Below, piece by piece: positions 1-64,000 of a stretch of 64,000 nucleotides of DNA. The position numbers were made by a program, and so were the translations under genes. Source of the DNA: Macrococcus sp. 19Msa1099. Its GTDB lineage: Bacteria; Bacillota; Bacilli; Staphylococcales; Staphylococcaceae. Location: the NCBI GenBank assembly GCA_019357535.2, contig CP079955.1, positions 1 through 64,000 of the forward strand. The letters run 5' to 3'. The notes under the pieces were generated by a model. That model made no database searches. It was given only the letters and a program-made list of their open reading frames with translations, and had not been told where the DNA came from. The first letter of the stretch is position 1, and the number at the start of each line of letters is the position of its first letter.

Positions 1-13
1 AAGAGGATATATT

Positions 14-1351
14 ATGAGCGGAATAGATACCATTTGGGAAAAAGTACTCGCAAATATAAAGCATAGGCTTGCACCTGCAAGTTATGATACATGGTTTAAA
101 GATACAAAAATTAAAGTGTTAAATAACCATCAAGTAGTGATTCAGGCACCTACTTCTTTTATTTCAGAATGGCTGCAAACAAATTATATTGATTTTATTC
201 AAGAAGCATTTATCGAAGAGATCGGAGAAAAACTCAATATAAAAGTGATTTCTTCTGAAGATGAACTTACGAATAATGAAAAAGAAGTCCCTGTAAGAAA
301 GATGCAGCAAACAAATCAGGAACTATTACCAAATCAGTTAAATACAGATAATACATTTGATACGTTCGTAATCGGCAGTGGAAATCGATTCAGCCATGCA
401 GCAAGTTTAGCTGTCGCAGAAGCGCCCGCAAAAGCTTATAACCCCCTATTTATCTATGGTGGTGTAGGACTTGGTAAAACGCACCTCATGCATGCAATTG
501 GACATTACGTGATGGAGCATAAAGAAAATGCGAAAGTTGTTTATATTTCTAGTGAAAAGTTTATGAATGAATTTATTAATTCGATTAAAGATAACAAGAC
601 TGAAGAATTCCGATCAAAATATCGAAATGTGGATGTTCTTTTAATTGATGATATTCAGTTTCTTGCTGGTAAAGAATCTACCCAAGAAGAATTCTTCCAT
701 ACTTTCAATGAGTTACATCAGAACCATAAACAAATTGTTATTTCTAGTGACCGTGCACCGAAAGAAATCCCAACATTAGAAGAGCGCCTTCGTACCCGCT
801 TCGAGTGGGGATTAATTACCGATGTAACGCCACCTGATCTGGAAACTAGAATTGCTATCTTAAGAAAGAAATCAGAAGAAGAAAATATTGATATCCCGAA
901 CGAAGCAATGCTTTATATCGCTACGCAAATTCAGTCCAATATTCGTGAATTAGAAGGTGCTTTAACACGTGTCTCTGCATATTCAAAACTTGTAAATCGT
1001 GAACTTAATTCCGATCTTGTCGCTGAAGCATTAAAAGATATTATTGCTACTAGTAAGCCTAAAAAAGTAACGATTAAGGATATTCAACTTGCAGTCGGAG
1101 AATATTATAATGTGCGTCTCGAAGATTTTAGTGCTAAGAAACGTACGAAATCGATTGCTTTTCCTAGACAAATAGCAATGTATCTTGCACGTGAACTAAC
1201 AGACTTCTCTTTACCAAAGATTGGTGAAGAATTTGGTGGACGAGATCATACTACAGTGATACACGCACATGAAAAGATAAAAAATCAACTGGAAACAGAC
1301 GAGAGCTTAAAGAACGAACTGAAAAATATCGAAAAAGATATCACCAGCTAA
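14..1351 (+). CDS. dnaA: Chromosomal replication initiator protein DnaA
   Basis: DnaA binds DnaA boxes at oriC, oligomerises with ATP and melts the origin. The 445-aa product has full family length. An N-terminal helicase-loader/interaction domain covers about residues 1-85. The AAA+ core carries Walker A GGVGLGKT (149-156) and Walker B LLIDDIQF (209-216). The C-terminal helix-turn-helix has the DnaA signature [11 protein letters not shown] (408-418) that reads the boxes. The ATG at 14 follows the AAGAGG ribosome site at 2-6. The promoter lies upstream of the window. The gene is followed directly by a box-rich spacer and dnaN, the classical bacterial origin arrangement. Identification is certain from the motifs and the context. 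Confidence 0.98.
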
Positions 1352-1525
1352 TTGTGGATATTGTGGATAATAGTGCTGAGCTTACACACAAGTTATGCAC
1401 ATGTGGATACTTACAGACTCTAATCATTTATCCACTTATCCACCTATTCACAGCCCCTATTACTATTATTACTATTTTAAAAAAGATATTATATACTTAT
1501 AAATATCAATTAAGGAGATTTATCT
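1352..1525. other. oriC (dnaA-dnaN spacer): DnaA boxes, GC cluster, DnaA-trios
   Basis: This non-coding spacer holds a cluster of DnaA boxes (consensus TTATCCACA). There is a perfect reverse box at 1362-1370. One-mismatch boxes lie at 1353-1361, 1393-1401, 1402-1410, 1428-1436 and 1436-1444, with a weaker one at 1444-1452. After the last boxes come a short GC cluster (GCCCC, 1453-1457) and six consecutive CTA/TTA triplets at 1457-1474, then an A/T tract. Box, GC cluster and DnaA-trio in this order is the basal unwinding module described for Bacillus subtilis. I infer that strand opening starts at about 1457-1500. A second box cluster upstream of dnaA would lie outside the window. Confidence 0.9.
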
Positions 1526-2659
1526 ATGAAATTTACAATTCAAAGAGACTACTTTATAGCACAATTAAATGACACATTAAAAGCAATCTCACCAAGAACA
1601 ACTTTACCTGTCTTAACCGGTATTAAATTAGATGTGTTTGATAACCGACTTGTCTTAACCGGTTCAGATTCTGAAGTATCTATCGAAATTACAATTCATT
1701 CAGAACTCAATCATGAAGAAATTCTTACAGTAGAAGATAAAGGATCAATCGTACTACCAGGTAGATTCTTTGTTGATATCATAAAAAAACTTCCTGCTGA
1801 CACAGTAACCATTGAAACGAATGATCAATTCCAGGCAAAAATCACATCAGGGCAATCAGAGTTCAATGTTTCAGGAATTGATTCTGATCAATATCCACTT
1901 CTACCACAAGTAAGTGAAGAAGAAGCAATCACATTACCTGTAAAAGTTCTTAAAAACATTATAAAGCAAACAAATTTTGCAGTGTCCACGTCAGAAACAC
2001 GTCCAGTATTAACAGGTGTTAACTGGCTGATAAGAGATAATATATTAAACTGTACTGCAACAGATTCACATCGCTTAGCTTTACGTAAACTAAAACTAGA
2101 AGATACGAATATCGACGAAATTAATGTCATTATTCCTGGTAAAGCTTTAAGCGAACTCAATAAAATTATTGGAGATAATGAAGATACGATTGATATTTTC
2201 TTTGCAGCGAACCAAGTTTTATTCAAATTTGGACATATTAACTTTATTTCTCGTTTACTTGAAGGAAATTATCCAGATACATCGAGATTATTCCCTGAAA
2301 TCTCAGAAACAGCACTTTCAATTAATAATGGTGACTTTTTCCATGCTATAGATCGTGCATCGTTATTAGCGCGTGAAGGCGGAAATAATGTCATTAAGCT
2401 ATCTGCAACTGACAATGCGGTAGAATTATCATCTACGTCTCCTGAAATAGGTACTGTAAAGGAAGATGTAAAGACATCTAAATTCGATGGAACTGGAATT
2501 AAAATCTCTTTTAACTCTAAGTACATGATGGATGCGTTGCGTGCAATCGATGTTGATGATGTACGTGTTGAATTCTTTGGAACGATGAGACCTTTCATTC
2601 TAAAACCTGACGAAGACGATAATTTAATCCAATTGATTTTACCGATTAGAACATATTAA
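1526..2659 (+). CDS. dnaN: DNA polymerase III beta sliding clamp
   Basis: DnaN forms the ring-shaped dimer that tethers the replicative polymerase to DNA. The 377-aa protein has the usual length for three successive clamp folds. The N-terminus (MKFTIQRDYFIAQLNDTL) and C-terminus (ending LILPIRTY) are typical of Firmicute DnaN. The ATG at 1526 follows AAGGAGA at about 1512-1518. A good stem-loop terminator follows the stop. In most Staphylococcaceae the next gene is yaaA; here about 3.5 kb of exporter and disulfide genes intervene. Confidence 0.97.
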   Translation: MKFTIQRDYFIAQLNDTLKAISPRTTLPVLTGIKLDVFDNRLVLTGSDSEVSIEITIHSELNHEEILTVEDKGSIVLPGRFFVDIIKKLPADTVTIETNDQFQAKITSGQSEFNVSGIDSDQYPLLPQVSEEEAITLPVKVLKNIIKQTNFAVSTSETRPVLTGVNWLIRDNILNCTATDSHRLALRKLKLEDTNIDEINVIIPGKALSELNKIIGDNEDTIDIFFAANQVLFKFGHINFISRLLEGNYPDTSRLFPEISETALSINNGDFFHAIDRASLLAREGGNNVIKLSATDNAVELSSTSPEIGTVKEDVKTSKFDGTGIKISFNSKYMMDALRAIDVDDVRVEFFGTMRPFILKPDEDDNLIQLILPIRTY

Positions 2660-2686
2660 AACTGAGCGATTGCTCAGTTTTTTTTA
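2659..2686 (+). terminator. Rho-independent terminator after dnaN
   Basis: The 9-bp stem AAACTGAGC / GCTCAGTTT (2659-2680) closes a 4-nt loop and runs into a T tract ending at about 2685. It starts on the last base of the dnaN stop codon. Confidence 0.9.
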
Positions 2687-2693
2687 TTATATT

Positions 2694-2723
2694 TTGAAAT
2701 TTTTATACTAAAAATTGTATAAT
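2694..2723 (+). promoter_or_regulatory. Sigma-A type promoter for the ABC exporter genes
   Basis: TTGAAA (2694-2699), an 18-bp spacer and TATAAT (2718-2723) lie 31 bp ahead of the ATG at 2755. This follows the dnaN terminator, so the exporter pair has its own transcription start. Confidence 0.65.
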
Positions 2724-2754
2724 ATTGTTAGTAAATACAATAAAGGAGATGTCT

Positions 2755-3651
2755 ATGTTAAAACTTGAAAATGTATCAAAGCAGTTTGAAGAGTTTAAAG
2801 CTGTGGATAATGTCAATATTGAAGTTCCTCAAGGAGAAATGCTCGGATTTCTTGGTGGGAATGGTGCAGGTAAGACAACAACTTTCAGGATGATTCTTGG
2901 TTTGTTAGAAAAGTCATCAGGGACAATTACGTTTGATGGAAAACCGATTAATTATTCAATGACAGATAATATCGGATATTTACCTGAGGAGCGTGGTTTA
3001 AATCCGAAATTGAAAGTTTCGGAACAAATTCAATATTTGGCACGTTTAAAAGGTATGAAAAAGTCAGAAATTGATCAAGCGTTAGATTACTGGTTAGAGC
3101 GTTTCGAAGTACCGGAGAATAAACATAAAAAAATTGAAGAATTATCAAAAGGTAATCAGCAAAAAATTCAATTAATCGGAGCAATTATACATAATCCTAA
3201 ATTATTAATACTAGATGAGCCATTCAGTGGATTAGATCCAGTAAACGTTGAAATTCTTAAATCAGCAGTAAAAGAGATGAACGACAATGGAGCAACGATT
3301 GTGTTTAGTTCACATCGTATGGAACACGTAGAAGAAATGTGTGATTATGTGTGCATATTAAATAAAGGCAAGACGGTTGTTTCGGGTAATATTAAGCAAG
3401 TGAAACACGATTTTGGAAAGAAAGAAATTATTATCGAAGGGGACCATGATTTTAGTCATCTCGCTGAAATTGAGGGTGTTATAAAGTTCAAACAAAATAA
3501 AAATGATGTAAGATTAACGATTAAAGATCAATCGATTGCACCCATTGTTTTTGAAGCGGTAAAAAACATAGGTTTTGTAACAAGATTTCAAGTTGATGAA
3601 CCTTCTCTGAACGACATCTTTATTGAGAAAGTGGGTGGTGCGATTGGATAA
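2755..3651 (+). CDS. ABC exporter ATP-binding protein (NatA/YhaQ-like)
   Basis: This is the cytoplasmic ATPase of an ABC-2 type exporter. The 298-aa protein shows Walker A GGNGAGKT (34-41), the LSKGNQQK signature and Walker B LLILDEPFSGLD, followed by a switch His in SSHRMEH. The C-terminal tail of about 80 residues is typical of NatA/CcmA-like exporters. A TTG at 2725 would extend it by ten residues. I prefer the ATG at 2755 because AAAGGAG (2742-2747) sits at the right distance. The permease gene overlaps its 3' end by 8 bp. Substrate is unknown; related pairs have been linked to Na+ or peptide export, but nothing here decides that. Confidence 0.9.
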   Translation: MLKLENVSKQFEEFKAVDNVNIEVPQGEMLGFLGGNGAGKTTTFRMILGLLEKSSGTITFDGKPINYSMTDNIGYLPEERGLNPKLKVSEQIQYLARLKGMKKSEIDQALDYWLERFEVPENKHKKIEELSKGNQQKIQLIGAIIHNPKLLILDEPFSGLDPVNVEILKSAVKEMNDNGATIVFSSHRMEHVEEMCDYVCILNKGKTVVSGNIKQVKHDFGKKEIIIEGDHDFSHLAEIEGVIKFKQNKNDVRLTIKDQSIAPIVFEAVKNIGFVTRFQVDEPSLNDIFIEKVGGAIG

Positions 3652-4885
3652 ATTTATACCGACATTCTGGCTGACATATTGGAAGAAAATATCAAGTAAA
3701 TCCTTTATCTTCTCGACGCTATTCATGATTATTATATTCGTTGGATTAAGTAATGCTGATAAAATTTATGACTTCTTTGATAGGAGTGAAGATGAAATTA
3801 CTGTAATTTCAAGCTCGGATAAAGCTTTGGCAACAGCTTTTAAAGAAAGTTATCATAATCTTGACAAGAAAAAGAAACTAAAAATTGTGGATTTTAAAAA
3901 AGGTGAAGAAGGGATTAAAGATGAAACTTATAAATATTTAATTGACATAAAGGAAAACGAAGATAAAACAATTGAAGCAAAAGTATATTCAACCGAATAC
4001 GCAAGTGACAGTGTGATGGGTGCAGTGCGTTCAACTTTAACAGCATTTCAAAGTAACAATATTGCACAATCATTAAATTTATCACAAGATGATTTAAGCC
4101 GTGTGATGAGTGAAGCAAAAGTTACAGATAAAGTTATTAAGCCTAAAGATGCGAACAATAACGTATCAGAACAAAGTAAAGCGCTAAATACGGCACTAGT
4201 TTATGCAGGCTTATTTTTAATTTTTATTATTACGATTAATTACGGAAGTCAAATTGCTACAGAAATTGCTCAAGAAAAATCTTCGCGTGTGATCGAAATG
4301 ATTATTACGAGCATCTCTCCGATTACCCACTTAATGGCTAAAATATTAGGTGTAATCGCTGTGGCAGTGACGCAGATGATGATATACGCCATTGCTATTA
4401 TCATTTGTATATATGCATTTAGCCTGGAAGAAACCGTCAGTGAATTAGGGTTTACCTTTGGTCCAGAAAATATAAGGATATTAATATATACAATCATCTT
4501 TTTAATATTGGGATTACTTATCTATATAAGTTCTAGTGCGATTGTTGGATCTTTGACAAACCGTATCGAAGATATAGGACAGGCAATTATGCCCATAACG
4601 ATGCTAAATATGATTGCTTTTTATATTGCGATGTTTAGTTTATCTAAACCAGATACATTACTTGTAAAAATTGCAAGTTATATTCCGTTCTTCACACCTC
4701 AAATCATGTTACTCAGAACGATTTCAACTAAAACGAGTGATATCGAGATTATGATAGGTATAATTGTTTGTATTGTTACAATCATTTTGCTACTCTTTAT
4801 CGCCGCTAAAATATATAAAGGAAGTGTGTTCAGTACAGATAAAAGTATGCTTAAAAACTTCAAACGTGCACTTAAAACTAAATAA
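3644..4885 (+). CDS. ABC-2 type exporter permease (NatB/YhaP-like)
   Basis: This is the membrane partner of the preceding ATPase. The 413-aa protein has one N-terminal membrane segment (about residues 20-40), an extracytoplasmic loop of about 140 residues, then five or six membrane segments in the C-terminal half. The stretch SSRVIEMIITSISP after the second segment is characteristic of the NatB/YhaP permease group. The likely start is TTG at 3644, inside the end of the ATPase gene; GTG codons at 3635 and 3638 are alternatives. Such overlap implies translational coupling. Substrate is unknown. Confidence 0.85.
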   Translation: MDKFIPTFWLTYWKKISSKSFIFSTLFMIIIFVGLSNADKIYDFFDRSEDEITVISSSDKALATAFKESYHNLDKKKKLKIVDFKKGEEGIKDETYKYLIDIKENEDKTIEAKVYSTEYASDSVMGAVRSTLTAFQSNNIAQSLNLSQDDLSRVMSEAKVTDKVIKPKDANNNVSEQSKALNTALVYAGLFLIFIITINYGSQIATEIAQEKSSRVIEMIITSISPITHLMAKILGVIAVAVTQMMIYAIAIIICIYAFSLEETVSELGFTFGPENIRILIYTIIFLILGLLIYISSSAIVGSLTNRIEDIGQAIMPITMLNMIAFYIAMFSLSKPDTLLVKIASYIPFFTPQIMLLRTISTKTSDIEIMIGIIVCIVTIILLLFIAAKIYKGSVFSTDKSMLKNFKRALKTK

Positions 4886-4974
4886 TGTCACAAAATCTTA
4901 ATGATTATTCACGTGCAAAATTTGGTTAATTAATATAAAATTTATACTATCAATTAATTTTATAGGAGATAGTT

Positions 4975-5682
4975 ATGAAAAATAAAGGCTCACTGATTTT
5001 TACGATGATAATGACTCTGCTTGTTATTGGCGTCATTGCTGCATTGATCATTTTTAACCAGAATAAGAAAGAAAGTTCCGTAGATACGGAATCATTAGGT
5101 ACTGCAGATACAAACAATCAGCAAGGATTAAAATTATTAGATCAAATCGATATTAAAGATCAACCAATGATTGGTAAAGATGATGCAAAGGTGACCATCA
5201 TAGAATTTGGAGATTTTAAATGTCCTGCATGTAAGGTGTTTGAATTAGATATCAAACCAGATTTGAAAAAGAAATACATAGATAGCGGAAAAGCTAAGCT
5301 GTATTTCATTAATACACCATTTCATGGTGAAGGATCGATGCTTGGGAGTCTGGCCGCTGAAACATTGATTAAACAAGAACCTGACAAGTATAGTGCATTT
5401 CAACAGGCATTATTCGAAATGCAACCTGATACAGAAGAAGAATGGTTGACGATTGATGCTGTTAAGAAAGCAGCAAAAACTGCCGCTGTCAGTAATGTAG
5501 ACCAACTTGTAAAAGATGTTGAAGCTTTAAAAGAAAAAGCAGCAGTTAAAAAGGATATCAATCTCGTTGAAAAACATAATGTGACAATGACACCGACGAT
5601 CGTTGTAAACGGAAAAGAAGTTAAAAATCCAATGGATCCTGCTGAAGTGGACAAAGTAATCGATGAGGCAGTTAAACAATGA
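4975..5682 (+). CDS. bdbD: Membrane-anchored thiol-disulfide oxidoreductase (BdbD/DsbA-like)
   Basis: It oxidises cysteine pairs in exported proteins on the outer face of the membrane. The 235-aa product has one N-terminal membrane anchor (about residues 8-27), a short linker and a thioredoxin-fold DsbA domain with active site CPAC (83-86). A helical insertion follows, then the cis-proline strand in TMTPTIVVNG near residue 205. RBS TAGGAG precedes the ATG at 4975. The stop overlaps the start of the DsbB-like gene by 4 bp (ATGA), so the oxidase and its quinone-linked partner are made together. In Bacillus this pair is needed for competence pilus and some secreted proteins; targets here are unknown. 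Confidence 0.92.
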   Translation: MKNKGSLIFTMIMTLLVIGVIAALIIFNQNKKESSVDTESLGTADTNNQQGLKLLDQIDIKDQPMIGKDDAKVTIIEFGDFKCPACKVFELDIKPDLKKKYIDSGKAKLYFINTPFHGEGSMLGSLAAETLIKQEPDKYSAFQQALFEMQPDTEEEWLTIDAVKKAAKTAAVSNVDQLVKDVEALKEKAAVKKDINLVEKHNVTMTPTIVVNGKEVKNPMDPAEVDKVIDEAVKQ

Positions 5683-6095
5683 AAAATACTACATACTTCT
5701 ATATTTCCTGGGTAATTGCACTTGTCGCCACATTGGGAAGTCTGTACTTTTCTCAAATACGTCATTTTATTCCTTGTGAGATGTGCTGGTATCAGAGGAT
5801 ACTTATGTATCCTATAGTGATTATTGCAGGGTTTGCAGTATTTAATCACACTTATCATTATAAATATTTAATAATGACTTTCTCTATCATAGGTTTCTGC
5901 TTCTCATGTTATCATTATATGGAGCAGAAGATACCAGGATTTGCAGAGGTTAAACCTTGTGTTGGAGGAGTGCCTTGTAGTGCTCAGTATATTAATTATT
6001 TTGGATTTGTCACGATTCCTTTTTTAGCGGGCATCGCATTTCTACTAATTACAATAACTATGTTGTGTGTAAAAAAAGAAAATTATGCAAATTAA
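5679..6095 (+). CDS. bdbC: Quinone-dependent thiol oxidoreductase (BdbC/DsbB-like)
   Basis: BdbC reoxidises BdbD and passes electrons to the quinone pool. The 138-aa protein has four hydrophobic segments. It carries the two DsbB cysteine pairs: C33-x-x-C36 in PCEMCWYQR at the first periplasm-like loop, and C94/C100 in PCVGGVPC in the second. Its length fits the short Gram-positive BdbC type. Translation is coupled to bdbD by a 4-bp overlap. A strong hairpin terminator follows. Confidence 0.93.
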   Translation: MKNTTYFYISWVIALVATLGSLYFSQIRHFIPCEMCWYQRILMYPIVIIAGFAVFNHTYHYKYLIMTFSIIGFCFSCYHYMEQKIPGFAEVKPCVGGVPCSAQYINYFGFVTIPFLAGIAFLLITITMLCVKKENYAN

Positions 6096-6120
6096 ACTTC
6101 AATAATTATGATTTATGTGT

Positions 6121-6157
6121 AAAAGCGTTGGAATATCTTATTCCAACGCTTTTTATT
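6121..6157 (+). terminator. Terminator after bdbDC
   Basis: A perfect 15-bp stem (6121-6135 with 6139-6153, core AGCGTTGGAATA) has a 3-nt loop and runs into T-rich sequence. It ends the exporter/bdbDC unit. Confidence 0.92.
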
Positions 6158-6233
6158 CTTTTAAAACACATGCATTTTTTGTGAATTAACGGTATAATTA
6201 TATAATGACTGAATGATAGGAGTGAGCCGTGAA

Positions 6234-6455
6234 ATGATAAATATTATCGAACTTGATAAAGAAATTACGCTAGGACAATTTCTGAAATCAGAAGGCATTA
6301 TTTCTACAGGTGGACAAGCGAAATGGTATTTGCAGGATCATCCTGTAGTTTTAAACGGAGAACCGGAAAATAGACGTGGTAAGAAGTTGCTTCAGGATGA
6401 TTTACTGGAAGTTGAAGGTGAAACATATCAGATCACGTATAAGACGACAGAATGA
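6234..6455 (+). CDS. yaaA: S4-domain RNA-binding protein YaaA
   Basis: This is a 73-aa small S4-like protein found between dnaN and recF throughout Bacilli. The core ([19 protein letters not shown], then [11 protein letters not shown]) is the S4 RNA-binding surface; it is thought to act on ribosomes or RNA. I choose the ATG at 6234, with AGGAG at 6218-6222; in-frame ATG 6213 and GTG 6222 would add a few residues. The promoter may be TTGTGA (6179-6184), 16 bp, TATAAT (6201-6206). The stop codon overlaps the recF start (ATGA at 6452), so the two are coupled. Confidence 0.9.
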
Positions 6456-7561
6456 AATTAAAGACGTTAACGCTAACTCATTATCGAAATTATGAAACTG
6501 CGGAATTAAATTTTAGTGATGAAGTAAATATTTTCATAGGCATTAATGCACAAGGAAAAACAAACTTACTTGAAGCAATTTACTGTCTCGCAATGGCTAA
6601 AAGCCATCGCACTTCTAATGATAAAGAGCTGATAGGATGGGGACATGAATTTAGTCATATCGAAGGTATGTTGTCTTACAAACATGGCACTATGCCATTA
6701 TCTTTATCCATCTCTAAAAAAGGAAAAAAAGCTAAAGTAAACTATTTAGAACAGAAACGATTAACGGAATATATTGGCCATATGAATGTTGTACTCTTTG
6801 CTCCTGAAGATTTGAATTTAGTCAAAGGGAACCCACAAATAAGAAGAAGATTTATCGATATGGAAATAGGTCAGATATCTGCCGTTTACTTAAATGACTT
6901 ATCAAGTTATCAGCGATTATTAAAGCAGAAAAATCATTTGTTAAAGCAAATGAAATTATCGAGTAGTAATGATAAAACAATGCTTGAAGTTATCAATGAA
7001 CAGTTTGCCCAATATGCAGTGAAGTTAACATTGAGACGAAAAAAGTTTATCGAACAGCTAGAAGCATTAGCAATACCGATTCATACAGGCATTACAAAAG
7101 ATAAAGAACACCTCTCTTTACGATACAATGCAAGCTTGAACTATGAATTAGCTGAGCAGGAGATGTTTGAGGAAACGATTCGTATATTAAATGTGCATAT
7201 GGACAAGGAGATTGAAAGAACTCAAAGCTTATATGGACCGCATCGTGATGACTTAAGCTTTAAAATAAATAATATTGATGTACAGACATATGGTTCGCAG
7301 GGCCAGCAGCGTACAACTGCATTATCTATCAAATTAGCAGAGATTGAACTTATTAACCAGGAAATTGGAGAGTATCCAATTTTATTGCTGGATGATGTAC
7401 TAAGTGAGTTGGATGATGATAGACAGACGCACCTGTTAACGACAATACAACATAAAGTTCAAACATTTGTGACGACAACGTCAGTAGAAGGTATTGAACA
7501 CGAAACAATCAATAGAGCGAAATTATTCAATGTATTAGAAGGACAGATTTCGACTAACTAA
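6452..7561 (+). CDS. recF: DNA repair and replication protein RecF
   Basis: RecF is an SMC-like ATPase that loads RecA at gaps and stalled forks. The 369-aa product has family length. Walker A GINAQGKT is at 30-37. The ABC-type signature [12 protein letters not shown] and Walker [15 protein letters not shown] lie in the last third. It starts at 6452 inside the yaaA stop, and gyrB follows after only a few bases. This is the conserved recF-gyrB-gyrA arrangement. Confidence 0.97.
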
Positions 7562-7568
7562 AGGATAG

Positions 7569-9497
<1,929 letters not shown>

Positions 9498-9524
9498 AGA
9501 TAGTATTTTAAGGAGGCGCCATCT

Positions 9525-12161
9525 ATGACTTTAGACCATGATTCAAAATTGAAGGAGCAAAATATCGTCAAAGAAATGAAAGATTCATTTCTAGATTATG
9601 CAATGAGTGTTATTGTTTCTCGTGCATTACCGGATGTACGTGACGGCATGAAACCTGTTCATCGTCGAATACTTTACGGTATGAACAACCAAGGAATGAC
9701 ACCAGACAAACCATACAAGAAATCTGCGCGTATTGTCGGAGATGTAATGGGGAAATATCATCCGCATGGAGATTCATCTATATACGAAGCAATGGTGCGT
9801 ATGGCACAAGATTTCAGCTACCGTTACATGCTTGTCGATGGTCAAGGTAACTTCGGGTCTATGGATGGCGACGGAGCGGCTGCAATGCGATATACGGAAG
9901 CGCGTATGTCAAAAATTGCAATGGAACTTATGCGTGATATTAATAAGGACACAATTGACTTTACAGATAACTATGACGGAAATGAACGCGAACCTGTTGT
10001 ATTACCATCGAGATTTCCTAACTTACTTGTAAATGGAGCTTCTGGTATTGCAGTAGGTATGGCAACAAATATTCCTCCACATAACTTAACAGAAGTCATC
10101 AATGGTGTATTAGAACTAAGTAAAAATCCTGATATTTCTATTCCTGAATTAATGGAGTTCATTCAAGGACCAGATTTTCCTACGGCTGGTCTTATATTGG
10201 GACGAAGCGGTATACGTCGAGCATATGAAACAGGACGTGGATCTGTAATTATGCGCGCAAAGACATTGATCGAGATGCGTCCGAATGGTAAAGAGACAAT
10301 TATCATTTCAGAAATTCCCTACCAAGTAAATAAAGCGAGATTAGTCGAGAAAATTGCTGAATTAGCACGTGATAAAAAGGTGGACGGCATTACAGATCTT
10401 CGTGACGAAACAAGTTTGAAAGAAGGGGTACGTATTGTTATCGATGTACGTCGTGATGCAAATGCAAGTGTAATCCTTAACAATTTATACAAGCAGACAC
10501 CACTTCAAACATCATTTGGTGTGAATATGCTTGCCCTTGTAAATGGTAAGCCACAAGTATTAAATATTAAACAGGCAATTTATCATTATCTCGAACATCA
10601 AAAGACTGTTGTTCGCCGACGAACTGCTTATAATTTAAAAAAAGCAGAAGATCGCGCACATATTCTGGAAGGATTAAGAATTGCACTAGATCATATCGAT
10701 GAAATTATTGCTTTAATTAGAGCCTCTAGTAACGATGCTGAAGCATTACAAGGATTACAAGATCAATTTAAATTATCAGAGCGTCAAGCACAGGCAATCC
10801 TTGATATGCGTTTACGTCGATTAACAGGTCTGGAAAGAGATAAAATTGAGTCTGAGTATCAAGAACTGTTGAAGTATATCGACGAACTCCGCGCCATATT
10901 AGCAGATGAAGAGAAGTTACTGCAAATCATCCGCGATGAATTAATTGAAATTCGTGATAAATATGGAGATGAACGCCGTAGTGAAATAGTTGCTGGAGGA
11001 TTTGAAGATCTTGAAGATGAAGATTTAATTGATGAAGAAAATATCGTGATTACATTAAGTAGTAATAACTATATTAAACGTCTTCCAGCTTCAACTTATC
11101 GTGCACAGCATCGTGGTGGAAGAGGAATTCAAGGTATGAATACTTTGGATGAAGACTTCGTCAGTCAAATGGTAACAACTTCTACACATGATAATGTCCT
11201 GTTCTTTACGAACAAAGGGCGTGTGTATAAAGTAAAAGGATACGAAATACCTGAACTTTCAAGACAGTCAAAAGGTATTCCAGTTGTTAACGTAATTGAA
11301 TTGGACAAAGATGAATCCATCAGTACGATGATTGCAGTGAAAAATCTTGAGCGTGAAGATGCTTATATTATATTTGCGACGAAACATGGAGTGATTAAAC
11401 GTTCTAATTTATCTCACTTCTCGCGTATTAACAAAAACGGTAAGATAGCTATTAACTTTAGAGAAGAAGATGAACTGATTGCTGTTAGACTAACAGATGG
11501 TAATAAGCAACTGATTATAGGAACAAAACACGCTTCACTTATTCGTTTCGAAGAGAATAAATTACGTCCTTTAGGTCGTACAGCTGCAGGAGTTAAAGGT
11601 ATCAGTCTGCGTGAAGGTGACGAAGTTATCGGATTAGATGTAATAGAATCTAATGGCGAACATGAAGTGCTGGTGGTTACTGAGAATGGATACGGAAAAC
11701 GTACGAAAGAAAGTGAATATCGAATTTCAAATCGTGGGGGTAAAGGAATTAAAACAGCCACGATCACTGAGAAGAACGGAAATCTTGTCTGTGTCACTAC
11801 TGTGAATGGTAACGAAGATATTATGATTGTAACAGACCATGGTGTAATTATTCGACTTGATGTTACAGAATTCTCACAAAACGGTCGTTCTGCACAAGGA
11901 GTACGCTTGATTCGACTTGATGAAGGACAATTTGTTGCTACTGTCGCTAAAGTGGAAAAAGAAGAAGTGATGGATGCGGATAAAGAACCAGGAGAAGTTA
12001 TTGCAGAACAAGGTGCAGATTTAACTGAAGTAGCCAAAGAATCGGTTGATGAAACTATAGAGGTTGAAGATGGTCATGTGATGGGAACCGTTGATGTGTC
12101 AGAGCAAGGTTCGTTAGAACGTTCTGAATTTCAATCAACATATAATGACAGTGAAGAATAA
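9525..12161 (+). CDS. gyrA: DNA gyrase subunit A
   Basis: GyrA is the DNA-cleaving subunit of gyrase. The 878-aa protein has the winged-helix/tower domains with catalytic Tyr123 (MRYTEAR), the coiled-coil, and a C-terminal beta-pinwheel with a GyrA box ([10 protein letters not shown]). An acidic tail covers the last 60 or so residues. The quinolone-resistance region has Ser84, Ser85 and Glu88 ([10 protein letters not shown]), the residues of susceptible staphylococcal GyrA, so no target-site quinolone resistance is visible here. RBS AAGGAGG precedes the ATG at 9525. A long hairpin follows the stop. Confidence 0.97.
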
Positions 12162-12188
12162 AGATTAAATTTATGAAATAAAATTTCT

Positions 12189-12228
12189 TAACCATTAAAA
12201 TTTTAGAAAATTTTAATGGTTATTTTCT
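12189..12228 (+). terminator. Terminator after gyrA
   Basis: A 16-bp A/T-rich stem (12189-12204 with 12207-12222, core ACCATTAAAATTTT) is followed by TTTTCTT. Confidence 0.8.
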
Positions 12229-12286
12229 TACCATAAATAGCTTTAAAATAATGTTTTTTTATAAATAAATATCTCAGTTTAATTAT

Positions 12287-12315
12287 TTGCCATTAAAAAT
12301 GTTTAGTATTATTAT
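12287..12315 (+). promoter_or_regulatory. Promoter of alsSD
   Basis: TTGCCA (12287-12292), a 17-bp spacer and TATTAT (12310-12315) lie 46 bp before the alsS start. I found no clear cre, Rex or AlsR operator around it. Confidence 0.5.
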
Positions 12316-12361
12316 AAAAATGTAATAAAAAAACGTAAAATTATATTTAGGAGAGATGATA

Positions 12362-14029
12362 ATGAAAAAATCTGGTGGAGATTTATTTGTTGATACTCTA
12401 ATTAATCATGGGGTCACTCATGTTTTTGGTATTCCAGGAGCTAAAATTGATAAAGCGTTTGATGTACTTGAAGATAGAGGACCGAAAGTCATTGTGACAC
12501 GCCACGAACAAAATGCAGCTATGATTGCACAAGGTATAGGACGTATTACTGGTAAACCTGGTGTTGTGCTTGTGACAAGTGGACCAGGCGTAACGAACTT
12601 AACTACTGGACTGATTACTGCAAACTCAGAAAGTGATCCGATTGTAGCCATTGGCGGTAATGTAAGACGAGAAGATAGTTTAAAACGTACACATCAATCA
12701 CTTGATAATGCTGGATTAATGAAGCACGTTACGAAATATTCTGTAGAAGCGCAAGATGCGAAAAGTATTTCTGAAGCAGTGACGAATGCATTTCGTGAAA
12801 GTGTGGAAGGTCGTAAAGGTGTAGCGTTTGTAAGTATTCCTCAAGATGTTATTTCTGCTGATAATGTAGAAGGAGAAGCTATTAAAGTAAAAGAAGCTCC
12901 AATACATGGACCTGCACCAGTTCACGAAATTGATGCATTAGTTGAACGTATTAAATCAGCAAAATTACCTGTGCTTCTTTTAGGGATGAGAGCTTCTTCT
13001 GAAGCATGTACAGCATCTATTCGCGAATTACTCTCAAAAACACCAATGCCAGTTGTAGAAACATTCCAGGGTTCTGGTATTCTATCTCGTGAATTAGAAC
13101 ATAATTTCTACGGCAGAATTGGTTTATTTCGTAATCAGCCTGGCGATGAGTTATTAAAACATGCTGATTTAGTTATCACTGTTGGATATGATCCTATTGA
13201 ATATGATCCATTTATATGGAATGCAGAAAATGAAAAAACAATCATTCACATTGATGAAGTACAGAGTGATATCGATAACAACTATGCACCAGTTACTGAA
13301 TTGATCGGTAACACACCTTTAACAATTCAACGTTTGAATGAAAAACTTCAAAAAGATGATGTGGAATTAGATGATACAACTAAAGAGATATTAGAAAAGA
13401 TTCAAAAGTTAATTGAAAAAAAATATGAGCTTCCTGAAAACTATAAAGACAGTGAAAAAGTTAACCCTAGACACATTGTTAAAGCAGTACGCGACATAAT
13501 AGATGATGAAACAACTGTTACTGTAGATGTAGGTTCACTCTATATCTATATGGCACGTTATTTTAGAAGTTATGCACCAAGACATCTGCTCTTTTCAAAT
13601 GGAATGCAGACGTTAGGTGTTGCTCTACCTTGGGCGATTGCCGCGTCTATTGCACGTCCTGGTAAAAAAGTAGTTTCGATGGCAGGAGATGGTGGATTTT
13701 TATTCTCAGGACAAGAATTAATAACAGCTGTTGAAATGAAAGCACCAATCGTTCAATTAATCTGGAACGATGGCTACTATGATATGGTTAAATTCCAGCA
13801 AGAAGGTAAATATGGCAAAGGTGCAGCCGTGAGATTACACCCAGTGGATTATGTTAAATATGCTGAATCGATGGGTGCTAAAGGATATCGTGTGACTCAT
13901 GCTAGTGAATTAGAAGAAATTCTAGAAAAAGCAATGAAAGAAGAAGGACCAGTTGTAGTAGATATTCCTGTAGATTACAGCAATAACTCTAAATTAATGG
14001 CAGAACTTTTACCTGATAGCACAAACTAA
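12362..14029 (+). CDS. alsS: Catabolic acetolactate synthase AlsS
   Basis: AlsS condenses two pyruvate molecules to 2-acetolactate plus CO2, the first step of acetoin/butanediol formation. The 555-aa thiamine-diphosphate enzyme shows [10 protein letters not shown], the catalytic Glu in VTRHEQNAA, and the ThDP/Mg motif [11 protein letters not shown] with the Asn-Asp pair (LIWNDGYY). No separate regulatory subunit gene is adjacent, and alsD follows 10 bp downstream, so the catabolic form is favoured over anabolic IlvB. The ATG at 12362 is preferred over 12356 because AGGAGA (12349-12354) needs the longer spacing. The pathway removes excess pyruvate and limits acidification. Confidence 0.95.
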
Positions 14030-14039
14030 GGAGGAACTT

Positions 14040-14741
14040 ATGAATCATTTATATCAATATTCAACTATGGGTGCGTTAGTTGGTGGTTTATTTGAAGGCA
14101 CGTTCAAGATGTCAGAAGTACTGAAATCAGGTAACTATGGTATTGGAACGATGGACGGTCTAGATGGAGAATTGGTTATTATAGAAGGTAAGCCTTATCT
14201 CATCGAAAGTAATGGAAATATACGAGAGGTGGATGCTGAAGAGCGCACACCTTTTGCGAGCATGATTGAATTTAAACCTACACACACATTAAATTACAAA
14301 GAGATATTAAATAAAGAACAGATGGATGAGATTATCCTAGAAGAAATAGAGGGGATGAACTATTTCCATGCGGTTAAGATTACGGGTAAGTTTAAGCTTA
14401 TCAAAGCACGTGCCGTGAAAAAGCAGAAGAAACCTTATCCAAAATTAGTGGAGGCAGTAAAAGAACAAGGATACTTTGACTATACTGACACTACCGGAAC
14501 ATTGTTTGGTTTCTACACACCACACTTCATTCAAGGCGTTGGTGTTGGTGGCTATCATGTCCATTATCTGAGTGATGATGGTAAAGAAGGCGGCCATGTA
14601 TTTGATTATGAAATCGAAGATGTATCTGTAGAGATGGCATTAGCAGAAGATTTAATATTAAAGATGCCAGAAACAGAGACATATCGCCAGAATGACTTGA
14701 ACAACCCTGACATGCTTAAAGATATAGAGGCAAGTGAATAA
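14040..14741 (+). CDS. alsD: Alpha-acetolactate decarboxylase AlsD
   Basis: AlsD converts acetolactate to acetoin. The 233-aa protein contains the family core: the N-terminal YQYSTMGALVGGLFEG motif and the metal-binding histidines and acid in GVGVGGYHVHYLSDDG. The metal is normally zinc. RBS AAGGAGG sits 4-6 bp before the ATG at 14040. It is cotranscribed with alsS, and together they complete acetoin synthesis from pyruvate. A hairpin shared with the convergent nnrD gene follows. Confidence 0.95.
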   Translation: MNHLYQYSTMGALVGGLFEGTFKMSEVLKSGNYGIGTMDGLDGELVIIEGKPYLIESNGNIREVDAEERTPFASMIEFKPTHTLNYKEILNKEQMDEIILEEIEGMNYFHAVKITGKFKLIKARAVKKQKKPYPKLVEAVKEQGYFDYTDTTGTLFGFYTPHFIQGVGVGGYHVHYLSDDGKEGGHVFDYEIEDVSVEMALAEDLILKMPETETYRQNDLNNPDMLKDIEASE

Positions 14742-14748
14742 TCGTTTT

Positions 14749-14790
14749 AGAAGAGGATGAGGCATTATGCCTCATCCTCTTCTAATTCTT
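14749..14790. terminator. Bidirectional terminator between alsD and nnrD
   Basis: A 17-bp perfect stem (14749-14765 with 14767-14783, core AAGAGGATGAGGCAT) with a 1-nt centre has T-rich flanks on both strands. The right arm lies inside the last codons of the minus-strand nnrD gene, so one element serves both genes. Confidence 0.88.
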
Positions 14791-15583
14791 TCATCATATA
14801 AGGTAGCTGATCTATAATAGCAGATGGTGGTACTACATACATATCACGAGCAAGTTTATCTCCTATAAGACTATGGATATAAACAGCCTGCTTTATCGCT
14901 TCCTCTGTATCGAATTGTCCAATAAAGCTTGCAATGATGCCTGCCAAGGCATCACCCATACCTCCTGAGGCCATGGCGGGATCTCCTACTGTAATCTTAT
15001 AATCATCGCTTTTAAGGTATAGTTCTGTTTCATGTTGTTTCAATATAACATGTGCTCCAAATTCATTAGCTTTTATTCGATTGAGTTCTGGTGTCTGTTC
15101 ATCGATGCTGATGCCGCTGATACGCTCCCACTCCATCTGGTGTGGCGTAAGTATTACATTACATTTAGGAAATGGATGTTTTAGTTTGCTTAAGATCGTT
15201 ATTGCATCCCCATCAATAATCAAGCTCTGTTCTTCTTTAATGTGTTGAAATAGTAGCGTTAGAACATTATTTCCTTGGAAATCTAAACCGAGTCCTGGTC
15301 CGATGAGTATACAATCAGCATTTTCGATAAGTTTTGTTAAACGTTTAATATCATTAATATCTGAAACCATAGCTTCTGGGCAACGGGAATGCAGAGCAGT
15401 ATGATTTGAATGATGGGTAGCTACTGTTGTTAAACCACCACCGCTATATACACATGCACGAGCAGCAATCATAATTGATCCGCCCATATTTTGATTACCA
15501 CCGATGAGTAATATACGTCCGTAATCTCCTTTATGACTATAAGGTTTACGTCTAGGTATACGTATTTCATTGATTAACTGCAT
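14765..15583 (-). CDS. nnrD: ADP-dependent NAD(P)H-hydrate dehydratase
   Basis: NnrD repairs hydrated NAD(P)H by ADP-dependent dehydration. The 272-aa protein is a stand-alone dehydratase of the ribokinase-like fold, without the epimerase domain fused in E. coli. It shows GGNQNMGGS near the N-terminus, IDGDAITIL, LTPHQMEW, and the catalytic loop SGGMGDALAG. An upstream extension of 44 codons stays open, but AAGGAG lies 7 bases before the ATG at 15583. The last codons (ELEEDEA) form part of the shared terminator stem. In staphylococci the same gene also lies between gyrA and serS. Confidence 0.9.
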   Translation of the reverse strand: MQLINEIRIPRRKPYSHKGDYGRILLIGGNQNMGGSIMIAARACVYSGGGLTTVATHHSNHTALHSRCPEAMVSDINDIKRLTKLIENADCILIGPGLGLDFQGNNVLTLLFQHIKEEQSLIIDGDAITILSKLKHPFPKCNVILTPHQMEWERISGISIDEQTPELNRIKANEFGAHVILKQHETELYLKSDDYKITVGDPAMASGGMGDALAGIIASFIGQFDTEEAIKQAVYIHSLIGDKLARDMYVVPPSAIIDQLPYMMKELEEDEA

Positions 15584-15699
15584 AACCATTCTCCTTTTAT
15601 GTTTCAATGTCCATATAACTATAACAGATATAGTTGAAATTCTAAAATGAATTTGATAATATGAAATTAAATTTAAATATATTATTTGTCTGTTTGGGA

Positions 15700-17200
<1,501 letters not shown>

Positions 17201-17207
17201 TAAGCAG

Positions 17208-17242
17208 AGGCGGTTCAATGTTATCATTTGAATCGTCTTTTA
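17208..17242 (+). terminator. Probable weak terminator after serS
   Basis: An imperfect stem (AGGCGGTTCAATG with CATTTGAATCGTCTTT) with one bulged base and a wobble pair ends in TTTT. Confidence 0.5.
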
Positions 17243-17423
17243 ATATGATGTTATAATAAGACAGAATTATCGGAATATAAAAACTTTTGTTATATAATTT
17301 TTATAGTTGAATATATTTTTTATATTTGATATATTAATTATAACGAAAAGGAAGGTCATAATTATTTAACGATATGAACTGGCATTTCTGAATCGGTATA
17401 AAAAACTTAAAAGGTGGAACTTA

Positions 17424-17942
17424 ATGATGACAAACTTTAAACTAGACCCAGTACACAGTAACGTAGAATTCTCTATCAAACATTTAATGGTATCAAAAGT
17501 GAAAGGTGAATTTACTGAATTTGATGGACAAGCTACAGGAGACATCAACGATTTAACATCTCTACAATTAACAGCTTCTGTAAAAGTAGATTCTATTAAC
17601 ACGAACAATGCAGACCGTGACGGGCATTTAAAATCTGCTGATTTCTTCGATGTAGAAAAATATCCGGAGATTAAATTTGTATCTAAGTCTATTACTCAAA
17701 ACAAAGTAACAGGCGACTTAACAATTAAAGATCAAACGCATGAAGAAACATTTGATTTAGAATTTAACGGTGTTCATAAAAATCCAATGGATGGAAGCAG
17801 TGTAACTGGATTTATCGTAAATGGATCAGTTAACCGTGAAAAATATGGCATCAACTTTAATCAAGCCTTAGAAACAGGTGGCGTTATGATTGGTAAAGAA
17901 GCTAAATTCGAAGTTAACGCTGAATTTGCAATCGAAGAATAA
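17424..17942 (+). CDS. YceI-family lipid-binding protein
   Basis: This 172-aa protein is of the YceI family, an extended lipocalin-like barrel that holds polyisoprenoid or other lipids. Family landmarks are KLDPVHSNVEFSIKHLMVSKVKGEF at the start, the repeated SxxFFDVEKYPEIKF block in the middle, and the Asn-Arg-Glu-Lys-Tyr-Gly segment (VNREKYGINFN) near the end. There is no signal peptide, so it is probably cytoplasmic, unlike many Gram-negative relatives. AAAGGTGG precedes tandem ATGs at 17424 and 17427. It is monocistronic with its own terminator. The exact ligand is unknown. Confidence 0.88.
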   Translation: MMTNFKLDPVHSNVEFSIKHLMVSKVKGEFTEFDGQATGDINDLTSLQLTASVKVDSINTNNADRDGHLKSADFFDVEKYPEIKFVSKSITQNKVTGDLTIKDQTHEETFDLEFNGVHKNPMDGSSVTGFIVNGSVNREKYGINFNQALETGGVMIGKEAKFEVNAEFAIEE

Positions 17943-17956
17943 TAAATATAATTGTA

Positions 17957-17985
17957 GCTGGGGCAAAATTGCCTCAGTTTTTTAT
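17957..17985 (+). terminator. Terminator after the YceI gene
   Basis: Stem CTGGGGCAA / TTGCCTCAG (17958-17966 with 17969-17977) is followed by a T6 run. Confidence 0.85.
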
Positions 17986-18073
17986 TTTGTTCTGAAAAAT
18001 TGAGACTTGAGAAAGAAAGTTGTAAAATAGAGTAGTTATCGAAATTTTTGTTTTAAGAAAGTGAGATTTTAAT

Positions 18074-18985
18074 TTGAATATTGATATAAGAAAAACAATT
18101 GTAACTTCTATTATTATGCTATTAGCAACAATAATCATTCATTTTGTACCAGGGCTATTCTTAATTATTGCACCTTTTTTGCTTATTCCTGCAGTGACTT
18201 TGTATTATCACTCTAAAGAAAGTTACTATGTGATGAGTTTTGTAATTCTTATCGCTGTTATATTTGCTTCGATATTCACAATGCAAATTATGTTAAGCGT
18301 TATTTTTGGAGGTTATATTGTAGGCCAATTATTAAAAGAGAAAGCTTCTAAGGAACGTATACTATACATTTTGACTGTGTTTTATGCCGTTTTTTCGTTA
18401 ATCGCTATAATTATATTGCAAATGGCTGGTGTTATACCGAAAATGGCGGATATTTTTGCCCCTGCTACAGATGCTTACTATAACTTATTAATGGCAGAGG
18501 TTGAAAAAGGCACAGTTACTAAAACATACGCTGATTTATTTTTAACGAGTATGGATGCATTAGTGTTACAAATACCAGGGTTATTAATTTTATTTTTATT
18601 TATATTATCCCTTATTCAAATCAGCATTACTTTTCCATTTGTAAGAAAGTTTAAAGTATCGACACCAAATTTCCGACCGTTATATATGTGGCGTATTCCA
18701 AAAGTAGTGCTATATCTATACTTTCTTACGCTTTTTATTGCACTCTTCATTACAGATACGGATGTCGTGCTGTTAGGCATAGTCACAAACTTTAAGTATG
18801 TGTTAGAATGGGTTATATTCATCCAGGGACTCTCGCTGTTTAGCTTCTTTATAAAAGTAAAACGTACACATCCAGTATTAAACATTTTAATATACATATT
18901 TGCATTTATTTTCTCACCAGTGACACAAATCTTTGGAATGATAGATATGATATTGAATTTAAAATCTAATATTAAGCGCAAGTAA
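18074..18985 (+). CDS. yybS: DUF2232 membrane protein (YybS-like)
   Basis: This 303-aa integral membrane protein has about eight hydrophobic segments and conserved position directly before gdpP and rplI, as in Bacillus and Staphylococcus. The family (DUF2232) has no firm function. The start appears to be TTG at 18074, with AAAGTGAG about 9 bases upstream; no ATG fits as well. It ends 29 bp before gdpP, and the two are likely cotranscribed, which suggests a link with c-di-AMP turnover or membrane physiology. That link is inference from gene order. Confidence 0.82.
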   Translation: MNIDIRKTIVTSIIMLLATIIIHFVPGLFLIIAPFLLIPAVTLYYHSKESYYVMSFVILIAVIFASIFTMQIMLSVIFGGYIVGQLLKEKASKERILYILTVFYAVFSLIAIIILQMAGVIPKMADIFAPATDAYYNLLMAEVEKGTVTKTYADLFLTSMDALVLQIPGLLILFLFILSLIQISITFPFVRKFKVSTPNFRPLYMWRIPKVVLYLYFLTLFIALFITDTDVVLLGIVTNFKYVLEWVIFIQGLSLFSFFIKVKRTHPVLNILIYIFAFIFSPVTQIFGMIDMILNLKSNIKRK

Positions 18986-19014
18986 GATTATAAATTTAAC
19001 GAAGAGGTGTCAAC

Positions 19015-20976
19015 ATGAACAGAAAGTATAACAGGCAGACATTGATCATACCCTTTATTGTGATGACGCTTGCTGCTATCATCGTGACAGGGATTTTGTA
19101 TACTGAAGATGCGATGTTAGCTGGAGTGACCAGTGTGATTCTATTTATTATTATCTGCATTTCCTACTCTTACTTTAAACATAGTTTGAGACAAAATGAG
19201 CGTTATATTGAGAATTTGTCCACTGTAATTGGTAATGGAAAGAACTATGCGATAAGTGAGTTACCAATAGGAATTCTGCTGCTAGATGAAAATGAGCATA
19301 TTGAATGGTATAACCATTTTATGAATGAAAAAATTAGTGAGCCTATTATTTCAGAATCTATTCATGATATTTTTCCGAACTTGCTGAACCAACTTAAGGT
19401 AAGCGCGGTTAATGAGGCGAATGCTCAATACAAAGACTACAAATTTAAAGTGATGTTTTCTGAAGAGAATAATGTACTATATTTCTTCGATATTACTGAT
19501 AAGATTGAAACACATCAATTATTTGAAGATGCAAGGCCTGTAATTGGTATTATGTTTTTAGATAATTTTGACGAAGTCACTCAAAACATGACCGATGCCC
19601 AACGTACCGAGATTAATAGCTTAATGTCTATGGAAATCAATAAGTGGGCAGAACTTAATAATGTTTATATCAAAAGATATCAATCGGATCAGTTTATGAT
19701 GTTCTTTAATCAAAAAATATTGCACTCAATCGAAGAAACAAAATTTAATTTACTTGATAATATTAGAGATAAAAGCCGTGAAATTAAGACACATGTCACT
19801 TTGAGTGTAGGGATTGGTGAAGGTGCTGATAACTTAATTGAATTAGGTACACTTGCGCAATCAAGTTTAGATTTAGCCCTTGGACGTGGTGGAGATCAAG
19901 TAGCGATTAAACATATAAATGGGAATGTGAGATTTTATGGCGGCAAGACAGATCCTATGGAAAAACGTACACGTGTCAGAGCTCGTGTAGTATCACATGC
20001 ATTGAAGGATATTCTTGTTGAAGGAGATAATGTGATGATTATGGGGCATAAACGCCCTGATATGGACGCTATTGGTGCTGCAATCGGTGTGGCACGATTT
20101 GCGAAGATGAATAATCTAAAGGCAAATATAATACTCAATGATCATGATATCGATGATACGTTATCGCGTGTAATGACAGAGATTGCTGAAAAGCCAGAGC
20201 TAAACGAAATCTTTATTAGTTCAGAAGATGCTTGGAATCTAATGACGAAACGCACAACTTTAGTCATCGTGGATACACATAAACCAGAGATGGTTATAGA
20301 TGAAAATATATTAAACAAAGCTTCCAGAAAGGTTGTTATTGACCATCATAGACGAGGAGAAGAATTTGTATCAAACCCATTACTTGTTTATATGGAACAA
20401 TATGCTAGTTCGACAGCTGAACTGGTGACAGAGTTACTAGAATATCAACCGACCGATTATAAATTAACGCGACTGGAAGCGACTGTAATGCTTGCAGGTA
20501 TTATTGTCGATACACGCAACTTCACATTACGCACAGGTTCCAGAACATTTGATGCAGCAAGTTTCTTAAGAAATCATGGTGCAGATACGATATTATGTCA
20601 GCATTTCCTAAAGGATGATATGGAGACTTACATTAAGCGCTCAGAAATTATTCAGACAGTGGTTCTTGAAGATAACGGTATTGCGATTGCGCATGGTCCT
20701 AGTGATGAAGTGATTCATCCTGTTATTGTTGCACAAGCAGCAGATCAGCTACTTAACATTGAAGGTGTTGAAGCTTCATTCGTAGTAGCCAAACGTAAAG
20801 ATAATGTTGTCGGAATATCAGCGCGTTCATTAGGTGAAATCAACGTACAGCTTGTAATGGAAAAGATGGGTGGTGGTGGCCATTTATCTAATGCAGCAAC
20901 CCAAATTGAAGACATGACTGTTGAAGAAGTTATCAGTCAGCTTAGAAATATTATTCATGATGAAGGAGAGGAATAA
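19015..20976 (+). CDS. gdpP: Cyclic-di-AMP phosphodiesterase GdpP
   Basis: GdpP hydrolyses c-di-AMP to pApA and so affects osmolyte uptake, cell-wall stress and beta-lactam tolerance. The 653-aa protein has two N-terminal membrane segments (about 12-55), a PAS-like domain, a degenerate GGDEF domain lacking the GGDEF signature, and C-terminal DHH/DHHA1 domains. DHH motifs seen are [24 protein letters not shown] and VIDHHRRGE; the DHHA1 motif is [11 protein letters not shown] near the end. No truncation is visible. The start ATG 19015 has GAAGAGGTG upstream. rplI starts 1 bp after the stop. Confidence 0.95.
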
Positions 20977-20977
20977 A

Positions 20978-21424
20978 ATGAAAGTTATATTTACACAAGA
21001 CGTTAGAGGAAAAGGTAAAAAAGGTGAAATTAAAGAAGTACCTGTAGGATATGCGAATAATTTCTTATTAAAGAATAAATTAGCTGTTGAAGCAACACCA
21101 GGTAATTTAAAACAGCTAGAAGCGCAGAAGAAAAGAGTAGAGGCAGATAAGCAGCAAGAACTTGAAGATGCACAAGCATTAAAAGAAAAATTAGAAGCAT
21201 TAGAAGTTAAAGTGACTGCAAAGTCAGGTGAAGGTGGTCGTTTATTTGGTTCAGTCAGCTCTAAACAAGTTGCTGATGCATTAAATAAACAACATGGTAT
21301 TAAAATTGATAAACGTAAAATGGATTTACATGATGGTATCAGAAGTTTAGGCTATACAAATGTGCCTGTTAAACTTCATAACAAGGTAAGCGGCACATTA
21401 AAAGTGCATGTAACTGAAGCGTAA
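20978..21424 (+). CDS. rplI: 50S ribosomal protein L9
   Basis: L9 binds 23S rRNA and stretches out from the L1 side of the large subunit. The 148-aa protein begins [21 protein letters not shown], the L9 N-domain with its GYANNFL motif, then a long helix and the C-domain. The ATG at 20978 uses AAGGAGAGG located inside the end of gdpP. The longer in-frame extension back to 20921 lies within gdpP and is not used. dnaB follows 17 bp on. Confidence 0.97.
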
Positions 21425-21441
21425 TAGATAAGGAGGATAAT

Positions 21442-22848
21442 ATGGCAGATTATCTTGAAGGTAAGAAACTCCCGTTTAATTTAGTTGCGGAACAGTCAGT
21501 TTTAGGCGCTATCTTTATCGATAATGAAGTATTATCTTCCGTTCTAGAAGTACTCGTTCCTGGGCATTTTTACAGACAGTCGCATCAACATATATTTGAA
21601 GCGATGATGACATTGTCTGAGAAAAATGAAATAGTAGATATTGTAACTGTAGCAGATCAGATGACATCAGACGGGACATTAGAAGCGGCTGGTGGAGAAA
21701 TGTATCTTGTAGATTTAGCTGCAATTGTACCGAGTGCCCGTAATGTAGATTTTTACGCGGATATCGTCTATAAAGATGCTGTAAAGCGACGATTAATTCA
21801 TACGGCAGACACTATTATGGCGGATGGTTATAATGAGACACTAGATCTCGAAACGTTACTTTCTGATGCCGAAAAGCGCATTATGGAAGTGTCTACTTCT
21901 AGAGGAACAGAAGGTTTTCAGGAAATCAAAGATGTATTGACGCAAGTCTTTAATAATGCTGAAGAACTTGATAAGAACCAAGGGCAGACCCCAGGTATCC
22001 CTACTGGATATAGAGATCTTGATCAAATGACGGCTGGGTTCAACAGAAATGATCTAATCATTATTGCAGCACGTCCTTCGGTAGGTAAGACCGCTTTCGC
22101 CTTAAATATTGCAACACAAGTAGCAACGCATGATCGAGGCGATGAGACGCCTTATAGTGTGGGGATATTTAGTCTTGAGATGGGTGCTGATCAGTTAGCA
22201 ACACGTATGATTTGTAGTACAGGGAACGTAGATTCTAATAGATTACGTACAGGAACAATGGATGGAGAAGACTGGAATCGTTTCACAGTAGCAGTGGGTA
22301 AGCTATCTAAGACAAATATATATATAGATGATACACCAGGTATCCGTATTACAGATATCCGTTCTAAGTGTAGAAGACTAAAACAAGAACATGGATTAGA
22401 TATGATACTGATTGATTATCTTCAACTTATTCAAGGTTCAGGAAGTCGTTCCAGTGACAACAGACAACAAGAAGTATCAGAAATCTCGCGTATGCTGAAA
22501 GCTTTAGCTAGAGAACTAGAATGTCCTGTAATTGCGTTATCACAGTTATCTCGTGGCGTGGAACAAAGACAGGATAAACGTCCAATGATGAGTGATATTC
22601 GTGAATCAGGTTCGATTGAGCAAGATGCAGATATCGTTGCATTCTTATATCGAGATGATTATTACAATCGTGGTAATGGTGAAGATGGTGAAGAAGAAGT
22701 AGATGCAGGGGCTCAAGAGGAAAACGGGGAAATAGAAATTATTATTGCGAAGCAACGTAATGGTCCGACAGGAACAGTTAAACTTCATTTCTTAAAGCAA
22801 TATAACAAATTTACAGATATTGATTATGCACATTCAGATGTATATTAA
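21442..22848 (+). CDS. dnaB: Replicative DNA helicase DnaB (called DnaC in Bacillus)
   Basis: This is the hexameric helicase that unwinds DNA at the fork. The 468-aa protein has the N-terminal primase-interacting domain (LPFNLVAEQSVLGAIF). The RecA-like motor has Walker A ARPSVGKT, Walker B LILIDYLQLI, and the sensor region SQLSRGVEQR. No intein is present. RBS AAGGAGGA is at about 21430. The gene order gdpP-rplI-dnaB-purA matches staphylococci. Confidence 0.97.
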   Translation: MADYLEGKKLPFNLVAEQSVLGAIFIDNEVLSSVLEVLVPGHFYRQSHQHIFEAMMTLSEKNEIVDIVTVADQMTSDGTLEAAGGEMYLVDLAAIVPSARNVDFYADIVYKDAVKRRLIHTADTIMADGYNETLDLETLLSDAEKRIMEVSTSRGTEGFQEIKDVLTQVFNNAEELDKNQGQTPGIPTGYRDLDQMTAGFNRNDLIIIAARPSVGKTAFALNIATQVATHDRGDETPYSVGIFSLEMGADQLATRMICSTGNVDSNRLRTGTMDGEDWNRFTVAVGKLSKTNIYIDDTPGIRITDIRSKCRRLKQEHGLDMILIDYLQLIQGSGSRSSDNRQQEVSEISRMLKALARELECPVIALSQLSRGVEQRQDKRPMMSDIRESGSIEQDADIVAFLYRDDYYNRGNGEDGEEEVDAGAQEENGEIEIIIAKQRNGPTGTVKLHFLKQYNKFTDIDYAHSDVY

Positions 22849-22871
22849 TGAGTAAAGTGTATAAAATGAAT

Positions 22872-22922
22872 AAAAACCGTACATTAATTTTTGTTATTAA
22901 TTAATTGTACGGTTTTTATATT
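22872..22922 (+). terminator. Terminator after dnaB
   Basis: A long stem built from AAAAACCGTACATTAAT and ATTAATTGTACGGTTTTT has one bulged base and is followed by T-rich sequence. Confidence 0.85.
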
Positions 22923-23105
22923 ATATATGACTAGGAAACTACAAGATAGTTTGTGAAAAAATAAAATAATAAATGATAAATTATTAAATTGTTATTTAAT
23001 AAAATGCTGAAATATCAATGTTTTTTTAAAAGTCAGATGTTCATAATCTCTATTTCTATGTCTTTTAGTGAAATAAGTGAATATTTATTAATGTTCGTTT
23101 TTTAG

Positions 23106-23134
23106 TTGATTTTTCCCGATTTCATTGTTAAAAT
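23106..23134 (+). promoter_or_regulatory. purA promoter with extended -10
   Basis: TTGATT (23106-23111), 17 bp, then TGTTAAAAT (extended -10, hexamer 23129-23134) lie 36 bp before the purA ATG. A GTTCG element lies just upstream at 23093-23097. Confidence 0.65.
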
Positions 23135-23170
23135 GTTTAAGGTTAGTGAACAAAATTTGGAGGTGCACTC

Positions 23171-24460
23171 ATGTCATCAATCGTAGTTGTTGGGACTCAA
23201 TGGGGAGACGAAGGTAAAGGTAAAATCACGGACTTTTTAGCAGAAGAAGCAAACGTTATTGCGCGTTTTTCAGGTGGTAATAACGCAGGGCATACAATTA
23301 AATTTGGTGGAGAAACATACAAATTGCATTTAGTACCATCAGGTATTTTCTATTCAGATAAACTATCTGTTATTGGAAATGGTGTAGTAGTAGATCCTGT
23401 TGCATTATTAAAAGAATTAGATGCACTGAATGAACGTGGTGTAAAAACTGATAACTTACGTATTTCAAACCGTGCACAAGTTATTTTACCGTATCATTTA
23501 AAACAAGATGAATTAGAAGAAGAAAAACGCGGTGATAATAAGATTGGTACAACGAAAAAAGGAATCGGACCATCTTATGTAGATAAAGTACAACGTATCG
23601 GTATTCGTATGGCGGATTTACTTGATAAAGAAACGTTCGAAACAAAGTTAAAAGAAAACTTAGCAATGAAAAACGAAATGTTTGAAAAATTATTCAATGC
23701 TGAAGGATTTAAATTTGAAGAAATCTTTGATGAGTATTATGCAGCTGGGCAACGCCTAAAAGAATATACAGTAGATACTGCAAAAGTATTAGACGATGCA
23801 TTTATGTCAGAGGAAAAAGTGTTATTTGAAGGTGCTCAAGGAGTGATGCTTGATATCGATCACGGGACATACCCATTCGTTACTTCAAGTAACCCGATTG
23901 CAGGGAACGTAACAGTTGGTACAGGTGTAGGCCCAACGTTTATAGATAAAGTTGTCGGTGTATGTAAAGCTTACACATCACGTGTAGGGGATGGACCATT
24001 CCCAACTGAATTATTTGATGAAGATGGTCATCATATTCGTGAAGTGGGTCGTGAATACGGAACGACTACTGGACGTCCACGTCGTGTAGGTTGGTTTGAC
24101 TCTGTTGTATTACGCCATTCTCGCCGTGCAAGTGGTATTACGGACTTATCAATTAACTCAATTGATGTATTAACAGGTTTAGAAACTGTTAAGATCTGTA
24201 CAGCATATGAATTGGATGGTAAGGAAATTACAGAATACCCAGCGAATTTAAACGAATTAAATCGTTGTAAGCCGATTTTCGAAGAATTACCAGGATGGAC
24301 TGAAGACGTGACTTCATGTAAATCATTGAACGAGCTACCTGATAACGCACGTCGTTACTTAGAACGTATCTCTGAGTTATGTAACGTTAAGATTTCTATC
24401 TTCTCAGTTGGACCAGATAGAAATCAAACGAACTTACTTGAAAACTTATGGAAAAAATAA
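23171..24460 (+). CDS. purA: Adenylosuccinate synthetase
   Basis: PurA joins IMP and aspartate with GTP hydrolysis, the committed step to AMP. The 429-aa product begins [18 protein letters not shown], carrying the catalytic Asp and P-loop. Further family motifs are [33 protein letters not shown] and [23 protein letters not shown] provides the ribosome site. The stop codon lies inside the first copy of a 31-nt direct repeat described separately. Codon use matches the flanking housekeeping genes. Confidence 0.97.
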
Positions 24461-24609
24461 GAGGCTATCACCTGAGCGATTAGCTTCGAGCAAAATCCCG
24501 TAAAGGTGCCAAAGAAGCGCTTTTTGTTTCGGCACCTTTTGGATTTTGTTGAAGAAGCTGCGAAGCTGATGCCATTTCAATAAGAGGCTATCACCTGAGC
24601 GATTAGCTT
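24456..24609. repeat. 31-nt direct repeat flanking a large inverted-repeat element
   Basis: A 31-nt sequence occurs identically at 24456-24486 and 24579-24609, offset by 123 bp. It contains GAGGCTATCACCTGAGCG, and the first copy begins in the purA stop region. Between the copies lies a nested palindrome: CAAAATCC/GGATTTTG (24491-24498, 24541-24548), AAAGGTGCC/GGCACCTTT (24502-24510, 24531-24539) and outer AGCTTCG/CGAAGCT (24482-24488, 24561-24567). It could be a tandem duplication with an imbedded terminator, a small mobile palindromic element, or a structured 3'-UTR RNA. There is no coding capacity. Confidence 0.8.
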
Positions 24610-24613
24610 TAAA

Positions 24614-24655
24614 TTAAAAGCCATAAAACATTTAATGTTTTATGGCTTTTAAAAT
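24614..24655. terminator. Bidirectional terminator between purA and the YitT gene
   Basis: A 19-bp stem TTAAAAGCCATAAAACATT / AATGTTTTATGGCTTTTAA (24614-24632, 24634-24652) is followed by AATTGTTTT. It serves both convergent units. Confidence 0.85.
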
Positions 24656-24659
24656 TGTT

Positions 24660-25547
24660 TTAATGTATATCTTTCTTTTTAAATCTGCCGCCTTTAACTT
24701 CAGAGACGTTCCCAATGGCAACAAAGGCGCTGTCATCATAATGATTGACGATATCTTTAAGTTTAAATTCTTCTAATCGCGTAATGACACAGAAGATGAC
24801 TTTCTTGTCATCACCAGTGTATGCTCCTTCCCCTTTCAAATAAGTAACACCACGACCGAGACGATCATTAATAGCATCTCCAATTTCTTCGTATTGATCG
24901 CTGATGATCCATACAGATTTCGATTCGTCGAGACCTTGCTGTACAATATCGATGGTTTTAGATGCGATAAAGTAAGCAATAACAGAATACATGGCAGATT
25001 CCCAAGTAAATACAAAGCCTGCAGCGGTGTAGATAAAGAAGTTAATGACCATAACAATTTCACCTACTGAAAAGGGAGTCTTATTGTTGATAAGTATCGC
25101 AAGAATCTCTGTACCATCAAGAGAGCCTCCGTAACGGATAACAAGTCCAACACCGAGTCCAAGAATGACACCACCAAAGATAGTGACCAAAAACTTTTCA
25201 TCTGCAAATGCGGGTACTGGATGTAATAGTGCTGTACCGATGGATAGTATACCGATACCATAGAGCGTAGAGAGTGCGAATGTTTTACCAATCTGTTTAT
25301 AACCAAGGTAGAAAAAAGGGATGTTTAATAAGAAAATAAAGAGTCCAATAGGCAATTTTAAGAAATGGCTTATCATGATCGATATACCAACAATACCACC
25401 ATCTAATAGATTATTAGGTACGAGAAATAATTCAAGTGCAATGGCCATTAGAATCGCGCCAATTGTAATGATCATAAACCGTTTTAATTTTTCTTTTAAC
25501 GGAAGTTTTTTATGGGTTTTAATAGGTTTTGCGGAAGTTATATCCAT
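24660..25547 (-). CDS. YitT-family membrane protein (DUF161/DUF2179)
   Basis: This 295-aa protein has about five membrane segments in the first two thirds, with the family motif GGSLDGTEILAILINN. A C-terminal soluble DUF2179 domain (about residues 205-290) carries GRGVTYLKGEGAYTG and CVITRLEEFKLK. Members are conserved in Firmicutes; transport function is suspected but unproven. The ATG at 25547 follows GGAG at 8 bases on the minus strand; a GTG at 25556 would add three residues but overlaps that site. It is transcribed alone, convergent with purA. Confidence 0.85.
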   Translation of the reverse strand: MDITSAKPIKTHKKLPLKEKLKRFMIITIGAILMAIALELFLVPNNLLDGGIVGISIMISHFLKLPIGLFIFLLNIPFFYLGYKQIGKTFALSTLYGIGILSIGTALLHPVPAFADEKFLVTIFGGVILGLGVGLVIRYGGSLDGTEILAILINNKTPFSVGEIVMVINFFIYTAAGFVFTWESAMYSVIAYFIASKTIDIVQQGLDESKSVWIISDQYEEIGDAINDRLGRGVTYLKGEGAYTGDDKKVIFCVITRLEEFKLKDIVNHYDDSAFVAIGNVSEVKGGRFKKKDIH

Positions 25548-25616
25548 GTTGTGCACTCCAATCTAATATATATAAATAATTATACAGAAAAAATCAAAAT
25601 TTATTTAAAAATATGC

Positions 25617-25646
25617 TTGATATTTATAAATTTATCATGCTATAAT
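25617..25646 (+). promoter_or_regulatory. Promoter of the tRNA-Glu/tRNA-Asp unit
   Basis: TTGATA (25617-25622), 18 bp and TGCTATAAT (extended -10, hexamer 25641-25646) lie 22 bp before tRNA-Glu. This is a near-consensus stable-RNA promoter. Confidence 0.75.
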
Positions 25647-25668
25647 CAATCTTGTGTTAAAAAAATTC

Positions 25669-25740
25669 GGCCCCTTGGTCAAGCGGTTAAGACACCGCCC
25701 TTTCACGGCGGTAACACGGGTTCGAATCCCGTAGGGGTCA
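25669..25740 (+). tRNA. tRNA-Glu (anticodon TTC)
   Basis: The 72-nt cloverleaf has acceptor GGCCCCT / AGGGGTC plus discriminator A, D-arm with GGTCAAGCGGTTAAGAC, anticodon stem CCGCC/GGCGG with loop CTTTCAC, and T-loop GGGTTCGAATCCC. CCA is not encoded. Confidence 0.97.
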
Positions 25741-25767
25741 CTATTTTTCAATTACATATTTATACAT

Positions 25768-25840
25768 GGTCCCGTGGTGTAGCGGTTAACATGCCTGCCT
25801 GTCACGCAGGAGATCGCGGGTTCGATTCCCGTCGGGACCG
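25768..25840 (+). tRNA. tRNA-Asp (anticodon GTC)
   Basis: The 73-nt cloverleaf has acceptor GGTCCCG / CGGGACC plus discriminator G, anticodon stem CCTGC/GCAGG with loop CTGTCAC, and T-loop GGGTTCGATTCCC. CCA is not encoded. It lies 27 bp after tRNA-Glu, in the same transcript. Confidence 0.97.
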
Positions 25841-25843
25841 CTC

Positions 25844-25877
25844 AAAAGAAGATACGTTTACGTATCTTCTTTTTTTG
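25844..25877 (+). terminator. Terminator after tRNA-Asp
   Basis: Stem AAAAGAAGATACGT / ACGTATCTTCTTTT (25844-25857, 25860-25873) is followed by further T residues. Confidence 0.9.
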
Positions 25878-25966
25878 TACTTGTCAGCAGTATAGAAAAA
25901 GATGTTGAACAGTGGTAAATTATAAGATAGATACTTATAAAAATTTTTATGAGATGAGGGAAATGT

Positions 25967-26668
25967 ATGTCGAGAAAAATCGTAGTTGTAGATGATGAAA
26001 AACCGATTGCAGATATATTAGAATTTAACTTAAAAAAAGAGGGTTATGAAGTTCATGTCGCTTATGATGGCGATGATGCAGTGGAACTAATCTATGATAT
26101 TCAACCAGATATCGTATTGCTAGATATTATGCTTCCAGGTCGTGATGGTATGGAAGTCTGTCGTGAAGTGCGTAAGAAATACGATATGCCGATTATTATG
26201 CTGACAGCTAAAGATTCTGAGATTGATAAAGTGTTAGGCCTGGAACTTGGTGCTGATGATTATGTGACAAAGCCATTCTCTACACGTGAACTGATTGCGC
26301 GGGTTAAAGCCAATTTACGTCGTCATTACTCACAAACACAATCTGAAGAGAAGGAAGAATCCACAAATATTGTCATTAAAGATATTGTAGTCTACCCTGA
26401 AGCTTATTCAATAAAGAAACGTGGTATAGATATCGAACTGACACACCGTGAATTTGAACTTTTTCATTATTTAGCAAAGCATATCGGGCAGGTCATGACA
26501 CGTGAACATTTACTGCAGACAGTATGGGGCTATGATTATTTTGGTGATGTAAGAACTGTAGATGTTACAATTAGACGTCTAAGAGAAAAGATTGAAGATG
26601 ATGCAAGTCATCCAGAATATATTGTGACACGCCGTGGTGTAGGATATTTCTTGCAGACGCAGGAGTAA
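25967..26668 (+). CDS. walR: Response regulator WalR (YycF)
   Basis: WalR is the essential OmpR-type regulator of cell-wall hydrolase genes. The 233-aa protein has a receiver domain with acidic pocket DDEK (9-12), phospho-acceptor Asp53 in LLDIMLPG and the invariant Lys in YVTKPFS. A C-terminal winged helix follows ([25 protein letters not shown]). It is the first gene of a five-gene walRKHIJ run; walK follows after 4 bp. The start is the ATG at 25967 with a GAGGG site upstream. Confidence 0.97.
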
Positions 26669-26672
26669 TAGA

Positions 26673-28511
26673 ATGAAAGCGATTTTTAAAAAACTTCAGT
26701 CGTTACATATAAAGCTCGTTGTTATTTACGTCTTATTAATTATTATTGGGATGCAAATTATCGGACTTTATTTTACAAATAATCTCGAAAAAGAGCTTAC
26801 AAAGAATTTTAAAACAAATATTAATCAGCAAATAAAGTCTATCAACTATGATATTAGGACTGTATATAACGAAAATAAATCTTCACCAAATAAAATACAA
26901 AAAGAAGTCCAGAAAGTTGTAGATGAATATGCATTAAGAACAGAGATAGATACCATTCGTTTTATTAATGATTCCGAAGTTATCCTTGCGACAAGTAACG
27001 ATACAACTAAAGAAAATATTAACCAGAAGATCAATGATAAACAGATACAAAATTCTTTATCACTTGGGAAAACGAATGATCGTATTAAGCTGCGTGATGA
27101 TCCTAACGGTAAGGTGAGGGTCTGGGTAAAGAATTTTCCAATTAAAGATGACAATAAAATCCTTGGTGTTATTCATATTGAAGAATCTATTGAGCCGGTG
27201 TATGCGCAGTTGATGAAAATCAATAGCATCTTTATTATCGGTACAGGTCTGTCATTGTTAATTACAATTATTCTTGGGTTCTTTATCGCAAAAACTATTA
27301 CTAAACCTATTGCAGATATGCGTAATCAAGCGCTAGAGATGTCTAAGGGGAACTACACAAATCGTGTTAAAGTATACGGTAACGATGAAATTGGTGAGCT
27401 CGCACTAACTTTTAATAACTTATCTAAGCGTGTGCAAGAAGCGCAGGCGAATACAGAGAGTGAAAAGCGTAGACTTGATTCAGTAATCACGCACATGTCA
27501 GATGGGGTTATTGCGACAGATAGACGTGGTCGTGTACGTATTGTTAATGAAATGGCACTAAAGATGCTTGATATGAATAAAGATGATGTAGAAGGACGTC
27601 ATGTTCTAGACATCCTTGCAATCGAAGCGCATTATTCATTGGATGAACTGCAGGATATTGCAGGTGGTATTATCATCGATATTAATGAAAAAGAAAGGCT
27701 TATTGTAAGAGCATCGTTTAGTACCATTATTCAAGATACAGGGTTTATTACGGGTTATATCGCAGTGCTGCATGATGTTACCGAACAACATCACGTTGAG
27801 AATGAACGACGTGAGTTCGTTGCGAATGTTTCACATGAATTACGTACACCACTAACAAGTATGCGTAGTTATATTGAAGCATTGGAAGAGGGCGCCTGGA
27901 AAGATGAGAATTTAGCACCGCAATTCTTAAGTGTGACGAGAGAAGAAACGGATCGTATGATTCGATTAGTTAATGATCTGCTCCAATTATCTAAGATGGA
28001 TAATACAGATGATAATTTAAATAAAGAGTTGATTGATTTTAATATGTTTATTCACAAAATTATCGATCGCTTTGAGATGTCAGAAGGAAAGAATGCGACA
28101 TTCATACGTGATATCCCTAAAAATGGTATATTTGTTGAAATAGATCCAGATAAGATGACGCAAGTATTTGATAATGTAATTACGAATGCATTGAAGTACT
28201 CTAAAGGAAGAAAGAAAGTTGAATTCCACGTGAAACAAAATACGTTATTCAATCGTATGACAATACAAATTAAAGATAATGGTATCGGTATTCCTTTGAA
28301 TAAAGTAGATAAAATCTTTGATCGTTTCTTCCGTGTAGATAAAGCACGAACACGTAAAATGGGCGGCACTGGATTAGGTCTCGCAATTAGTAAGGAAATT
28401 ATCGAAGCCCATAATGGGAGAATCTGGGCTAATAGTAAGGAAGGGTACGGCACTTCGGTGTATATAACGTTACCTTGTGAAGTGCTAGATGACGGTGAAT
28501 GGGATGTATAA
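26673..28511 (+). CDS. walK: Sensor histidine kinase WalK (YycG)
   Basis: WalK is the membrane sensor that phosphorylates WalR. In the 612-aa product, two membrane segments (about 13-34 and 183-205) flank an extracellular Cache-like domain of about 148 residues. HAMP, PAS and kinase domains follow: His388 in [12 protein letters not shown] box [11 protein letters not shown] boxes DNGIGIP and [10 protein letters not shown]. The intracellular PAS keeps His274, Asp277, His367 and Glu371. With a +3 offset these correspond to the four zinc ligands known in S. aureus WalK (His271, Asp274, His364, Glu368). The walH start overlaps its stop. Confidence 0.96.
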
Positions 28512-29817
28512 AAGTATATTTAAAGGGCTAACACTTTTCATCCTTGTTTTGATGAGCGTTATATTGACATATAAAATATGGAACTTCAAACCTAATCTTG
28601 TGAATGTAGAAAATTCCATTACTAAAAGTTCAACGGCGTTAAGTCCTAAAAATTTAGATAATATTCACAGTGCTTTTTTGCCATATCAAGCGGTAAGTTA
28701 TGCGAATAATAATATTTATGGTACGACAAACAAAGATATATTGCTGGAATATATTAATAGTCTATCTAATAAGAAAATAACTGCCATAAGTACAAAGCAA
28801 CTCAATATTAATTATATGCCTAAAGGAATGAAAGAACGATTTCTAATATTAGATTTTGCAAGCGACTTTCCATTGTCTATGTATTTATCGGATATTTTAG
28901 ATAGTACTTTTAAAGGTGATGTCGATGAAACATTTAATCGCCTCATTGTGGACAGTTATTCAAAAGATAATTTAGTCCTATATGTCATTACTGATCATCA
29001 GACAATGGTGGCAATTGAAATGGATGCTTCGAGCAATAATTTTAATGAATTCGTTAAACATAGTGAAAAATCGATGGAATCCTATACAGGAATAATAACA
29101 AATGAACAATCGACAGACGAAAAGACAAGTATCTATGTGCCGGAACATCCTTCAGAGACTAAGAGATATAGTTACCTTGCAGATATAATTAGTGTAGATG
29201 ATATTAATAAAGCAGTGCTTGGTGATAAAAATAGTATTATCGAACGTAAAGATAAAAATGACTCAAAAACATACAACTCTAATACAGGTATTGTGAAAGT
29301 AAAAAATAAATCAACGTATAAATTCAATAATTTATCAGAAGTCAATCATGCTAAACCTCGACCGCTTGAACACTTAATCAGCAGTTTCAATTTTATTAGT
29401 GAACATGGCGGATTTACTGATGATTATCGTTATTTTGATATAAAATCATCTGATAATGCAATCAGCTATCAAATGTTCTTTAAAGGATATCCAGTATTTC
29501 ATGAAAATCATCTTAGTGAAATTGATATTGTATGGGGAGATAAAGATGTTTATGAATATAAACGTGGTTTATATTCAACAAGCGTAGCAGTCCCTTCAAC
29601 AAAAGATATTGCTAAACTTCCTTCGGCTGAAGAGGTCCGTTATAAACTCGCATCAAATCAGGAATATCATTTTGATCAAGTCAGTAATATGATGGTCGGC
29701 TTTAACATGGTCTATTCAGATCAGGATACAATTCAATCTACATTATCTTTCGAGCCGGAGTGGTATGTGAAATACAATAATGAGTGGAGATTGTATCAAG
29801 ATGGGAGGCTCGTATAA
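28504..29817 (+). CDS. walH: WalRK regulatory membrane protein WalH (YycH)
   Basis: This 437-aa protein has a single N-terminal membrane segment (about residues 7-24) and a large outer domain. In Bacillus YycH restrains WalK through its membrane helix; in S. aureus WalH and WalI act as activators, so the direction here cannot be told. The ATG at 28504 overlaps the walK stop by 8 bp. A frame-open ATG at 28489 is less likely because GGTGA fits the later one. Sequence conservation is low outside the family, but position and topology are diagnostic. Confidence 0.92.
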
Positions 29818-30608
29818 TGGATTGGAAGCACACAACGTCATTGTTTATATTTGTATTTCTCATCATTAATATAACATTAGGCTATATATACTATGAGAAA
29901 GTACAACGTGCGAATATTGTAGAGGATACGAGCAGTGAAAAATTAGATTTTAAAAAAGAAGGTATTAAATTAACGAAGCTTCCTTCTGCAGAGAATGTAA
30001 AGATGAATATCGTATCAGGTAAAAGTGCTGGGTTCACACAAAGCTCTTCTGATTTAGAAAAAAAAAGTGAAGAACTGAGCACAGTGACAAAAGTAGAAAT
30101 TAAACCGGCAATTAAATTAACAGCAATTCAAGAAGATGATATTATAAAAGGTATTAAAAATTATTTACTTACTGAGATTGATAAAGGAAAAGAATATACT
30201 TTAAGCGGTATTGATCGTGCTAATAAAAAGTTATATTTCGATCAGATGTATGGAGAATATCCAATATTAAATAATGATAAAGCACAGATAAAGTTTTCAT
30301 ATAACGAAAAGAATGAAGTAACATCATTTGAACAAACATATTTGAAAGACATCCAAGAAGGATTAGGAAAAAATAATGAAAAGAAAAAAGTAATCCCAGC
30401 GATAGAAGCATTAGAGGTACTTTATTATCAAACAAAATTAGAACGCGGCGATGAAGTTATGAGCGTACGTTTAGGATATTATTCCATTGTGCGTGAAGTA
30501 AGAGGACAAGTATTAAAGCCGACCTGGCAAGTCGCAGTTCGTAAGGTGGATTCGTCTATTGAAACGTACTATGTAGACGCGGTGAATCCAGAACAACCAA
30601 TATTGTAA
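29817..30608 (+). CDS. walI: WalRK regulatory membrane protein WalI (YycI)
   Basis: This 263-aa protein has one N-terminal membrane segment (about 7-25) and an extracytoplasmic YycI domain with the family pattern YYQTKLERGDEV and WQVAVRKVDSSIETYYVDA near the end. The start ATG shares its first base with the walH stop (TAATG), so the two are translationally coupled; GGGAGG lies 8-13 bases ahead. WalH and WalI form a heterodimer that binds WalK. Confidence 0.92.
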   Translation: MDWKHTTSLFIFVFLIINITLGYIYYEKVQRANIVEDTSSEKLDFKKEGIKLTKLPSAENVKMNIVSGKSAGFTQSSSDLEKKSEELSTVTKVEIKPAIKLTAIQEDDIIKGIKNYLLTEIDKGKEYTLSGIDRANKKLYFDQMYGEYPILNNDKAQIKFSYNEKNEVTSFEQTYLKDIQEGLGKNNEKKKVIPAIEALEVLYYQTKLERGDEVMSVRLGYYSIVREVRGQVLKPTWQVAVRKVDSSIETYYVDAVNPEQPIL

Positions 30609-30625
30609 TTTAAGTGAGTGATAGA

Positions 30626-31417
30626 ATGATTAATATGTCAGTATTAGCAAGTGGAAGTACAGGAAATGCAGTTTACGTAGAAAGTGAAAAGGGATCACTT
30701 TTAGTAGATGCAGGACTAACAGGTAAGAAGATAGAAGGATTATTCGATCAGATTGATCGTAAAGTAGAAAACTTAAACGGGATACTTGTAACACACGAAC
30801 ACATCGACCATATTAAAGGACTCGGCGTATTGGCACGTAAATATCAATTACCAATATACGCGAATGAGAAGACATGGGAAAGAATTGAACATGCAGATAA
30901 GAAAATACCGAGTGATCAGAAGTTTATCTTTAATCCATATGAAACAAAATCAATCGCAGGCATGGATATTGAGTCGTTCGGTGTGTCACACGATGCGGTA
31001 GATCCGCAATTTTATATCTTCAATAATAATTATAAGAAACTTACAGTTATTACGGATACGGGATACGTATCTGACCGTATGAAAGGTATGATTCACGGAA
31101 GTGATTGTTATGTGTTTGAAAGCAATCATGATGTAGATATGCTGCGTATGGGCCGTTACCCATGGAAAACGAAACAGCGTATATTAAGTGATATGGGACA
31201 TGTTTCCAACGAAGATGCTGCGTATGCAATGCGTGATGTGATTACTGGTAGTACAAAGCGTATATATCTTTCACATCTCTCTCAAGATAATAATATGAAA
31301 GATATTGCACGTATGAGCGTACAACAAATATTAAATGCACACGATATTGATACTGAGAATGAAGTGGTGATCTGTGATACAGATAAAGCCGTGGCAACAC
31401 CAATTTATGAGATTTAA
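30626..31417 (+). CDS. walJ: Metallo-beta-lactamase fold hydrolase WalJ (YycJ)
   Basis: This 263-aa MBL-fold protein has the metal motif [10 protein letters not shown] near residue 60, further ligands in SFGVSHDA and VITDTGYV, and a C-terminal YLSHLSQDN. YycJ is thought to be a nuclease or DNA-repair exonuclease rather than a lactamase. I favour ATG 30626 with AAGTGAG upstream; GTG 30614 would add four residues. It is the last gene of the wal operon, with a hairpin about 90 bp downstream. Confidence 0.93.
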
Positions 31418-31456
31418 GTATTCACATGTGTATAAGTATAGAAAATTCACAAAATA

Positions 31457-31643
31457 TGTGCATAACTATGGATAACTTTGTGCATAAATAATAAGTTATA
31501 CACAAAAAAGAAAAGATGTTCGGTAAAACGGGCATCTTTTTTATTTTTATGCATTGTAATTTTACAAAAATTATATGAATAACCTTTAAAATGTGATTAT
31601 AATAGGATTGTGAAATGTGAATATGTGATTAACTTGTGGATAA
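31457..31643. promoter_or_regulatory. Cluster of DnaA boxes between walJ and rlmH
   Basis: Five DnaA-box-like 9-mers lie within 187 bp. A perfect reverse box TGTGGATAA is at 31635-31643. One-mismatch boxes are at 31457-31465 and 31479-31487 (both TGTGCATAA), 31467-31475 (TATGGATAA) and 31496-31504 (TTATACACA). None is inside a gene. They may titrate DnaA or control rlmH. Confidence 0.7.
31511..31550 (+). terminator. Terminator of the wal operon
   Basis: Stem AAAAGATGTTCG / CGGGCATCTTTT (31511-31522, 31529-31540, two G-T pairs) is followed by TTATTTTT. Confidence 0.85.
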
Positions 31644-31676
31644 GTAGGATAACTTTTATAAAAGGAATGAATAAAC

Positions 31677-32156
31677 ATGAAAATAACAATAATAACTGTG
31701 GGTAAGTTGAAAGAGAAGTACTGGAAGATGGCTGTAGATGAATATGTAAAAAGACTTGGTGCATATACTAAATTGGAACTCGTTGAGGTAGCTGACGAGA
31801 AAGACTCGGATAATATGAGTGAGAAAGATATCGAGATTGCGAAGAAGAAAGAAGCGGAAAGAATATTGAGCAAGGTGAAGGAGGACAGCTTTGTATATAC
31901 GTTAGAAATTCTTGGCAAGCAGCTCGACTCTGTGCAGTTATCAAAAGAGATGGAGCAAAAGATGAACACCGGTAAAAGTCACTTAACCTTTATCATTGGA
32001 GGATCAAACGGTCTGCATCAAAGTGTTATGAATCGCTCTAACTACGCCCTATCATTTAGTAAGATGACATTTCCGCATCAGATGATGAAAGTGATACTGC
32101 TGGAGCAAGTGTATCGAGGGTTTAGAATAATTAGGAATGAATCGTATCACAAGTAA
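31677..32156 (+). CDS. rlmH: 23S rRNA pseudouridine-1915 N3-methyltransferase RlmH (OrfX)
   Basis: RlmH is a SPOUT methyltransferase acting on m3-pseudouridine 1915 of 23S rRNA. The 159-aa protein has full length, with the SAM-binding trefoil knot [13 protein letters not shown] and the C-terminal [22 protein letters not shown]-type block. The last codons (ESYHK) and following bases form the chromosomal attachment site used by staphylococcal cassette elements. Start ATG 31677 follows AAAAGGA. A hairpin ends the unit. Confidence 0.97.
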
Positions 32157-32164
32157 TGAGGTTT
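32139..32164 (+). other. Candidate SCC attachment site (attB) at the rlmH 3' end
   Basis: The sequence CGTATCACAAGTAATGAGGT (32142-32161) at the end of rlmH corresponds to the staphylococcal cassette attB region, whose S. aureus form ends rlmH with GCATATCATAAATGATGCGG. I saw no second copy downstream in the window and no ccr genes, so the site looks unoccupied. Confidence 0.55.
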
Positions 32165-32192
32165 ATTTAGAACTGTGCCTAATCACTGAGGT

Positions 32193-32225
32193 AAAGACAT
32201 GTCGATTTGATATGTCTTTTTTTAT
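32193..32225 (+). terminator. Terminator after rlmH
   Basis: Stem AAAGACATGTC / GATATGTCTTT (32193-32203, 32209-32219, one wobble pair) leads into a run of seven T. Confidence 0.85.
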
Positions 32226-32322
32226 AATTAGTCAGTATTATTCAAAAGAAAATATTATTAATGTTATTTAAATTAGTTAACAGTGTAACAATGTTATGTT
32301 ACGATATTTTCGAGGTGATGAT

Positions 32323-32949
32323 ATGGAGGATTTAATATCTAAAAAAGAGTTGCTGAAAGTATGTGATATTAGCTACGGGCAGTTGTATCGCTGGAAACGA
32401 AAGAAGCTGATTCCTGAAGATTGGTTTGTAAGAAAGTCTACTTATACAGGCCAAGAAGCATTTTTTCCTAGAAATAAGATGATTGAGCGCATAGAAATGA
32501 TAAAAACTTTAAAAGATGATCATGCTTTAGATGATTTGTATCAAATTTTTAAAGAAGATTGTGAGGTAATTGAACAAAGAGACTATGATAGTAGTTTGTT
32601 TGAAGAACATTATTGGGAAATTGCAGACTCCATTTTTACGAAGCGTAATAGTGTTTCACATAATGAAGGTATGACATTGATGTTTATAGAGCTTGCTTTA
32701 AATTCAGGGTATTTTTCAAAAGAAGAAGTACTAGAAAGTGCAGTAATATATCACCAAAACGAGATGAAAGATGTAAATTATTATTTTGTGCGAGCTATGG
32801 GTGTGTTCATGCTTATTTGCGCAAAAGAGATATTAAAAATAAGTGAAAACGCAAAGATTATTTACGAATTAGATGATACAGAAATTCAATTAGCTATACA
32901 ACAAAAATTGAAAAGAGGTAGTCATGATGACAACGAATCTAAATATTAA
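32323..32949 (+). CDS. YhbD-like DUF4004 protein with MerR-type N-terminus
   Basis: This 208-aa protein has an N-terminal DNA-binding-like segment of MerR type (LISKKELLKVCDISYGQLYRWKR, then LIPEDWF) and a helical C-terminal region. It resembles B. subtilis YhbD, whose gene also precedes bactofilin-like yhbE/yhbF. That shared order supports the call. ATG 32323 is chosen because GAGGTGATG lies just upstream; the frame is open to 32296. The last 26 bp overlap the next gene, implying coupling. A role as regulator of the bactofilin is inference. Confidence 0.75.
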   Translation: MEDLISKKELLKVCDISYGQLYRWKRKKLIPEDWFVRKSTYTGQEAFFPRNKMIERIEMIKTLKDDHALDDLYQIFKEDCEVIEQRDYDSSLFEEHYWEIADSIFTKRNSVSHNEGMTLMFIELALNSGYFSKEEVLESAVIYHQNEMKDVNYYFVRAMGVFMLICAKEILKISENAKIIYELDDTEIQLAIQQKLKRGSHDDNESKY

Positions 32950-33649
32950 TGCGATGACAACTATAGCTGCGGGAGAATATGATGAAATTAAAGTTACGGG
33001 TATAGGTTCAGTAACTGGAGATATTAAAGCTGACTTGATTAAAATAAGTGGAAAAATGGATGCTGAGGGTGATATTTCAGTTAGAGATTTCAAAGTATCA
33101 GGAATGACTAGCATCAAAGGTTCCTTAAAAGCTGATACTATGAAAACAAGTGGCAAGACAAATATTGAGGGAAGTATAGAAGGTAATGACGTCCATGTAT
33201 CTGGTATGTTAGATGTTGAAGGAAATATTACGGGTGAAAGATTAAAAGTATCTGGTTATTTAACAGTTGAAGGTGATATCGAAGTTGATCATTTTGAATG
33301 TAGTGGAAAAATTGAAAGTGATGGTTTGATAAATGCCGAAACGATTAATATTACGCTTGGGAATAATTGTTCAGCACAAGAAATTGGTGGAAAAGAAATT
33401 ACTATACTAGATGGAAAGGCGACTGAGAATAAAGGTTTATTTGCATCATTGTTTATAGAAAATAAAAGTGGAAAGTTGACTTGTGATTTAATCGAGGGTG
33501 ATGAAATTCGTCTAGAAAACGTGCTATGTGATGTAGTAAGAGGAAAGAATATTATCATTGGTAAAGGTTGTATTATAGAAAAAGTTGAATATACAAATAC
33601 AATAGAGGTTATTGAAAATGCGACTATCAATGAGCAGATAAAAATATAA
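32924..33649 (+). CDS. Bactofilin-like polymer-forming protein (YhbE/YhbF-like)
   Basis: This 241-aa protein is built of short beta-strand repeats of about 17-20 residues with a recurring G-x-[IVL]-x-[GA]-D/E pattern (GDIKADLIKISGKMDAEGDI and so on). This is the right-handed beta-helix of bactofilins, which polymerise into cytoskeletal filaments without nucleotide. It is about twice the length of a single bactofilin core and may represent YhbE and YhbF in one chain; the second half (from about residue 150) has more degenerate repeats. There is no membrane segment. It overlaps the YhbD-like gene. Confidence 0.78.
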   Translation: MMTTNLNINAMTTIAAGEYDEIKVTGIGSVTGDIKADLIKISGKMDAEGDISVRDFKVSGMTSIKGSLKADTMKTSGKTNIEGSIEGNDVHVSGMLDVEGNITGERLKVSGYLTVEGDIEVDHFECSGKIESDGLINAETINITLGNNCSAQEIGGKEITILDGKATENKGLFASLFIENKSGKLTCDLIEGDEIRLENVLCDVVRGKNIIIGKGCIIEKVEYTNTIEVIENATINEQIKI

Positions 33650-33778
33650 ATGAAGAAAGTCACTTCTCGAAATTTGAGAAATGATTATTATTATAATCTA
33701 ATAGATTAAAGTACATTAATTTATTTAGTAATAAAATAATTGATGAATTATATCAGTTCGGGGTAAGGGTGGATATTA

Positions 33779-34363
33779 ATGAGTGAGTTATTAAATGTTT
33801 ATTATAAAAATAGAAAATTAAAAGGTGTTGATAGTAGACAGAAAGTACATCAACAAGGCGAGTGGCATGAAACGTTTCAATGTATATTTATACAAGGTGA
33901 TAATATATTTCTTCAAAAAAGAAGTTCTAATGTGAAAGATTATAAAGGTATGATTGATGTAACGGTTGGAGGACACCTATTGAATGATGAAACAGTTGAT
34001 AATGGTACGCGTGAAATCGAAGAGGAGATGGGTATTCAAGTAGGTTTTGAAAGTTTAAGTTTTTTATGTACACTTCCTGAGGAGATGACTTCAGATAATA
34101 TAATCGATAGAGAATTTATTAATATATATACTCTAGAGGTGTCAGAAGAGGATGTAAATAGTATTCACCACGACACAGAAGTAGACTATTTATTAAAGAT
34201 AAACTTGGAAGACTTCTATAATTTCTGTATAAATAACACTGAAAATTGCAAAGGATATACAGTTATTAGCGATGAAGAGATTACTTTTACAAATAATGAT
34301 TTTCTACCATATAGCAATGCATACTTTATGTGTATTGGTGCATTGTTATACCATAAAAAGTAA
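33779..34363 (+). CDS. Nudix hydrolase
   Basis: This 194-aa protein has a complete Nudix box from about residue 64: G-H-L-x5-E-T-x5-G-T-R-E-x2-E-E-M-G-I, supplying the metal-binding glutamates. Flanking features (QKVHQQGEWHETFQCIFI, LQKRSSNVKDYKGMIDVT) resemble the isopentenyl-diphosphate isomerase-like or Nudix subgroup annotated YfcD. The substrate is probably a nucleoside diphosphate derivative but cannot be named. GGGTGG precedes ATG 33779. It stands alone, with a shared hairpin downstream. Confidence 0.85.
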   Translation: MSELLNVYYKNRKLKGVDSRQKVHQQGEWHETFQCIFIQGDNIFLQKRSSNVKDYKGMIDVTVGGHLLNDETVDNGTREIEEEMGIQVGFESLSFLCTLPEEMTSDNIIDREFINIYTLEVSEEDVNSIHHDTEVDYLLKINLEDFYNFCINNTENCKGYTVISDEEITFTNNDFLPYSNAYFMCIGALLYHKK

Positions 34364-34416
34364 GTGAGAATGAAATCCTTAAAGTTATCATAAATGATGT
34401 GATTTTTCTTAACAAT

Positions 34417-34455
34417 AAAACGCCTCTCTATAATTATAGAGAGATGTTTTAATAT
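34417..34455. terminator. Bidirectional terminator (Nudix gene / hxlB)
   Basis: Stem AAAACGCCTCTCTATAA / TTATAGAGAGATGTTTT (34417-34433, 34434-34450) has one mismatch and one wobble pair. Confidence 0.75.
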
Positions 34456-34470
34456 TATTTCAAATTATTA

Positions 34471-35019
34471 TTACTCTAAGTTTGCATGATTATTCTGCAT
34501 TGTTTCTTCATCAACATTTAGGGATTCTTGAATCGTTAACACGATACTGTCTAAATAGATTTGACTGCTTTGCTCAAAGAGACTCCCTAAAGGTTGTTTT
34601 GAACCTTCTGCATCGTATTTTGTACCAGCAGGTAATACGATGGTTAAGTCTGCAATATCAGCAATTGGTGATTCGTCTTTTGTTGATAATAATAATACAT
34701 ATGCTTCATTATCTTTCGCTGTTTGTGCGAGCAATTTTAAATGAGCTGTAGATCCTGAACCTGATGCTATAACAAAGACATCATTTTTCTGGATTGATGG
34801 TGTAGTTGTTTCACCCACGACATAAGCTTTTTTGCCTAATTGATTTAATCTCATGGCAAAGCTCTTAATGACAAGACCTGAACGGCCTTTACCAGCTACA
34901 AATATTGATGATGCATCCATAAGATCTTTTGAAAATTTCTCTGATTCTGCTACATCAACATTTGACAATGTCTGCTTTATTTCATTTAAAATTAATTCAA
35001 AGTGATTATGCATGTGCAT
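34471..35019 (-). CDS. hxlB: 6-phospho-3-hexuloisomerase
   Basis: HxlB isomerises 3-hexulose-6-phosphate to fructose-6-phosphate, the second step of formaldehyde fixation by the ribulose monophosphate pathway. The protein is about 182 aa with a SIS domain: FVAGKGRSGLVIKSFAMRLNQLG and VIASGSGSTAHLKLLAQTAK, then the C-terminal SLFEQSSQIYLDS. Start is uncertain between ATG 35019 and ATG 35013; both overlap the 3' end of hxlA, so it is translationally coupled to it. The pair detoxifies formaldehyde; methanol growth is not implied. Confidence 0.9.
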   Translation of the reverse strand: MHMHNHFELILNEIKQTLSNVDVAESEKFSKDLMDASSIFVAGKGRSGLVIKSFAMRLNQLGKKAYVVGETTTPSIQKNDVFVIASGSGSTAHLKLLAQTAKDNEAYVLLLSTKDESPIADIADLTIVLPAGTKYDAEGSKQPLGSLFEQSSQIYLDSIVLTIQESLNVDEETMQNNHANLE

Positions 35020-35641
35020 CAACGATTTCACGACATTTTTTAGCAGCAGCTTTTGGATCATCAGCATTTGCGATACCGCCACCTACGATAATTAGGTCAG
35101 GTTTTTCGGCTGCTACTGTTTCGATTGTATCAGGTTTAATACCTCCAGCTACAGCTACTTTAGAATTTGAAATCACTGATTTCACAGTACGTAAACTTTC
35201 TAAAGGTGATACACCTTCAGCTTGTAAATCATATCCAGTGTGAACTGCGATATAATCAGCACCCATTTTATCTAATTCAGCTGCGCGCTGTTCTAAATTT
35301 TGAACTGCGATCATATCAACTAATAGTTCTTTACCGTGTTTGTGTGCTTCTTCAATAGCGCTTTTGATTGAAGCATCTTCAGCCACTCCTAAGATTGTTA
35401 CGATATCAGCACCAAACTTTATCGCTTGGCTTACTTCATATCCAGCAGCATCCATAATTTTTAAGTCTGCTAATACTTGTGTGTTATTAACTGATTTACT
35501 CATATGTTCAACGGCAGATAGCCCTTCGTTTATAACAATAGGTGTTCCAATTTCTACGATATCAATATATTCTTCTACTTCTTGTGCTAGCTTCGCTGCC
35601 TCTACTTGATCTAATAAATCGATTGCTAATTGTAATTTCAT
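35006..35641 (-). CDS. hxlA: 3-hexulose-6-phosphate synthase
   Basis: HxlA condenses formaldehyde with ribulose-5-phosphate. The 211-aa single-domain TIM barrel of the OMP-decarboxylase superfamily has the catalytic strand motif LADLKIMDAAGYE, the KFGADIVTILG segment and the phosphate-binding AVAGGIKPDTIE. The start ATG follows GAGAGGGGAAA. It is divergent from hxlR, the usual formaldehyde-responsive activator. With hxlB it forms a two-gene operon. Confidence 0.94.
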   Translation of the reverse strand: MKLQLAIDLLDQVEAAKLAQEVEEYIDIVEIGTPIVINEGLSAVEHMSKSVNNTQVLADLKIMDAAGYEVSQAIKFGADIVTILGVAEDASIKSAIEEAHKHGKELLVDMIAVQNLEQRAAELDKMGADYIAVHTGYDLQAEGVSPLESLRTVKSVISNSKVAVAGGIKPDTIETVAAEKPDLIIVGGGIANADDPKAAAKKCREIVDAHA

Positions 35642-35673
35642 AATAATTTCCCCTCTCTATCTTTTATGTACCC

Positions 35674-35720
35674 ATTATGGTATTATTTAAACAAAAAAAC
35701 AATACTGACATTTTAGTCAC
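35674..35720 (-). promoter_or_regulatory. hxlAB promoter and possible HxlR operator
   Basis: On the minus strand TTGTTT (35697-35702), 17 bp and CATAAT (35674-35679) precede hxlA. Immediately upstream of the -35 is the palindrome TGAC-N6-GTCA (35706-35719), placed as expected for an activator such as HxlR. The assignment is by position only. Confidence 0.4.
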
Positions 35721-35743
35721 TATAAATAAATGGAGGGTTTAAA

Positions 35744-36103
35744 TTGTTAATTGAATATAATAATAAAGAATTTTATACATCGAAAGATTTGGCGTTATCT
35801 GTAATTGGAGGTAGATGGAAAATTGCAATCATCTATCATCTTTTGCATGAGGACAGATTAAGATTAAGTGAGTTACAAAATAAACTTCCTGATATCAATC
35901 AGCGTATGTTAATCAGACAACTTCGCGAGCTGGAACAAGACAAAATCATTGAAAGAACAGTGTACCCAGTAGTGCCTCCTAAGGTAGATTACAAATTGAC
36001 AGAAATAGGGTTGAAACTTGATGGAGTAGTTTTTTCGATTTGTAATTGGGGAGATGAGTTTTTGCAGGTGATTAAAGGTGATAATCATAATAAGATAACA
36101 TAG
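35744..36103 (+). CDS. hxlR: HxlR-family transcriptional regulator
   Basis: This 119-aa winged-helix protein has the HxlR core: SVIGGRWKIAIIYHLL, then RLRLSELQNKLPDINQRMLIRQLRELE and the wing VPPKVDYKLTEIG. It starts at TTG 35744, with GGAGGG 7-12 bases upstream. Divergent placement next to hxlAB strongly suggests that it activates the operon in response to formaldehyde, as in B. subtilis. No sensing cysteine is near the start; a single Cys lies near residue 107 (SICNWGDE). Confidence 0.9.
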   Translation: MLIEYNNKEFYTSKDLALSVIGGRWKIAIIYHLLHEDRLRLSELQNKLPDINQRMLIRQLRELEQDKIIERTVYPVVPPKVDYKLTEIGLKLDGVVFSICNWGDEFLQVIKGDNHNKIT

Positions 36104-36468
36104 TGCTGCGTCGTTTAAAGATTTCTCGGAATTATAGTATAACTGGATAGGCATTAGGTATATATCGTATATGTATTTTTGAAATCAATTGTAGCAATCT
36201 ATATAAGAAAAGAAGTAAGATGGAAAGATCGTAATATAAAACTAAAAAAACTGAAGCTAGGTTTTCAAAAAGAGTGAAATATATCAATTTATTGAACTCA
36301 TATTCAAAATTTATTTTATAGCACAATTAAATAGTAGATAAAGTACGAATAGATTTATTTATTGCAGAAAAATATAATCAAACTAACATTAATTCAATAA
36401 TAATTAAAAAGAGAATGAAGATGAAATTATTCATCTTCATTCTCTTTAAATATGTTTAGCAATGTCTA
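36104..36468. other. Intergenic region between hxlR and the surface-protein gene
   Basis: This 365-bp A/T-rich stretch contains the terminator of the convergent surface-protein gene (36408-36447). I saw no supported reading frame, RNA gene or repeat in the rest; a 64-codon minus frame at 36132-36326 lacks a ribosome site and looks random. Confidence 0.6.
36405..36450 (-). terminator. Terminator of the surface-protein gene
   Basis: A perfect 18-bp stem AAAGAGAATGAAGATGAA / TTCATCTTCATTCTCTTT (36408-36425, 36430-36447) lies 20 bp past the stop, with a T-rich tail on the minus strand. Confidence 0.88.
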
Positions 36469-37779
36469 TTATTTAAAACGTCTTGAGAATGCTAATAAGC
36501 TTAATCCGATAGCAGAGAAAAGTCCACCGAATAAAGTAGCGTTATTTGATTCTCCTGTATCAGGTAAGGTTTTAACATTTGTAGTTTGAGCAGCTTCAGT
36601 TTGAGCAGCTTCAGTTTGAGCAGCTTCAGTTTGAGCAGCTTCAGTTTGAGCAGCTTCAGTTTGAGCAGCTTCAGTTTGAGCAGCTTCAGTTTGAGCAGCT
36701 TCAGTTTGAACAGCTTCAGTTTGAACGGCTTCAGTTTGAACAGCTTCAGTTTGAACGGCTTCAGTTTGAACAGCTTCAGTTTGAACGGCTTCAGTTTGAA
36801 CAGCTTCAGTTTGAACGGCTTCAGTTTGAACGGTTTCAGTTTGAACAGCTTCAGTTTGAGTGCCTTCAGTTTGAGTGCCTTCAGTTTGAGAATTTAAAGC
36901 TTCATTAGCAGCATTTTCCCAAGCATCAGCGTGAGCATCTTCAGCGTCTTTACCTTCTTGAGCAGTAGGTGTATCAGTTTGAGGACTTAAAGCTTCATTA
37001 GCAGCATTTTCCCAAGCATCAGCGTGAGCATCTTCAGCGTCTTTACCTTCTTGAGCAGTAGGTGTATCAGTTTGAGGACTTAAAGCTTCGTTAGCAGCAT
37101 TTTCCCAAGCATCAGCGTGAGCATCTTCAGCGTCTTTACCTTCTTGAGCAGTAGGTGTATCAGTTTGAGGACTTAAAGCTTCGTTAGCAGCATTTTCCCA
37201 AGCATCAGCCTGAGCGTCTTCAGCGTCTTTACCTTCTTGAGCAGTAGGTGTATCAGTTTGAGGATTTAAAGCTTCGTTAGCAGCATTTTCCCAAGCATCA
37301 GCCTGAGCGTCTTCAGCGTCTTTACCTTCTTGAGCAGTAGGTGTATCAGTTTGAGGATTTAAAGCTTCGTTAGCAGCATTTTCCCAAGCATCAGCCTGAG
37401 CGTCTTCAGCGTCTTTACCTTCTTGAGCAGTAGGTGTATCAGTTTGAGGATTTAAAGCTTCGTTAGCAGCATTTTCCCAAGCATCAGCCTGAGCGTCTTC
37501 AGCGTCTTTACCTTCTTGAGCAGTAGGTGTATCAGTTTGAGGATTTAAAGCTTCGTTAGCAGCATTTTCCCAAGCATCAGCCTGAGCGTTTTCAGCAGCA
37601 GCACTCCATTGATCAGCTTGATAAGCTTCGACAGCGTCAGCTTGATAAGCACTTTGTGTAGAATCGTCAAGTCCTTGAGTTTCAGCAGCATCAGCTGGTG
37701 CGCCGAGCCCAAGCATTAAAGTAGCGGTTGTTGCAGCAACACCAAAAGCAAGTTTTTGATTGTAAGTCGTTTTTTTCAT
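36469..37779 (-). CDS. LPXTG-anchored surface protein made of two tandem-repeat arrays
   Basis: This 436-aa sortase substrate is of unknown function. A signal peptide (MKKTTYNQKL start, hydrophobic core to about residue 28, cleavage near ADA-A at 29-32) lacks a YSIRK motif. A short linker follows. Seven 31-residue repeats (65-281) then appear, each starting A[QH]ADAWENAANEAL with a QTDTPTAQEGKDAED tail, plus a partial eighth. About twenty 5-residue repeats of [AGT][VAT]QTE type follow (297-398). The sorting signal is LPDTG (405-409), a hydrophobic helix and RRFK. The ATG at 37779 follows GGAGG. The composition (Ala, Glu, Gln, Asp, Thr) is acidic and low-complexity. No adhesin domain is recognised; the first array may be helical and the second a wall-spanning stalk. 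Confidence 0.9.
   Translation of the reverse strand: MKKTTYNQKLAFGVAATTATLMLGLGAPADAAETQGLDDSTQSAYQADAVEAYQADQWSAAAENAQADAWENAANEALNPQTDTPTAQEGKDAEDAQADAWENAANEALNPQTDTPTAQEGKDAEDAQADAWENAANEALNPQTDTPTAQEGKDAEDAQADAWENAANEALNPQTDTPTAQEGKDAEDAQADAWENAANEALSPQTDTPTAQEGKDAEDAHADAWENAANEALSPQTDTPTAQEGKDAEDAHADAWENAANEALSPQTDTPTAQEGKDAEDAHADAWENAANEALNSQTEGTQTEGTQTEAVQTETVQTEAVQTEAVQTEAVQTEAVQTEAVQTEAVQTEAVQTEAVQTEAAQTEAAQTEAAQTEAAQTEAAQTEAAQTEAAQTEAAQTTNVKTLPDTGESNNATLFGGLFSAIGLSLLAFSRRFK
36586..36891 (-). repeat. 15-bp tandem repeats (coding, about 20 units)
   Basis: This region of the surface-protein gene consists of nearly identical 15-bp units encoding AVQTE or AAQTE. The AAQTE units form a homogeneous block at the 3' side and the AVQTE units the other block, with two GTQTE and one TVQTE at the proximal edge. 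Blockwise homogeneity suggests recent slippage expansion. Confidence 0.95.
36937..37587 (-). repeat. 93-bp tandem repeats (coding, seven full units)
   Basis: Seven consecutive 93-bp units encode the 31-residue repeat; a partial eighth extends to about 36892. Units 1-4 (from the N-terminus) carry the LNPQTD variant, units 5-7 LSPQTD. From unit 6 onward the first residues change from AQAD to AHAD, giving a gradient of variants along the array. Confidence 0.95.
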
Positions 37780-38060
37780 ATTATTATCCTCCATTTAGTG
37801 AAATTTTAAATCTACAGAAATTATATATTAAGTAAAAAAAAAATCTACACATTTATGGAAATTATCAAAATATTATCAAATATATTATAAATGATAAAAT
37901 AACCTTATATTTATTTACATATAAGGTCCAAAGCATAAGTGCATTATTCATTATTATTCTTTAAAACATGCTCGGTTCTGTTAATCATAGATATTATCAA
38001 TATCTATAAATGACTTTAACTTAAATTAGCACCAACAGTTGTAAGATATTAATATCCTTT

Positions 38061-38356
38061 TCACTCAGTCATATACCAGAAGGCTTCAGAGCCTTTCGTC
38101 ATTCGTGCACTAAATGGATAGATAAATAGATCAGACTTTCCAATCAAAGGTTCTATTTCTCTCTTCCAGCGTTCAGTATTACCAACTATTTCTTGATATG
38201 TACTGTTAGTAAAGTTGATATGACCATAGGAATGACTTACAAAGATCCATCCGTTACGTTTTAGGCATCTACAACCTTCGTTGCTTGTGCTCCGTATCTT
38301 TTCAACACCTTACTTTTTAGATTATTTGTTCGGTATCCTAATATTCTTTCGAACAT
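38061..38356 (-). pseudogene. Polysaccharide deacetylase fragment (frameshifted)
   Basis: Reading the minus strand from 38356, FERILGYRTNN...YGAQATKVVDA runs into a stop. A one-base shift near 38270 restores LKRNGWIFVSHSYGHINF and a segment ending IYPFSARMTKGSEAFWYM before TGA at 38061. HSYGHINF and the W-K-x3-EP-LIG block match the polysaccharide deacetylase-type family in Firmicutes (S/T-H-x-x-x-H metal motif). The N-terminal half is missing; a decayed IS3-type sequence abuts it. It is a remnant, not a functional gene. Confidence 0.65.
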
Positions 38357-38830
38357 ACATCGAAAATTACGGATAGATATAGCTTAGTTCCATTTTAATG
38401 TTGAATTGTGTCACATCAGTAAGTATTTTTGATATGGTCGATTTGTTATGAATCTAAGATTCAATTTATTCTTGGCAGTTTTACCAACTTTCCCTTTGTA
38501 TGAATTATATGTTCTATATTATTTTTCATATTTTCAGAGACACGACCTTTTTGTTTTGATTCTAAATCTAGAATAACATATTGATTATATTTCATCTGTT
38601 GAATATCTCTTTCTTGTCATACACGAAACTAGACCCTCAATAGGTATCAAATGATAAACCCGTGTTCTTAATAATGAATATTGACTATCATATATACTAC
38701 TCAATGAATTATAGCCAATTTTTCTTTCTTTATATTCTTTGATAATTTTCAATTTAAAATCAAGTTCATGCTTTTTATTCAAAATAAACACCCCTAAAGT
38801 TAAATTTTAAGATTTAACTTTAAGGGTGCA
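38357..38830 (-). mobile_element. Decayed IS3-family element (IS150-like) remnant
   Basis: On the minus strand an orfA-like start (38791 to 38585: KHELDFKLKIIKEYKERKIGY) resembles the helix-turn-helix of IS3/IS150 OrfA and is frame-broken after about 50 residues. Further on, GKVGKTAKNKLN and RPYQKILTDVTQFNIK match the N-terminal part of the OrfB integrase, just before its catalytic core, split by frame changes. The outer end carries the palindrome CTAAAGTTAAA/TTTAACTTTAAG and terminal TGCACCC (38824-38830). The catalytic DDE region is gone, so the element is inactive. Confidence 0.7.
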
Positions 38831-39025
38831 CTTCATTTCTATAAGTCTTTTGCATTTTTTCATACTTTCAGGGTATAAAATCTTGAATAAGAAAGATGGC
38901 TGTTTTCTTTTAGGATTGGTTACTTAACTTATAAAATTTAGTCAATAAATCCTTTAGTATAAATGTACTATATATAAGTACTAGAAAGATTAAAAGTAGA
39001 TTACTATTATGATAGGAGTTTTGCT

Positions 39026-39418
39026 ATGTTATTTAAAGGGATAGTTTCAGGATTAGCATTATACATTGTATTAGTGGCACTAGATATCCTATTTAAGACG
39101 AATACCGAGCGATTGCTATTGAATATCGATTTTATAACGGGTCAAGCGACCTCGCCGTTTTTACTGGAGGTCACATTACATCTGCTCGTAAGTATTATAT
39201 TATATTTTAGTTTATCGCGATTGTTTCGTTATAAGGGTTTGTATATTGCAGCTTATATCGTTTTATTTGTAGTATTTATTGGATTATTCTTTATACTGTC
39301 ACACCTATCGCTAACAATGCACTATGATCTTACTATAAAGCTGATGTTTGTATGGTTATTAGGTCATACCTTCTATTTATTCATAGTTCATCTAATGATT
39401 AAACATGCTTATAGTTAG
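39026..39418 (+). CDS. Small four-segment membrane protein, function unknown
   Basis: This 130-aa protein has about four hydrophobic segments (roughly residues 4-22, 44-64, 72-92 and 105-127). I do not recognise a family. ATAGGAG lies before ATG 39026. The next gene, a UvrA-like ABC ATPase, starts 40 bp downstream, so the pair may be cotranscribed and the membrane protein might belong to the same resistance or stress function; this is only positional. Confidence 0.6.
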   Translation: MLFKGIVSGLALYIVLVALDILFKTNTERLLLNIDFITGQATSPFLLEVTLHLLVSIILYFSLSRLFRYKGLYIAAYIVLFVVFIGLFFILSHLSLTMHYDLTIKLMFVWLLGHTFYLFIVHLMIKHAYS

Positions 39419-39458
39419 AGTGAAATAGGGTATATTAACAAAAGTGAGGAGTGATTCA

Positions 39459-41720
39459 ATGAAACCTATAAAGATTATTGGAGCAAAGCAGAATAATTTA
39501 AAAGATATATCACTGGAGATACCGAAACACCAGCTGACTGTCTTTACAGGGCGTTCGGGTTCTGGGAAGTCATCGCTAGTATTTAATACGATTGCCGCGG
39601 AGAGTGAGCGACTATTGAATGAAACATATAGTACTTATATACAGAACCAACTCAACCATTATGATAAGCCTGTTGTCGACCGTATTGAGAATTTGCCTGT
39701 ATCAATGGTCATTGGACAAGATAGAATTGGTGGGAATTCAAGATCAACTGTAGGAACAATTTCAGATATCTATTCTGGTGTGAGATTATTGTGGTCACGT
39801 ATTGGACAGCCATTTGTAGGATATTCTATGGACTTTTCTTTTAACAATACGAATGGCATGTGCAAAACGTGTGATGGATTAGGTTATGTAGAAGATATTG
39901 ACTTAAATGAGTTATTACATTTCGATCGTTCATTAAATGAAGATGCGATCAAATTCCCCTCTTTTGCTCCAAATACTTGGCGTGGTAAACGGTATTTAAA
40001 TACGGGATTATTTGACAATGATAAGAAATTGAAAGACTATTCTAAAGAAGAGATGGATACACTTTTGTATCAAGAACCTATTAAATTAAAAAATCCTCCA
40101 TCAAACTGGCCGAAGACGGCTAAATATGAAGGGTTAATTTATCGATTTAGAAGATCTTTTCTAATCAACGATACATTTGAAAAGAAGAAGTTTATTAAAG
40201 ACGTAAATCGTATCGTCACAAAACAAGTGTGCCCAGATTGCGAAGGTAAACGTCTGAATGACAAGATATTAAGTTGCAAAATAGATGGATTAAATATTGC
40301 TGAATTTTGTGATCTAACAGTAGATGATGAGATTAAGTTTTTGAATAAAATTAATGATGATAAAGCACAGTATATTATTGAACCTTTAGTCAAACAATTA
40401 GAAGCATTAAAACGAATTGGCTTAGGTTATTTGACATTAAGTCGAGAAACGACAACTTTATCAGGGGGAGAGTCTCAAAGGATCAAATTGATTCGTCATT
40501 TAAATAGTCCGCTTACGGATTTAGTCTATATTATTGATGAACCGAGTATTGGTCTACATCCTGAAGATATAGAAAATATTAATCAAATCATGCTTTCAAT
40601 TCGCGATAAAGGTAATACAGTGCTTGTTGTTGAGCATGATCCTGATGTAATTAAGATTGCGGATTATTGTGTTGATATAGGTCCGGGAAGTGGTAAGCGT
40701 GGAGGAGAGATTATATTTACTGGGAAATATAATGAATTACTTAAGAGTAATAGTCCAACAGGTAAGGCGCTATCACAACCACATGCTTTTAAAGAGGAAG
40801 TAAGGGTATCAAATGATTATATAGCACTAAAAAATATTACGAAGAATAACTTAAAAGATGTATCGGTTAATATTCCTGAACATGTGTTAACTGCTGTAAC
40901 AGGTGTTGCAGGTTCAGGTAAAAGTACGTTAATACAAACAGGACTTCGCGAAAGAGAAGATGTAGTTTATATCGATCAGAAACCTGTACATGCGACGAAT
41001 CGTTCAAATCTACTGACCTACCTTGATATCTTTGATGATATTAGAGGATACTATAGCAAAGAGACAGGTCTTAAAAAAGGGATGTTCAGCTACAACTCAG
41101 AAGGTGCATGTCCAAACTGCAATGGAAAAGGCGTAATAAAAACGGAGCTTGCATTTATGTCTGACTTTGTTCAACAATGTGAAGTATGTCATGGTAAACG
41201 TTATCGACCAGAAGTATTGGAAGCAAAAGTAAAAGGATACTCTATCGCAGACATGCTTGAGCTTTCTGTAGAAGAAGCAATCGATTTCTTTCAGATAGAC
41301 AACGTTAATCAAGTGTTGAAGAGTGTAAAGCGTACAGGACTTGACTATATGACCTTAGGACAGTCATTAGATACTTTATCAGGTGGGGAGAGTCAGCGAG
41401 TAAAACTTAGTCGATATATTAACGAGGGTGTGAAAGATAAGATATTTATCTTTGATGAACCTACGACAGGTTTACATGAAGCAGATATAGATAATTTAAA
41501 ACGCATCTTTGATTATTTAATTGATGAAGATAATACGGTGATTGTGATAGAACATAATTTGACAATGATGACTTATGCAGATTGGATTATAGACATTGGA
41601 CCTCGTGCAGGATTAGGCGGAGGTAAAGTACTCTATAGTGGGGTGCCGAAGGAAATTGTCCATGAAGAAACATCATTAACTGGCAAACATTTATTGAAAT
41701 ATATTGATGATAGCAATTAA
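39459..41720 (+). CDS. UvrA-like ABC ATPase (short UvrA paralogue)
   Basis: This 753-aa soluble protein has two ABC ATPase modules of the UvrA type: Walker A GRSGSGKSS near residue 36 and GVAGSGKST in the second half, and two LSGGESQR signatures. The zinc modules have Cys pairs (CKTCDGLGY, CPDCEGKRL, CPNCNGKGV, CEVCHGKRY). It is about 190 residues shorter than housekeeping UvrA and corresponds to the UvrA2/DrrC-like paralogues that lack the full UvrB-binding insertion. Such proteins give tolerance to DNA-binding drugs in some actinobacteria; the role here is unknown. GTGAGGAG precedes ATG 39459. Confidence 0.88.
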   Translation: MKPIKIIGAKQNNLKDISLEIPKHQLTVFTGRSGSGKSSLVFNTIAAESERLLNETYSTYIQNQLNHYDKPVVDRIENLPVSMVIGQDRIGGNSRSTVGTISDIYSGVRLLWSRIGQPFVGYSMDFSFNNTNGMCKTCDGLGYVEDIDLNELLHFDRSLNEDAIKFPSFAPNTWRGKRYLNTGLFDNDKKLKDYSKEEMDTLLYQEPIKLKNPPSNWPKTAKYEGLIYRFRRSFLINDTFEKKKFIKDVNRIVTKQVCPDCEGKRLNDKILSCKIDGLNIAEFCDLTVDDEIKFLNKINDDKAQYIIEPLVKQLEALKRIGLGYLTLSRETTTLSGGESQRIKLIRHLNSPLTDLVYIIDEPSIGLHPEDIENINQIMLSIRDKGNTVLVVEHDPDVIKIADYCVDIGPGSGKRGGEIIFTGKYNELLKSNSPTGKALSQPHAFKEEVRVSNDYIALKNITKNNLKDVSVNIPEHVLTAVTGVAGSGKSTLIQTGLREREDVVYIDQKPVHATNRSNLLTYLDIFDDIRGYYSKETGLKKGMFSYNSEGACPNCNGKGVIKTELAFMSDFVQQCEVCHGKRYRPEVLEAKVKGYSIADMLELSVEEAIDFFQIDNVNQVLKSVKRTGLDYMTLGQSLDTLSGGESQRVKLSRYINEGVKDKIFIFDEPTTGLHEADIDNLKRIFDYLIDEDNTVIVIEHNLTMMTYADWIIDIGPRAGLGGGKVLYSGVPKEIVHEETSLTGKHLLKYIDDSN

Positions 41721-41755
41721 AGCATATTGCACATAGACAGTAAATTTAAGATATA

Positions 41756-41798
41756 AAACAGGCATTGTATAAATAATACAATGCCTGTTTATTTTTTT
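41756..41798. terminator. Bidirectional terminator (UvrA-like gene / NSS transporter)
   Basis: A perfect 15-bp stem AAACAGGCATTGTAT / ATACAATGCCTGTTT (41756-41770, 41776-41790) is followed by ATTTTTTT. Confidence 0.9.
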
Positions 41799-41868
41799 AT
41801 ATTTTAAGCGTTTCTTATTATTCCTCAATCTAGTTGTCATTAAAACACATGAATATAGCACTATGAGA

Positions 41869-43197
41869 TTAAATTAACTGTGTTACAAACACAATTATAA
41901 TGACAATAGGCAGAATATATTTTATTAAGGTATACCATAAGGTAAATAATTTGCTGTGTTGATTATCACGCATAAATATAGAGAATAATAATTGTTTGTT
42001 TAGTACAAATCCACAAAATAACGTTGTAAATAATACACCAAGCGGCATCATAATATTTGATACTAGAAAGTCCATATTATCAAATATTGTTCCTGCACCA
42101 AACGTAAAATCTTTATAAATACCAAATGATAAAGCAGGAAAAATACTTGTGATAAATACAGCTAAACTCAGCAGTAATGCATATTTTTTGCGCTTATTTT
42201 CATTATTTTTAATTAAGTTAGAAAGATTCAGTTCTAATAGTGAAATAGAAGATGTCAAAGCAGCAAATAAAAAGAGTATTAAAAATAACATATAGAAGCC
42301 AAAACCGAAAGTCATTTTTTCAAACAATTTTGGTAATACTAAAAATAATAATCCAGGACCTGCTTCTACTTCAATATTTAATGCGCTTGCAGCTGGGAAA
42401 ATTGCGAGACCAGCAAGAATAGAAATTAGTAAGTTCATTATTACAATCCATAATGCAGACCGAATAACGTTTGTATCATCTTTAGTGTAAGATGCATAAG
42501 TAATCATACCGGTTGTTCCGAGTGATAAAGCAAAGAAAGACTGACCCATAGCATAAAGAGTACCTTCTATAGATAAATCCTCAAATCTGGGAATTAAAAA
42601 ATATTTTAGTCCTTCGATAGCTCCTTCTAACATCAGTGCACGTCCGACAATAATTAAAAATAATAAAAATAATAATGGCATCATTATTTTTGAAGCTCTC
42701 TCTATACCATTTTGAATACCGAAAGATACGATCACTTCTGTGAGCATTATAAATAGCAATGCACCGAGAATAGATAATAAAGGATTGGCGATCATTTGCT
42801 CAAAATAATCTAATTGAAGTTCAAAGATATTCAAAATAATCCCTAAATAGTAGCCTATAAATAAAATAATCCATCCACCGATAACGCTGTAGAATGCGTA
42901 TAAAATGAAAGCAGCAATATTTCCCCAAAGACCAATTAAGTTCATGAATTTTGAACCTGATAGTTTGCTAAAGATTGTTAACGAAAAAGTCTTGCCGGCA
43001 TGCCCAATATAAAATTCAACGATAAGTAATGGAAGTCCAATTAATAAAGTGAACAAAATGAATTGAATTAAAAATGCTCCGCCACCATATTGTCCTGCTA
43101 TGTAAGGAAACTTCCAAATGGCACCAAGGCCGATTGCTGATCCTGCACTTGCAAGGATAAATCCAAGAGAAGAATTCCAATGTTTATTTTTGTGCAT
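41869..43197 (-). CDS. Neurotransmitter:sodium symporter (NSS) family transporter
   Basis: This 442-aa Na+-coupled amino-acid transporter is of the LeuT/SNF type. The first segment has the hallmark GSAIGLGAIWKFPYIAGQYG, which contributes Na+ and substrate contacts. About eleven membrane segments follow, including FALSLGTTGMITYASY (segment 6 region). The last segment is short, fitting bacterial 11-12 helix members. The ATG at 43197 follows AAGGGGTG; upstream codons to 43242 are unlikely to be used. Substrate is probably a neutral or aromatic amino acid, but this is not readable from sequence. Confidence 0.9.
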   Translation of the reverse strand: MHKNKHWNSSLGFILASAGSAIGLGAIWKFPYIAGQYGGGAFLIQFILFTLLIGLPLLIVEFYIGHAGKTFSLTIFSKLSGSKFMNLIGLWGNIAAFILYAFYSVIGGWIILFIGYYLGIILNIFELQLDYFEQMIANPLLSILGALLFIMLTEVIVSFGIQNGIERASKIMMPLLFLLFLIIVGRALMLEGAIEGLKYFLIPRFEDLSIEGTLYAMGQSFFALSLGTTGMITYASYTKDDTNVIRSALWIVIMNLLISILAGLAIFPAASALNIEVEAGPGLLFLVLPKLFEKMTFGFGFYMLFLILFLFAALTSSISLLELNLSNLIKNNENKRKKYALLLSLAVFITSIFPALSFGIYKDFTFGAGTIFDNMDFLVSNIMMPLGVLFTTLFCGFVLNKQLLFSIFMRDNQHSKLFTLWYTLIKYILPIVIIIVFVTQLI

Positions 43198-43350
43198 AAT
43201 TACACCCCTTCGTTTTAACGCTGTAAAGTGACATTGTATCAAATATCCTTTTTTACTGCAATATAGTATTAATGAAAGGTGAATGCTTCTTTCGGTGTTT
43301 CATTATTTATATCCTTAATTTTGGGTATAAGTATTATAGAGGTGAACAAA

Positions 43351-43842
43351 ATGATAAATACTAAGAAAATAACTAGAACACTTATACCACTCGCTGGAGG
43401 TTTAATCGTTGGAAGGCTAACAGCTAAGGCGCAAGATGATTATAAACATTATAGAAAACCACCATTTTCACCACCTGCAATTGCTTTTCCAATTATTTGG
43501 CCAATATTATATACGTCAATGGGTGTGGCGTATCAAAGAGCAATGGCTAACGCTAAAAATGAGACTGAAAGCAGTGAACTTAAGCGTGCGCATTATACCC
43601 AGCTTGGCTTGAATTATGTATGGTCTATGTTATATTTTAATCTAAAATTCAGAAAAGCATCATTACTAGAAAGTTATGCATTATTAGCTGCAGGGAGTAT
43701 TACTGCTACGAAATTTTATAAGATGGACAGAACTGCAGGACATTTGATGGTTCCTTATGTTATGTGGTTGAGTTATGCGAGTTATTTAAACGGGGGCAAC
43801 TGGATTTTAAATAAGGATAAAGAAGGTTACTCTAGAGACTAA
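43351..43842 (+). CDS. TspO/MBR family tryptophan-rich sensory protein
   Basis: This 163-aa membrane protein has the TspO signature: KPPFSPPAIAFPIIWPILYT near residue 42, then a five-helix layout. TspO proteins bind porphyrins and are linked to tetrapyrrole and oxidative-stress responses. The C-terminal half is less tryptophan-rich than usual. ATG 43351 follows AGAGGTG; an open frame reaches back to 43279 but has no ribosome site. It is divergent from the NSS transporter. Confidence 0.82.
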   Translation: MINTKKITRTLIPLAGGLIVGRLTAKAQDDYKHYRKPPFSPPAIAFPIIWPILYTSMGVAYQRAMANAKNETESSELKRAHYTQLGLNYVWSMLYFNLKFRKASLLESYALLAAGSITATKFYKMDRTAGHLMVPYVMWLSYASYLNGGNWILNKDKEGYSRD

Positions 43843-43968
43843 CAATGAAAATATATAATATGCAATTATTTGAAGGAGATATAATATCCGAGTATATTTG
43901 TATATTGCCTTGCTCAAAAGAAGTATAGTAGAGTGGTAACGAATGTTGATAAGATAAAGGAGGAAAGT

Positions 43969-44322
43969 ATGAAATTTATTATTAGAATGATTCTTGGCAC
44001 ATTGTTTACAACAGCAGGAGTGTTACATTTTTTGCGTGAACCAAATTTCACGAAGATTATTCCTTCGTATATTCCATTAAAGAAAGAAATCACCTATATT
44101 ACAGGTATTATGGAAGTGATGATGGGGATATATTTATGTTTGAAACGCCCAAGTGTTAGCGCGAAGAAATGGATCAACCGCTTCTTGCTGGCAGTATTTC
44201 CTGCAAATGTCTACATGGCGAGAAAGCAACTCTCGCTTGGTGACAAGCAGCTGTCTCAGTCTGCATTGTATGGCAGATTACCATTACAGTTTGTATTGAT
44301 GAAATTGATAAAGTGGTTGTAG
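43969..44322 (+). CDS. DoxX-like small membrane protein
   Basis: This 117-aa protein has three to four hydrophobic segments. The start (IIRMILGTLFTTAGVLHFLREPNFTKIIPSYIP) and the GIMEVMMGIYL segment are typical of DoxX-like proteins. These are tied to thiol stress or terminal oxidase modules in other bacteria. ATG 43969 has AAAGGAGG at the proper distance. A hairpin shared with a convergent small gene follows. Confidence 0.78.
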   Translation: MKFIIRMILGTLFTTAGVLHFLREPNFTKIIPSYIPLKKEITYITGIMEVMMGIYLCLKRPSVSAKKWINRFLLAVFPANVYMARKQLSLGDKQLSQSALYGRLPLQFVLMKLIKWL

Positions 44323-44332
44323 TAATATATTC

Positions 44333-44381
44333 AATAAAGGATAGCCGAAGTAAATATAAGCTTTGGCTATCCTTTATTATT
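44333..44381. terminator. Bidirectional terminator after the DoxX-like gene
   Basis: Stem AATAAAGGATAGCCGAAG / CTTTGGCTATCCTTTATT (44333-44350, 44361-44378, one wobble pair). The right arm covers the end of a 47-aa minus-strand gene. Confidence 0.85.
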
Positions 44382-44510
44382 ACGTTGTAATTCAATTAAT
44401 TGTTTATTTTGTTTAACGATTTCATCCGTATTACGTCTGATTTTATAGATATCCATAAATGATAAGAAAAACATGATCATTATTATAATTACAATAATAG
44501 TATTCCCCAT
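44367..44510 (-). CDS. 47-aa single-pass membrane peptide, function unknown
   Basis: This short frame starts at ATG 44510, preceded on its strand by AAAGGGGGTG. It begins MGNTIIVIIIMIMFFLSF, one hydrophobic segment, and ends in a charged helix of heptad character (RRNTDEIVKQNKQLIELQ). It finishes in the terminator shared with the DoxX-like gene. The strong ribosome site, membrane helix and own terminator support a real gene. Similar small proteins are widespread in staphylococci, but I cannot name this one. Confidence 0.65.
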   Translation of the reverse strand: MGNTIIVIIIMIMFFLSFMDIYKIRRNTDEIVKQNKQLIELQRNNKG

Positions 44511-44721
44511 TCAGTCCAACACCCCCTTTTGGTATATTATACCATAATAAGGAATCATTGAATAAATTATTCTCTTCTGATTATATTATTGTTTAATATA
44601 ATTAGAGATTAATGAGAACATTAGAAATAATCAAGAAATTGGTTTAATATATCAAATAAATATTAGGTAAATTATTTTCTTAAACAGAGTAGATGTTATT
44701 TAAAGTAAGGCATATTAGAGG

Positions 44722-44868
44722 AGCGAACTAAAGATTATAAAGGAGAAGATTCTGTACTATGTAATCTGTCAATCTGGTATGCGTAGTAAACGTGCAGCTA
44801 AAGTAATGAAGAAAAACGGCATTGATGTGACAAATGTGCGTGGTAAAAGTGTTCAAGGTAAGAAATAA
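44722..44868 (+). pseudogene. Rhodanese-domain C-terminal remnant
   Basis: The frame ending at TAA 44866-44868 reads KEKILYYVICQSGMRSKRAA, then KVMKKNGIDVTNVRG. This matches the active-site loop (Cys in CQSGMRS) and last helix of a single-domain rhodanese. The N-terminal half is absent and no start codon fits upstream (a stop lies just before 44722). It is likely the tail of a deleted sulfurtransferase gene. Confidence 0.7.
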
Positions 44869-44894
44869 TAATTCAAAGAAATCCAGATGATTGC

Positions 44895-45242
44895 TCATCT
44901 GGAAGTTTCTTTTTGTAGCTCTGTTTCGATTATATTGATATGGGAGCTAATAAGGTTTTTTTGCTCATTTAGAAACTCAAGATGCGCTTTTAATATCGTT
45001 TCAACATCTATTTTATTTTCATATAGCATATTTGTATTTGTCTGAATATCTTTTAATGGCATATTTAAGTTGCTTAAACACTTAATAAATTTGATCATTT
45101 CAATATCATCTTTTGTATACAATCTTTTATTATTACTGTCTCTTTCTATATATTTCAATATGTCTTTCTTTTCATAGTAACGTAACTTACTTTTAGGTAT
45201 ATCACAGTATTCTGCAACATGTTCTATATAATATTTTTCCAT
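44895..45242 (-). CDS. MerR-family transcriptional regulator
   Basis: This 115-aa protein has the MerR winged helix: YYIEHVAEYCDIPKSKLRYYEKKDIL, then RLYTKDDIEMIKFIKCL, and a C-terminal dimerisation coiled coil. No metal-binding Cys cluster is present after the coil, so it is more like the aldehyde/redox-responsive group (AdhR-like). It is divergent from a DJ-1/PfpI gene that probably is its target. The end overlaps a hairpin CCAGATGA/TCATCTGG (44883-44902). Confidence 0.88.
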   Translation of the reverse strand: MEKYYIEHVAEYCDIPKSKLRYYEKKDILKYIERDSNNKRLYTKDDIEMIKFIKCLSNLNMPLKDIQTNTNMLYENKIDVETILKAHLEFLNEQKNLISSHINIIETELQKETSR

Positions 45243-45260
45243 ATGAGCATATCCCTTCTC

Positions 45261-45276
45261 TTAAACCAAGGTTTAA
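45261..45276. promoter_or_regulatory. Palindromic operator, probably for the MerR regulator
   Basis: The perfect palindrome TTAAACCAAGGTTTAA lies in the 76-bp spacer between the divergent regulator and DJ-1 genes, 42 bp before the DJ-1 start. A MerR protein usually binds such a site between -35 and -10 to distort the promoter. I could not define the hexamers cleanly. Confidence 0.6.
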
Positions 45277-45318
45277 CTGATATCGTATATATATAAACAT
45301 TATAGAGGAGAAAATACA

Positions 45319-46002
45319 ATGAAAAAGGCATTGATTGTTGTAACAAATATTGCGAAGTATGAAACTATAGAGAGAGCTACAGGAGCATGGTTTTCAGAAG
45401 TGACGCATTTTGCTAAGGATTTCTATGATGCAGGATATGAAGTAGATTTTGTTAGCCCTAATGGAGGATATGTTCCTTTAGATCCAGTAAGTTTAAATAC
45501 TGAAATGATGTCTGAGGAAGACTGGGCATACTATACGGATCACGAGTATATGAATAAGTTTGGAAATTCATTATCGCCGTCAGAGATTAAAGCTGAGGAT
45601 TATCAAGCAATCTATTTTGCTGGAGGGCATGGTGTCATATGGGATTTAAGAGATAATAAGCAGTTGAATGATATTGCATTAAGTATTTATAATAATAATG
45701 GGGTTTTATCATCAGTATGTCATGGTGCAGTTGGTTTACTTAATATTGAGCAAGATGGAGAATTTATTGTAAAAGGTAAATCAGTAACTGGATTTACAAA
45801 TAGTGAAGAATCTGCAAATGGAACTATTGAGCATATGCCTTATTTATTGGAAGATGAATTTGTGAATATTGGTGCTAACTTTAAAAAGGAAGCAGACTGG
45901 AGTGCTTATGCAGTAGTAGATGGTCACGTCGTTACTGGACAAAATCCGCAGTCTGGCCATGCAGTTGCAGAGAAAGTATTAGCGATATTAGATAATCAAT
46001 AA
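45319..46002 (+). CDS. DJ-1/PfpI (Hsp31-like) family protein
   Basis: This 227-aa protein is of the type 1 glutamine amidotransferase-like superfamily. The nucleophile elbow has Cys in SSVCHGAVGLLN near residue 137; the Glu-bearing region and FAGGHGVIWDL are typical of Hsp31-like glyoxalase III or chaperone members. RBS GAGGAG precedes ATG 45319. It is first in a three-gene run with two NAD(P)H oxidoreductases behind a MerR regulator, suggesting detoxification of reactive carbonyls or quinones. Confidence 0.85.
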   Translation: MKKALIVVTNIAKYETIERATGAWFSEVTHFAKDFYDAGYEVDFVSPNGGYVPLDPVSLNTEMMSEEDWAYYTDHEYMNKFGNSLSPSEIKAEDYQAIYFAGGHGVIWDLRDNKQLNDIALSIYNNNGVLSSVCHGAVGLLNIEQDGEFIVKGKSVTGFTNSEESANGTIEHMPYLLEDEFVNIGANFKKEADWSAYAVVDGHVVTGQNPQSGHAVAEKVLAILDNQ

Positions 46003-46024
46003 TAAAATTTTAGGAGTGATGAAA

Positions 46025-46690
46025 ATGAAATCTTTAATCATTGGAGCAAATGGTGGCGTTGGTAAACATCTCGTACGTAAATTGAATGAACGTAATATTG
46101 ACTTTACTGCCGGTGTTAGAAAAGAAGAACAAGTAGAAGCTTTGAAGTCTGAAGGTATGGATGCAATATATGTTGATGTTGAAAAACAATCGATAGAGGA
46201 ATTAGCAGCACTATTTAAATCATATGACCAAATTTTATTTTCTGTGGGCTCTGGTGGCAATACTGGTGCTGATATGACGATCATCGTGGACTTAGACGGT
46301 GCAGTAAAAGCGATAAAGGCAAGTGAAATTGCAGGAGACAAACATTTTATTATGGTATCAACTTATGACTCACGTAGAGAAGCTTTCGATGCATCAGGAG
46401 ATTTAAAACCATATACAATAGCAAAACATTATGCTGATGAATATTTAAGAAGTACTCAATTAAAATATACGATTGTTCATCCAGGTGCATTAACCGATGA
46501 TACAGCTATAGGTTTATTCGATATTAGTAGTCAGTTTACAGATGTTAAACACCCGTCGATTACAAGAGAAGATGTTGCAGAAGCCTTAGTTTCAGTACTA
46601 ACAGATACTAGACTCAAAGGTCGAGAGTTCCAGATAATCAATGGTGAATTAAATCTAGATGATGCAGTCATCAAATACTTGGGGGAATAA
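46025..46690 (+). CDS. NAD(P)-binding atypical SDR (NmrA/YwnB-like)
   Basis: This 221-aa Rossmann-fold protein begins MKSLIIGANGGVGKHLVRKL (GxxGxxG nucleotide motif). It continues with FSVGSGGNTGAD and MVSTYDSRRE, then YTIVHPGALTD, the pattern of atypical SDRs annotated YwnB/YhfK. The catalytic Tyr-x3-Lys is replaced or displaced. It may reduce or sense quinones or aldehydes. TAGGAGTG supports ATG 46025. The next gene starts 3 bp after the stop. Confidence 0.83.
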   Translation: MKSLIIGANGGVGKHLVRKLNERNIDFTAGVRKEEQVEALKSEGMDAIYVDVEKQSIEELAALFKSYDQILFSVGSGGNTGADMTIIVDLDGAVKAIKASEIAGDKHFIMVSTYDSRREAFDASGDLKPYTIAKHYADEYLRSTQLKYTIVHPGALTDDTAIGLFDISSQFTDVKHPSITREDVAEALVSVLTDTRLKGREFQIINGELNLDDAVIKYLGE

Positions 46691-46693
46691 TGA

Positions 46694-47695
46694 ATGAATA
46701 ATGAACAAATTGTACTTGCTAAACGTCCTGAAGGACTACCACAAGCTGATGTATTTCGATATGAACCGATTGAGATAACAGCGCCTGAAGAGGGTGAAGT
46801 TCAAGTAGAATCTATCTATATCTCAGTTGATCCTTATATGAGAGGACGAATGAATGATACAAAGAGCTATGTTCAACCTTATGAAATCGATGCCCCGATT
46901 CATGGACATATCGTCGGAAAAATTATTCAGTCAAAGCATGCACAATATAAAAGTGGAGATTATATAACAGGGATATTACCTTGGAAGAAAGTGAATACGA
47001 TTAGTGCAGACAAAGTAACCAAAGTTGCTTCTGAATCTGTACCTTTGTACTTATACTTAAGTGTATTAGGTATGCCTGGTATGACGGCGTATACAGGACT
47101 ATTGCAAATAGGAAAGCCACAAGAAGGTGAAACCGTAGTGGTTTCTGCAGCTTCAGGTGCTGTGGGTTCAGTTGTGGGACAAATTGCCAAGATTAAAGGT
47201 GCACGAGTTGTGGGTATTGCAGGTGGGGAAAAGAAGACCTCATATTTAAAGGATGTGCTAGGTTTTGATGCTGTAATAGATTATAAAAGAGATGATTTCA
47301 CGCAGCAGCTAAAATCTGCGGTACCAGACGGTATAGATGTGTATTTTGAAAATGTTGGTGGAGAAGTGTCAGACGAGGTTTTCAAATATTTAAATAAATT
47401 TGCTAGAATTCCTGTATGCGGTGCAATTTCAACGTACAATAGTAAAGAAGATATCGGACCAAGAATCCAAGGTACGTTAGTAAAAAGTCAGGCACTTATG
47501 CAAGGCTTTGTAGTAGCGCAGTTTGCTGAACACTTTAAAGAAGCGAGTGAACAATTAGCGCAATGGGTAGCAGAAGGTAAGGTTAAATCAGAAGTAACGA
47601 TTGATGAAGGATTTGATCAGCTGCCATCAGCCTTCAGAAAGCTATTTACAGGAGAAAACTTTGGGAAACAAATTGTCAAGGTGGCAGAAGAATAA
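46694..47695 (+). CDS. NADPH-dependent medium-chain oxidoreductase (YfmJ/CurA-like)
   Basis: This 333-aa zinc-free MDR enzyme is of the leukotriene B4 dehydrogenase group, which reduces alpha,beta-unsaturated carbonyls. It shows SVDPYMRGRMND, GMPGMTAYTGLLQIG, VSAASGAVGSVVGQIAK (NADPH loop), and YFENVGGEVSDEVF. GGGGGA lies at about 46681. It is the last gene of the MerR-linked run and fits removal of reactive electrophiles. A hairpin follows about 100 bp downstream. Confidence 0.9.
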   Translation: MNNEQIVLAKRPEGLPQADVFRYEPIEITAPEEGEVQVESIYISVDPYMRGRMNDTKSYVQPYEIDAPIHGHIVGKIIQSKHAQYKSGDYITGILPWKKVNTISADKVTKVASESVPLYLYLSVLGMPGMTAYTGLLQIGKPQEGETVVVSAASGAVGSVVGQIAKIKGARVVGIAGGEKKTSYLKDVLGFDAVIDYKRDDFTQQLKSAVPDGIDVYFENVGGEVSDEVFKYLNKFARIPVCGAISTYNSKEDIGPRIQGTLVKSQALMQGFVVAQFAEHFKEASEQLAQWVAEGKVKSEVTIDEGFDQLPSAFRKLFTGENFGKQIVKVAEE

Positions 47696-47799
47696 AGGAA
47701 AGACATGAGAATATTAATATCGAAATTATGCTCAGTACAAAGTATGTGCGTTAATCATGTAAAGATTACAGCAATTACTTTAACTGAATATATGGACTT

Positions 47800-47836
47800 A
47801 TCGTTTTGTGGCTATCATCCACAAAACGATTTTTTT
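47800..47836 (+). terminator. Terminator after the MDR gene
   Basis: Stem ATCGTTTTGTGG / CCACAAAACGAT (47800-47811, 47819-47830) is followed by T6. Confidence 0.9.
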
Positions 47837-47892
47837 ATGGATTTGATACAAATAAGGTATGATAAAGTAAATAAAAATTAAGGAGTATTATT

Positions 47893-48375
47893 ATGCAGAT
47901 CTTTAGAGTACATCCAGAGCATGAAATAAGTGCACGATATTTAGATAATAGACGGTTATCAAAGCAAGTGCTTGAACTATATCAAATTATTAGAGTGTGT
48001 CTCGCAGAGATGAAACTTATTGAAGGAAACACCAGATACTTGCATCATCCAATAGTAAAGCATGTCTATAATGAAGGACAACCATATATTATGGACACGT
48101 TCAAAATGCTTGAAGCAATGGATAAAGAGCATCTAAGAAGAGGTGGAAAACGTTCTCAAAACTTTAGGGAAGACTTGAAGGTTTTAGAAAACCAGATAGT
48201 GCAGTATGAAACTAAGTTTAGTCCATCACCACTACCGCCGATTTACGTATATGGGGATGATAAATTATATGGTGATGAAGTATATGAAGCTTATAAACGA
48301 CTCCTTGAATTAAAATGGGAGAACGATACAATTGCACCTAGATGTAATATTATACAATATAAAAGGAAAAAGTAA
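47893..48375 (+). CDS. Pyrimidine dimer DNA glycosylase family protein
   Basis: This 160-aa protein is of the family around T4 endonuclease V (DenV-like, Pyr_excise). It begins MQIFRVHPEHEISARYLDNRRLSKQ; the first residues carry the catalytic amine-type N-terminus in characterised members, but here Met1 is followed by Gln, not Thr. The LDNRRLSKQVLE motif is typical of the family. AAGGAG precedes ATG 47893. It would excise UV photoproducts if active. It stands alone. Confidence 0.75.
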   Translation: MQIFRVHPEHEISARYLDNRRLSKQVLELYQIIRVCLAEMKLIEGNTRYLHHPIVKHVYNEGQPYIMDTFKMLEAMDKEHLRRGGKRSQNFREDLKVLENQIVQYETKFSPSPLPPIYVYGDDKLYGDEVYEAYKRLLELKWENDTIAPRCNIIQYKRKK

Positions 48376-48465
48376 ATATACTTTTTTAATTAATCAGAAA
48401 ATTCATATACTCAAACATATTTTAAAGTGATATAATTAAAAACTAAATTCACAATGAAGGAGTGT

Positions 48466-49836
48466 ATGATTATTAACGCTAAAACGAAATTAACATTTAA
48501 AGAAAATATGTTTATCGGATCAATGCTGTTTGGACTGTTCTTCGGGGCTGGAAATTTAATTTTCCCGATTCATTTCGGTCAAACAGCAGGTAGCAATGTA
48601 TGGCTTACAAACTTAGGATTTCTCATTACCGCGATTGGTTTACCATTCTTAGGTATAATCGCCATTGGTATATCTAAAACAAATGGTGTATTTGATATTT
48701 CAAGTCGAGTTAACCGTTCATATGCATACATATTCACGATCCTTCTATATTTAGTGATCGGACCGTTATTTGCATTGCCAAGACTTGCCACAACATCCTT
48801 TGAAATTGGTTTTTCTTCATACGTGACAGAACAAAACGGAAAATTGTTTTTATTTATTTTTAGTTTATTATTCTTTTTAGTTGCATGGATGTTCTCACGT
48901 AAACCTTCTAAAATATTGGATTATATCGGTAAATTCTTAAATCCTGTCTTTTTATTTCTTTTAGGGATTTTAATGTTACTTGCATTTATTAAACCGATGG
49001 GAAGCATTGGAAGCGCGCCTGTACAGGCCGACTATCAATCCAACGCCGTACTTAAAGGTTTTATCGATGGCTACAACACATTAGACGCGCTCGCTTCACT
49101 TGCGTTTGGTATTATTATTGTAACGACAATTAAGAAATTAGGGATTACAAACCCTGCGCATATCGCGAAAGAAACGGTGAAATCCGGATTTATCAGTATT
49201 ATACTTATGGGACTAATCTATACATTGCTTGCCCTCATGGGAACGATGAGTTTAGGCCAGTTTAAAGTGAGTGAAAACGGTGGGATTGCATTAGCTCAAA
49301 TTGCACATTACTACTTAGGTGATTACGGTATTATTTTATTATCATTAATCATTATTGTAGCTTGTTTAAAGACAGCAATTGGATTAATTACAGCATTCTC
49401 AGAAACATTTACAGAATTATTCCCGAAACGTAACTATTTAATGTTTGCAACAGTTGTGAGTATCGTTTCATTCGTCATTGCTAATGTGGGATTAACAAAG
49501 ATAATTACATATTCTATACCAGTATTAATGTTTTTATATCCATTAGCGATCACGCTTATTTTACTGACGTTATTCAGTAAGTATTTTAATCATTCACGTA
49601 CAGTTTATCAATTTACAACGTACTTTACGATGATTGCAGCGTTTGTGGATGGTTTAAAAGCAAGTCCTGAGTTTATTGCGAATACAGCATTCGCCAAAGG
49701 AATCGTGAACTTTGGAGATCACTATTTGCCCCTCTCCTCGATCGGGATGGGATGGGTATTGCCGGCAGTAATCGGATTTGTGATTGGATGTATCGTTTAT
49801 TTAGCAAGAGGGAAGAAGTCCATCACAGAGGCTTAA
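48466..49836 (+). CDS. brnQ: Branched-chain amino acid:cation symporter BrnQ
   Basis: This 456-aa transporter has about twelve membrane segments. The first contains the LIVCS family hallmark [46 protein letters not shown] follows. It imports Leu, Ile and Val with Na+ or H+. ATG 48466 is my choice, although AAGGAG is only a few bases away; ATG 48454 would include that site in the gene. No T-box is visible upstream. The adjacent hairpin ends the transcript. Confidence 0.93.
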
Positions 49837-49847
49837 TATTTCACGTG

Positions 49848-49882
49848 AAACATCTTACAGGAAATCTGTAAGGTGTTTTAAA
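49848..49882 (+). terminator. Terminator after brnQ
   Basis: Stem AAACATCTTACAG / CTGTAAGGTGTTT (49848-49860, 49866-49878) is followed by TTAAAATT. Confidence 0.75.
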
Positions 49883-50019
49883 ATTATGAAAGATAGAAAT
49901 CATTCAATTCCGTATTTCTTTAATAATTGAAGATAAATAAAATATCTGACTTATTATCTTTTTTTCATTAACTCTTGTTTAAGAGGGTATGTGAAAGAAG
50001 AATATAAAGGAGGGTTTTT

Positions 50020-50466
50020 ATGGTAGATAAACAGATAAAATCATATCGCTGGTCAGGTTTTATGTTCGGTATCGGGCTGGCTGGATTTATTGATGAGATT
50101 ATTTTTCATCAGTTCTTGCAGTGGCATCATTTTTATGACAAGATGACAAATAAAGTTGGCTTGATTTCAGATGGAATACTTAATGCAATGTGCGGCTTCT
50201 TTATAATATTCGGTTTATTCTTACTGTCTGATGCACGCAGAAAAGTAAAGGTTAACTGGCGTTATTGGCTAGGTAGAGCATTAATGGGTATGGGATCATT
50301 TCAAGTATATGATGGAATTATTAATCATAAAGTATTAAGAATGCATCAAATAAGGTATGTAGATAATGTAATTACATATGACATTGTCTGGTTGATTACA
50401 GGGGGTCTCATGATTTTAATCGGATATTTACTTTCAAGAAAAAGAGACATCATACATGCAGCATAA
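50020..50466 (+). CDS. DUF2243 membrane protein
   Basis: This 148-aa membrane protein has four segments. It has conserved His pairs (DEIIFHQFLQWHHFYD near residue 28 and DGIINHKVLRMHQIR near 110), the DUF2243 signature. The family co-occurs with CtaG-like proteins, as here, where the next gene overlaps by 11 bp. The histidines suggest copper or heme handling in oxidase assembly; this is inference. RBS AAAGGAGGG. Confidence 0.82.
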   Translation: MVDKQIKSYRWSGFMFGIGLAGFIDEIIFHQFLQWHHFYDKMTNKVGLISDGILNAMCGFFIIFGLFLLSDARRKVKVNWRYWLGRALMGMGSFQVYDGIINHKVLRMHQIRYVDNVITYDIVWLITGGLMILIGYLLSRKRDIIHAA

Positions 50467-51217
50467 TAGTGCTACTTTTATTGTAATTGGATTAATCCTT
50501 GCGCTTTGGTATAGCAATATGTACTTAAAAGATCGAAGCTGGCCATTACACAGACTTTTATTATGGATAGCTGGTCTTATTTTTGGAGCGAGTGTTATGG
50601 TAGAACCATTTGCTTCAATGATGCACCATCGCTTTGATTATCATATGTACGGTCATTTATTGCTTGGGATGCTTTCACCACTATTACTTGTACTTAGCAG
50701 ACCAGTTACGCTGTTATTAAAGACGAGTTCTGTTAACTTTAGTAGAAAAGTGTCGCGTTTGATGCAATCTAGATACGTTTCTTTTATATCACATCCAGTG
50801 ACTGCGCTTATACTAAATATAGGCGGATTATGGGTGCTCTATCGTACCCCATTATTTTCTCTTATGCATGAATCGATGTTAGTTTATTATCTGGTACATC
50901 TTCATATATTTTTAGCAGGCTATCTTTTTACAAGTGTGATTCTTGCTTTCGAACCGATGATGCATAGATATTCATTTAAGTTGAGATCTATTGTACTCAT
51001 CGTATCTATTGCATTACATCAGATATTATCTAAGTCGTTTTATCCTTATCCTCCCGTTGGCGTCGAGAAGATAGATGCAGAAAAAGGAGCGATGATTATG
51101 TACTATGGAGGAGATGTCATAGAACTTATTATCATCTATTTGTTATGTCGAAATTGGTATTACTCTGTGAGACCCAATAAACATTTAATAATACAAAGAA
51201 AACCTGAAGATAGATGA
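50456..51217 (+). CDS. CtaG-like cytochrome c oxidase assembly protein
   Basis: This 253-aa membrane protein has about seven segments. It has the Caa3_CtaG layout with histidines in MHHRFDYHMYGHLLLGM, HLHIFLAGYLF and LHQILSKSFYPYPP. In Bacillus CtaG is needed for caa3 oxidase, probably by helping insert CuB. It overlaps the DUF2243 gene by 11 bp, so both products are presumably made together. No oxidase structural genes are in this window. Confidence 0.82.
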   Translation: MQHNSATFIVIGLILALWYSNMYLKDRSWPLHRLLLWIAGLIFGASVMVEPFASMMHHRFDYHMYGHLLLGMLSPLLLVLSRPVTLLLKTSSVNFSRKVSRLMQSRYVSFISHPVTALILNIGGLWVLYRTPLFSLMHESMLVYYLVHLHIFLAGYLFTSVILAFEPMMHRYSFKLRSIVLIVSIALHQILSKSFYPYPPVGVEKIDAEKGAMIMYYGGDVIELIIIYLLCRNWYYSVRPNKHLIIQRKPEDR

Positions 51218-51412
51218 GAGCAGTCAATACTTTCTAGATTATTATTCTAATAAAGCGTAGCGGAGTTTAATCATCTCACTTTTAAATTTTTAAACATTAA
51301 CAACCGCTAACTCACTATCGATGTTGTCGTTTTGCATTTGACTTATAAAATTGGGAATATCAAAAATTATGAACTAAATATTATCATAACTACATGGAAA
51401 GAGGTAATCGAT

Positions 51413-52603
51413 ATGCATAACGGAAATTTGTATTGGCCCCATACATATGTGAAAGAAGATTATAATGATAGTTTAGAAGCGGAATATGATGTTGTGATTA
51501 TCGGTGGAGGGATGAGTGGTGCACTTTGTGCTTACCGTTTCTCGAAAGCAGGATATCGCACGCTTATTGTTGAACAACACGAAATAGGTAGCGGTAGTAG
51601 TGCTGCAAATACAGGATTAATGCAATATATGAGTGATAAACTGCTGCATGAATGTGTTGAGGATTTTGGAGTATTAGAAGCTTATCATTTTTATAAAGCG
51701 AGTAAAGAAGGTTTACAAGACATCGGAGAGATTTCAAAGTTACTGCATCCGGATGTTAATTTTATACAAAGGGATAGTTTATTCTATGCATCTAAGAAAA
51801 AACATCGACAAACGATTATAGATGAATACAATGCATTGAAACGCTATGGTTTTCCGGCGGAATATGTGGCAGATGAACGGTTGAAATCAGAATATGGAAT
51901 AAATAAGCATAACGCACTGATAACTCGTGAAGATGCTGAGATTAATCCATATATATATGTTAATGAACTCGTTAAATATGCACATACACATTACAATCTC
52001 CATTGTATTGAGCATTGTGAACTTACTTCTTATAAAGCATATGATGATATTATTGAATGTAAACTTGCGGACCGAAAAGTATTGGCAAAACATCTAATAA
52101 TGACAACTGGCTATGCTAAAAATAAGATAACAAAAAAATTTATTCATAGAGAAGCATTTGTAGCCAGTTATGCTGTAGTAACAAAACCGATTCATAATAA
52201 TTTCTGGAAAGATAAAGTGATGATCTGGGAATCTGCCAGACCATATCTATATATAAGACATGTCCCAGGAAATAGAGTGTTGATTGGCGGTCTAGATGAG
52301 TCTACAGATAAAATTCCATCAAAGCGACATATTGACAAAAGAGGGAAACAATTAATAAAAGCATTTAATAAGTTGTTTTCTAATATAGAAGTAGAGATGG
52401 ATTATGCATATGGAGCACGCTTTGGTGAAACAAAAGATGGGAAACCGTTTATCGGCAAGCTAGAAGATAATGCTGAAGTTTATGGTCTATATGGTTACGG
52501 AGGAAATGGGACTGTGTATTCATCTTTCGGCAGCAAGTTGCTACTGGATATGATAGACGGGAAGTACAATCCTCTAAGCGAGATATTTAAATTGAAAAGA
52601 TAG
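51413..52603 (+). CDS. FAD-dependent oxidoreductase (D-amino acid oxidase family)
   Basis: This 396-aa flavoprotein has the dinucleotide motif VVIIGGGMSGALCAYRFSK near residue 30 and the C-terminal FAD contact GLYGYGGNGTVYSSFGSKLL. It resembles DAO/OrdL-type oxidases acting on glycine, sarcosine or putrescine derivatives. Residues WPHTYVKEDYNDSLEAEYD before the motif are typical of these. Substrate is not readable. GAGGT precedes ATG 51413; upstream in-frame codons to 51332 have no ribosome site. Confidence 0.82.
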   Translation: MHNGNLYWPHTYVKEDYNDSLEAEYDVVIIGGGMSGALCAYRFSKAGYRTLIVEQHEIGSGSSAANTGLMQYMSDKLLHECVEDFGVLEAYHFYKASKEGLQDIGEISKLLHPDVNFIQRDSLFYASKKKHRQTIIDEYNALKRYGFPAEYVADERLKSEYGINKHNALITREDAEINPYIYVNELVKYAHTHYNLHCIEHCELTSYKAYDDIIECKLADRKVLAKHLIMTTGYAKNKITKKFIHREAFVASYAVVTKPIHNNFWKDKVMIWESARPYLYIRHVPGNRVLIGGLDESTDKIPSKRHIDKRGKQLIKAFNKLFSNIEVEMDYAYGARFGETKDGKPFIGKLEDNAEVYGLYGYGGNGTVYSSFGSKLLLDMIDGKYNPLSEIFKLKR

Positions 52604-52657
52604 ATGGATTTTTGGTATCAGAACGAAGAATAAGAAGACATTTAAGGAGGAATTCAT

Positions 52658-53590
52658 ATGTATAAAATCGCAATCGCCGGAGCAGGTGCAATGGGTGGTA
52701 GAATTGGAACTTATTTAAAGCAAAACGGTGAAGACGTGGTGTTGATTGATCGTTGGCAAGATCACATCGATGAAATCAACAAAAATGGTATGGAAATTCA
52801 AACAGAAACAGAAACATATACGCTTCAAATACCAGCGATGCAACCGGAAGAAGTTAAAGAAAAATTTGATTTAATTATATTATTAACGAAAGCAATGTAT
52901 GCAGATGATATGTTAAAAGCATTAAAAGACATTGGTGCAATTACTGAAAGCACGGCAATTCTTTCAATGATGAATGGATTAGGACATGCAGATTACTTGT
53001 CGAAGTATGTTCCAAAGTCTCAAATTTTCTTAGCGGTAACAATGTGGACAGCAGGTCTTAGAGGACCTGGTCAATTGTTACTTGAAGGGAAAGGTGGTAT
53101 AGAATGTCAACGTTCAGATGGACAACCTGATGAACGTACTGAAAGGATTGTGCAAGTATTAGATAACGCAGGATTAAATGCTAAGATTAGTGACGATGTA
53201 TTCTTCTCAATATGGTCTAAAGTAGCAGTGAATAGTGTGCTGAATCCTTTATGTACAATCCTTGATAAAACGATTGGAGAGTTTGGTGAATATGAAGATG
53301 CACGTGAAATGATAACGCCAATATTAAAAGAACTTGTTGCAGTGGCAAATGCACGTGGTACGAACGTTGTATTTGAAACGTTGCTAGCGAAGATTGAGGC
53401 TACTTATCCTAATGAAGCGCAGGGATTACATCATCCGTCGATGCACCAAGATTATACGAATAAACGTCTGACTGAAATTGATTATTTAAACGGACAGATT
53501 GCTAAATATGGTGATGAGCTCGGTATTGAAACACCTACAAATGACTTAATTACGCATTTGATTCATCAGTTGGAAATGAAATATGCATAA
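52658..53590 (+). CDS. panE: 2-dehydropantoate 2-reductase (ketopantoate reductase) family
   Basis: This 310-aa protein of the ApbA/PanE family reduces ketopantoate to pantoate with NADPH in coenzyme A synthesis. It starts with the nucleotide motif IAGAGAMGGRIGTYL; the middle has MNGLGH; SIWSKVAVNSVLNPLCTI is the family helix with catalytic Lys; the final HHPSMHQDYTNKRLTEIDYLNG carries the substrate Asn/Ser/Glu set. RBS AAGGAGG. Other pan genes are not nearby, so paralogue roles are possible. Confidence 0.85.
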   Translation: MYKIAIAGAGAMGGRIGTYLKQNGEDVVLIDRWQDHIDEINKNGMEIQTETETYTLQIPAMQPEEVKEKFDLIILLTKAMYADDMLKALKDIGAITESTAILSMMNGLGHADYLSKYVPKSQIFLAVTMWTAGLRGPGQLLLEGKGGIECQRSDGQPDERTERIVQVLDNAGLNAKISDDVFFSIWSKVAVNSVLNPLCTILDKTIGEFGEYEDAREMITPILKELVAVANARGTNVVFETLLAKIEATYPNEAQGLHHPSMHQDYTNKRLTEIDYLNGQIAKYGDELGIETPTNDLITHLIHQLEMKYA

Positions 53591-53628
53591 AAAAGAAGCT
53601 TCCTAAATTTAGGAAGCTTCTTTTTGTT
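53591..53628. terminator. Bidirectional terminator (panE / CHAP gene)
   Basis: A 34-bp uninterrupted palindrome (53591-53624; arm AAAAGAAGCTTCCTAAA) is flanked by T-rich tails on both strands and overlaps the last codons of the CHAP gene. Confidence 0.9.
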
Positions 53629-54097
53629 TAGGATTAACTTTAGGATGAATAATATTATAACGTGTCACATCTTGTGGAGTTAATATTCTACTCGTAATTT
53701 TGAAAGGCTCTGAGTAATTCATTTCTGATATCTTAAAATTACCATTTTTATATACATGCTCAATATATGCAACATGGCCCAATGACCCTCTTGAAGATTG
53801 TAATATGGAACCTTCTTTAGGTGTTTTGTTGACGAGATAACCATCTTTTTGTGCTGCATCAGCCCAATATTTTGCGTCATGCCAGTCACGTTCAATCATT
53901 GTTTCATTCTCTTTCACTTTATCGAATGCATAGGCAGTACATTGTCCATCCGTGTAAGTATTTAAAGCCATTGGATCTGGCAAGAGGGAAAGAGTAATCT
54001 CGTCAAATTTATTAGCCAGTTCATGTTTGTTTAACAACGTATATAGACCAGCACTTAAAATTATGATTACAAATATCATTGTTATGAATCTTTTCAT
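53609..54097 (-). CDS. Membrane-anchored CHAP-domain amidase/endopeptidase
   Basis: This 162-aa exported protein has an N-terminal hydrophobic segment (about residues 3-22, signal or anchor) and a CHAP domain with catalytic Cys in DGQCTAYAFDK near residue 53 and His in GSLGHVAYIEHV. The following acidic/Asn positions are present (KISEMNYSEPF). CHAP enzymes cut peptidoglycan cross-bridges or stems. There are no LysM or SH3 targeting domains. ATG 54097 follows GGAG by 8 bases. It sits 33 bp downstream of katA on the same strand and is probably cotranscribed. Confidence 0.82.
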   Translation of the reverse strand: MKRFITMIFVIIILSAGLYTLLNKHELANKFDEITLSLLPDPMALNTYTDGQCTAYAFDKVKENETMIERDWHDAKYWADAAQKDGYLVNKTPKEGSILQSSRGSLGHVAYIEHVYKNGNFKISEMNYSEPFKITSRILTPQDVTRYNIIHPKVNPKQKEAS

Positions 54098-54130
54098 TAC
54101 AATCTCCATTATGTGGATTTAAATTAATGA

Positions 54131-55618
54131 TTATTTATCTTCAGCTTCTAAATCTACATCGTTAATATTAATGCCCATTGCTTGAGCAACACCTTGTCCG
54201 TATAACGGATCTGCTTTATAACAATGTCTGATGTGACGATGTTTAATATGTTCTGAAACTGGCGCCATTTCATTTGCAGTATTTTCGAATAAACGCTGTT
54301 GTTCTTCAGGTGATAATAGGTTGAACAGACGTCCTGGCTGTTCAAAATAATTATTATCATCTTCACGGAAGTTCCATTCGTAAGCTGCACCATCAAGTTC
54401 TAATGCAGGTTTTTTATAACGTGCATCATCTTGGTGATCACCATACTGATTTGGATAGTAGTTAGTATGACCTCCTAAATTACCATCGACACGCATTTGT
54501 CCATCACGAGAGAATGGGCATCCCCCTCCTGTTAGGCCTTTTGGCTGGTTCACTGGTATCTGGAAGTGATTAACCCCTAGACGATAACGTTGCGTATCTC
54601 CATATGAGAATAAACGCCCTTGTAACATCTTGTCAGGAGAGAAGTCAAGTCCAGGTATAATATTAGTAGGTGCAAATGCAGCTTGTTCCACTTCAGCAAA
54701 ATAGTTTTCTGGATTACGATTTAATTCGAATTCTCCTACTGGAATTAATGGATACTCACCTTTGTACCATACTTTTGTTAAGTCGAATGGATTATCTTTA
54801 TGGTTTTTTGCTTGTTCATCTGTCATGACTTGAATATACATTTTCCATTTTGGGAAATTACCTTCTTCAATTGCATTGAATAAGTCGCGCTGACTTGATT
54901 CTCTATCGCTTGCAATAATAGCATCTGCTTCATCTGAAGTTAAGTTCTCAATGCCTTGTTCAGTTCTAAAGTGGAATTTCACCCATACGCGTTCACCGGC
55001 GTCATTATACATGCTGTATGTATGAGAACCAAACCCGTGCATGTGTCGGAAGCCATTTGGAATACCACGGTCACTCATTAGAATTGTTACTTGATGTAAC
55101 GCTTCAGGAAGTGAAGTCCAGAAATCCCAGTTACTTTCAGGGTTATGCATATTAGTCTTTGGATCGCGCTTCACAACGTGATTTAAACTTGCGAATAATT
55201 TAGGGTCACGGAAGAAGAATACAGGTGTATTGTTACCTACTAAATCCCAGTTTCCATCTTCTGTATAAAATTTAAGGGCAAATCCTCTGATATCGCGTTC
55301 AGCATCTGCTGCTCCACGTTCACCAGCTACAGTAGAAAAACGTGCAAACATTTCAGTTTGTTTACCGATTTCTGAGAAAATCTTAGCACTTGTATATTGT
55401 GTAATGTCATGTGTAACCGTAAAAGTCCCGAATGCACCGGAGCCTTTGGCATGCATTCTTCTTTCAGGAATGACTTCACGGTCAAAGTGCGCCATTTGTT
55501 CCAAGAAGTAGATATCTTGCATTAGTAATGGACCACGAGGACCTGCAGTCATTGAATTTTCTCTATCTCCAACAGGTGCACCAAATAAACCACGTAATTT
55601 TTTGTTGTTATTTTCCAT
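54131..55618 (-). CDS. katA: Catalase KatA
   Basis: KatA is a heme catalase (monofunctional, small-subunit clade) that splits hydrogen peroxide. The 495-aa product has catalytic His in [12 protein letters not shown], Asn in [15 protein letters not shown] and the proximal heme Tyr in [14 protein letters not shown]. Full length, no frameshift. GGAGGTAAC lies before the ATG at 55618. The promoter overlaps two PerR-type operators, so peroxide induction and manganese/iron-dependent repression are predicted. Confidence 0.97.
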
Positions 55619-55631
55619 AGTTACCTCCCAA

Positions 55632-55686
55632 ATTATAATAATTATTTCTTAATAATTATTATAATGTACAAAAAAGATAAATGCAA
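55632..55686 (-). promoter_or_regulatory. katA promoter with two PerR-type boxes
   Basis: On the minus strand TTGCAT (55681-55686), 17 bp and TATAAT (55658-55663) form the promoter. Two 15-bp boxes close to the PerR consensus TTATAATNATTATAA lie at 55650-55664 (14 of 15 on the minus strand) and 55633-55647 (13 of 15). They form a 15-bp inverted repeat (55632-55646 with 55651-55665) with a 4-bp spacer. The upstream box covers the -10. Confidence 0.82.
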
Positions 55687-55760
55687 CTAGAACGATGAAT
55701 TTATTATTAAATAGATAATAACAATTGGTAGAAAGTGTTGCCACTTATAATTATGAAAAT

Positions 55761-55806
55761 TAAAGAACGTACAGTAAGTAAAGTTTTACTGAACTGCACG
55801 TTTTTA
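55761..55806 (-). terminator. Terminator of the 2-hydroxyacid dehydrogenase gene
   Basis: An imperfect stem (AACGTGCAGT...AGTAA with TTACT.ACTGTACGTT) ends in a T run on the minus strand, 30 bp after the stop. Confidence 0.6.
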
Positions 55807-55833
55807 AGGTGTAATACGAATATTATAGGTCTG

Positions 55834-56784
55834 TTAGTTGATAATATATTCAGGTGTCTTGTCATTAAGCTTTTTAAAGATATTTTGTGTTACGATATCA
55901 GCCATCATATCACGTGCTTCAAATGTTGCATTGCCAATATGTGGTGTAATCACAACGTTATCTAATGTTTTGAGCTTGTCGTTAATTTCAGGTTCAAATT
56001 CAAAGACATCAAGTGCGGCACCTTCAATTACTTTGTCTTCTAAAGCATCTGCTAAAGCTGCTTCATGTACGACGGGACCACGAGAAGCATTAATTAAATA
56101 TGCAGTAGGCTTCATCATTTCAAGCTGTTCTTTATCGATCATATGTTTCATAGAAGGATTGTATGCAGCGTTGATTGTAATAAAATCAGATTGCTTAAGT
56201 AGTTCTTCTAAAGAAACGTATGTTGCATCAATTCCTTTTTCGCGTTCTTCATGGCGATTTGGACCCGCATATAAAATGTTCATGTCAAAACCTTTCGCAC
56301 GTCTTGCTACAGCTAGTCCGATTTCACCTAACCCGATAATTCCTAATGTTTTTCCGGATACTTCTCGGCCACGAAAGAACAGAGGTGCCCAGCCATTAAA
56401 ACCAGTTGTACGGCATAAATTATCTCCTTCAACAACACGACGCGCACTTGCTAAGAGTAGAGCCATAGTTAAATCGGCTGTCGCATTTGTTGAAGCTTTT
56501 GGTGTATTGGTAACATCAATGCCTTTTTCACGTGCGTACTTATATTCAATATTATTAAATCCTGCACCGTAGTTAGCGATGATTTGAAGATTGGGTGCTG
56601 CATCAATTACTGTTTTATCAACATTTGTAGATAATAGGCTTACGAGTGCATCTTTATCTTTAATACGATCAATGAGCTCTTCTTTTGTGATGAGTTTTTC
56701 TCCTTCAAACAAATCAACTTCAAAATGCTCTTTTAAAAAGGCTAAGCCTTTTTCTGGAATTTCACCTGCTACTAATACTTTCAT
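55834..56784 (-). CDS. D-isomer-specific 2-hydroxyacid dehydrogenase (glyoxylate/hydroxypyruvate reductase-like)
   Basis: This 316-aa NAD(P)-dependent enzyme reduces 2-oxo acids to D-2-hydroxy acids. The nucleotide motif LGIIGLGEIGLAVARR lies near residue 147. Catalytic Arg is in INASRGPVV, Glu in DVFEFEPEI and His in VITPHIGNA. It is closest to the GhrB/D-glycerate dehydrogenase group annotated in staphylococci. RBS GGAGGGG. It is monocistronic. Natural substrate cannot be resolved from sequence. Confidence 0.85.
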   Translation of the reverse strand: MKVLVAGEIPEKGLAFLKEHFEVDLFEGEKLITKEELIDRIKDKDALVSLLSTNVDKTVIDAAPNLQIIANYGAGFNNIEYKYAREKGIDVTNTPKASTNATADLTMALLLASARRVVEGDNLCRTTGFNGWAPLFFRGREVSGKTLGIIGLGEIGLAVARRAKGFDMNILYAGPNRHEEREKGIDATYVSLEELLKQSDFITINAAYNPSMKHMIDKEQLEMMKPTAYLINASRGPVVHEAALADALEDKVIEGAALDVFEFEPEINDKLKTLDNVVITPHIGNATFEARDMMADIVTQNIFKKLNDKTPEYIIN

Positions 56785-56896
56785 ATATGATCCCCTCCGT
56801 AACTTTTATTTACCTTTATCTTAACAAATTAAAATGTAGTTTCATATTATATGGTATTCATTTCATAACTATGGTTATAACTGCAGATGGTTTATA

Positions 56897-56945
56897 TAAA
56901 AAGAGAGATAAGGGGATTACGCATCACCCTTATCTCTTTTTTTCA
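56897..56945 (-). terminator. Terminator of the 3-hydroxyacyl-CoA dehydrogenase gene
   Basis: Stem AAAAGAGATAAGGG / CCCCTTATCTCTCTTTTT on the minus strand (about 56899-56914 with 56927-56942) overlaps the stop codon of the gene. Confidence 0.82.
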
Positions 56946-57837
56946 TAGTTTTTTTAACAAAGCTTTCTTCTCTATAACTAGGGTTAGGATATTTGTAAAA
57001 TCCTTCTCCAGTTGAAGTACCTAAATTCCCTTTGTCGACGTAGTCTTTTTTTAGCATTTCAGCAACTGCATGCATAGCTGGATTTGCACTAGCAGAAGCA
57101 GTAGCAATATTATAAGCGGTATTTAAACCTACGACATCTAAAATAGCAAATGGTCCTAGAGGAGCGCCGGTTGCTGCCATCCAAGTACGATCAATCGTTT
57201 CGATATCTGCAATACCATGAGCGTATAATTGTTCAGCAGCCTGTAGTAATGGTACAAGCAGAGAATTTAATACGTATCCAGGCTGTTCTTTTTTTACATG
57301 TATTGGAATCATGCCTATTTCAGCAGCGAAAGTTAGGACATCCTGAACATACTGTTCATGAGTTCTATCATGTCCCATAACTTCACCCGTATTATTTTTC
57401 CACACTTCATTAGCGAAATGCAGCGCGAGGAATTTCTCTTCTCTTCCTGTATATTCTCTGAATTGACTTGGCATCATTGTAGATGAATTCGTTGCAAAAA
57501 TAGTCTTTTCTGGTGCAAGATTAGCCACAGATTTGTAGAAATCTACTTTAATATTGAATAATTCAGGAATTGCTTCAATCATTAAATCTGAATCTTTAAG
57601 AGATGCCTCTAGGTCAGATGTAATTTTAATTTTATTCAAGGTCTCCTGTGCCAGTTTTTCATTATTGAAATAATCAGCATATATTGGTACTAATTTCTGT
57701 AATTTCTCTCGTCCTGCTTTAACAGCCTCATCATTTATATCATACAACGTGACCTTAAATCCAAAGAATGCAGCTTGAAAAGCAATTTGGCTACCTAAGA
57801 CGCCTGCTCCGACGACGGTTACGTTTTTAATATCCAT
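56917..57837 (-). CDS. 3-hydroxyacyl-CoA dehydrogenase family protein
   Basis: This 306-aa protein has an N-terminal NAD-binding fold (VVGAGVLGSQIAFQAA) and a C-terminal 3HCDH domain. The catalytic His is in LALHFANEVWKN and a Glu in the family ExxxP region (PELFNIKVDFYK). FATNSSTMMPSQF is typical of the single-function enzyme. It oxidises L-3-hydroxyacyl-CoA or 3-hydroxybutyryl-CoA. No thiolase or crotonase genes are adjacent, so it may act on other hydroxy acids. GGAGATGG provides the ribosome site. Confidence 0.85.
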   Translation of the reverse strand: MDIKNVTVVGAGVLGSQIAFQAAFFGFKVTLYDINDEAVKAGREKLQKLVPIYADYFNNEKLAQETLNKIKITSDLEASLKDSDLMIEAIPELFNIKVDFYKSVANLAPEKTIFATNSSTMMPSQFREYTGREEKFLALHFANEVWKNNTGEVMGHDRTHEQYVQDVLTFAAEIGMIPIHVKKEQPGYVLNSLLVPLLQAAEQLYAHGIADIETIDRTWMAATGAPLGPFAILDVVGLNTAYNIATASASANPAMHAVAEMLKKDYVDKGNLGTSTGEGFYKYPNPSYREESFVKKTMKKRDKGDA

Positions 57838-57949
57838 ATCACCATCTCCTAAATATGTTATTGTTTTTAATATATCACAATATTCTGAATATAAAAGGAC
57901 AGCTAATGGCTATCTGTATGATAAAAGACAAATGATGTGAATTTGACGT

Positions 57950-58714
57950 TTATTCTTTTTTTAGAATAAATTTATAGATTTCTTCAGCACTACTATACCA
58001 TCTTGCTTCTAAAGGTGTGATAGAGTCATCTATAAAATAATTTTCAGGGATAGGGGTATCACTATTTATTTTTAAATCGCGTTCATATTCTTTAGCTAAT
58101 GTATATTGATTGTATTCTAAATGTCCGGCAAAGTAATAATCAGTATGTTTTTTATTCGTTATTATGTCGATATCATTTCCTTTATACGATATTAAGCTCA
58201 GATCATTAATTGCTTTTATTTCGGGGTTAATTTGCATGTACCTAGACTGAGGTGAATAATAGTATGTTCTATCTTTATAAAGGGGATGGGATGGATTAAT
58301 GTTATAAAGATATATTCCCGACAACTTTTTCTCATTTTTTATAGGTTTGATACCGTAGTTCTTATAGAGGGCATACTGTGTTGCCCAGCAAATGAAAATC
58401 CTTTTTTTAATATGTTCTTTGGACCATTCTATAATTTTATTGAGTTCATCAATATAGGTAACTTCATTAAATTCCAGATGCTCTAGCGCTGCACCAGTAA
58501 TAATCATGGCGTCATAATCAGTATCCTTAATATCTTTCAAACACTTATAATGCTGCTTTAAGTAGGAGATGCTCGTATTTTTGTAATGGTGTGAAGTCAG
58601 ATAGAGATATTCAGTCTTAATATCAAAACTTAATGCATCTGTTATTCTTTTAAAGTGTTGTTCTGTTGCTTGTTTATCTGGCATGAGATTGATGATGAGA
58701 AGACGTACTGTCAT
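57950..58714 (-). CDS. metA: Short MetA-type homoserine O-acyltransferase (predicted acetyl-specific)
   Basis: It activates homoserine for methionine synthesis. The 254-aa protein lacks about the first 35 residues of standard MetA but keeps all catalytic positions: Cys109 (FICWATQ), and His198 with Glu200 (AGHLEY). The residue equivalent to Glu111 of Bacillus MetA, which selects acetyl-CoA where E. coli has Gly, is Glu78 (ALEHLEF). I therefore predict O-acetylhomoserine as product, which suits the sulfhydrylase encoded 1 bp upstream. Both genes are behind the SAM riboswitch. Confidence 0.8.
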   Translation of the reverse strand: MTVRLLIINLMPDKQATEQHFKRITDALSFDIKTEYLYLTSHHYKNTSISYLKQHYKCLKDIKDTDYDAMIITGAALEHLEFNEVTYIDELNKIIEWSKEHIKKRIFICWATQYALYKNYGIKPIKNEKKLSGIYLYNINPSHPLYKDRTYYYSPQSRYMQINPEIKAINDLSLISYKGNDIDIITNKKHTDYYFAGHLEYNQYTLAKEYERDLKINSDTPIPENYFIDDSITPLEARWYSSAEEIYKFILKKE

Positions 58715-58715
58715 A

Positions 58716-59993
58716 TTATATTGCAGAGAGTCCCTTCTCTAAATCAGCTATAATATCATCAACATGCTCAATCCCGATAGATAAACGGATGGTTTCTGGT
58801 CGAACACCAGCTTCAAGTTGCTCGCTGTCAGTCAATTGTGCATGCGTGGTACTTGCAGGGTGTATTACTAGTGATTTAGCATCGCCGACATTTGCAAGCA
58901 ATGAAAATAATTCTAGTGATTCAATGAACTTCTTACCAGCTTCATAACCTCCAGTAACACCACATGTAAAAATAGATCCAGCACCATTAGGTAAATACTT
59001 TTGTTTTAAGTTAAAGTATTTGCTTGAAGATAATCCGGCATATTTCACCCATGCAACTTTTGGATGTGATTCAAGATACTCTGCTACTTTCTGAGCATTT
59101 TCTACATGTCTTTCTACGCGTAAGGAAAGTGTTTCAAGTCCTTGGATTAGTAAGAAAGCATTAAATGGTGAAAGTGATGCGCCAGTATCTCGTAATAATG
59201 TAGTACGAATCTTAGCAGCATATGCAGCGTCTTTAAAGGCTTCTGTAAATACTAAGTTATGATATGATGCATCAGGTACAGAAAGCCCTTCAAATTTGCC
59301 GTTATCCCAATTAAAGTTCCCACCATCTACTATAATTCCGCCGATAGAATTACCATGTCCACCAATAAATTTAGTGGCTGAATGCACAACGATATGAGCA
59401 CCGTGTTCAATTGGACGGAATAAATAAGGGGAAGCAAATGTGTTATCTACAATCAGTGGAATATCTGCTGACTTTGCGATGGCTGACAGTTGTTCGAAGT
59501 CTTCGATATTACCTTCAGGATTACCAATCGTTTCAATAAAGACAGCTTTAGTATTACCTTTAATAGCATTTCTAATATTGTCGATATTTGAAGTGTCTAC
59601 GATATCAACCTCAATACCATATTTCGGTAAAGTGTGACTGAATAATGTATGTGTCCCGCCATATAGTGATGCAGATGAAACGATATGATCTCCACTTGAT
59701 GCAAGTGCTAAGATTGCATACGTAATTGCGGCCATGCCCGAAGATACTGCCACAGCAGCAACGCCTCCTTCAAGCTGGGCAACACGTTCTTCTAAGACTG
59801 CGTTTGTAGGATTAGTCAATCTTGAATAAATATTACCTGCTTCTTTCAAACCGAATAAATTAGCAGCATGCTCCGTGTCATCAAACACGAAAGAAGAAGT
59901 TTGGTAGATAGGCACAGCACGTGAATGAGATGCACTATCAACTGAATGGCCGGCGTGAACCTGAATGGTTTCAAAATGGAATGAATTTGTCAT
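58716..59993 (-). CDS. metY: O-acetylhomoserine aminocarboxypropyltransferase (sulfhydrylase)
   Basis: This PLP enzyme makes homocysteine from O-acetylhomoserine and sulfide. The 425-aa product has family length for the Cys/Met metabolism group. PLP Lys is in [13 protein letters not shown]. Other marks are the N-terminal [19 protein letters not shown] and C-terminal [13 protein letters not shown]. The length and GGHG/NSIGG segment favour MetY over MetB/MetC. The ATG at 59993 has AAGGAGG just upstream. It is first in the metY-metA operon, controlled by a SAM-I riboswitch. Confidence 0.93.
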
Positions 59994-60021
59994 ATGATGA
60001 CCTCCTTGTAAATTAATATAA

Positions 60022-60151
60022 AAAAAGAGTCTACCTAAAAGATAGACTCATAAAATACCTTATCTTTCAGGATATACCTGCTGGAATTAGCACCTAAATT
60101 AATAGGTTGCCGGGTTTCATAGGGCCAGTCCCTCCACCGCTCTGGATAAGT
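60022..60151 (-). promoter_or_regulatory. SAM-I (S-box) riboswitch of metY-metA
   Basis: On the minus strand the aptamer starts CTTATCCAGAGCGGTGGAGG at 60151 and continues GGACTGGCCC, AAACCCGGCAACC, GGTGCTAATTCC, and closes with CCTGAAAGATAAG near 60058. These are the conserved S-box elements. A terminator follows: GAGTCTA...TAGACTC with T6 (60022-60051). With SAM bound, transcription of the methionine genes should stop. Confidence 0.96.
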
Positions 60152-60171
60152 ATATGAAATTGTTAATTAGT

Positions 60172-60200
60172 ATAATATAACGCATTTTAAAAATTGTCAA
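60172..60200 (-). promoter_or_regulatory. Promoter upstream of the SAM riboswitch
   Basis: TTGACA (60195-60200 on the minus strand), 17 bp and TATTAT (60172-60177) lie 20 bp ahead of the aptamer. This is a near-consensus promoter. Confidence 0.8.
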
Positions 60201-60226
60201 ACTATAATTTGAATTTTTAAAATATT

Positions 60227-61009
60227 TTATTCTAAGGTTATGCCTTCTTCGTTTCTATGTTGATTTGATATTTTATACATCTCTGAACGTAAATTTAATA
60301 TTTCGTCATAGACAGCATCCAGTGATCCAGTTTGCAACGGGTCGAACGTAGTATATGTTTCGCTTGCTTCGGATGTAAGTTCAATATGAGCAATTTCTTC
60401 AATAACAGCGTCTTTCCGTAATTCTGAAATCGGTTTAATCTCATCATAAATTTCGGCATATAATGTTATTTGATTGTACTTCTTACGTGCATGAAATCTT
60501 ATAAATTGTTCATTGTATTTAAAATAATGTAAGTTATGAAATGTTTGATTCATAGTTGTCTTGATCGGTTGATTAAGAATAAACTTCATAAGATGTTTAT
60601 TGAAATCTTCAATTTTTAATAAATGTCTTAATAAATTAATTTTCAATAATTTACTTTCACTTTTATGAATGGCATGTATGTATTGAGCGATTTTCACTAT
60701 AGAGACCTCTTTTGTCCAGGGGAAGTACGGAAATGTTACCATCACAAGATTAATATGTGCCTGTTTAATATGCAACGCAAGTCCTTTAAGTGGTACTAGA
60801 TTAGAAGGTACATTTCTATTGGGAGGTGCGTCTGAAAGTCTGACAATCACATCTAATTGTGTATCGTCTAAATTGAATATCCGTTTTCCCATCTCATTTA
60901 ACTGTAGTTTCCCTATATATTGGTTTCCTTTAGCATGTGCTCTTTTAGCACCTCGTGTTGTAGTTGCATAGCGTTCAATTGTATCAACGATAAAAGTAGC
61001 GTTATCCAT
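60227..61009 (-). CDS. Small catalase-related protein
   Basis: This 260-aa protein is half the length of KatA. It has RAHAKGNQYIGKL near residue 23, aligning with the catalytic His motif [24 protein letters not shown] and LKGLALHIK correspond to the RFS and GFALKF strands. A later block (HYFKYNEQFIRFHARKK) resembles the Y-W-x-x-x-P-F-R-F block of small catalase-like heme proteins. The catalytic Asn segment GNNTPVFF is replaced by MVTFPYFP, and the usual heme-Tyr motif is absent. Ordinary catalase activity is therefore doubtful. RBS weak; ATG 61009. Its promoter is not obvious. Confidence 0.6.
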   Translation of the reverse strand: MDNATFIVDTIERYATTTRGAKRAHAKGNQYIGKLQLNEMGKRIFNLDDTQLDVIVRLSDAPPNRNVPSNLVPLKGLALHIKQAHINLVMVTFPYFPWTKEVSIVKIAQYIHAIHKSESKLLKINLLRHLLKIEDFNKHLMKFILNQPIKTTMNQTFHNLHYFKYNEQFIRFHARKKYNQITLYAEIYDEIKPISELRKDAVIEEIAHIELTSEASETYTTFDPLQTGSLDAVYDEILNLRSEMYKISNQHRNEEGITLE

Positions 61010-61170
61010 AAAGTCACCTGCTTGTTATTTTTAATATGTTTACCCATATTTTAAATATATAATACTACATACAAATTTTTATTCCTCAAACATATTTGAA
61101 AACGCTTACTTTATCTCTTGTTTTTCGATATAATGGTATTAAGAGATGTTAAATGTTAGGGGGAATCTAT

Positions 61171-61689
61171 ATGAATAACCACCAGAAAGTATTGGTGTTT
61201 GGATGTTTACTAGCAATTATTTTATTTTCACTGATTGTATGGCAGAAATTACCGCAGGATACAGCGCAACATGAAGTGAAGACGAAAGAAATTAAGGCGA
61301 TAGAAAAAGGCACCTACAATTCTATGGAAGAAGCGCAAAAGGCATTGGTGAACGATGTGATTAAAAGTGATGATCTTGTATCCGCAATCTATACGCCGAA
61401 TAAAAAATGGAAGACACCATTTTATGTTATACAAGTTTCATACAAAGAAAATAAGCAGACATACTCAGGGTTTGCTTTTGTTGTACCGGAAAATGGGAAG
61501 TATAAACTAGAGCTTGCTGATATTAGAATAAAAACATATGATGGGATGCAACCGATTAAGGACAGTATAAAAATAGGTGAGAATAAAGTGCATATTTATG
61601 TAGGCACACCACTTGATAACCCATTTGCAGATAGTATCAGACATTCTTTTGTAGACGATAGTATAGAAGTGGCGTTCCAGGTAGAATAG
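61171..61689 (+). CDS. Membrane-anchored protein of unknown function (paralogue A)
   Basis: This 172-aa protein has one N-terminal membrane segment (about residues 7-24) and an outside domain of about 140 residues, no cysteines. I do not recognise a family. It resembles the protein at 62758 in topology and in short motifs: I-E-x-G-x-Y then S/T-x-E-E/D in the first third, TYSGF/TYRTF, VPENGKYK/IPEGEGYK, D-G-M-Q-P/PDMKP, and YVGTPLDNP/YLGPKSDN. GGGGGAA precedes ATG 61171. Confidence 0.7.
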   Translation: MNNHQKVLVFGCLLAIILFSLIVWQKLPQDTAQHEVKTKEIKAIEKGTYNSMEEAQKALVNDVIKSDDLVSAIYTPNKKWKTPFYVIQVSYKENKQTYSGFAFVVPENGKYKLELADIRIKTYDGMQPIKDSIKIGENKVHIYVGTPLDNPFADSIRHSFVDDSIEVAFQVE

Positions 61690-61725
61690 AGTACGATTAT
61701 AAGAAGGGCATATCCGCTATTAAAT

Positions 61726-61769
61726 AACCTGAGCGATGCAGAAAATATTATTTCTGCATCGTTCAGGTT
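61726..61769. other. Long inverted repeat between convergent genes
   Basis: A 19-bp stem AACCTGAGCGATGCAGAAA / TTTCTGCATCGTTCAGGTT (61726-61744, 61751-61769, one wobble pair) without a T run. It may be a bidirectional terminator of low efficiency. CCTGAGCGAT also occurs in the purA-adjacent repeat. Confidence 0.7.
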
Positions 61770-61793
61770 CAATGATAGATGGAGTGAAGGTAA

Positions 61794-62111
61794 TTAATAT
61801 TCTTGAAGTAGTTGATTGATACGTAGCTTTAGCATATCAAAATCGATAATACGAGCTTGTCGATGGTACTCTTTCTCATGATTAAATAAAATGACGACAG
61901 GTGAAGAAAATAAACTGAGCTGGCCCGCAGCTTCTGGAACTTCGTCTGCGAGTAGATATACAGATGGTATATTTATATCTGTTGCAATAGCCTTAACTTT
62001 TGGATAATCTGCATGACATACTGAACAACCAGTAGTCATGACGTATACAAGTGCCTTTTCGTTGTTTTGTAAAAAGGATTGTAATTCATCATATGCATGG
62101 ATTTGTTTCAT
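61794..62111 (-). CDS. Thioredoxin-like protein
   Basis: This 105-aa protein has a thioredoxin fold. The motif TTGCSVCHADYPKVK has the CxxC pair at residues 29 and 32. A cis-Pro follows (FSSPVVILF). It resembles YtpP/YusE-like small thioredoxins of Firmicutes rather than TrxA (no WCGPC). RBS AAGGAG precedes the ATG at 62111. It is probably a cytoplasmic disulfide reductase or bacillithiol-linked factor; not settled. It follows the GNAT gene with a 25-bp gap and may be cotranscribed. Confidence 0.82.
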   Translation of the reverse strand: MKQIHAYDELQSFLQNNEKALVYVMTTGCSVCHADYPKVKAIATDINIPSVYLLADEVPEAAGQLSLFSSPVVILFNHEKEYHRQARIIDFDMLKLRINQLLQEY

Positions 62112-62136
62112 GTGAAACTCCTTTATTATTTATTAT

Positions 62137-62625
62137 TTATTTCAAGAGTAACTGATAGAAATCAAGATCAAGCCATTTATTAAACTTATAACCAACGTCC
62201 TTTAAAGTGCCTGTATATTTAAAATTAAATTTTTTGTGTAGATAAATGCTACCTTTATTTTCTGAATCGATACCTGCTACCATTGTCTTGTAACCTTCGC
62301 TGCGTGCACTATCGATAATATGACTCAGCAGTTTTTCTCCGATACCCATATGTCTGAAATAAGGTGAGACATATACAGAGTGTTCTACGGTAAATTGATA
62401 AGCTGCAAAGTTTCTGAAAGGACCATAAGTAGCAAAACCAGCTACACGACCATCAATTTCAAAGATAAACACTGGATACCCTTGCTTTTCTTTTTCCATT
62501 AACCATTGTTTACGTTCCAGCAAACTCGTTTTTTCATAAGTATATATTGCTGTTGTATTTAAAATGGCATGATTATAAATGTCCAATATTTTCGGTAAGT
62601 CATTCTGAGTTGCATGTCTAATCAT
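62137..62625 (-). CDS. GNAT N-acetyltransferase (phosphinothricin/methionine sulfone type)
   Basis: This 162-aa GNAT protein begins MIRHATQNDLPKILDIYN and has the acetyl-CoA loop YRHMGIGEKLLSHII (Q/R-x-x-G-x-G/A). The end LYLHKKFNFKYTGTLKDVGYKFNKWLD is characteristic of the PAT/MddA subgroup that acetylates phosphinothricin, methionine sulfone or sulfoximine. Natural substrate is likely an amino-acid analogue. ATG 62625 follows GGAGG by 7 bases. Confidence 0.87.
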   Translation of the reverse strand: MIRHATQNDLPKILDIYNHAILNTTAIYTYEKTSLLERKQWLMEKEKQGYPVFIFEIDGRVAGFATYGPFRNFAAYQFTVEHSVYVSPYFRHMGIGEKLLSHIIDSARSEGYKTMVAGIDSENKGSIYLHKKFNFKYTGTLKDVGYKFNKWLDLDFYQLLLK

Positions 62626-62757
62626 TATAAACCTCCACAATTTTTTAATATTAAAAGCATAACGTATTTATAATATTACGTATAATAATATGATTTAAAA
62701 TATATTTCTAAAATAAGGGAATGATAGTGTAAACTAATGTTAAAGGAGTGGATGCAT

Positions 62758-63285
62758 ATGAACAACCAAAAAAAGCTAATAAGTTTTATAACCCTAATTG
62801 TAATCACAGCAGCGATTATACTATTGTGGCAATGGAATTATCAATACCCTGAATTGAGTAAAGCAGATATTAAGAAAATTGAAGGTAAGCATTATAAAGA
62901 TACCGATGAATTGACTCGTCATCTTGCTCAATTAGACAACAAACAAATTGCTTCCAGTGCTACTACAAGCATTGTTGTAGAGGAGAAGGAACTCCCACTC
63001 GTCATTTTAAGTTCATTTTCTGGTGAAAGAAGTGATGCGACTTATAGAACATTTATTTATTTAATACCAGAGGGTGAAGGGTATAAAGCAGATGTACGAA
63101 AAAATGGTATAAGATTTAGTCCGGATATGAAACCTGTACTTGATGAGTTTAAATTTAACAACCATATTATCAAATCATATTTAGGACCAAAGTCGGATAA
63201 CTTGATTGGAGAAGGTCAGTTAATTATGGATGACGGAAAAGATTTAGAATTTGTCGTTTATCCTGAAAAGGTTATTGGCAAGTAA
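62758..63285 (+). CDS. Membrane-anchored protein of unknown function (paralogue B)
   Basis: This 175-aa protein has an N-terminal membrane segment (about residues 7-25) and an extracellular domain with no cysteines. It shares the layout and short motifs listed for the 61171 gene, so the two are probably old duplicates. AAAGGAG at 62743-62748 supports ATG 62758 over ATG 62752. The M20 amidohydrolase starts 33 bp downstream, possibly in the same transcript. Confidence 0.7.
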   Translation: MNNQKKLISFITLIVITAAIILLWQWNYQYPELSKADIKKIEGKHYKDTDELTRHLAQLDNKQIASSATTSIVVEEKELPLVILSSFSGERSDATYRTFIYLIPEGEGYKADVRKNGIRFSPDMKPVLDEFKFNNHIIKSYLGPKSDNLIGEGQLIMDDGKDLEFVVYPEKVIGK

Positions 63286-63318
63286 TGGTGTAATATCGTG
63301 AATGAAGGGGAGAGTATC

Positions 63319-64000
63319 GTGCATACGCGTTTAATTGAGAAGCTCGAACATAAAGAACAAAGGATGATAGAAATCAGGAGATACTTGCACGAAAATCCAG
63401 AACTTTCATATAAAGAAGATAATACAGCGGAATATATTACGAATTTTTATGAAGATATGGATGTTTCAGTTGAAACAAATATTGGTGGTTTAGGTATAAA
63501 GGTAACGATTGATAGTGGAATTCCGGGACGAACGATTGGTATTCGGGCAGACTTTGATGCACTCGCCATTCAAGAAGAAACTGGGCTGCCTTTCGCTTCG
63601 AATAATCCCGGCGTAATGCATGCATGTGGCCACGATGCCCATACGGCATATTTATTAGTACTAGCAGAAACATTCTATGAACTTAAAGATACATTGAAAG
63701 GCAAGATTGTTATTATTCATCAACCAGCAGAAGAAGTTCCGCCTGGTGGTGCGTTAGCGATGATTAATGACAATATACTTGATGAGATAGACCATATGAT
63801 TGGCCTACACGTCATTTCAGATTTAGAAGCGGGTAAAGTATATTATCGTCCAGGGTATACACAAACAGGCAGTGCAGCCTTTAAACTCACAATTCAAGGG
63901 CGTGGCGGCCATGGCTCTTCGCCACATACAGCGAATGATGCGATTGTTGCTGCAAGTTACTATGTTAATGCGTTACAAACAATTGTATCAAGAAGATTGA
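63319..64000 (+). CDS. M20-family amidohydrolase (N-acyl-amino acid hydrolase type), cut by window end
   Basis: Only the first 227 codons lie in the window. The frame is open to the edge. The start at GTG 63319 has AGGGGAGAG upstream; GTG 63298 is an in-frame alternative. It shows RRYLHENPELSYKE, DFDALAIQEETGLPF, the metal ligands in HACGHDAHTAYL, the catalytic Glu pair QPAEEVPPGG, and the lid-domain start QGRGGHGSSPHTANDAI. These mark the hippurate hydrolase/N-acyl-L-amino acid amidohydrolase group. The C-terminal part is outside the window. Confidence 0.93.
   Translation, partial: MHTRLIEKLEHKEQRMIEIRRYLHENPELSYKEDNTAEYITNFYEDMDVSVETNIGGLGIKVTIDSGIPGRTIGIRADFDALAIQEETGLPFASNNPGVMHACGHDAHTAYLLVLAETFYELKDTLKGKIVIIHQPAEEVPPGGALAMINDNILDEIDHMIGLHVISDLEAGKVYYRPGYTQTGSAAFKLTIQGRGGHGSSPHTANDAIVAASYYVNALQTIVSRRL

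Follow-up and report, generated by a model that had tools for sequence, protein, structure and literature searches.

Known architectures of anchored repeat proteins

Surface proteins are usually taken to consist of an adhesin head and a stalk. The Clf-Sdr (MSCRAMM) adhesins bind their ligands with N-terminal IgG-like domains, and they carry a signal peptide, an acidic low-complexity stalk and an LPXTG anchor. The Periscope Proteins (SasG, Rib and Sgo_0707) are sortase-anchored and have long tandem repeats that are near-identical at the DNA level, for which changes in copy number are expected; an N-terminal functional domain is projected by a stalk of folded repeat domains of about 50–165 residues (PMC8201768, PMC9704523). 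Staphylocoagulase is secreted and has no LPXTG anchor. Its C-terminal repeats are short tandem flexible units, reported as disordered, that bind fibrinogen fragment D at several sites (PMC8761706).

In the protein described here, the repeat itself is the sole candidate for the working part. It is a module that recurs in several architectures in two bacterial orders, with a copy number of one to seven.

The gene and its export and anchor signals

The window, that is, the whole 64 kb stretch of DNA that was analysed, encodes this protein on its minus strand (Table 1). Inspection points to an N-terminal signal peptide as in sortase-anchored proteins, and the first 33 residues agree at 19 of 33 positions with the signal region of gene 1 of a Staphylococcus relative (G034). 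At the other end, the LPXTG-type motif, the hydrophobic segment and the basic tail are all present. Both anchor models match above their cut-offs (Gram_pos_anchor, PF00746, 31.5 bits against 20; LPXTG domain, TIGR01167, 21.3 bits against 15.9), and the anchor is related to that of G034 gene 2 (16/28). The genome has four sortase genes over the PF04203 cut-off and six anchor-domain genes. Elsewhere in it (G000:C1:356942-360176), two LPXTG-anchor frames are grouped with two sortase frames, likely a pilus-type cluster. The mature part of the window protein contains 86 acidic and only 8 basic residues.

Table 1. Features of the repeat gene and its immediate flanks.
Feature	Position	Strand	Basis
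Whole CDS, LPDTG-anchored repeat protein, 436 aa	36469..37779	-	Sequence; Gram_pos_anchor over cut-off
Ribosome-binding site GGAGG, 8 nt before ATG at 37779	37788..37792	-	Sequence
Signal peptide, residues 1-31, cleaved between ADA and A	37687..37779	-	Putative cleavage site, by inspection
Short N-terminal segment, residues 33-65, degenerate YQAD.. repeats	37585..37683	-	In one predicted helix of 40 residues that continues into unit 1
Seven full 31-residue units, residues 66-282, core DTPTAQEGKDAEDA(H/Q)ADAWENAANEAL	36934..37584	-	TRF, sequence
Half-length eighth unit, residues 283-297	36889..36933	-	Sequence
Twenty QTExx pentapeptides, residues 298-397, probable wall-spanning stalk	36589..36888	-	TTEAP-type stalks alike in the same genus
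LPDTG sorting motif, residues 405-409	36553..36567	-	Sequence; Pfam and NCBIfam anchor matches
Membrane-spanning segment and positively charged tail (to ...SRRFK)	36472..36540	-	Sequence; Pfam
Perfect 18-bp inverted repeat directly past the stop codon, bidirectional terminator-like	36408..36447	.	Sequence

Promoter matches around the gene were not above chance, and Rfam gave no match there. An open reading frame on the plus strand (36586-36897) was rejected as a gene: it is the antisense of the 15-nt repeats and stays open because the repeat period is divisible by three. We take the QTExx block to be a variant of the Thr-Glu pentapeptide stalk type that is common in the genus. Stretches of APTTE and AATTE are frequent in the large surface proteins of these species, including one in the same genome.

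The gene lies at a site, flanked by hxlR and an excinuclease-like ABC gene, whose content varies within the genus (35006-41720; L093-L096). In other species of the genus, this gap is occupied by a set of carotenoid-type genes (G004) or by an alcohol-dehydrogenase-like gene with others (G001), or consists of a short spacer only (G008). A remnant of a polysaccharide deacetylase adjoins the repeat gene (38061-38309, minus strand), an open stretch of 82 aa with PF01522 at the cut-off, and broken reading frames up to 38806, which match no family, may be transposase debris. The hexulose-phosphate-synthase-like protein at 35006-35641 (L088-L092) shows about 100% identity to its counterparts in four other species of the genus and 98% to that in a fifth, while the nearby excinuclease-like protein is 67–96% identical in those species. 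Three species of the genus do not have the hexulose-phosphate-synthase-like protein.

The repeat arrays and the search for known families

TRF scored the 31-residue array at 1341 and the pentapeptides at 462, compared with maxima of 40–62 in ten dinucleotide shuffles of the whole 64 kb. Units 1–4 have the same DNA sequence, and differences among the seven full units amount to 0–4 of 93 nt. A preliminary description of this DNA had reported seven near-identical 31-residue repeats and about twenty pentapeptides followed by LPDTG, had called them very uniform at the DNA level and had found no known adhesin domain. All of this is borne out here. The half-length eighth unit and the minus strand had gone unmentioned, and the figure of 320 of 436 residues given for the repeats becomes about 332 when the partial unit is counted.

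The unit variants are graded along the array (Q to H, N to S, GAC to GAT, AAC to AAT), and in the QTEAV block two codon forms largely alternate, giving a higher-order period of 30 nt. Both patterns look like traces of repeated duplication. It is conceivable that recombination between near-identical units also changes the copy number in the window species.

No entry in Pfam, NCBIfam, PHROG or the PDB sequences covers the 31-residue unit, and the relatives of the protein yielded nothing over the unit in Pfam or NCBIfam. The PDB sequence search returned no solved structure for the unit and no homologue with known function, and the sequence letters of the unit were not found in the literature searched. 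Three kinds of match were rejected upon inspection. The hit to the MtaB methanol-cobalamin methyltransferase (PF12176) is an artefact of the repeats, because the best stretch covers 23 of 460 model positions, lies over repeated stretches and is absent from all seven relatives; the full-length enzyme domain is not there. A PDB match, to collagen VI alpha 3, is confined to the low-complexity pentapeptides. The NCBIfam Sdr/Clf matches to relatives are far under the cut-off and fall on low-complexity, stalk and anchor regions.

Distribution of the unit

Relatives were found with profiles of the unit, A2 and A3. By profile search, the unit is present in 4 of the 108 Staphylococcaceae genomes, one of these being among the nine from the window's genus, and in 4 of the 29 that represent the Vagococcus family. 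No further genus appeared among 399 genomes of the class, 395 of the Vagococcus order and 398 of the phylum, so the profile rarely gives false matches. The phage, plasmid and viral (IMG/VR) collections did not contain the unit.

Altogether, the unit occurs in six architectures, with one to seven copies of 28–32 residues. Its length and number are thus free while the core is held. The unit-bearing proteins of S. coagulans, other Staphylococcus and Vagococcus (L042-L045, L049, L050, L073, L074) have 15–21 of 23 core residues identical. Most of them are also LPXTG-type, and their neighbouring regions and loci differ. Going by these sequence matches, the unit is a dispersed family in other genera, which the preliminary description had missed, as it had the kinship of the pentapeptides with the stalk type of the genus.

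The Staphylococcus relative G034 has two adjacent unit genes, the second of which is LPETG-anchored. Gene 1 (L045 5627-6820) combines the unit with a window-like signal peptide and has no LPXTG; its C-terminal region is helical-looking without a family match, and the protein may be secreted or retained in some other way. In S. coagulans and a near relative (G109), a long N-terminal region rich in His precedes 4 and 7 units, respectively, each 28 residues long. The G109 protein (L044 2184-4679) ends without LPXTG, whereas LPETG and a membrane segment form the end of the protein that S. coagulans has at this locus (L043 4411-6768). V. bubulae carries the unit in two different proteins. The longer one has 5 units at a spacing of 32 residues after other repeats, and its frame starts near a contig end and may be cut. 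Small LPXTG-type proteins encoded upstream of a lacI-family regulator, at one conserved locus, have 3, 2 and 1 units in three Vagococcus species (one genome per species). In Vagococcus G226, an LPXTG-type protein of 715 aa built from a different helical-looking repeat (L049 1697-3844) is encoded close to a short unit-bearing protein.

Conservation of the core

The core of the window units is identical to that of V. bubulae at 21 of 23 residues, but matches the Staphylococcus cores at only 16–18. Eight of the 21 residues shared with V. bubulae are encoded by different codons (pS 0.55, pN 0.04, pN/pS 0.07). The median pN/pS was 0.22 for pairs involving the window and 0.32 over all 36 core pairs, 34 of which lay below 1. 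The pairs are a small, non-independent sample, and the ratio is biased downward because the homologues were found by protein similarity, so that these values support purifying selection on the core without amounting to a formal test. Its patchy occurrence, together with a core that is closer to that of another order, suggests that the unit has spread horizontally. Taken together, these comparisons speak for a module under constraint that has crossed between bacterial orders.

Predicted structure of the unit

AlphaFold2 was run on four units (14 alignment rows) and on residues 33-310 (8 rows). In both runs, most units formed one helix of 21–23 residues, joined by linkers of about 8–10 residues; the last helix extends longer than the others. 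Confidence was low (mean pLDDT 44 and 59, pTM 0.28 and 0.26), and no confident packing between helices was seen in these single-chain models. The models support a chain of separate helices, with alignments that are shallow. The earlier suggestion that the unit may be an undescribed fold is therefore not supported as far as a new globular fold is concerned, since each unit is modelled as an isolated low-confidence helix; given the shallow alignments, a compact fold formed with a ligand would still be compatible with the models.

Possible function of the array

We infer that the units are likely the working part of the protein, since no other domain was found with Pfam or NCBIfam and only about 33 residues precede them. 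The preliminary description had also proposed a ligand-binding unit, and here the conservation of the core across two orders argues for such a role by inference. The unit is probably a binding or display module that is spreading between species. Our preferred reading, which we give a little under an even chance, is a multivalent ligand-binding helical array on a flexible wall-spanning stalk. The signal peptide would export the protein, sortase would anchor it at LPDTG, and the pentapeptide Gln/Thr/Glu stalk would carry the array through the cell wall for display outside the cell. Each 31-residue unit would form an alpha-helix of ~22 residues, initiated by the DTP turn, with a flexible linker that contains Pro after it. 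In this helix, the conserved residues K..ED.H.DAWE would most likely make up a recurring site at which a host or environmental ligand binds. An array of such sites would allow multivalent, avidity-driven binding, and recombination between near-identical units may change their number. The placement of the unit in differing contexts is in favour of a binding module: it occurs in the G034 pair, in two proteins of V. bubulae and, in S. coagulans and its near relative, C-terminal to unrelated N-terminal regions.

The main rival, possible though somewhat unlikely, is that the units are a plain spacer or an acidic surface coat, in which case the array would lengthen the protein and its negative charge would repel or mask without a specific ligand. 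The S. coagulans protein and the long one of V. bubulae indeed have their units between a larger region and the wall, the position of a plain spacer. This speaks against binding, as do the low confidence of the models and the amphipathic character of the helix, which is uneven across members. The acidic, Ala-rich, low-complexity composition and the loose helices without a fold in the AlphaFold2 models fit a spacer or coat as well, and other adhesins can be masked by long repeat proteins, SasG and Pls among them (PMC8201768). However, there is no tip domain to project in the window protein, the small Vagococcus proteins or the product of G034 gene 2, and a pure spacer needs no DTP..K..ED.H.DAWE pattern that is conserved across two orders with diverged codons.

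Self-association, in which helices of neighbouring cells or molecules pair and drive aggregation or biofilm formation, seems improbable. Repeated helices are suited to pairing, and in a helical-wheel test the hydrophobic moment of the Ala/Trp face was above shuffles in the window and Vagococcus units (p 0.003-0.017). It was not above shuffles in the Staphylococcus units (p 0.17-0.61), so that amphipathicity is inconsistent across members; moreover, the strong negative charge disfavours pairing and the single-chain models show no packing. An array that arose as a by-product of repeat expansion, without a function under selection, would agree with an accessory gene found in one of nine genomes of the genus and with the strong homogenisation of the units, but this reading is very improbable in view of the intact frame, ribosome-binding site, signal peptide and anchor and of a core conserved with synonymous divergence in other genera.

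The ligand-binding array could have a broader counterpart, in which the DTP..EGK..EDAHADAWE unit is an undescribed, horizontally spread ligand-binding helical repeat common to Staphylococcaceae and Vagococcus surface proteins that on its own makes up an entire adhesin or immune-evasion protein whose valency can be adjusted. We consider this full proposal unlikely as it stands. If the unit does bind a ligand, it would be a small portable binding unit and a new repeat family for domain databases, and it would offer a convenient test of how valency evolves through repeat expansion. Should it serve only as a coat or spacer, the protein would be another ordinary LPXTG stalk.

Comparison with known systems

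The window protein shares with the Clf-Sdr adhesins the signal peptide, the LPXTG anchor and the acidic low-complexity stalk, but their IgG-like domains are absent: Pfam and NCBIfam gave no such match. With the Periscope Proteins it has in common the sortase anchor and the long, nearly identical tandem repeats. Their folded domains are lacking, as the 31-residue unit is not globular and is a single helix in low-confidence models, and so is a projected functional domain, as the short segment before the repeats matches none. We therefore do not class it as a Periscope Protein. The staphylocoagulase repeats differ in belonging to a secreted, unanchored protein and in their reported disorder, whereas the window units are predicted to be helical, and no sequence relationship was found between the two. 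In their short tandem units and flexible chain, they are nevertheless the nearest functional parallel to the array described here (PMC8761706).
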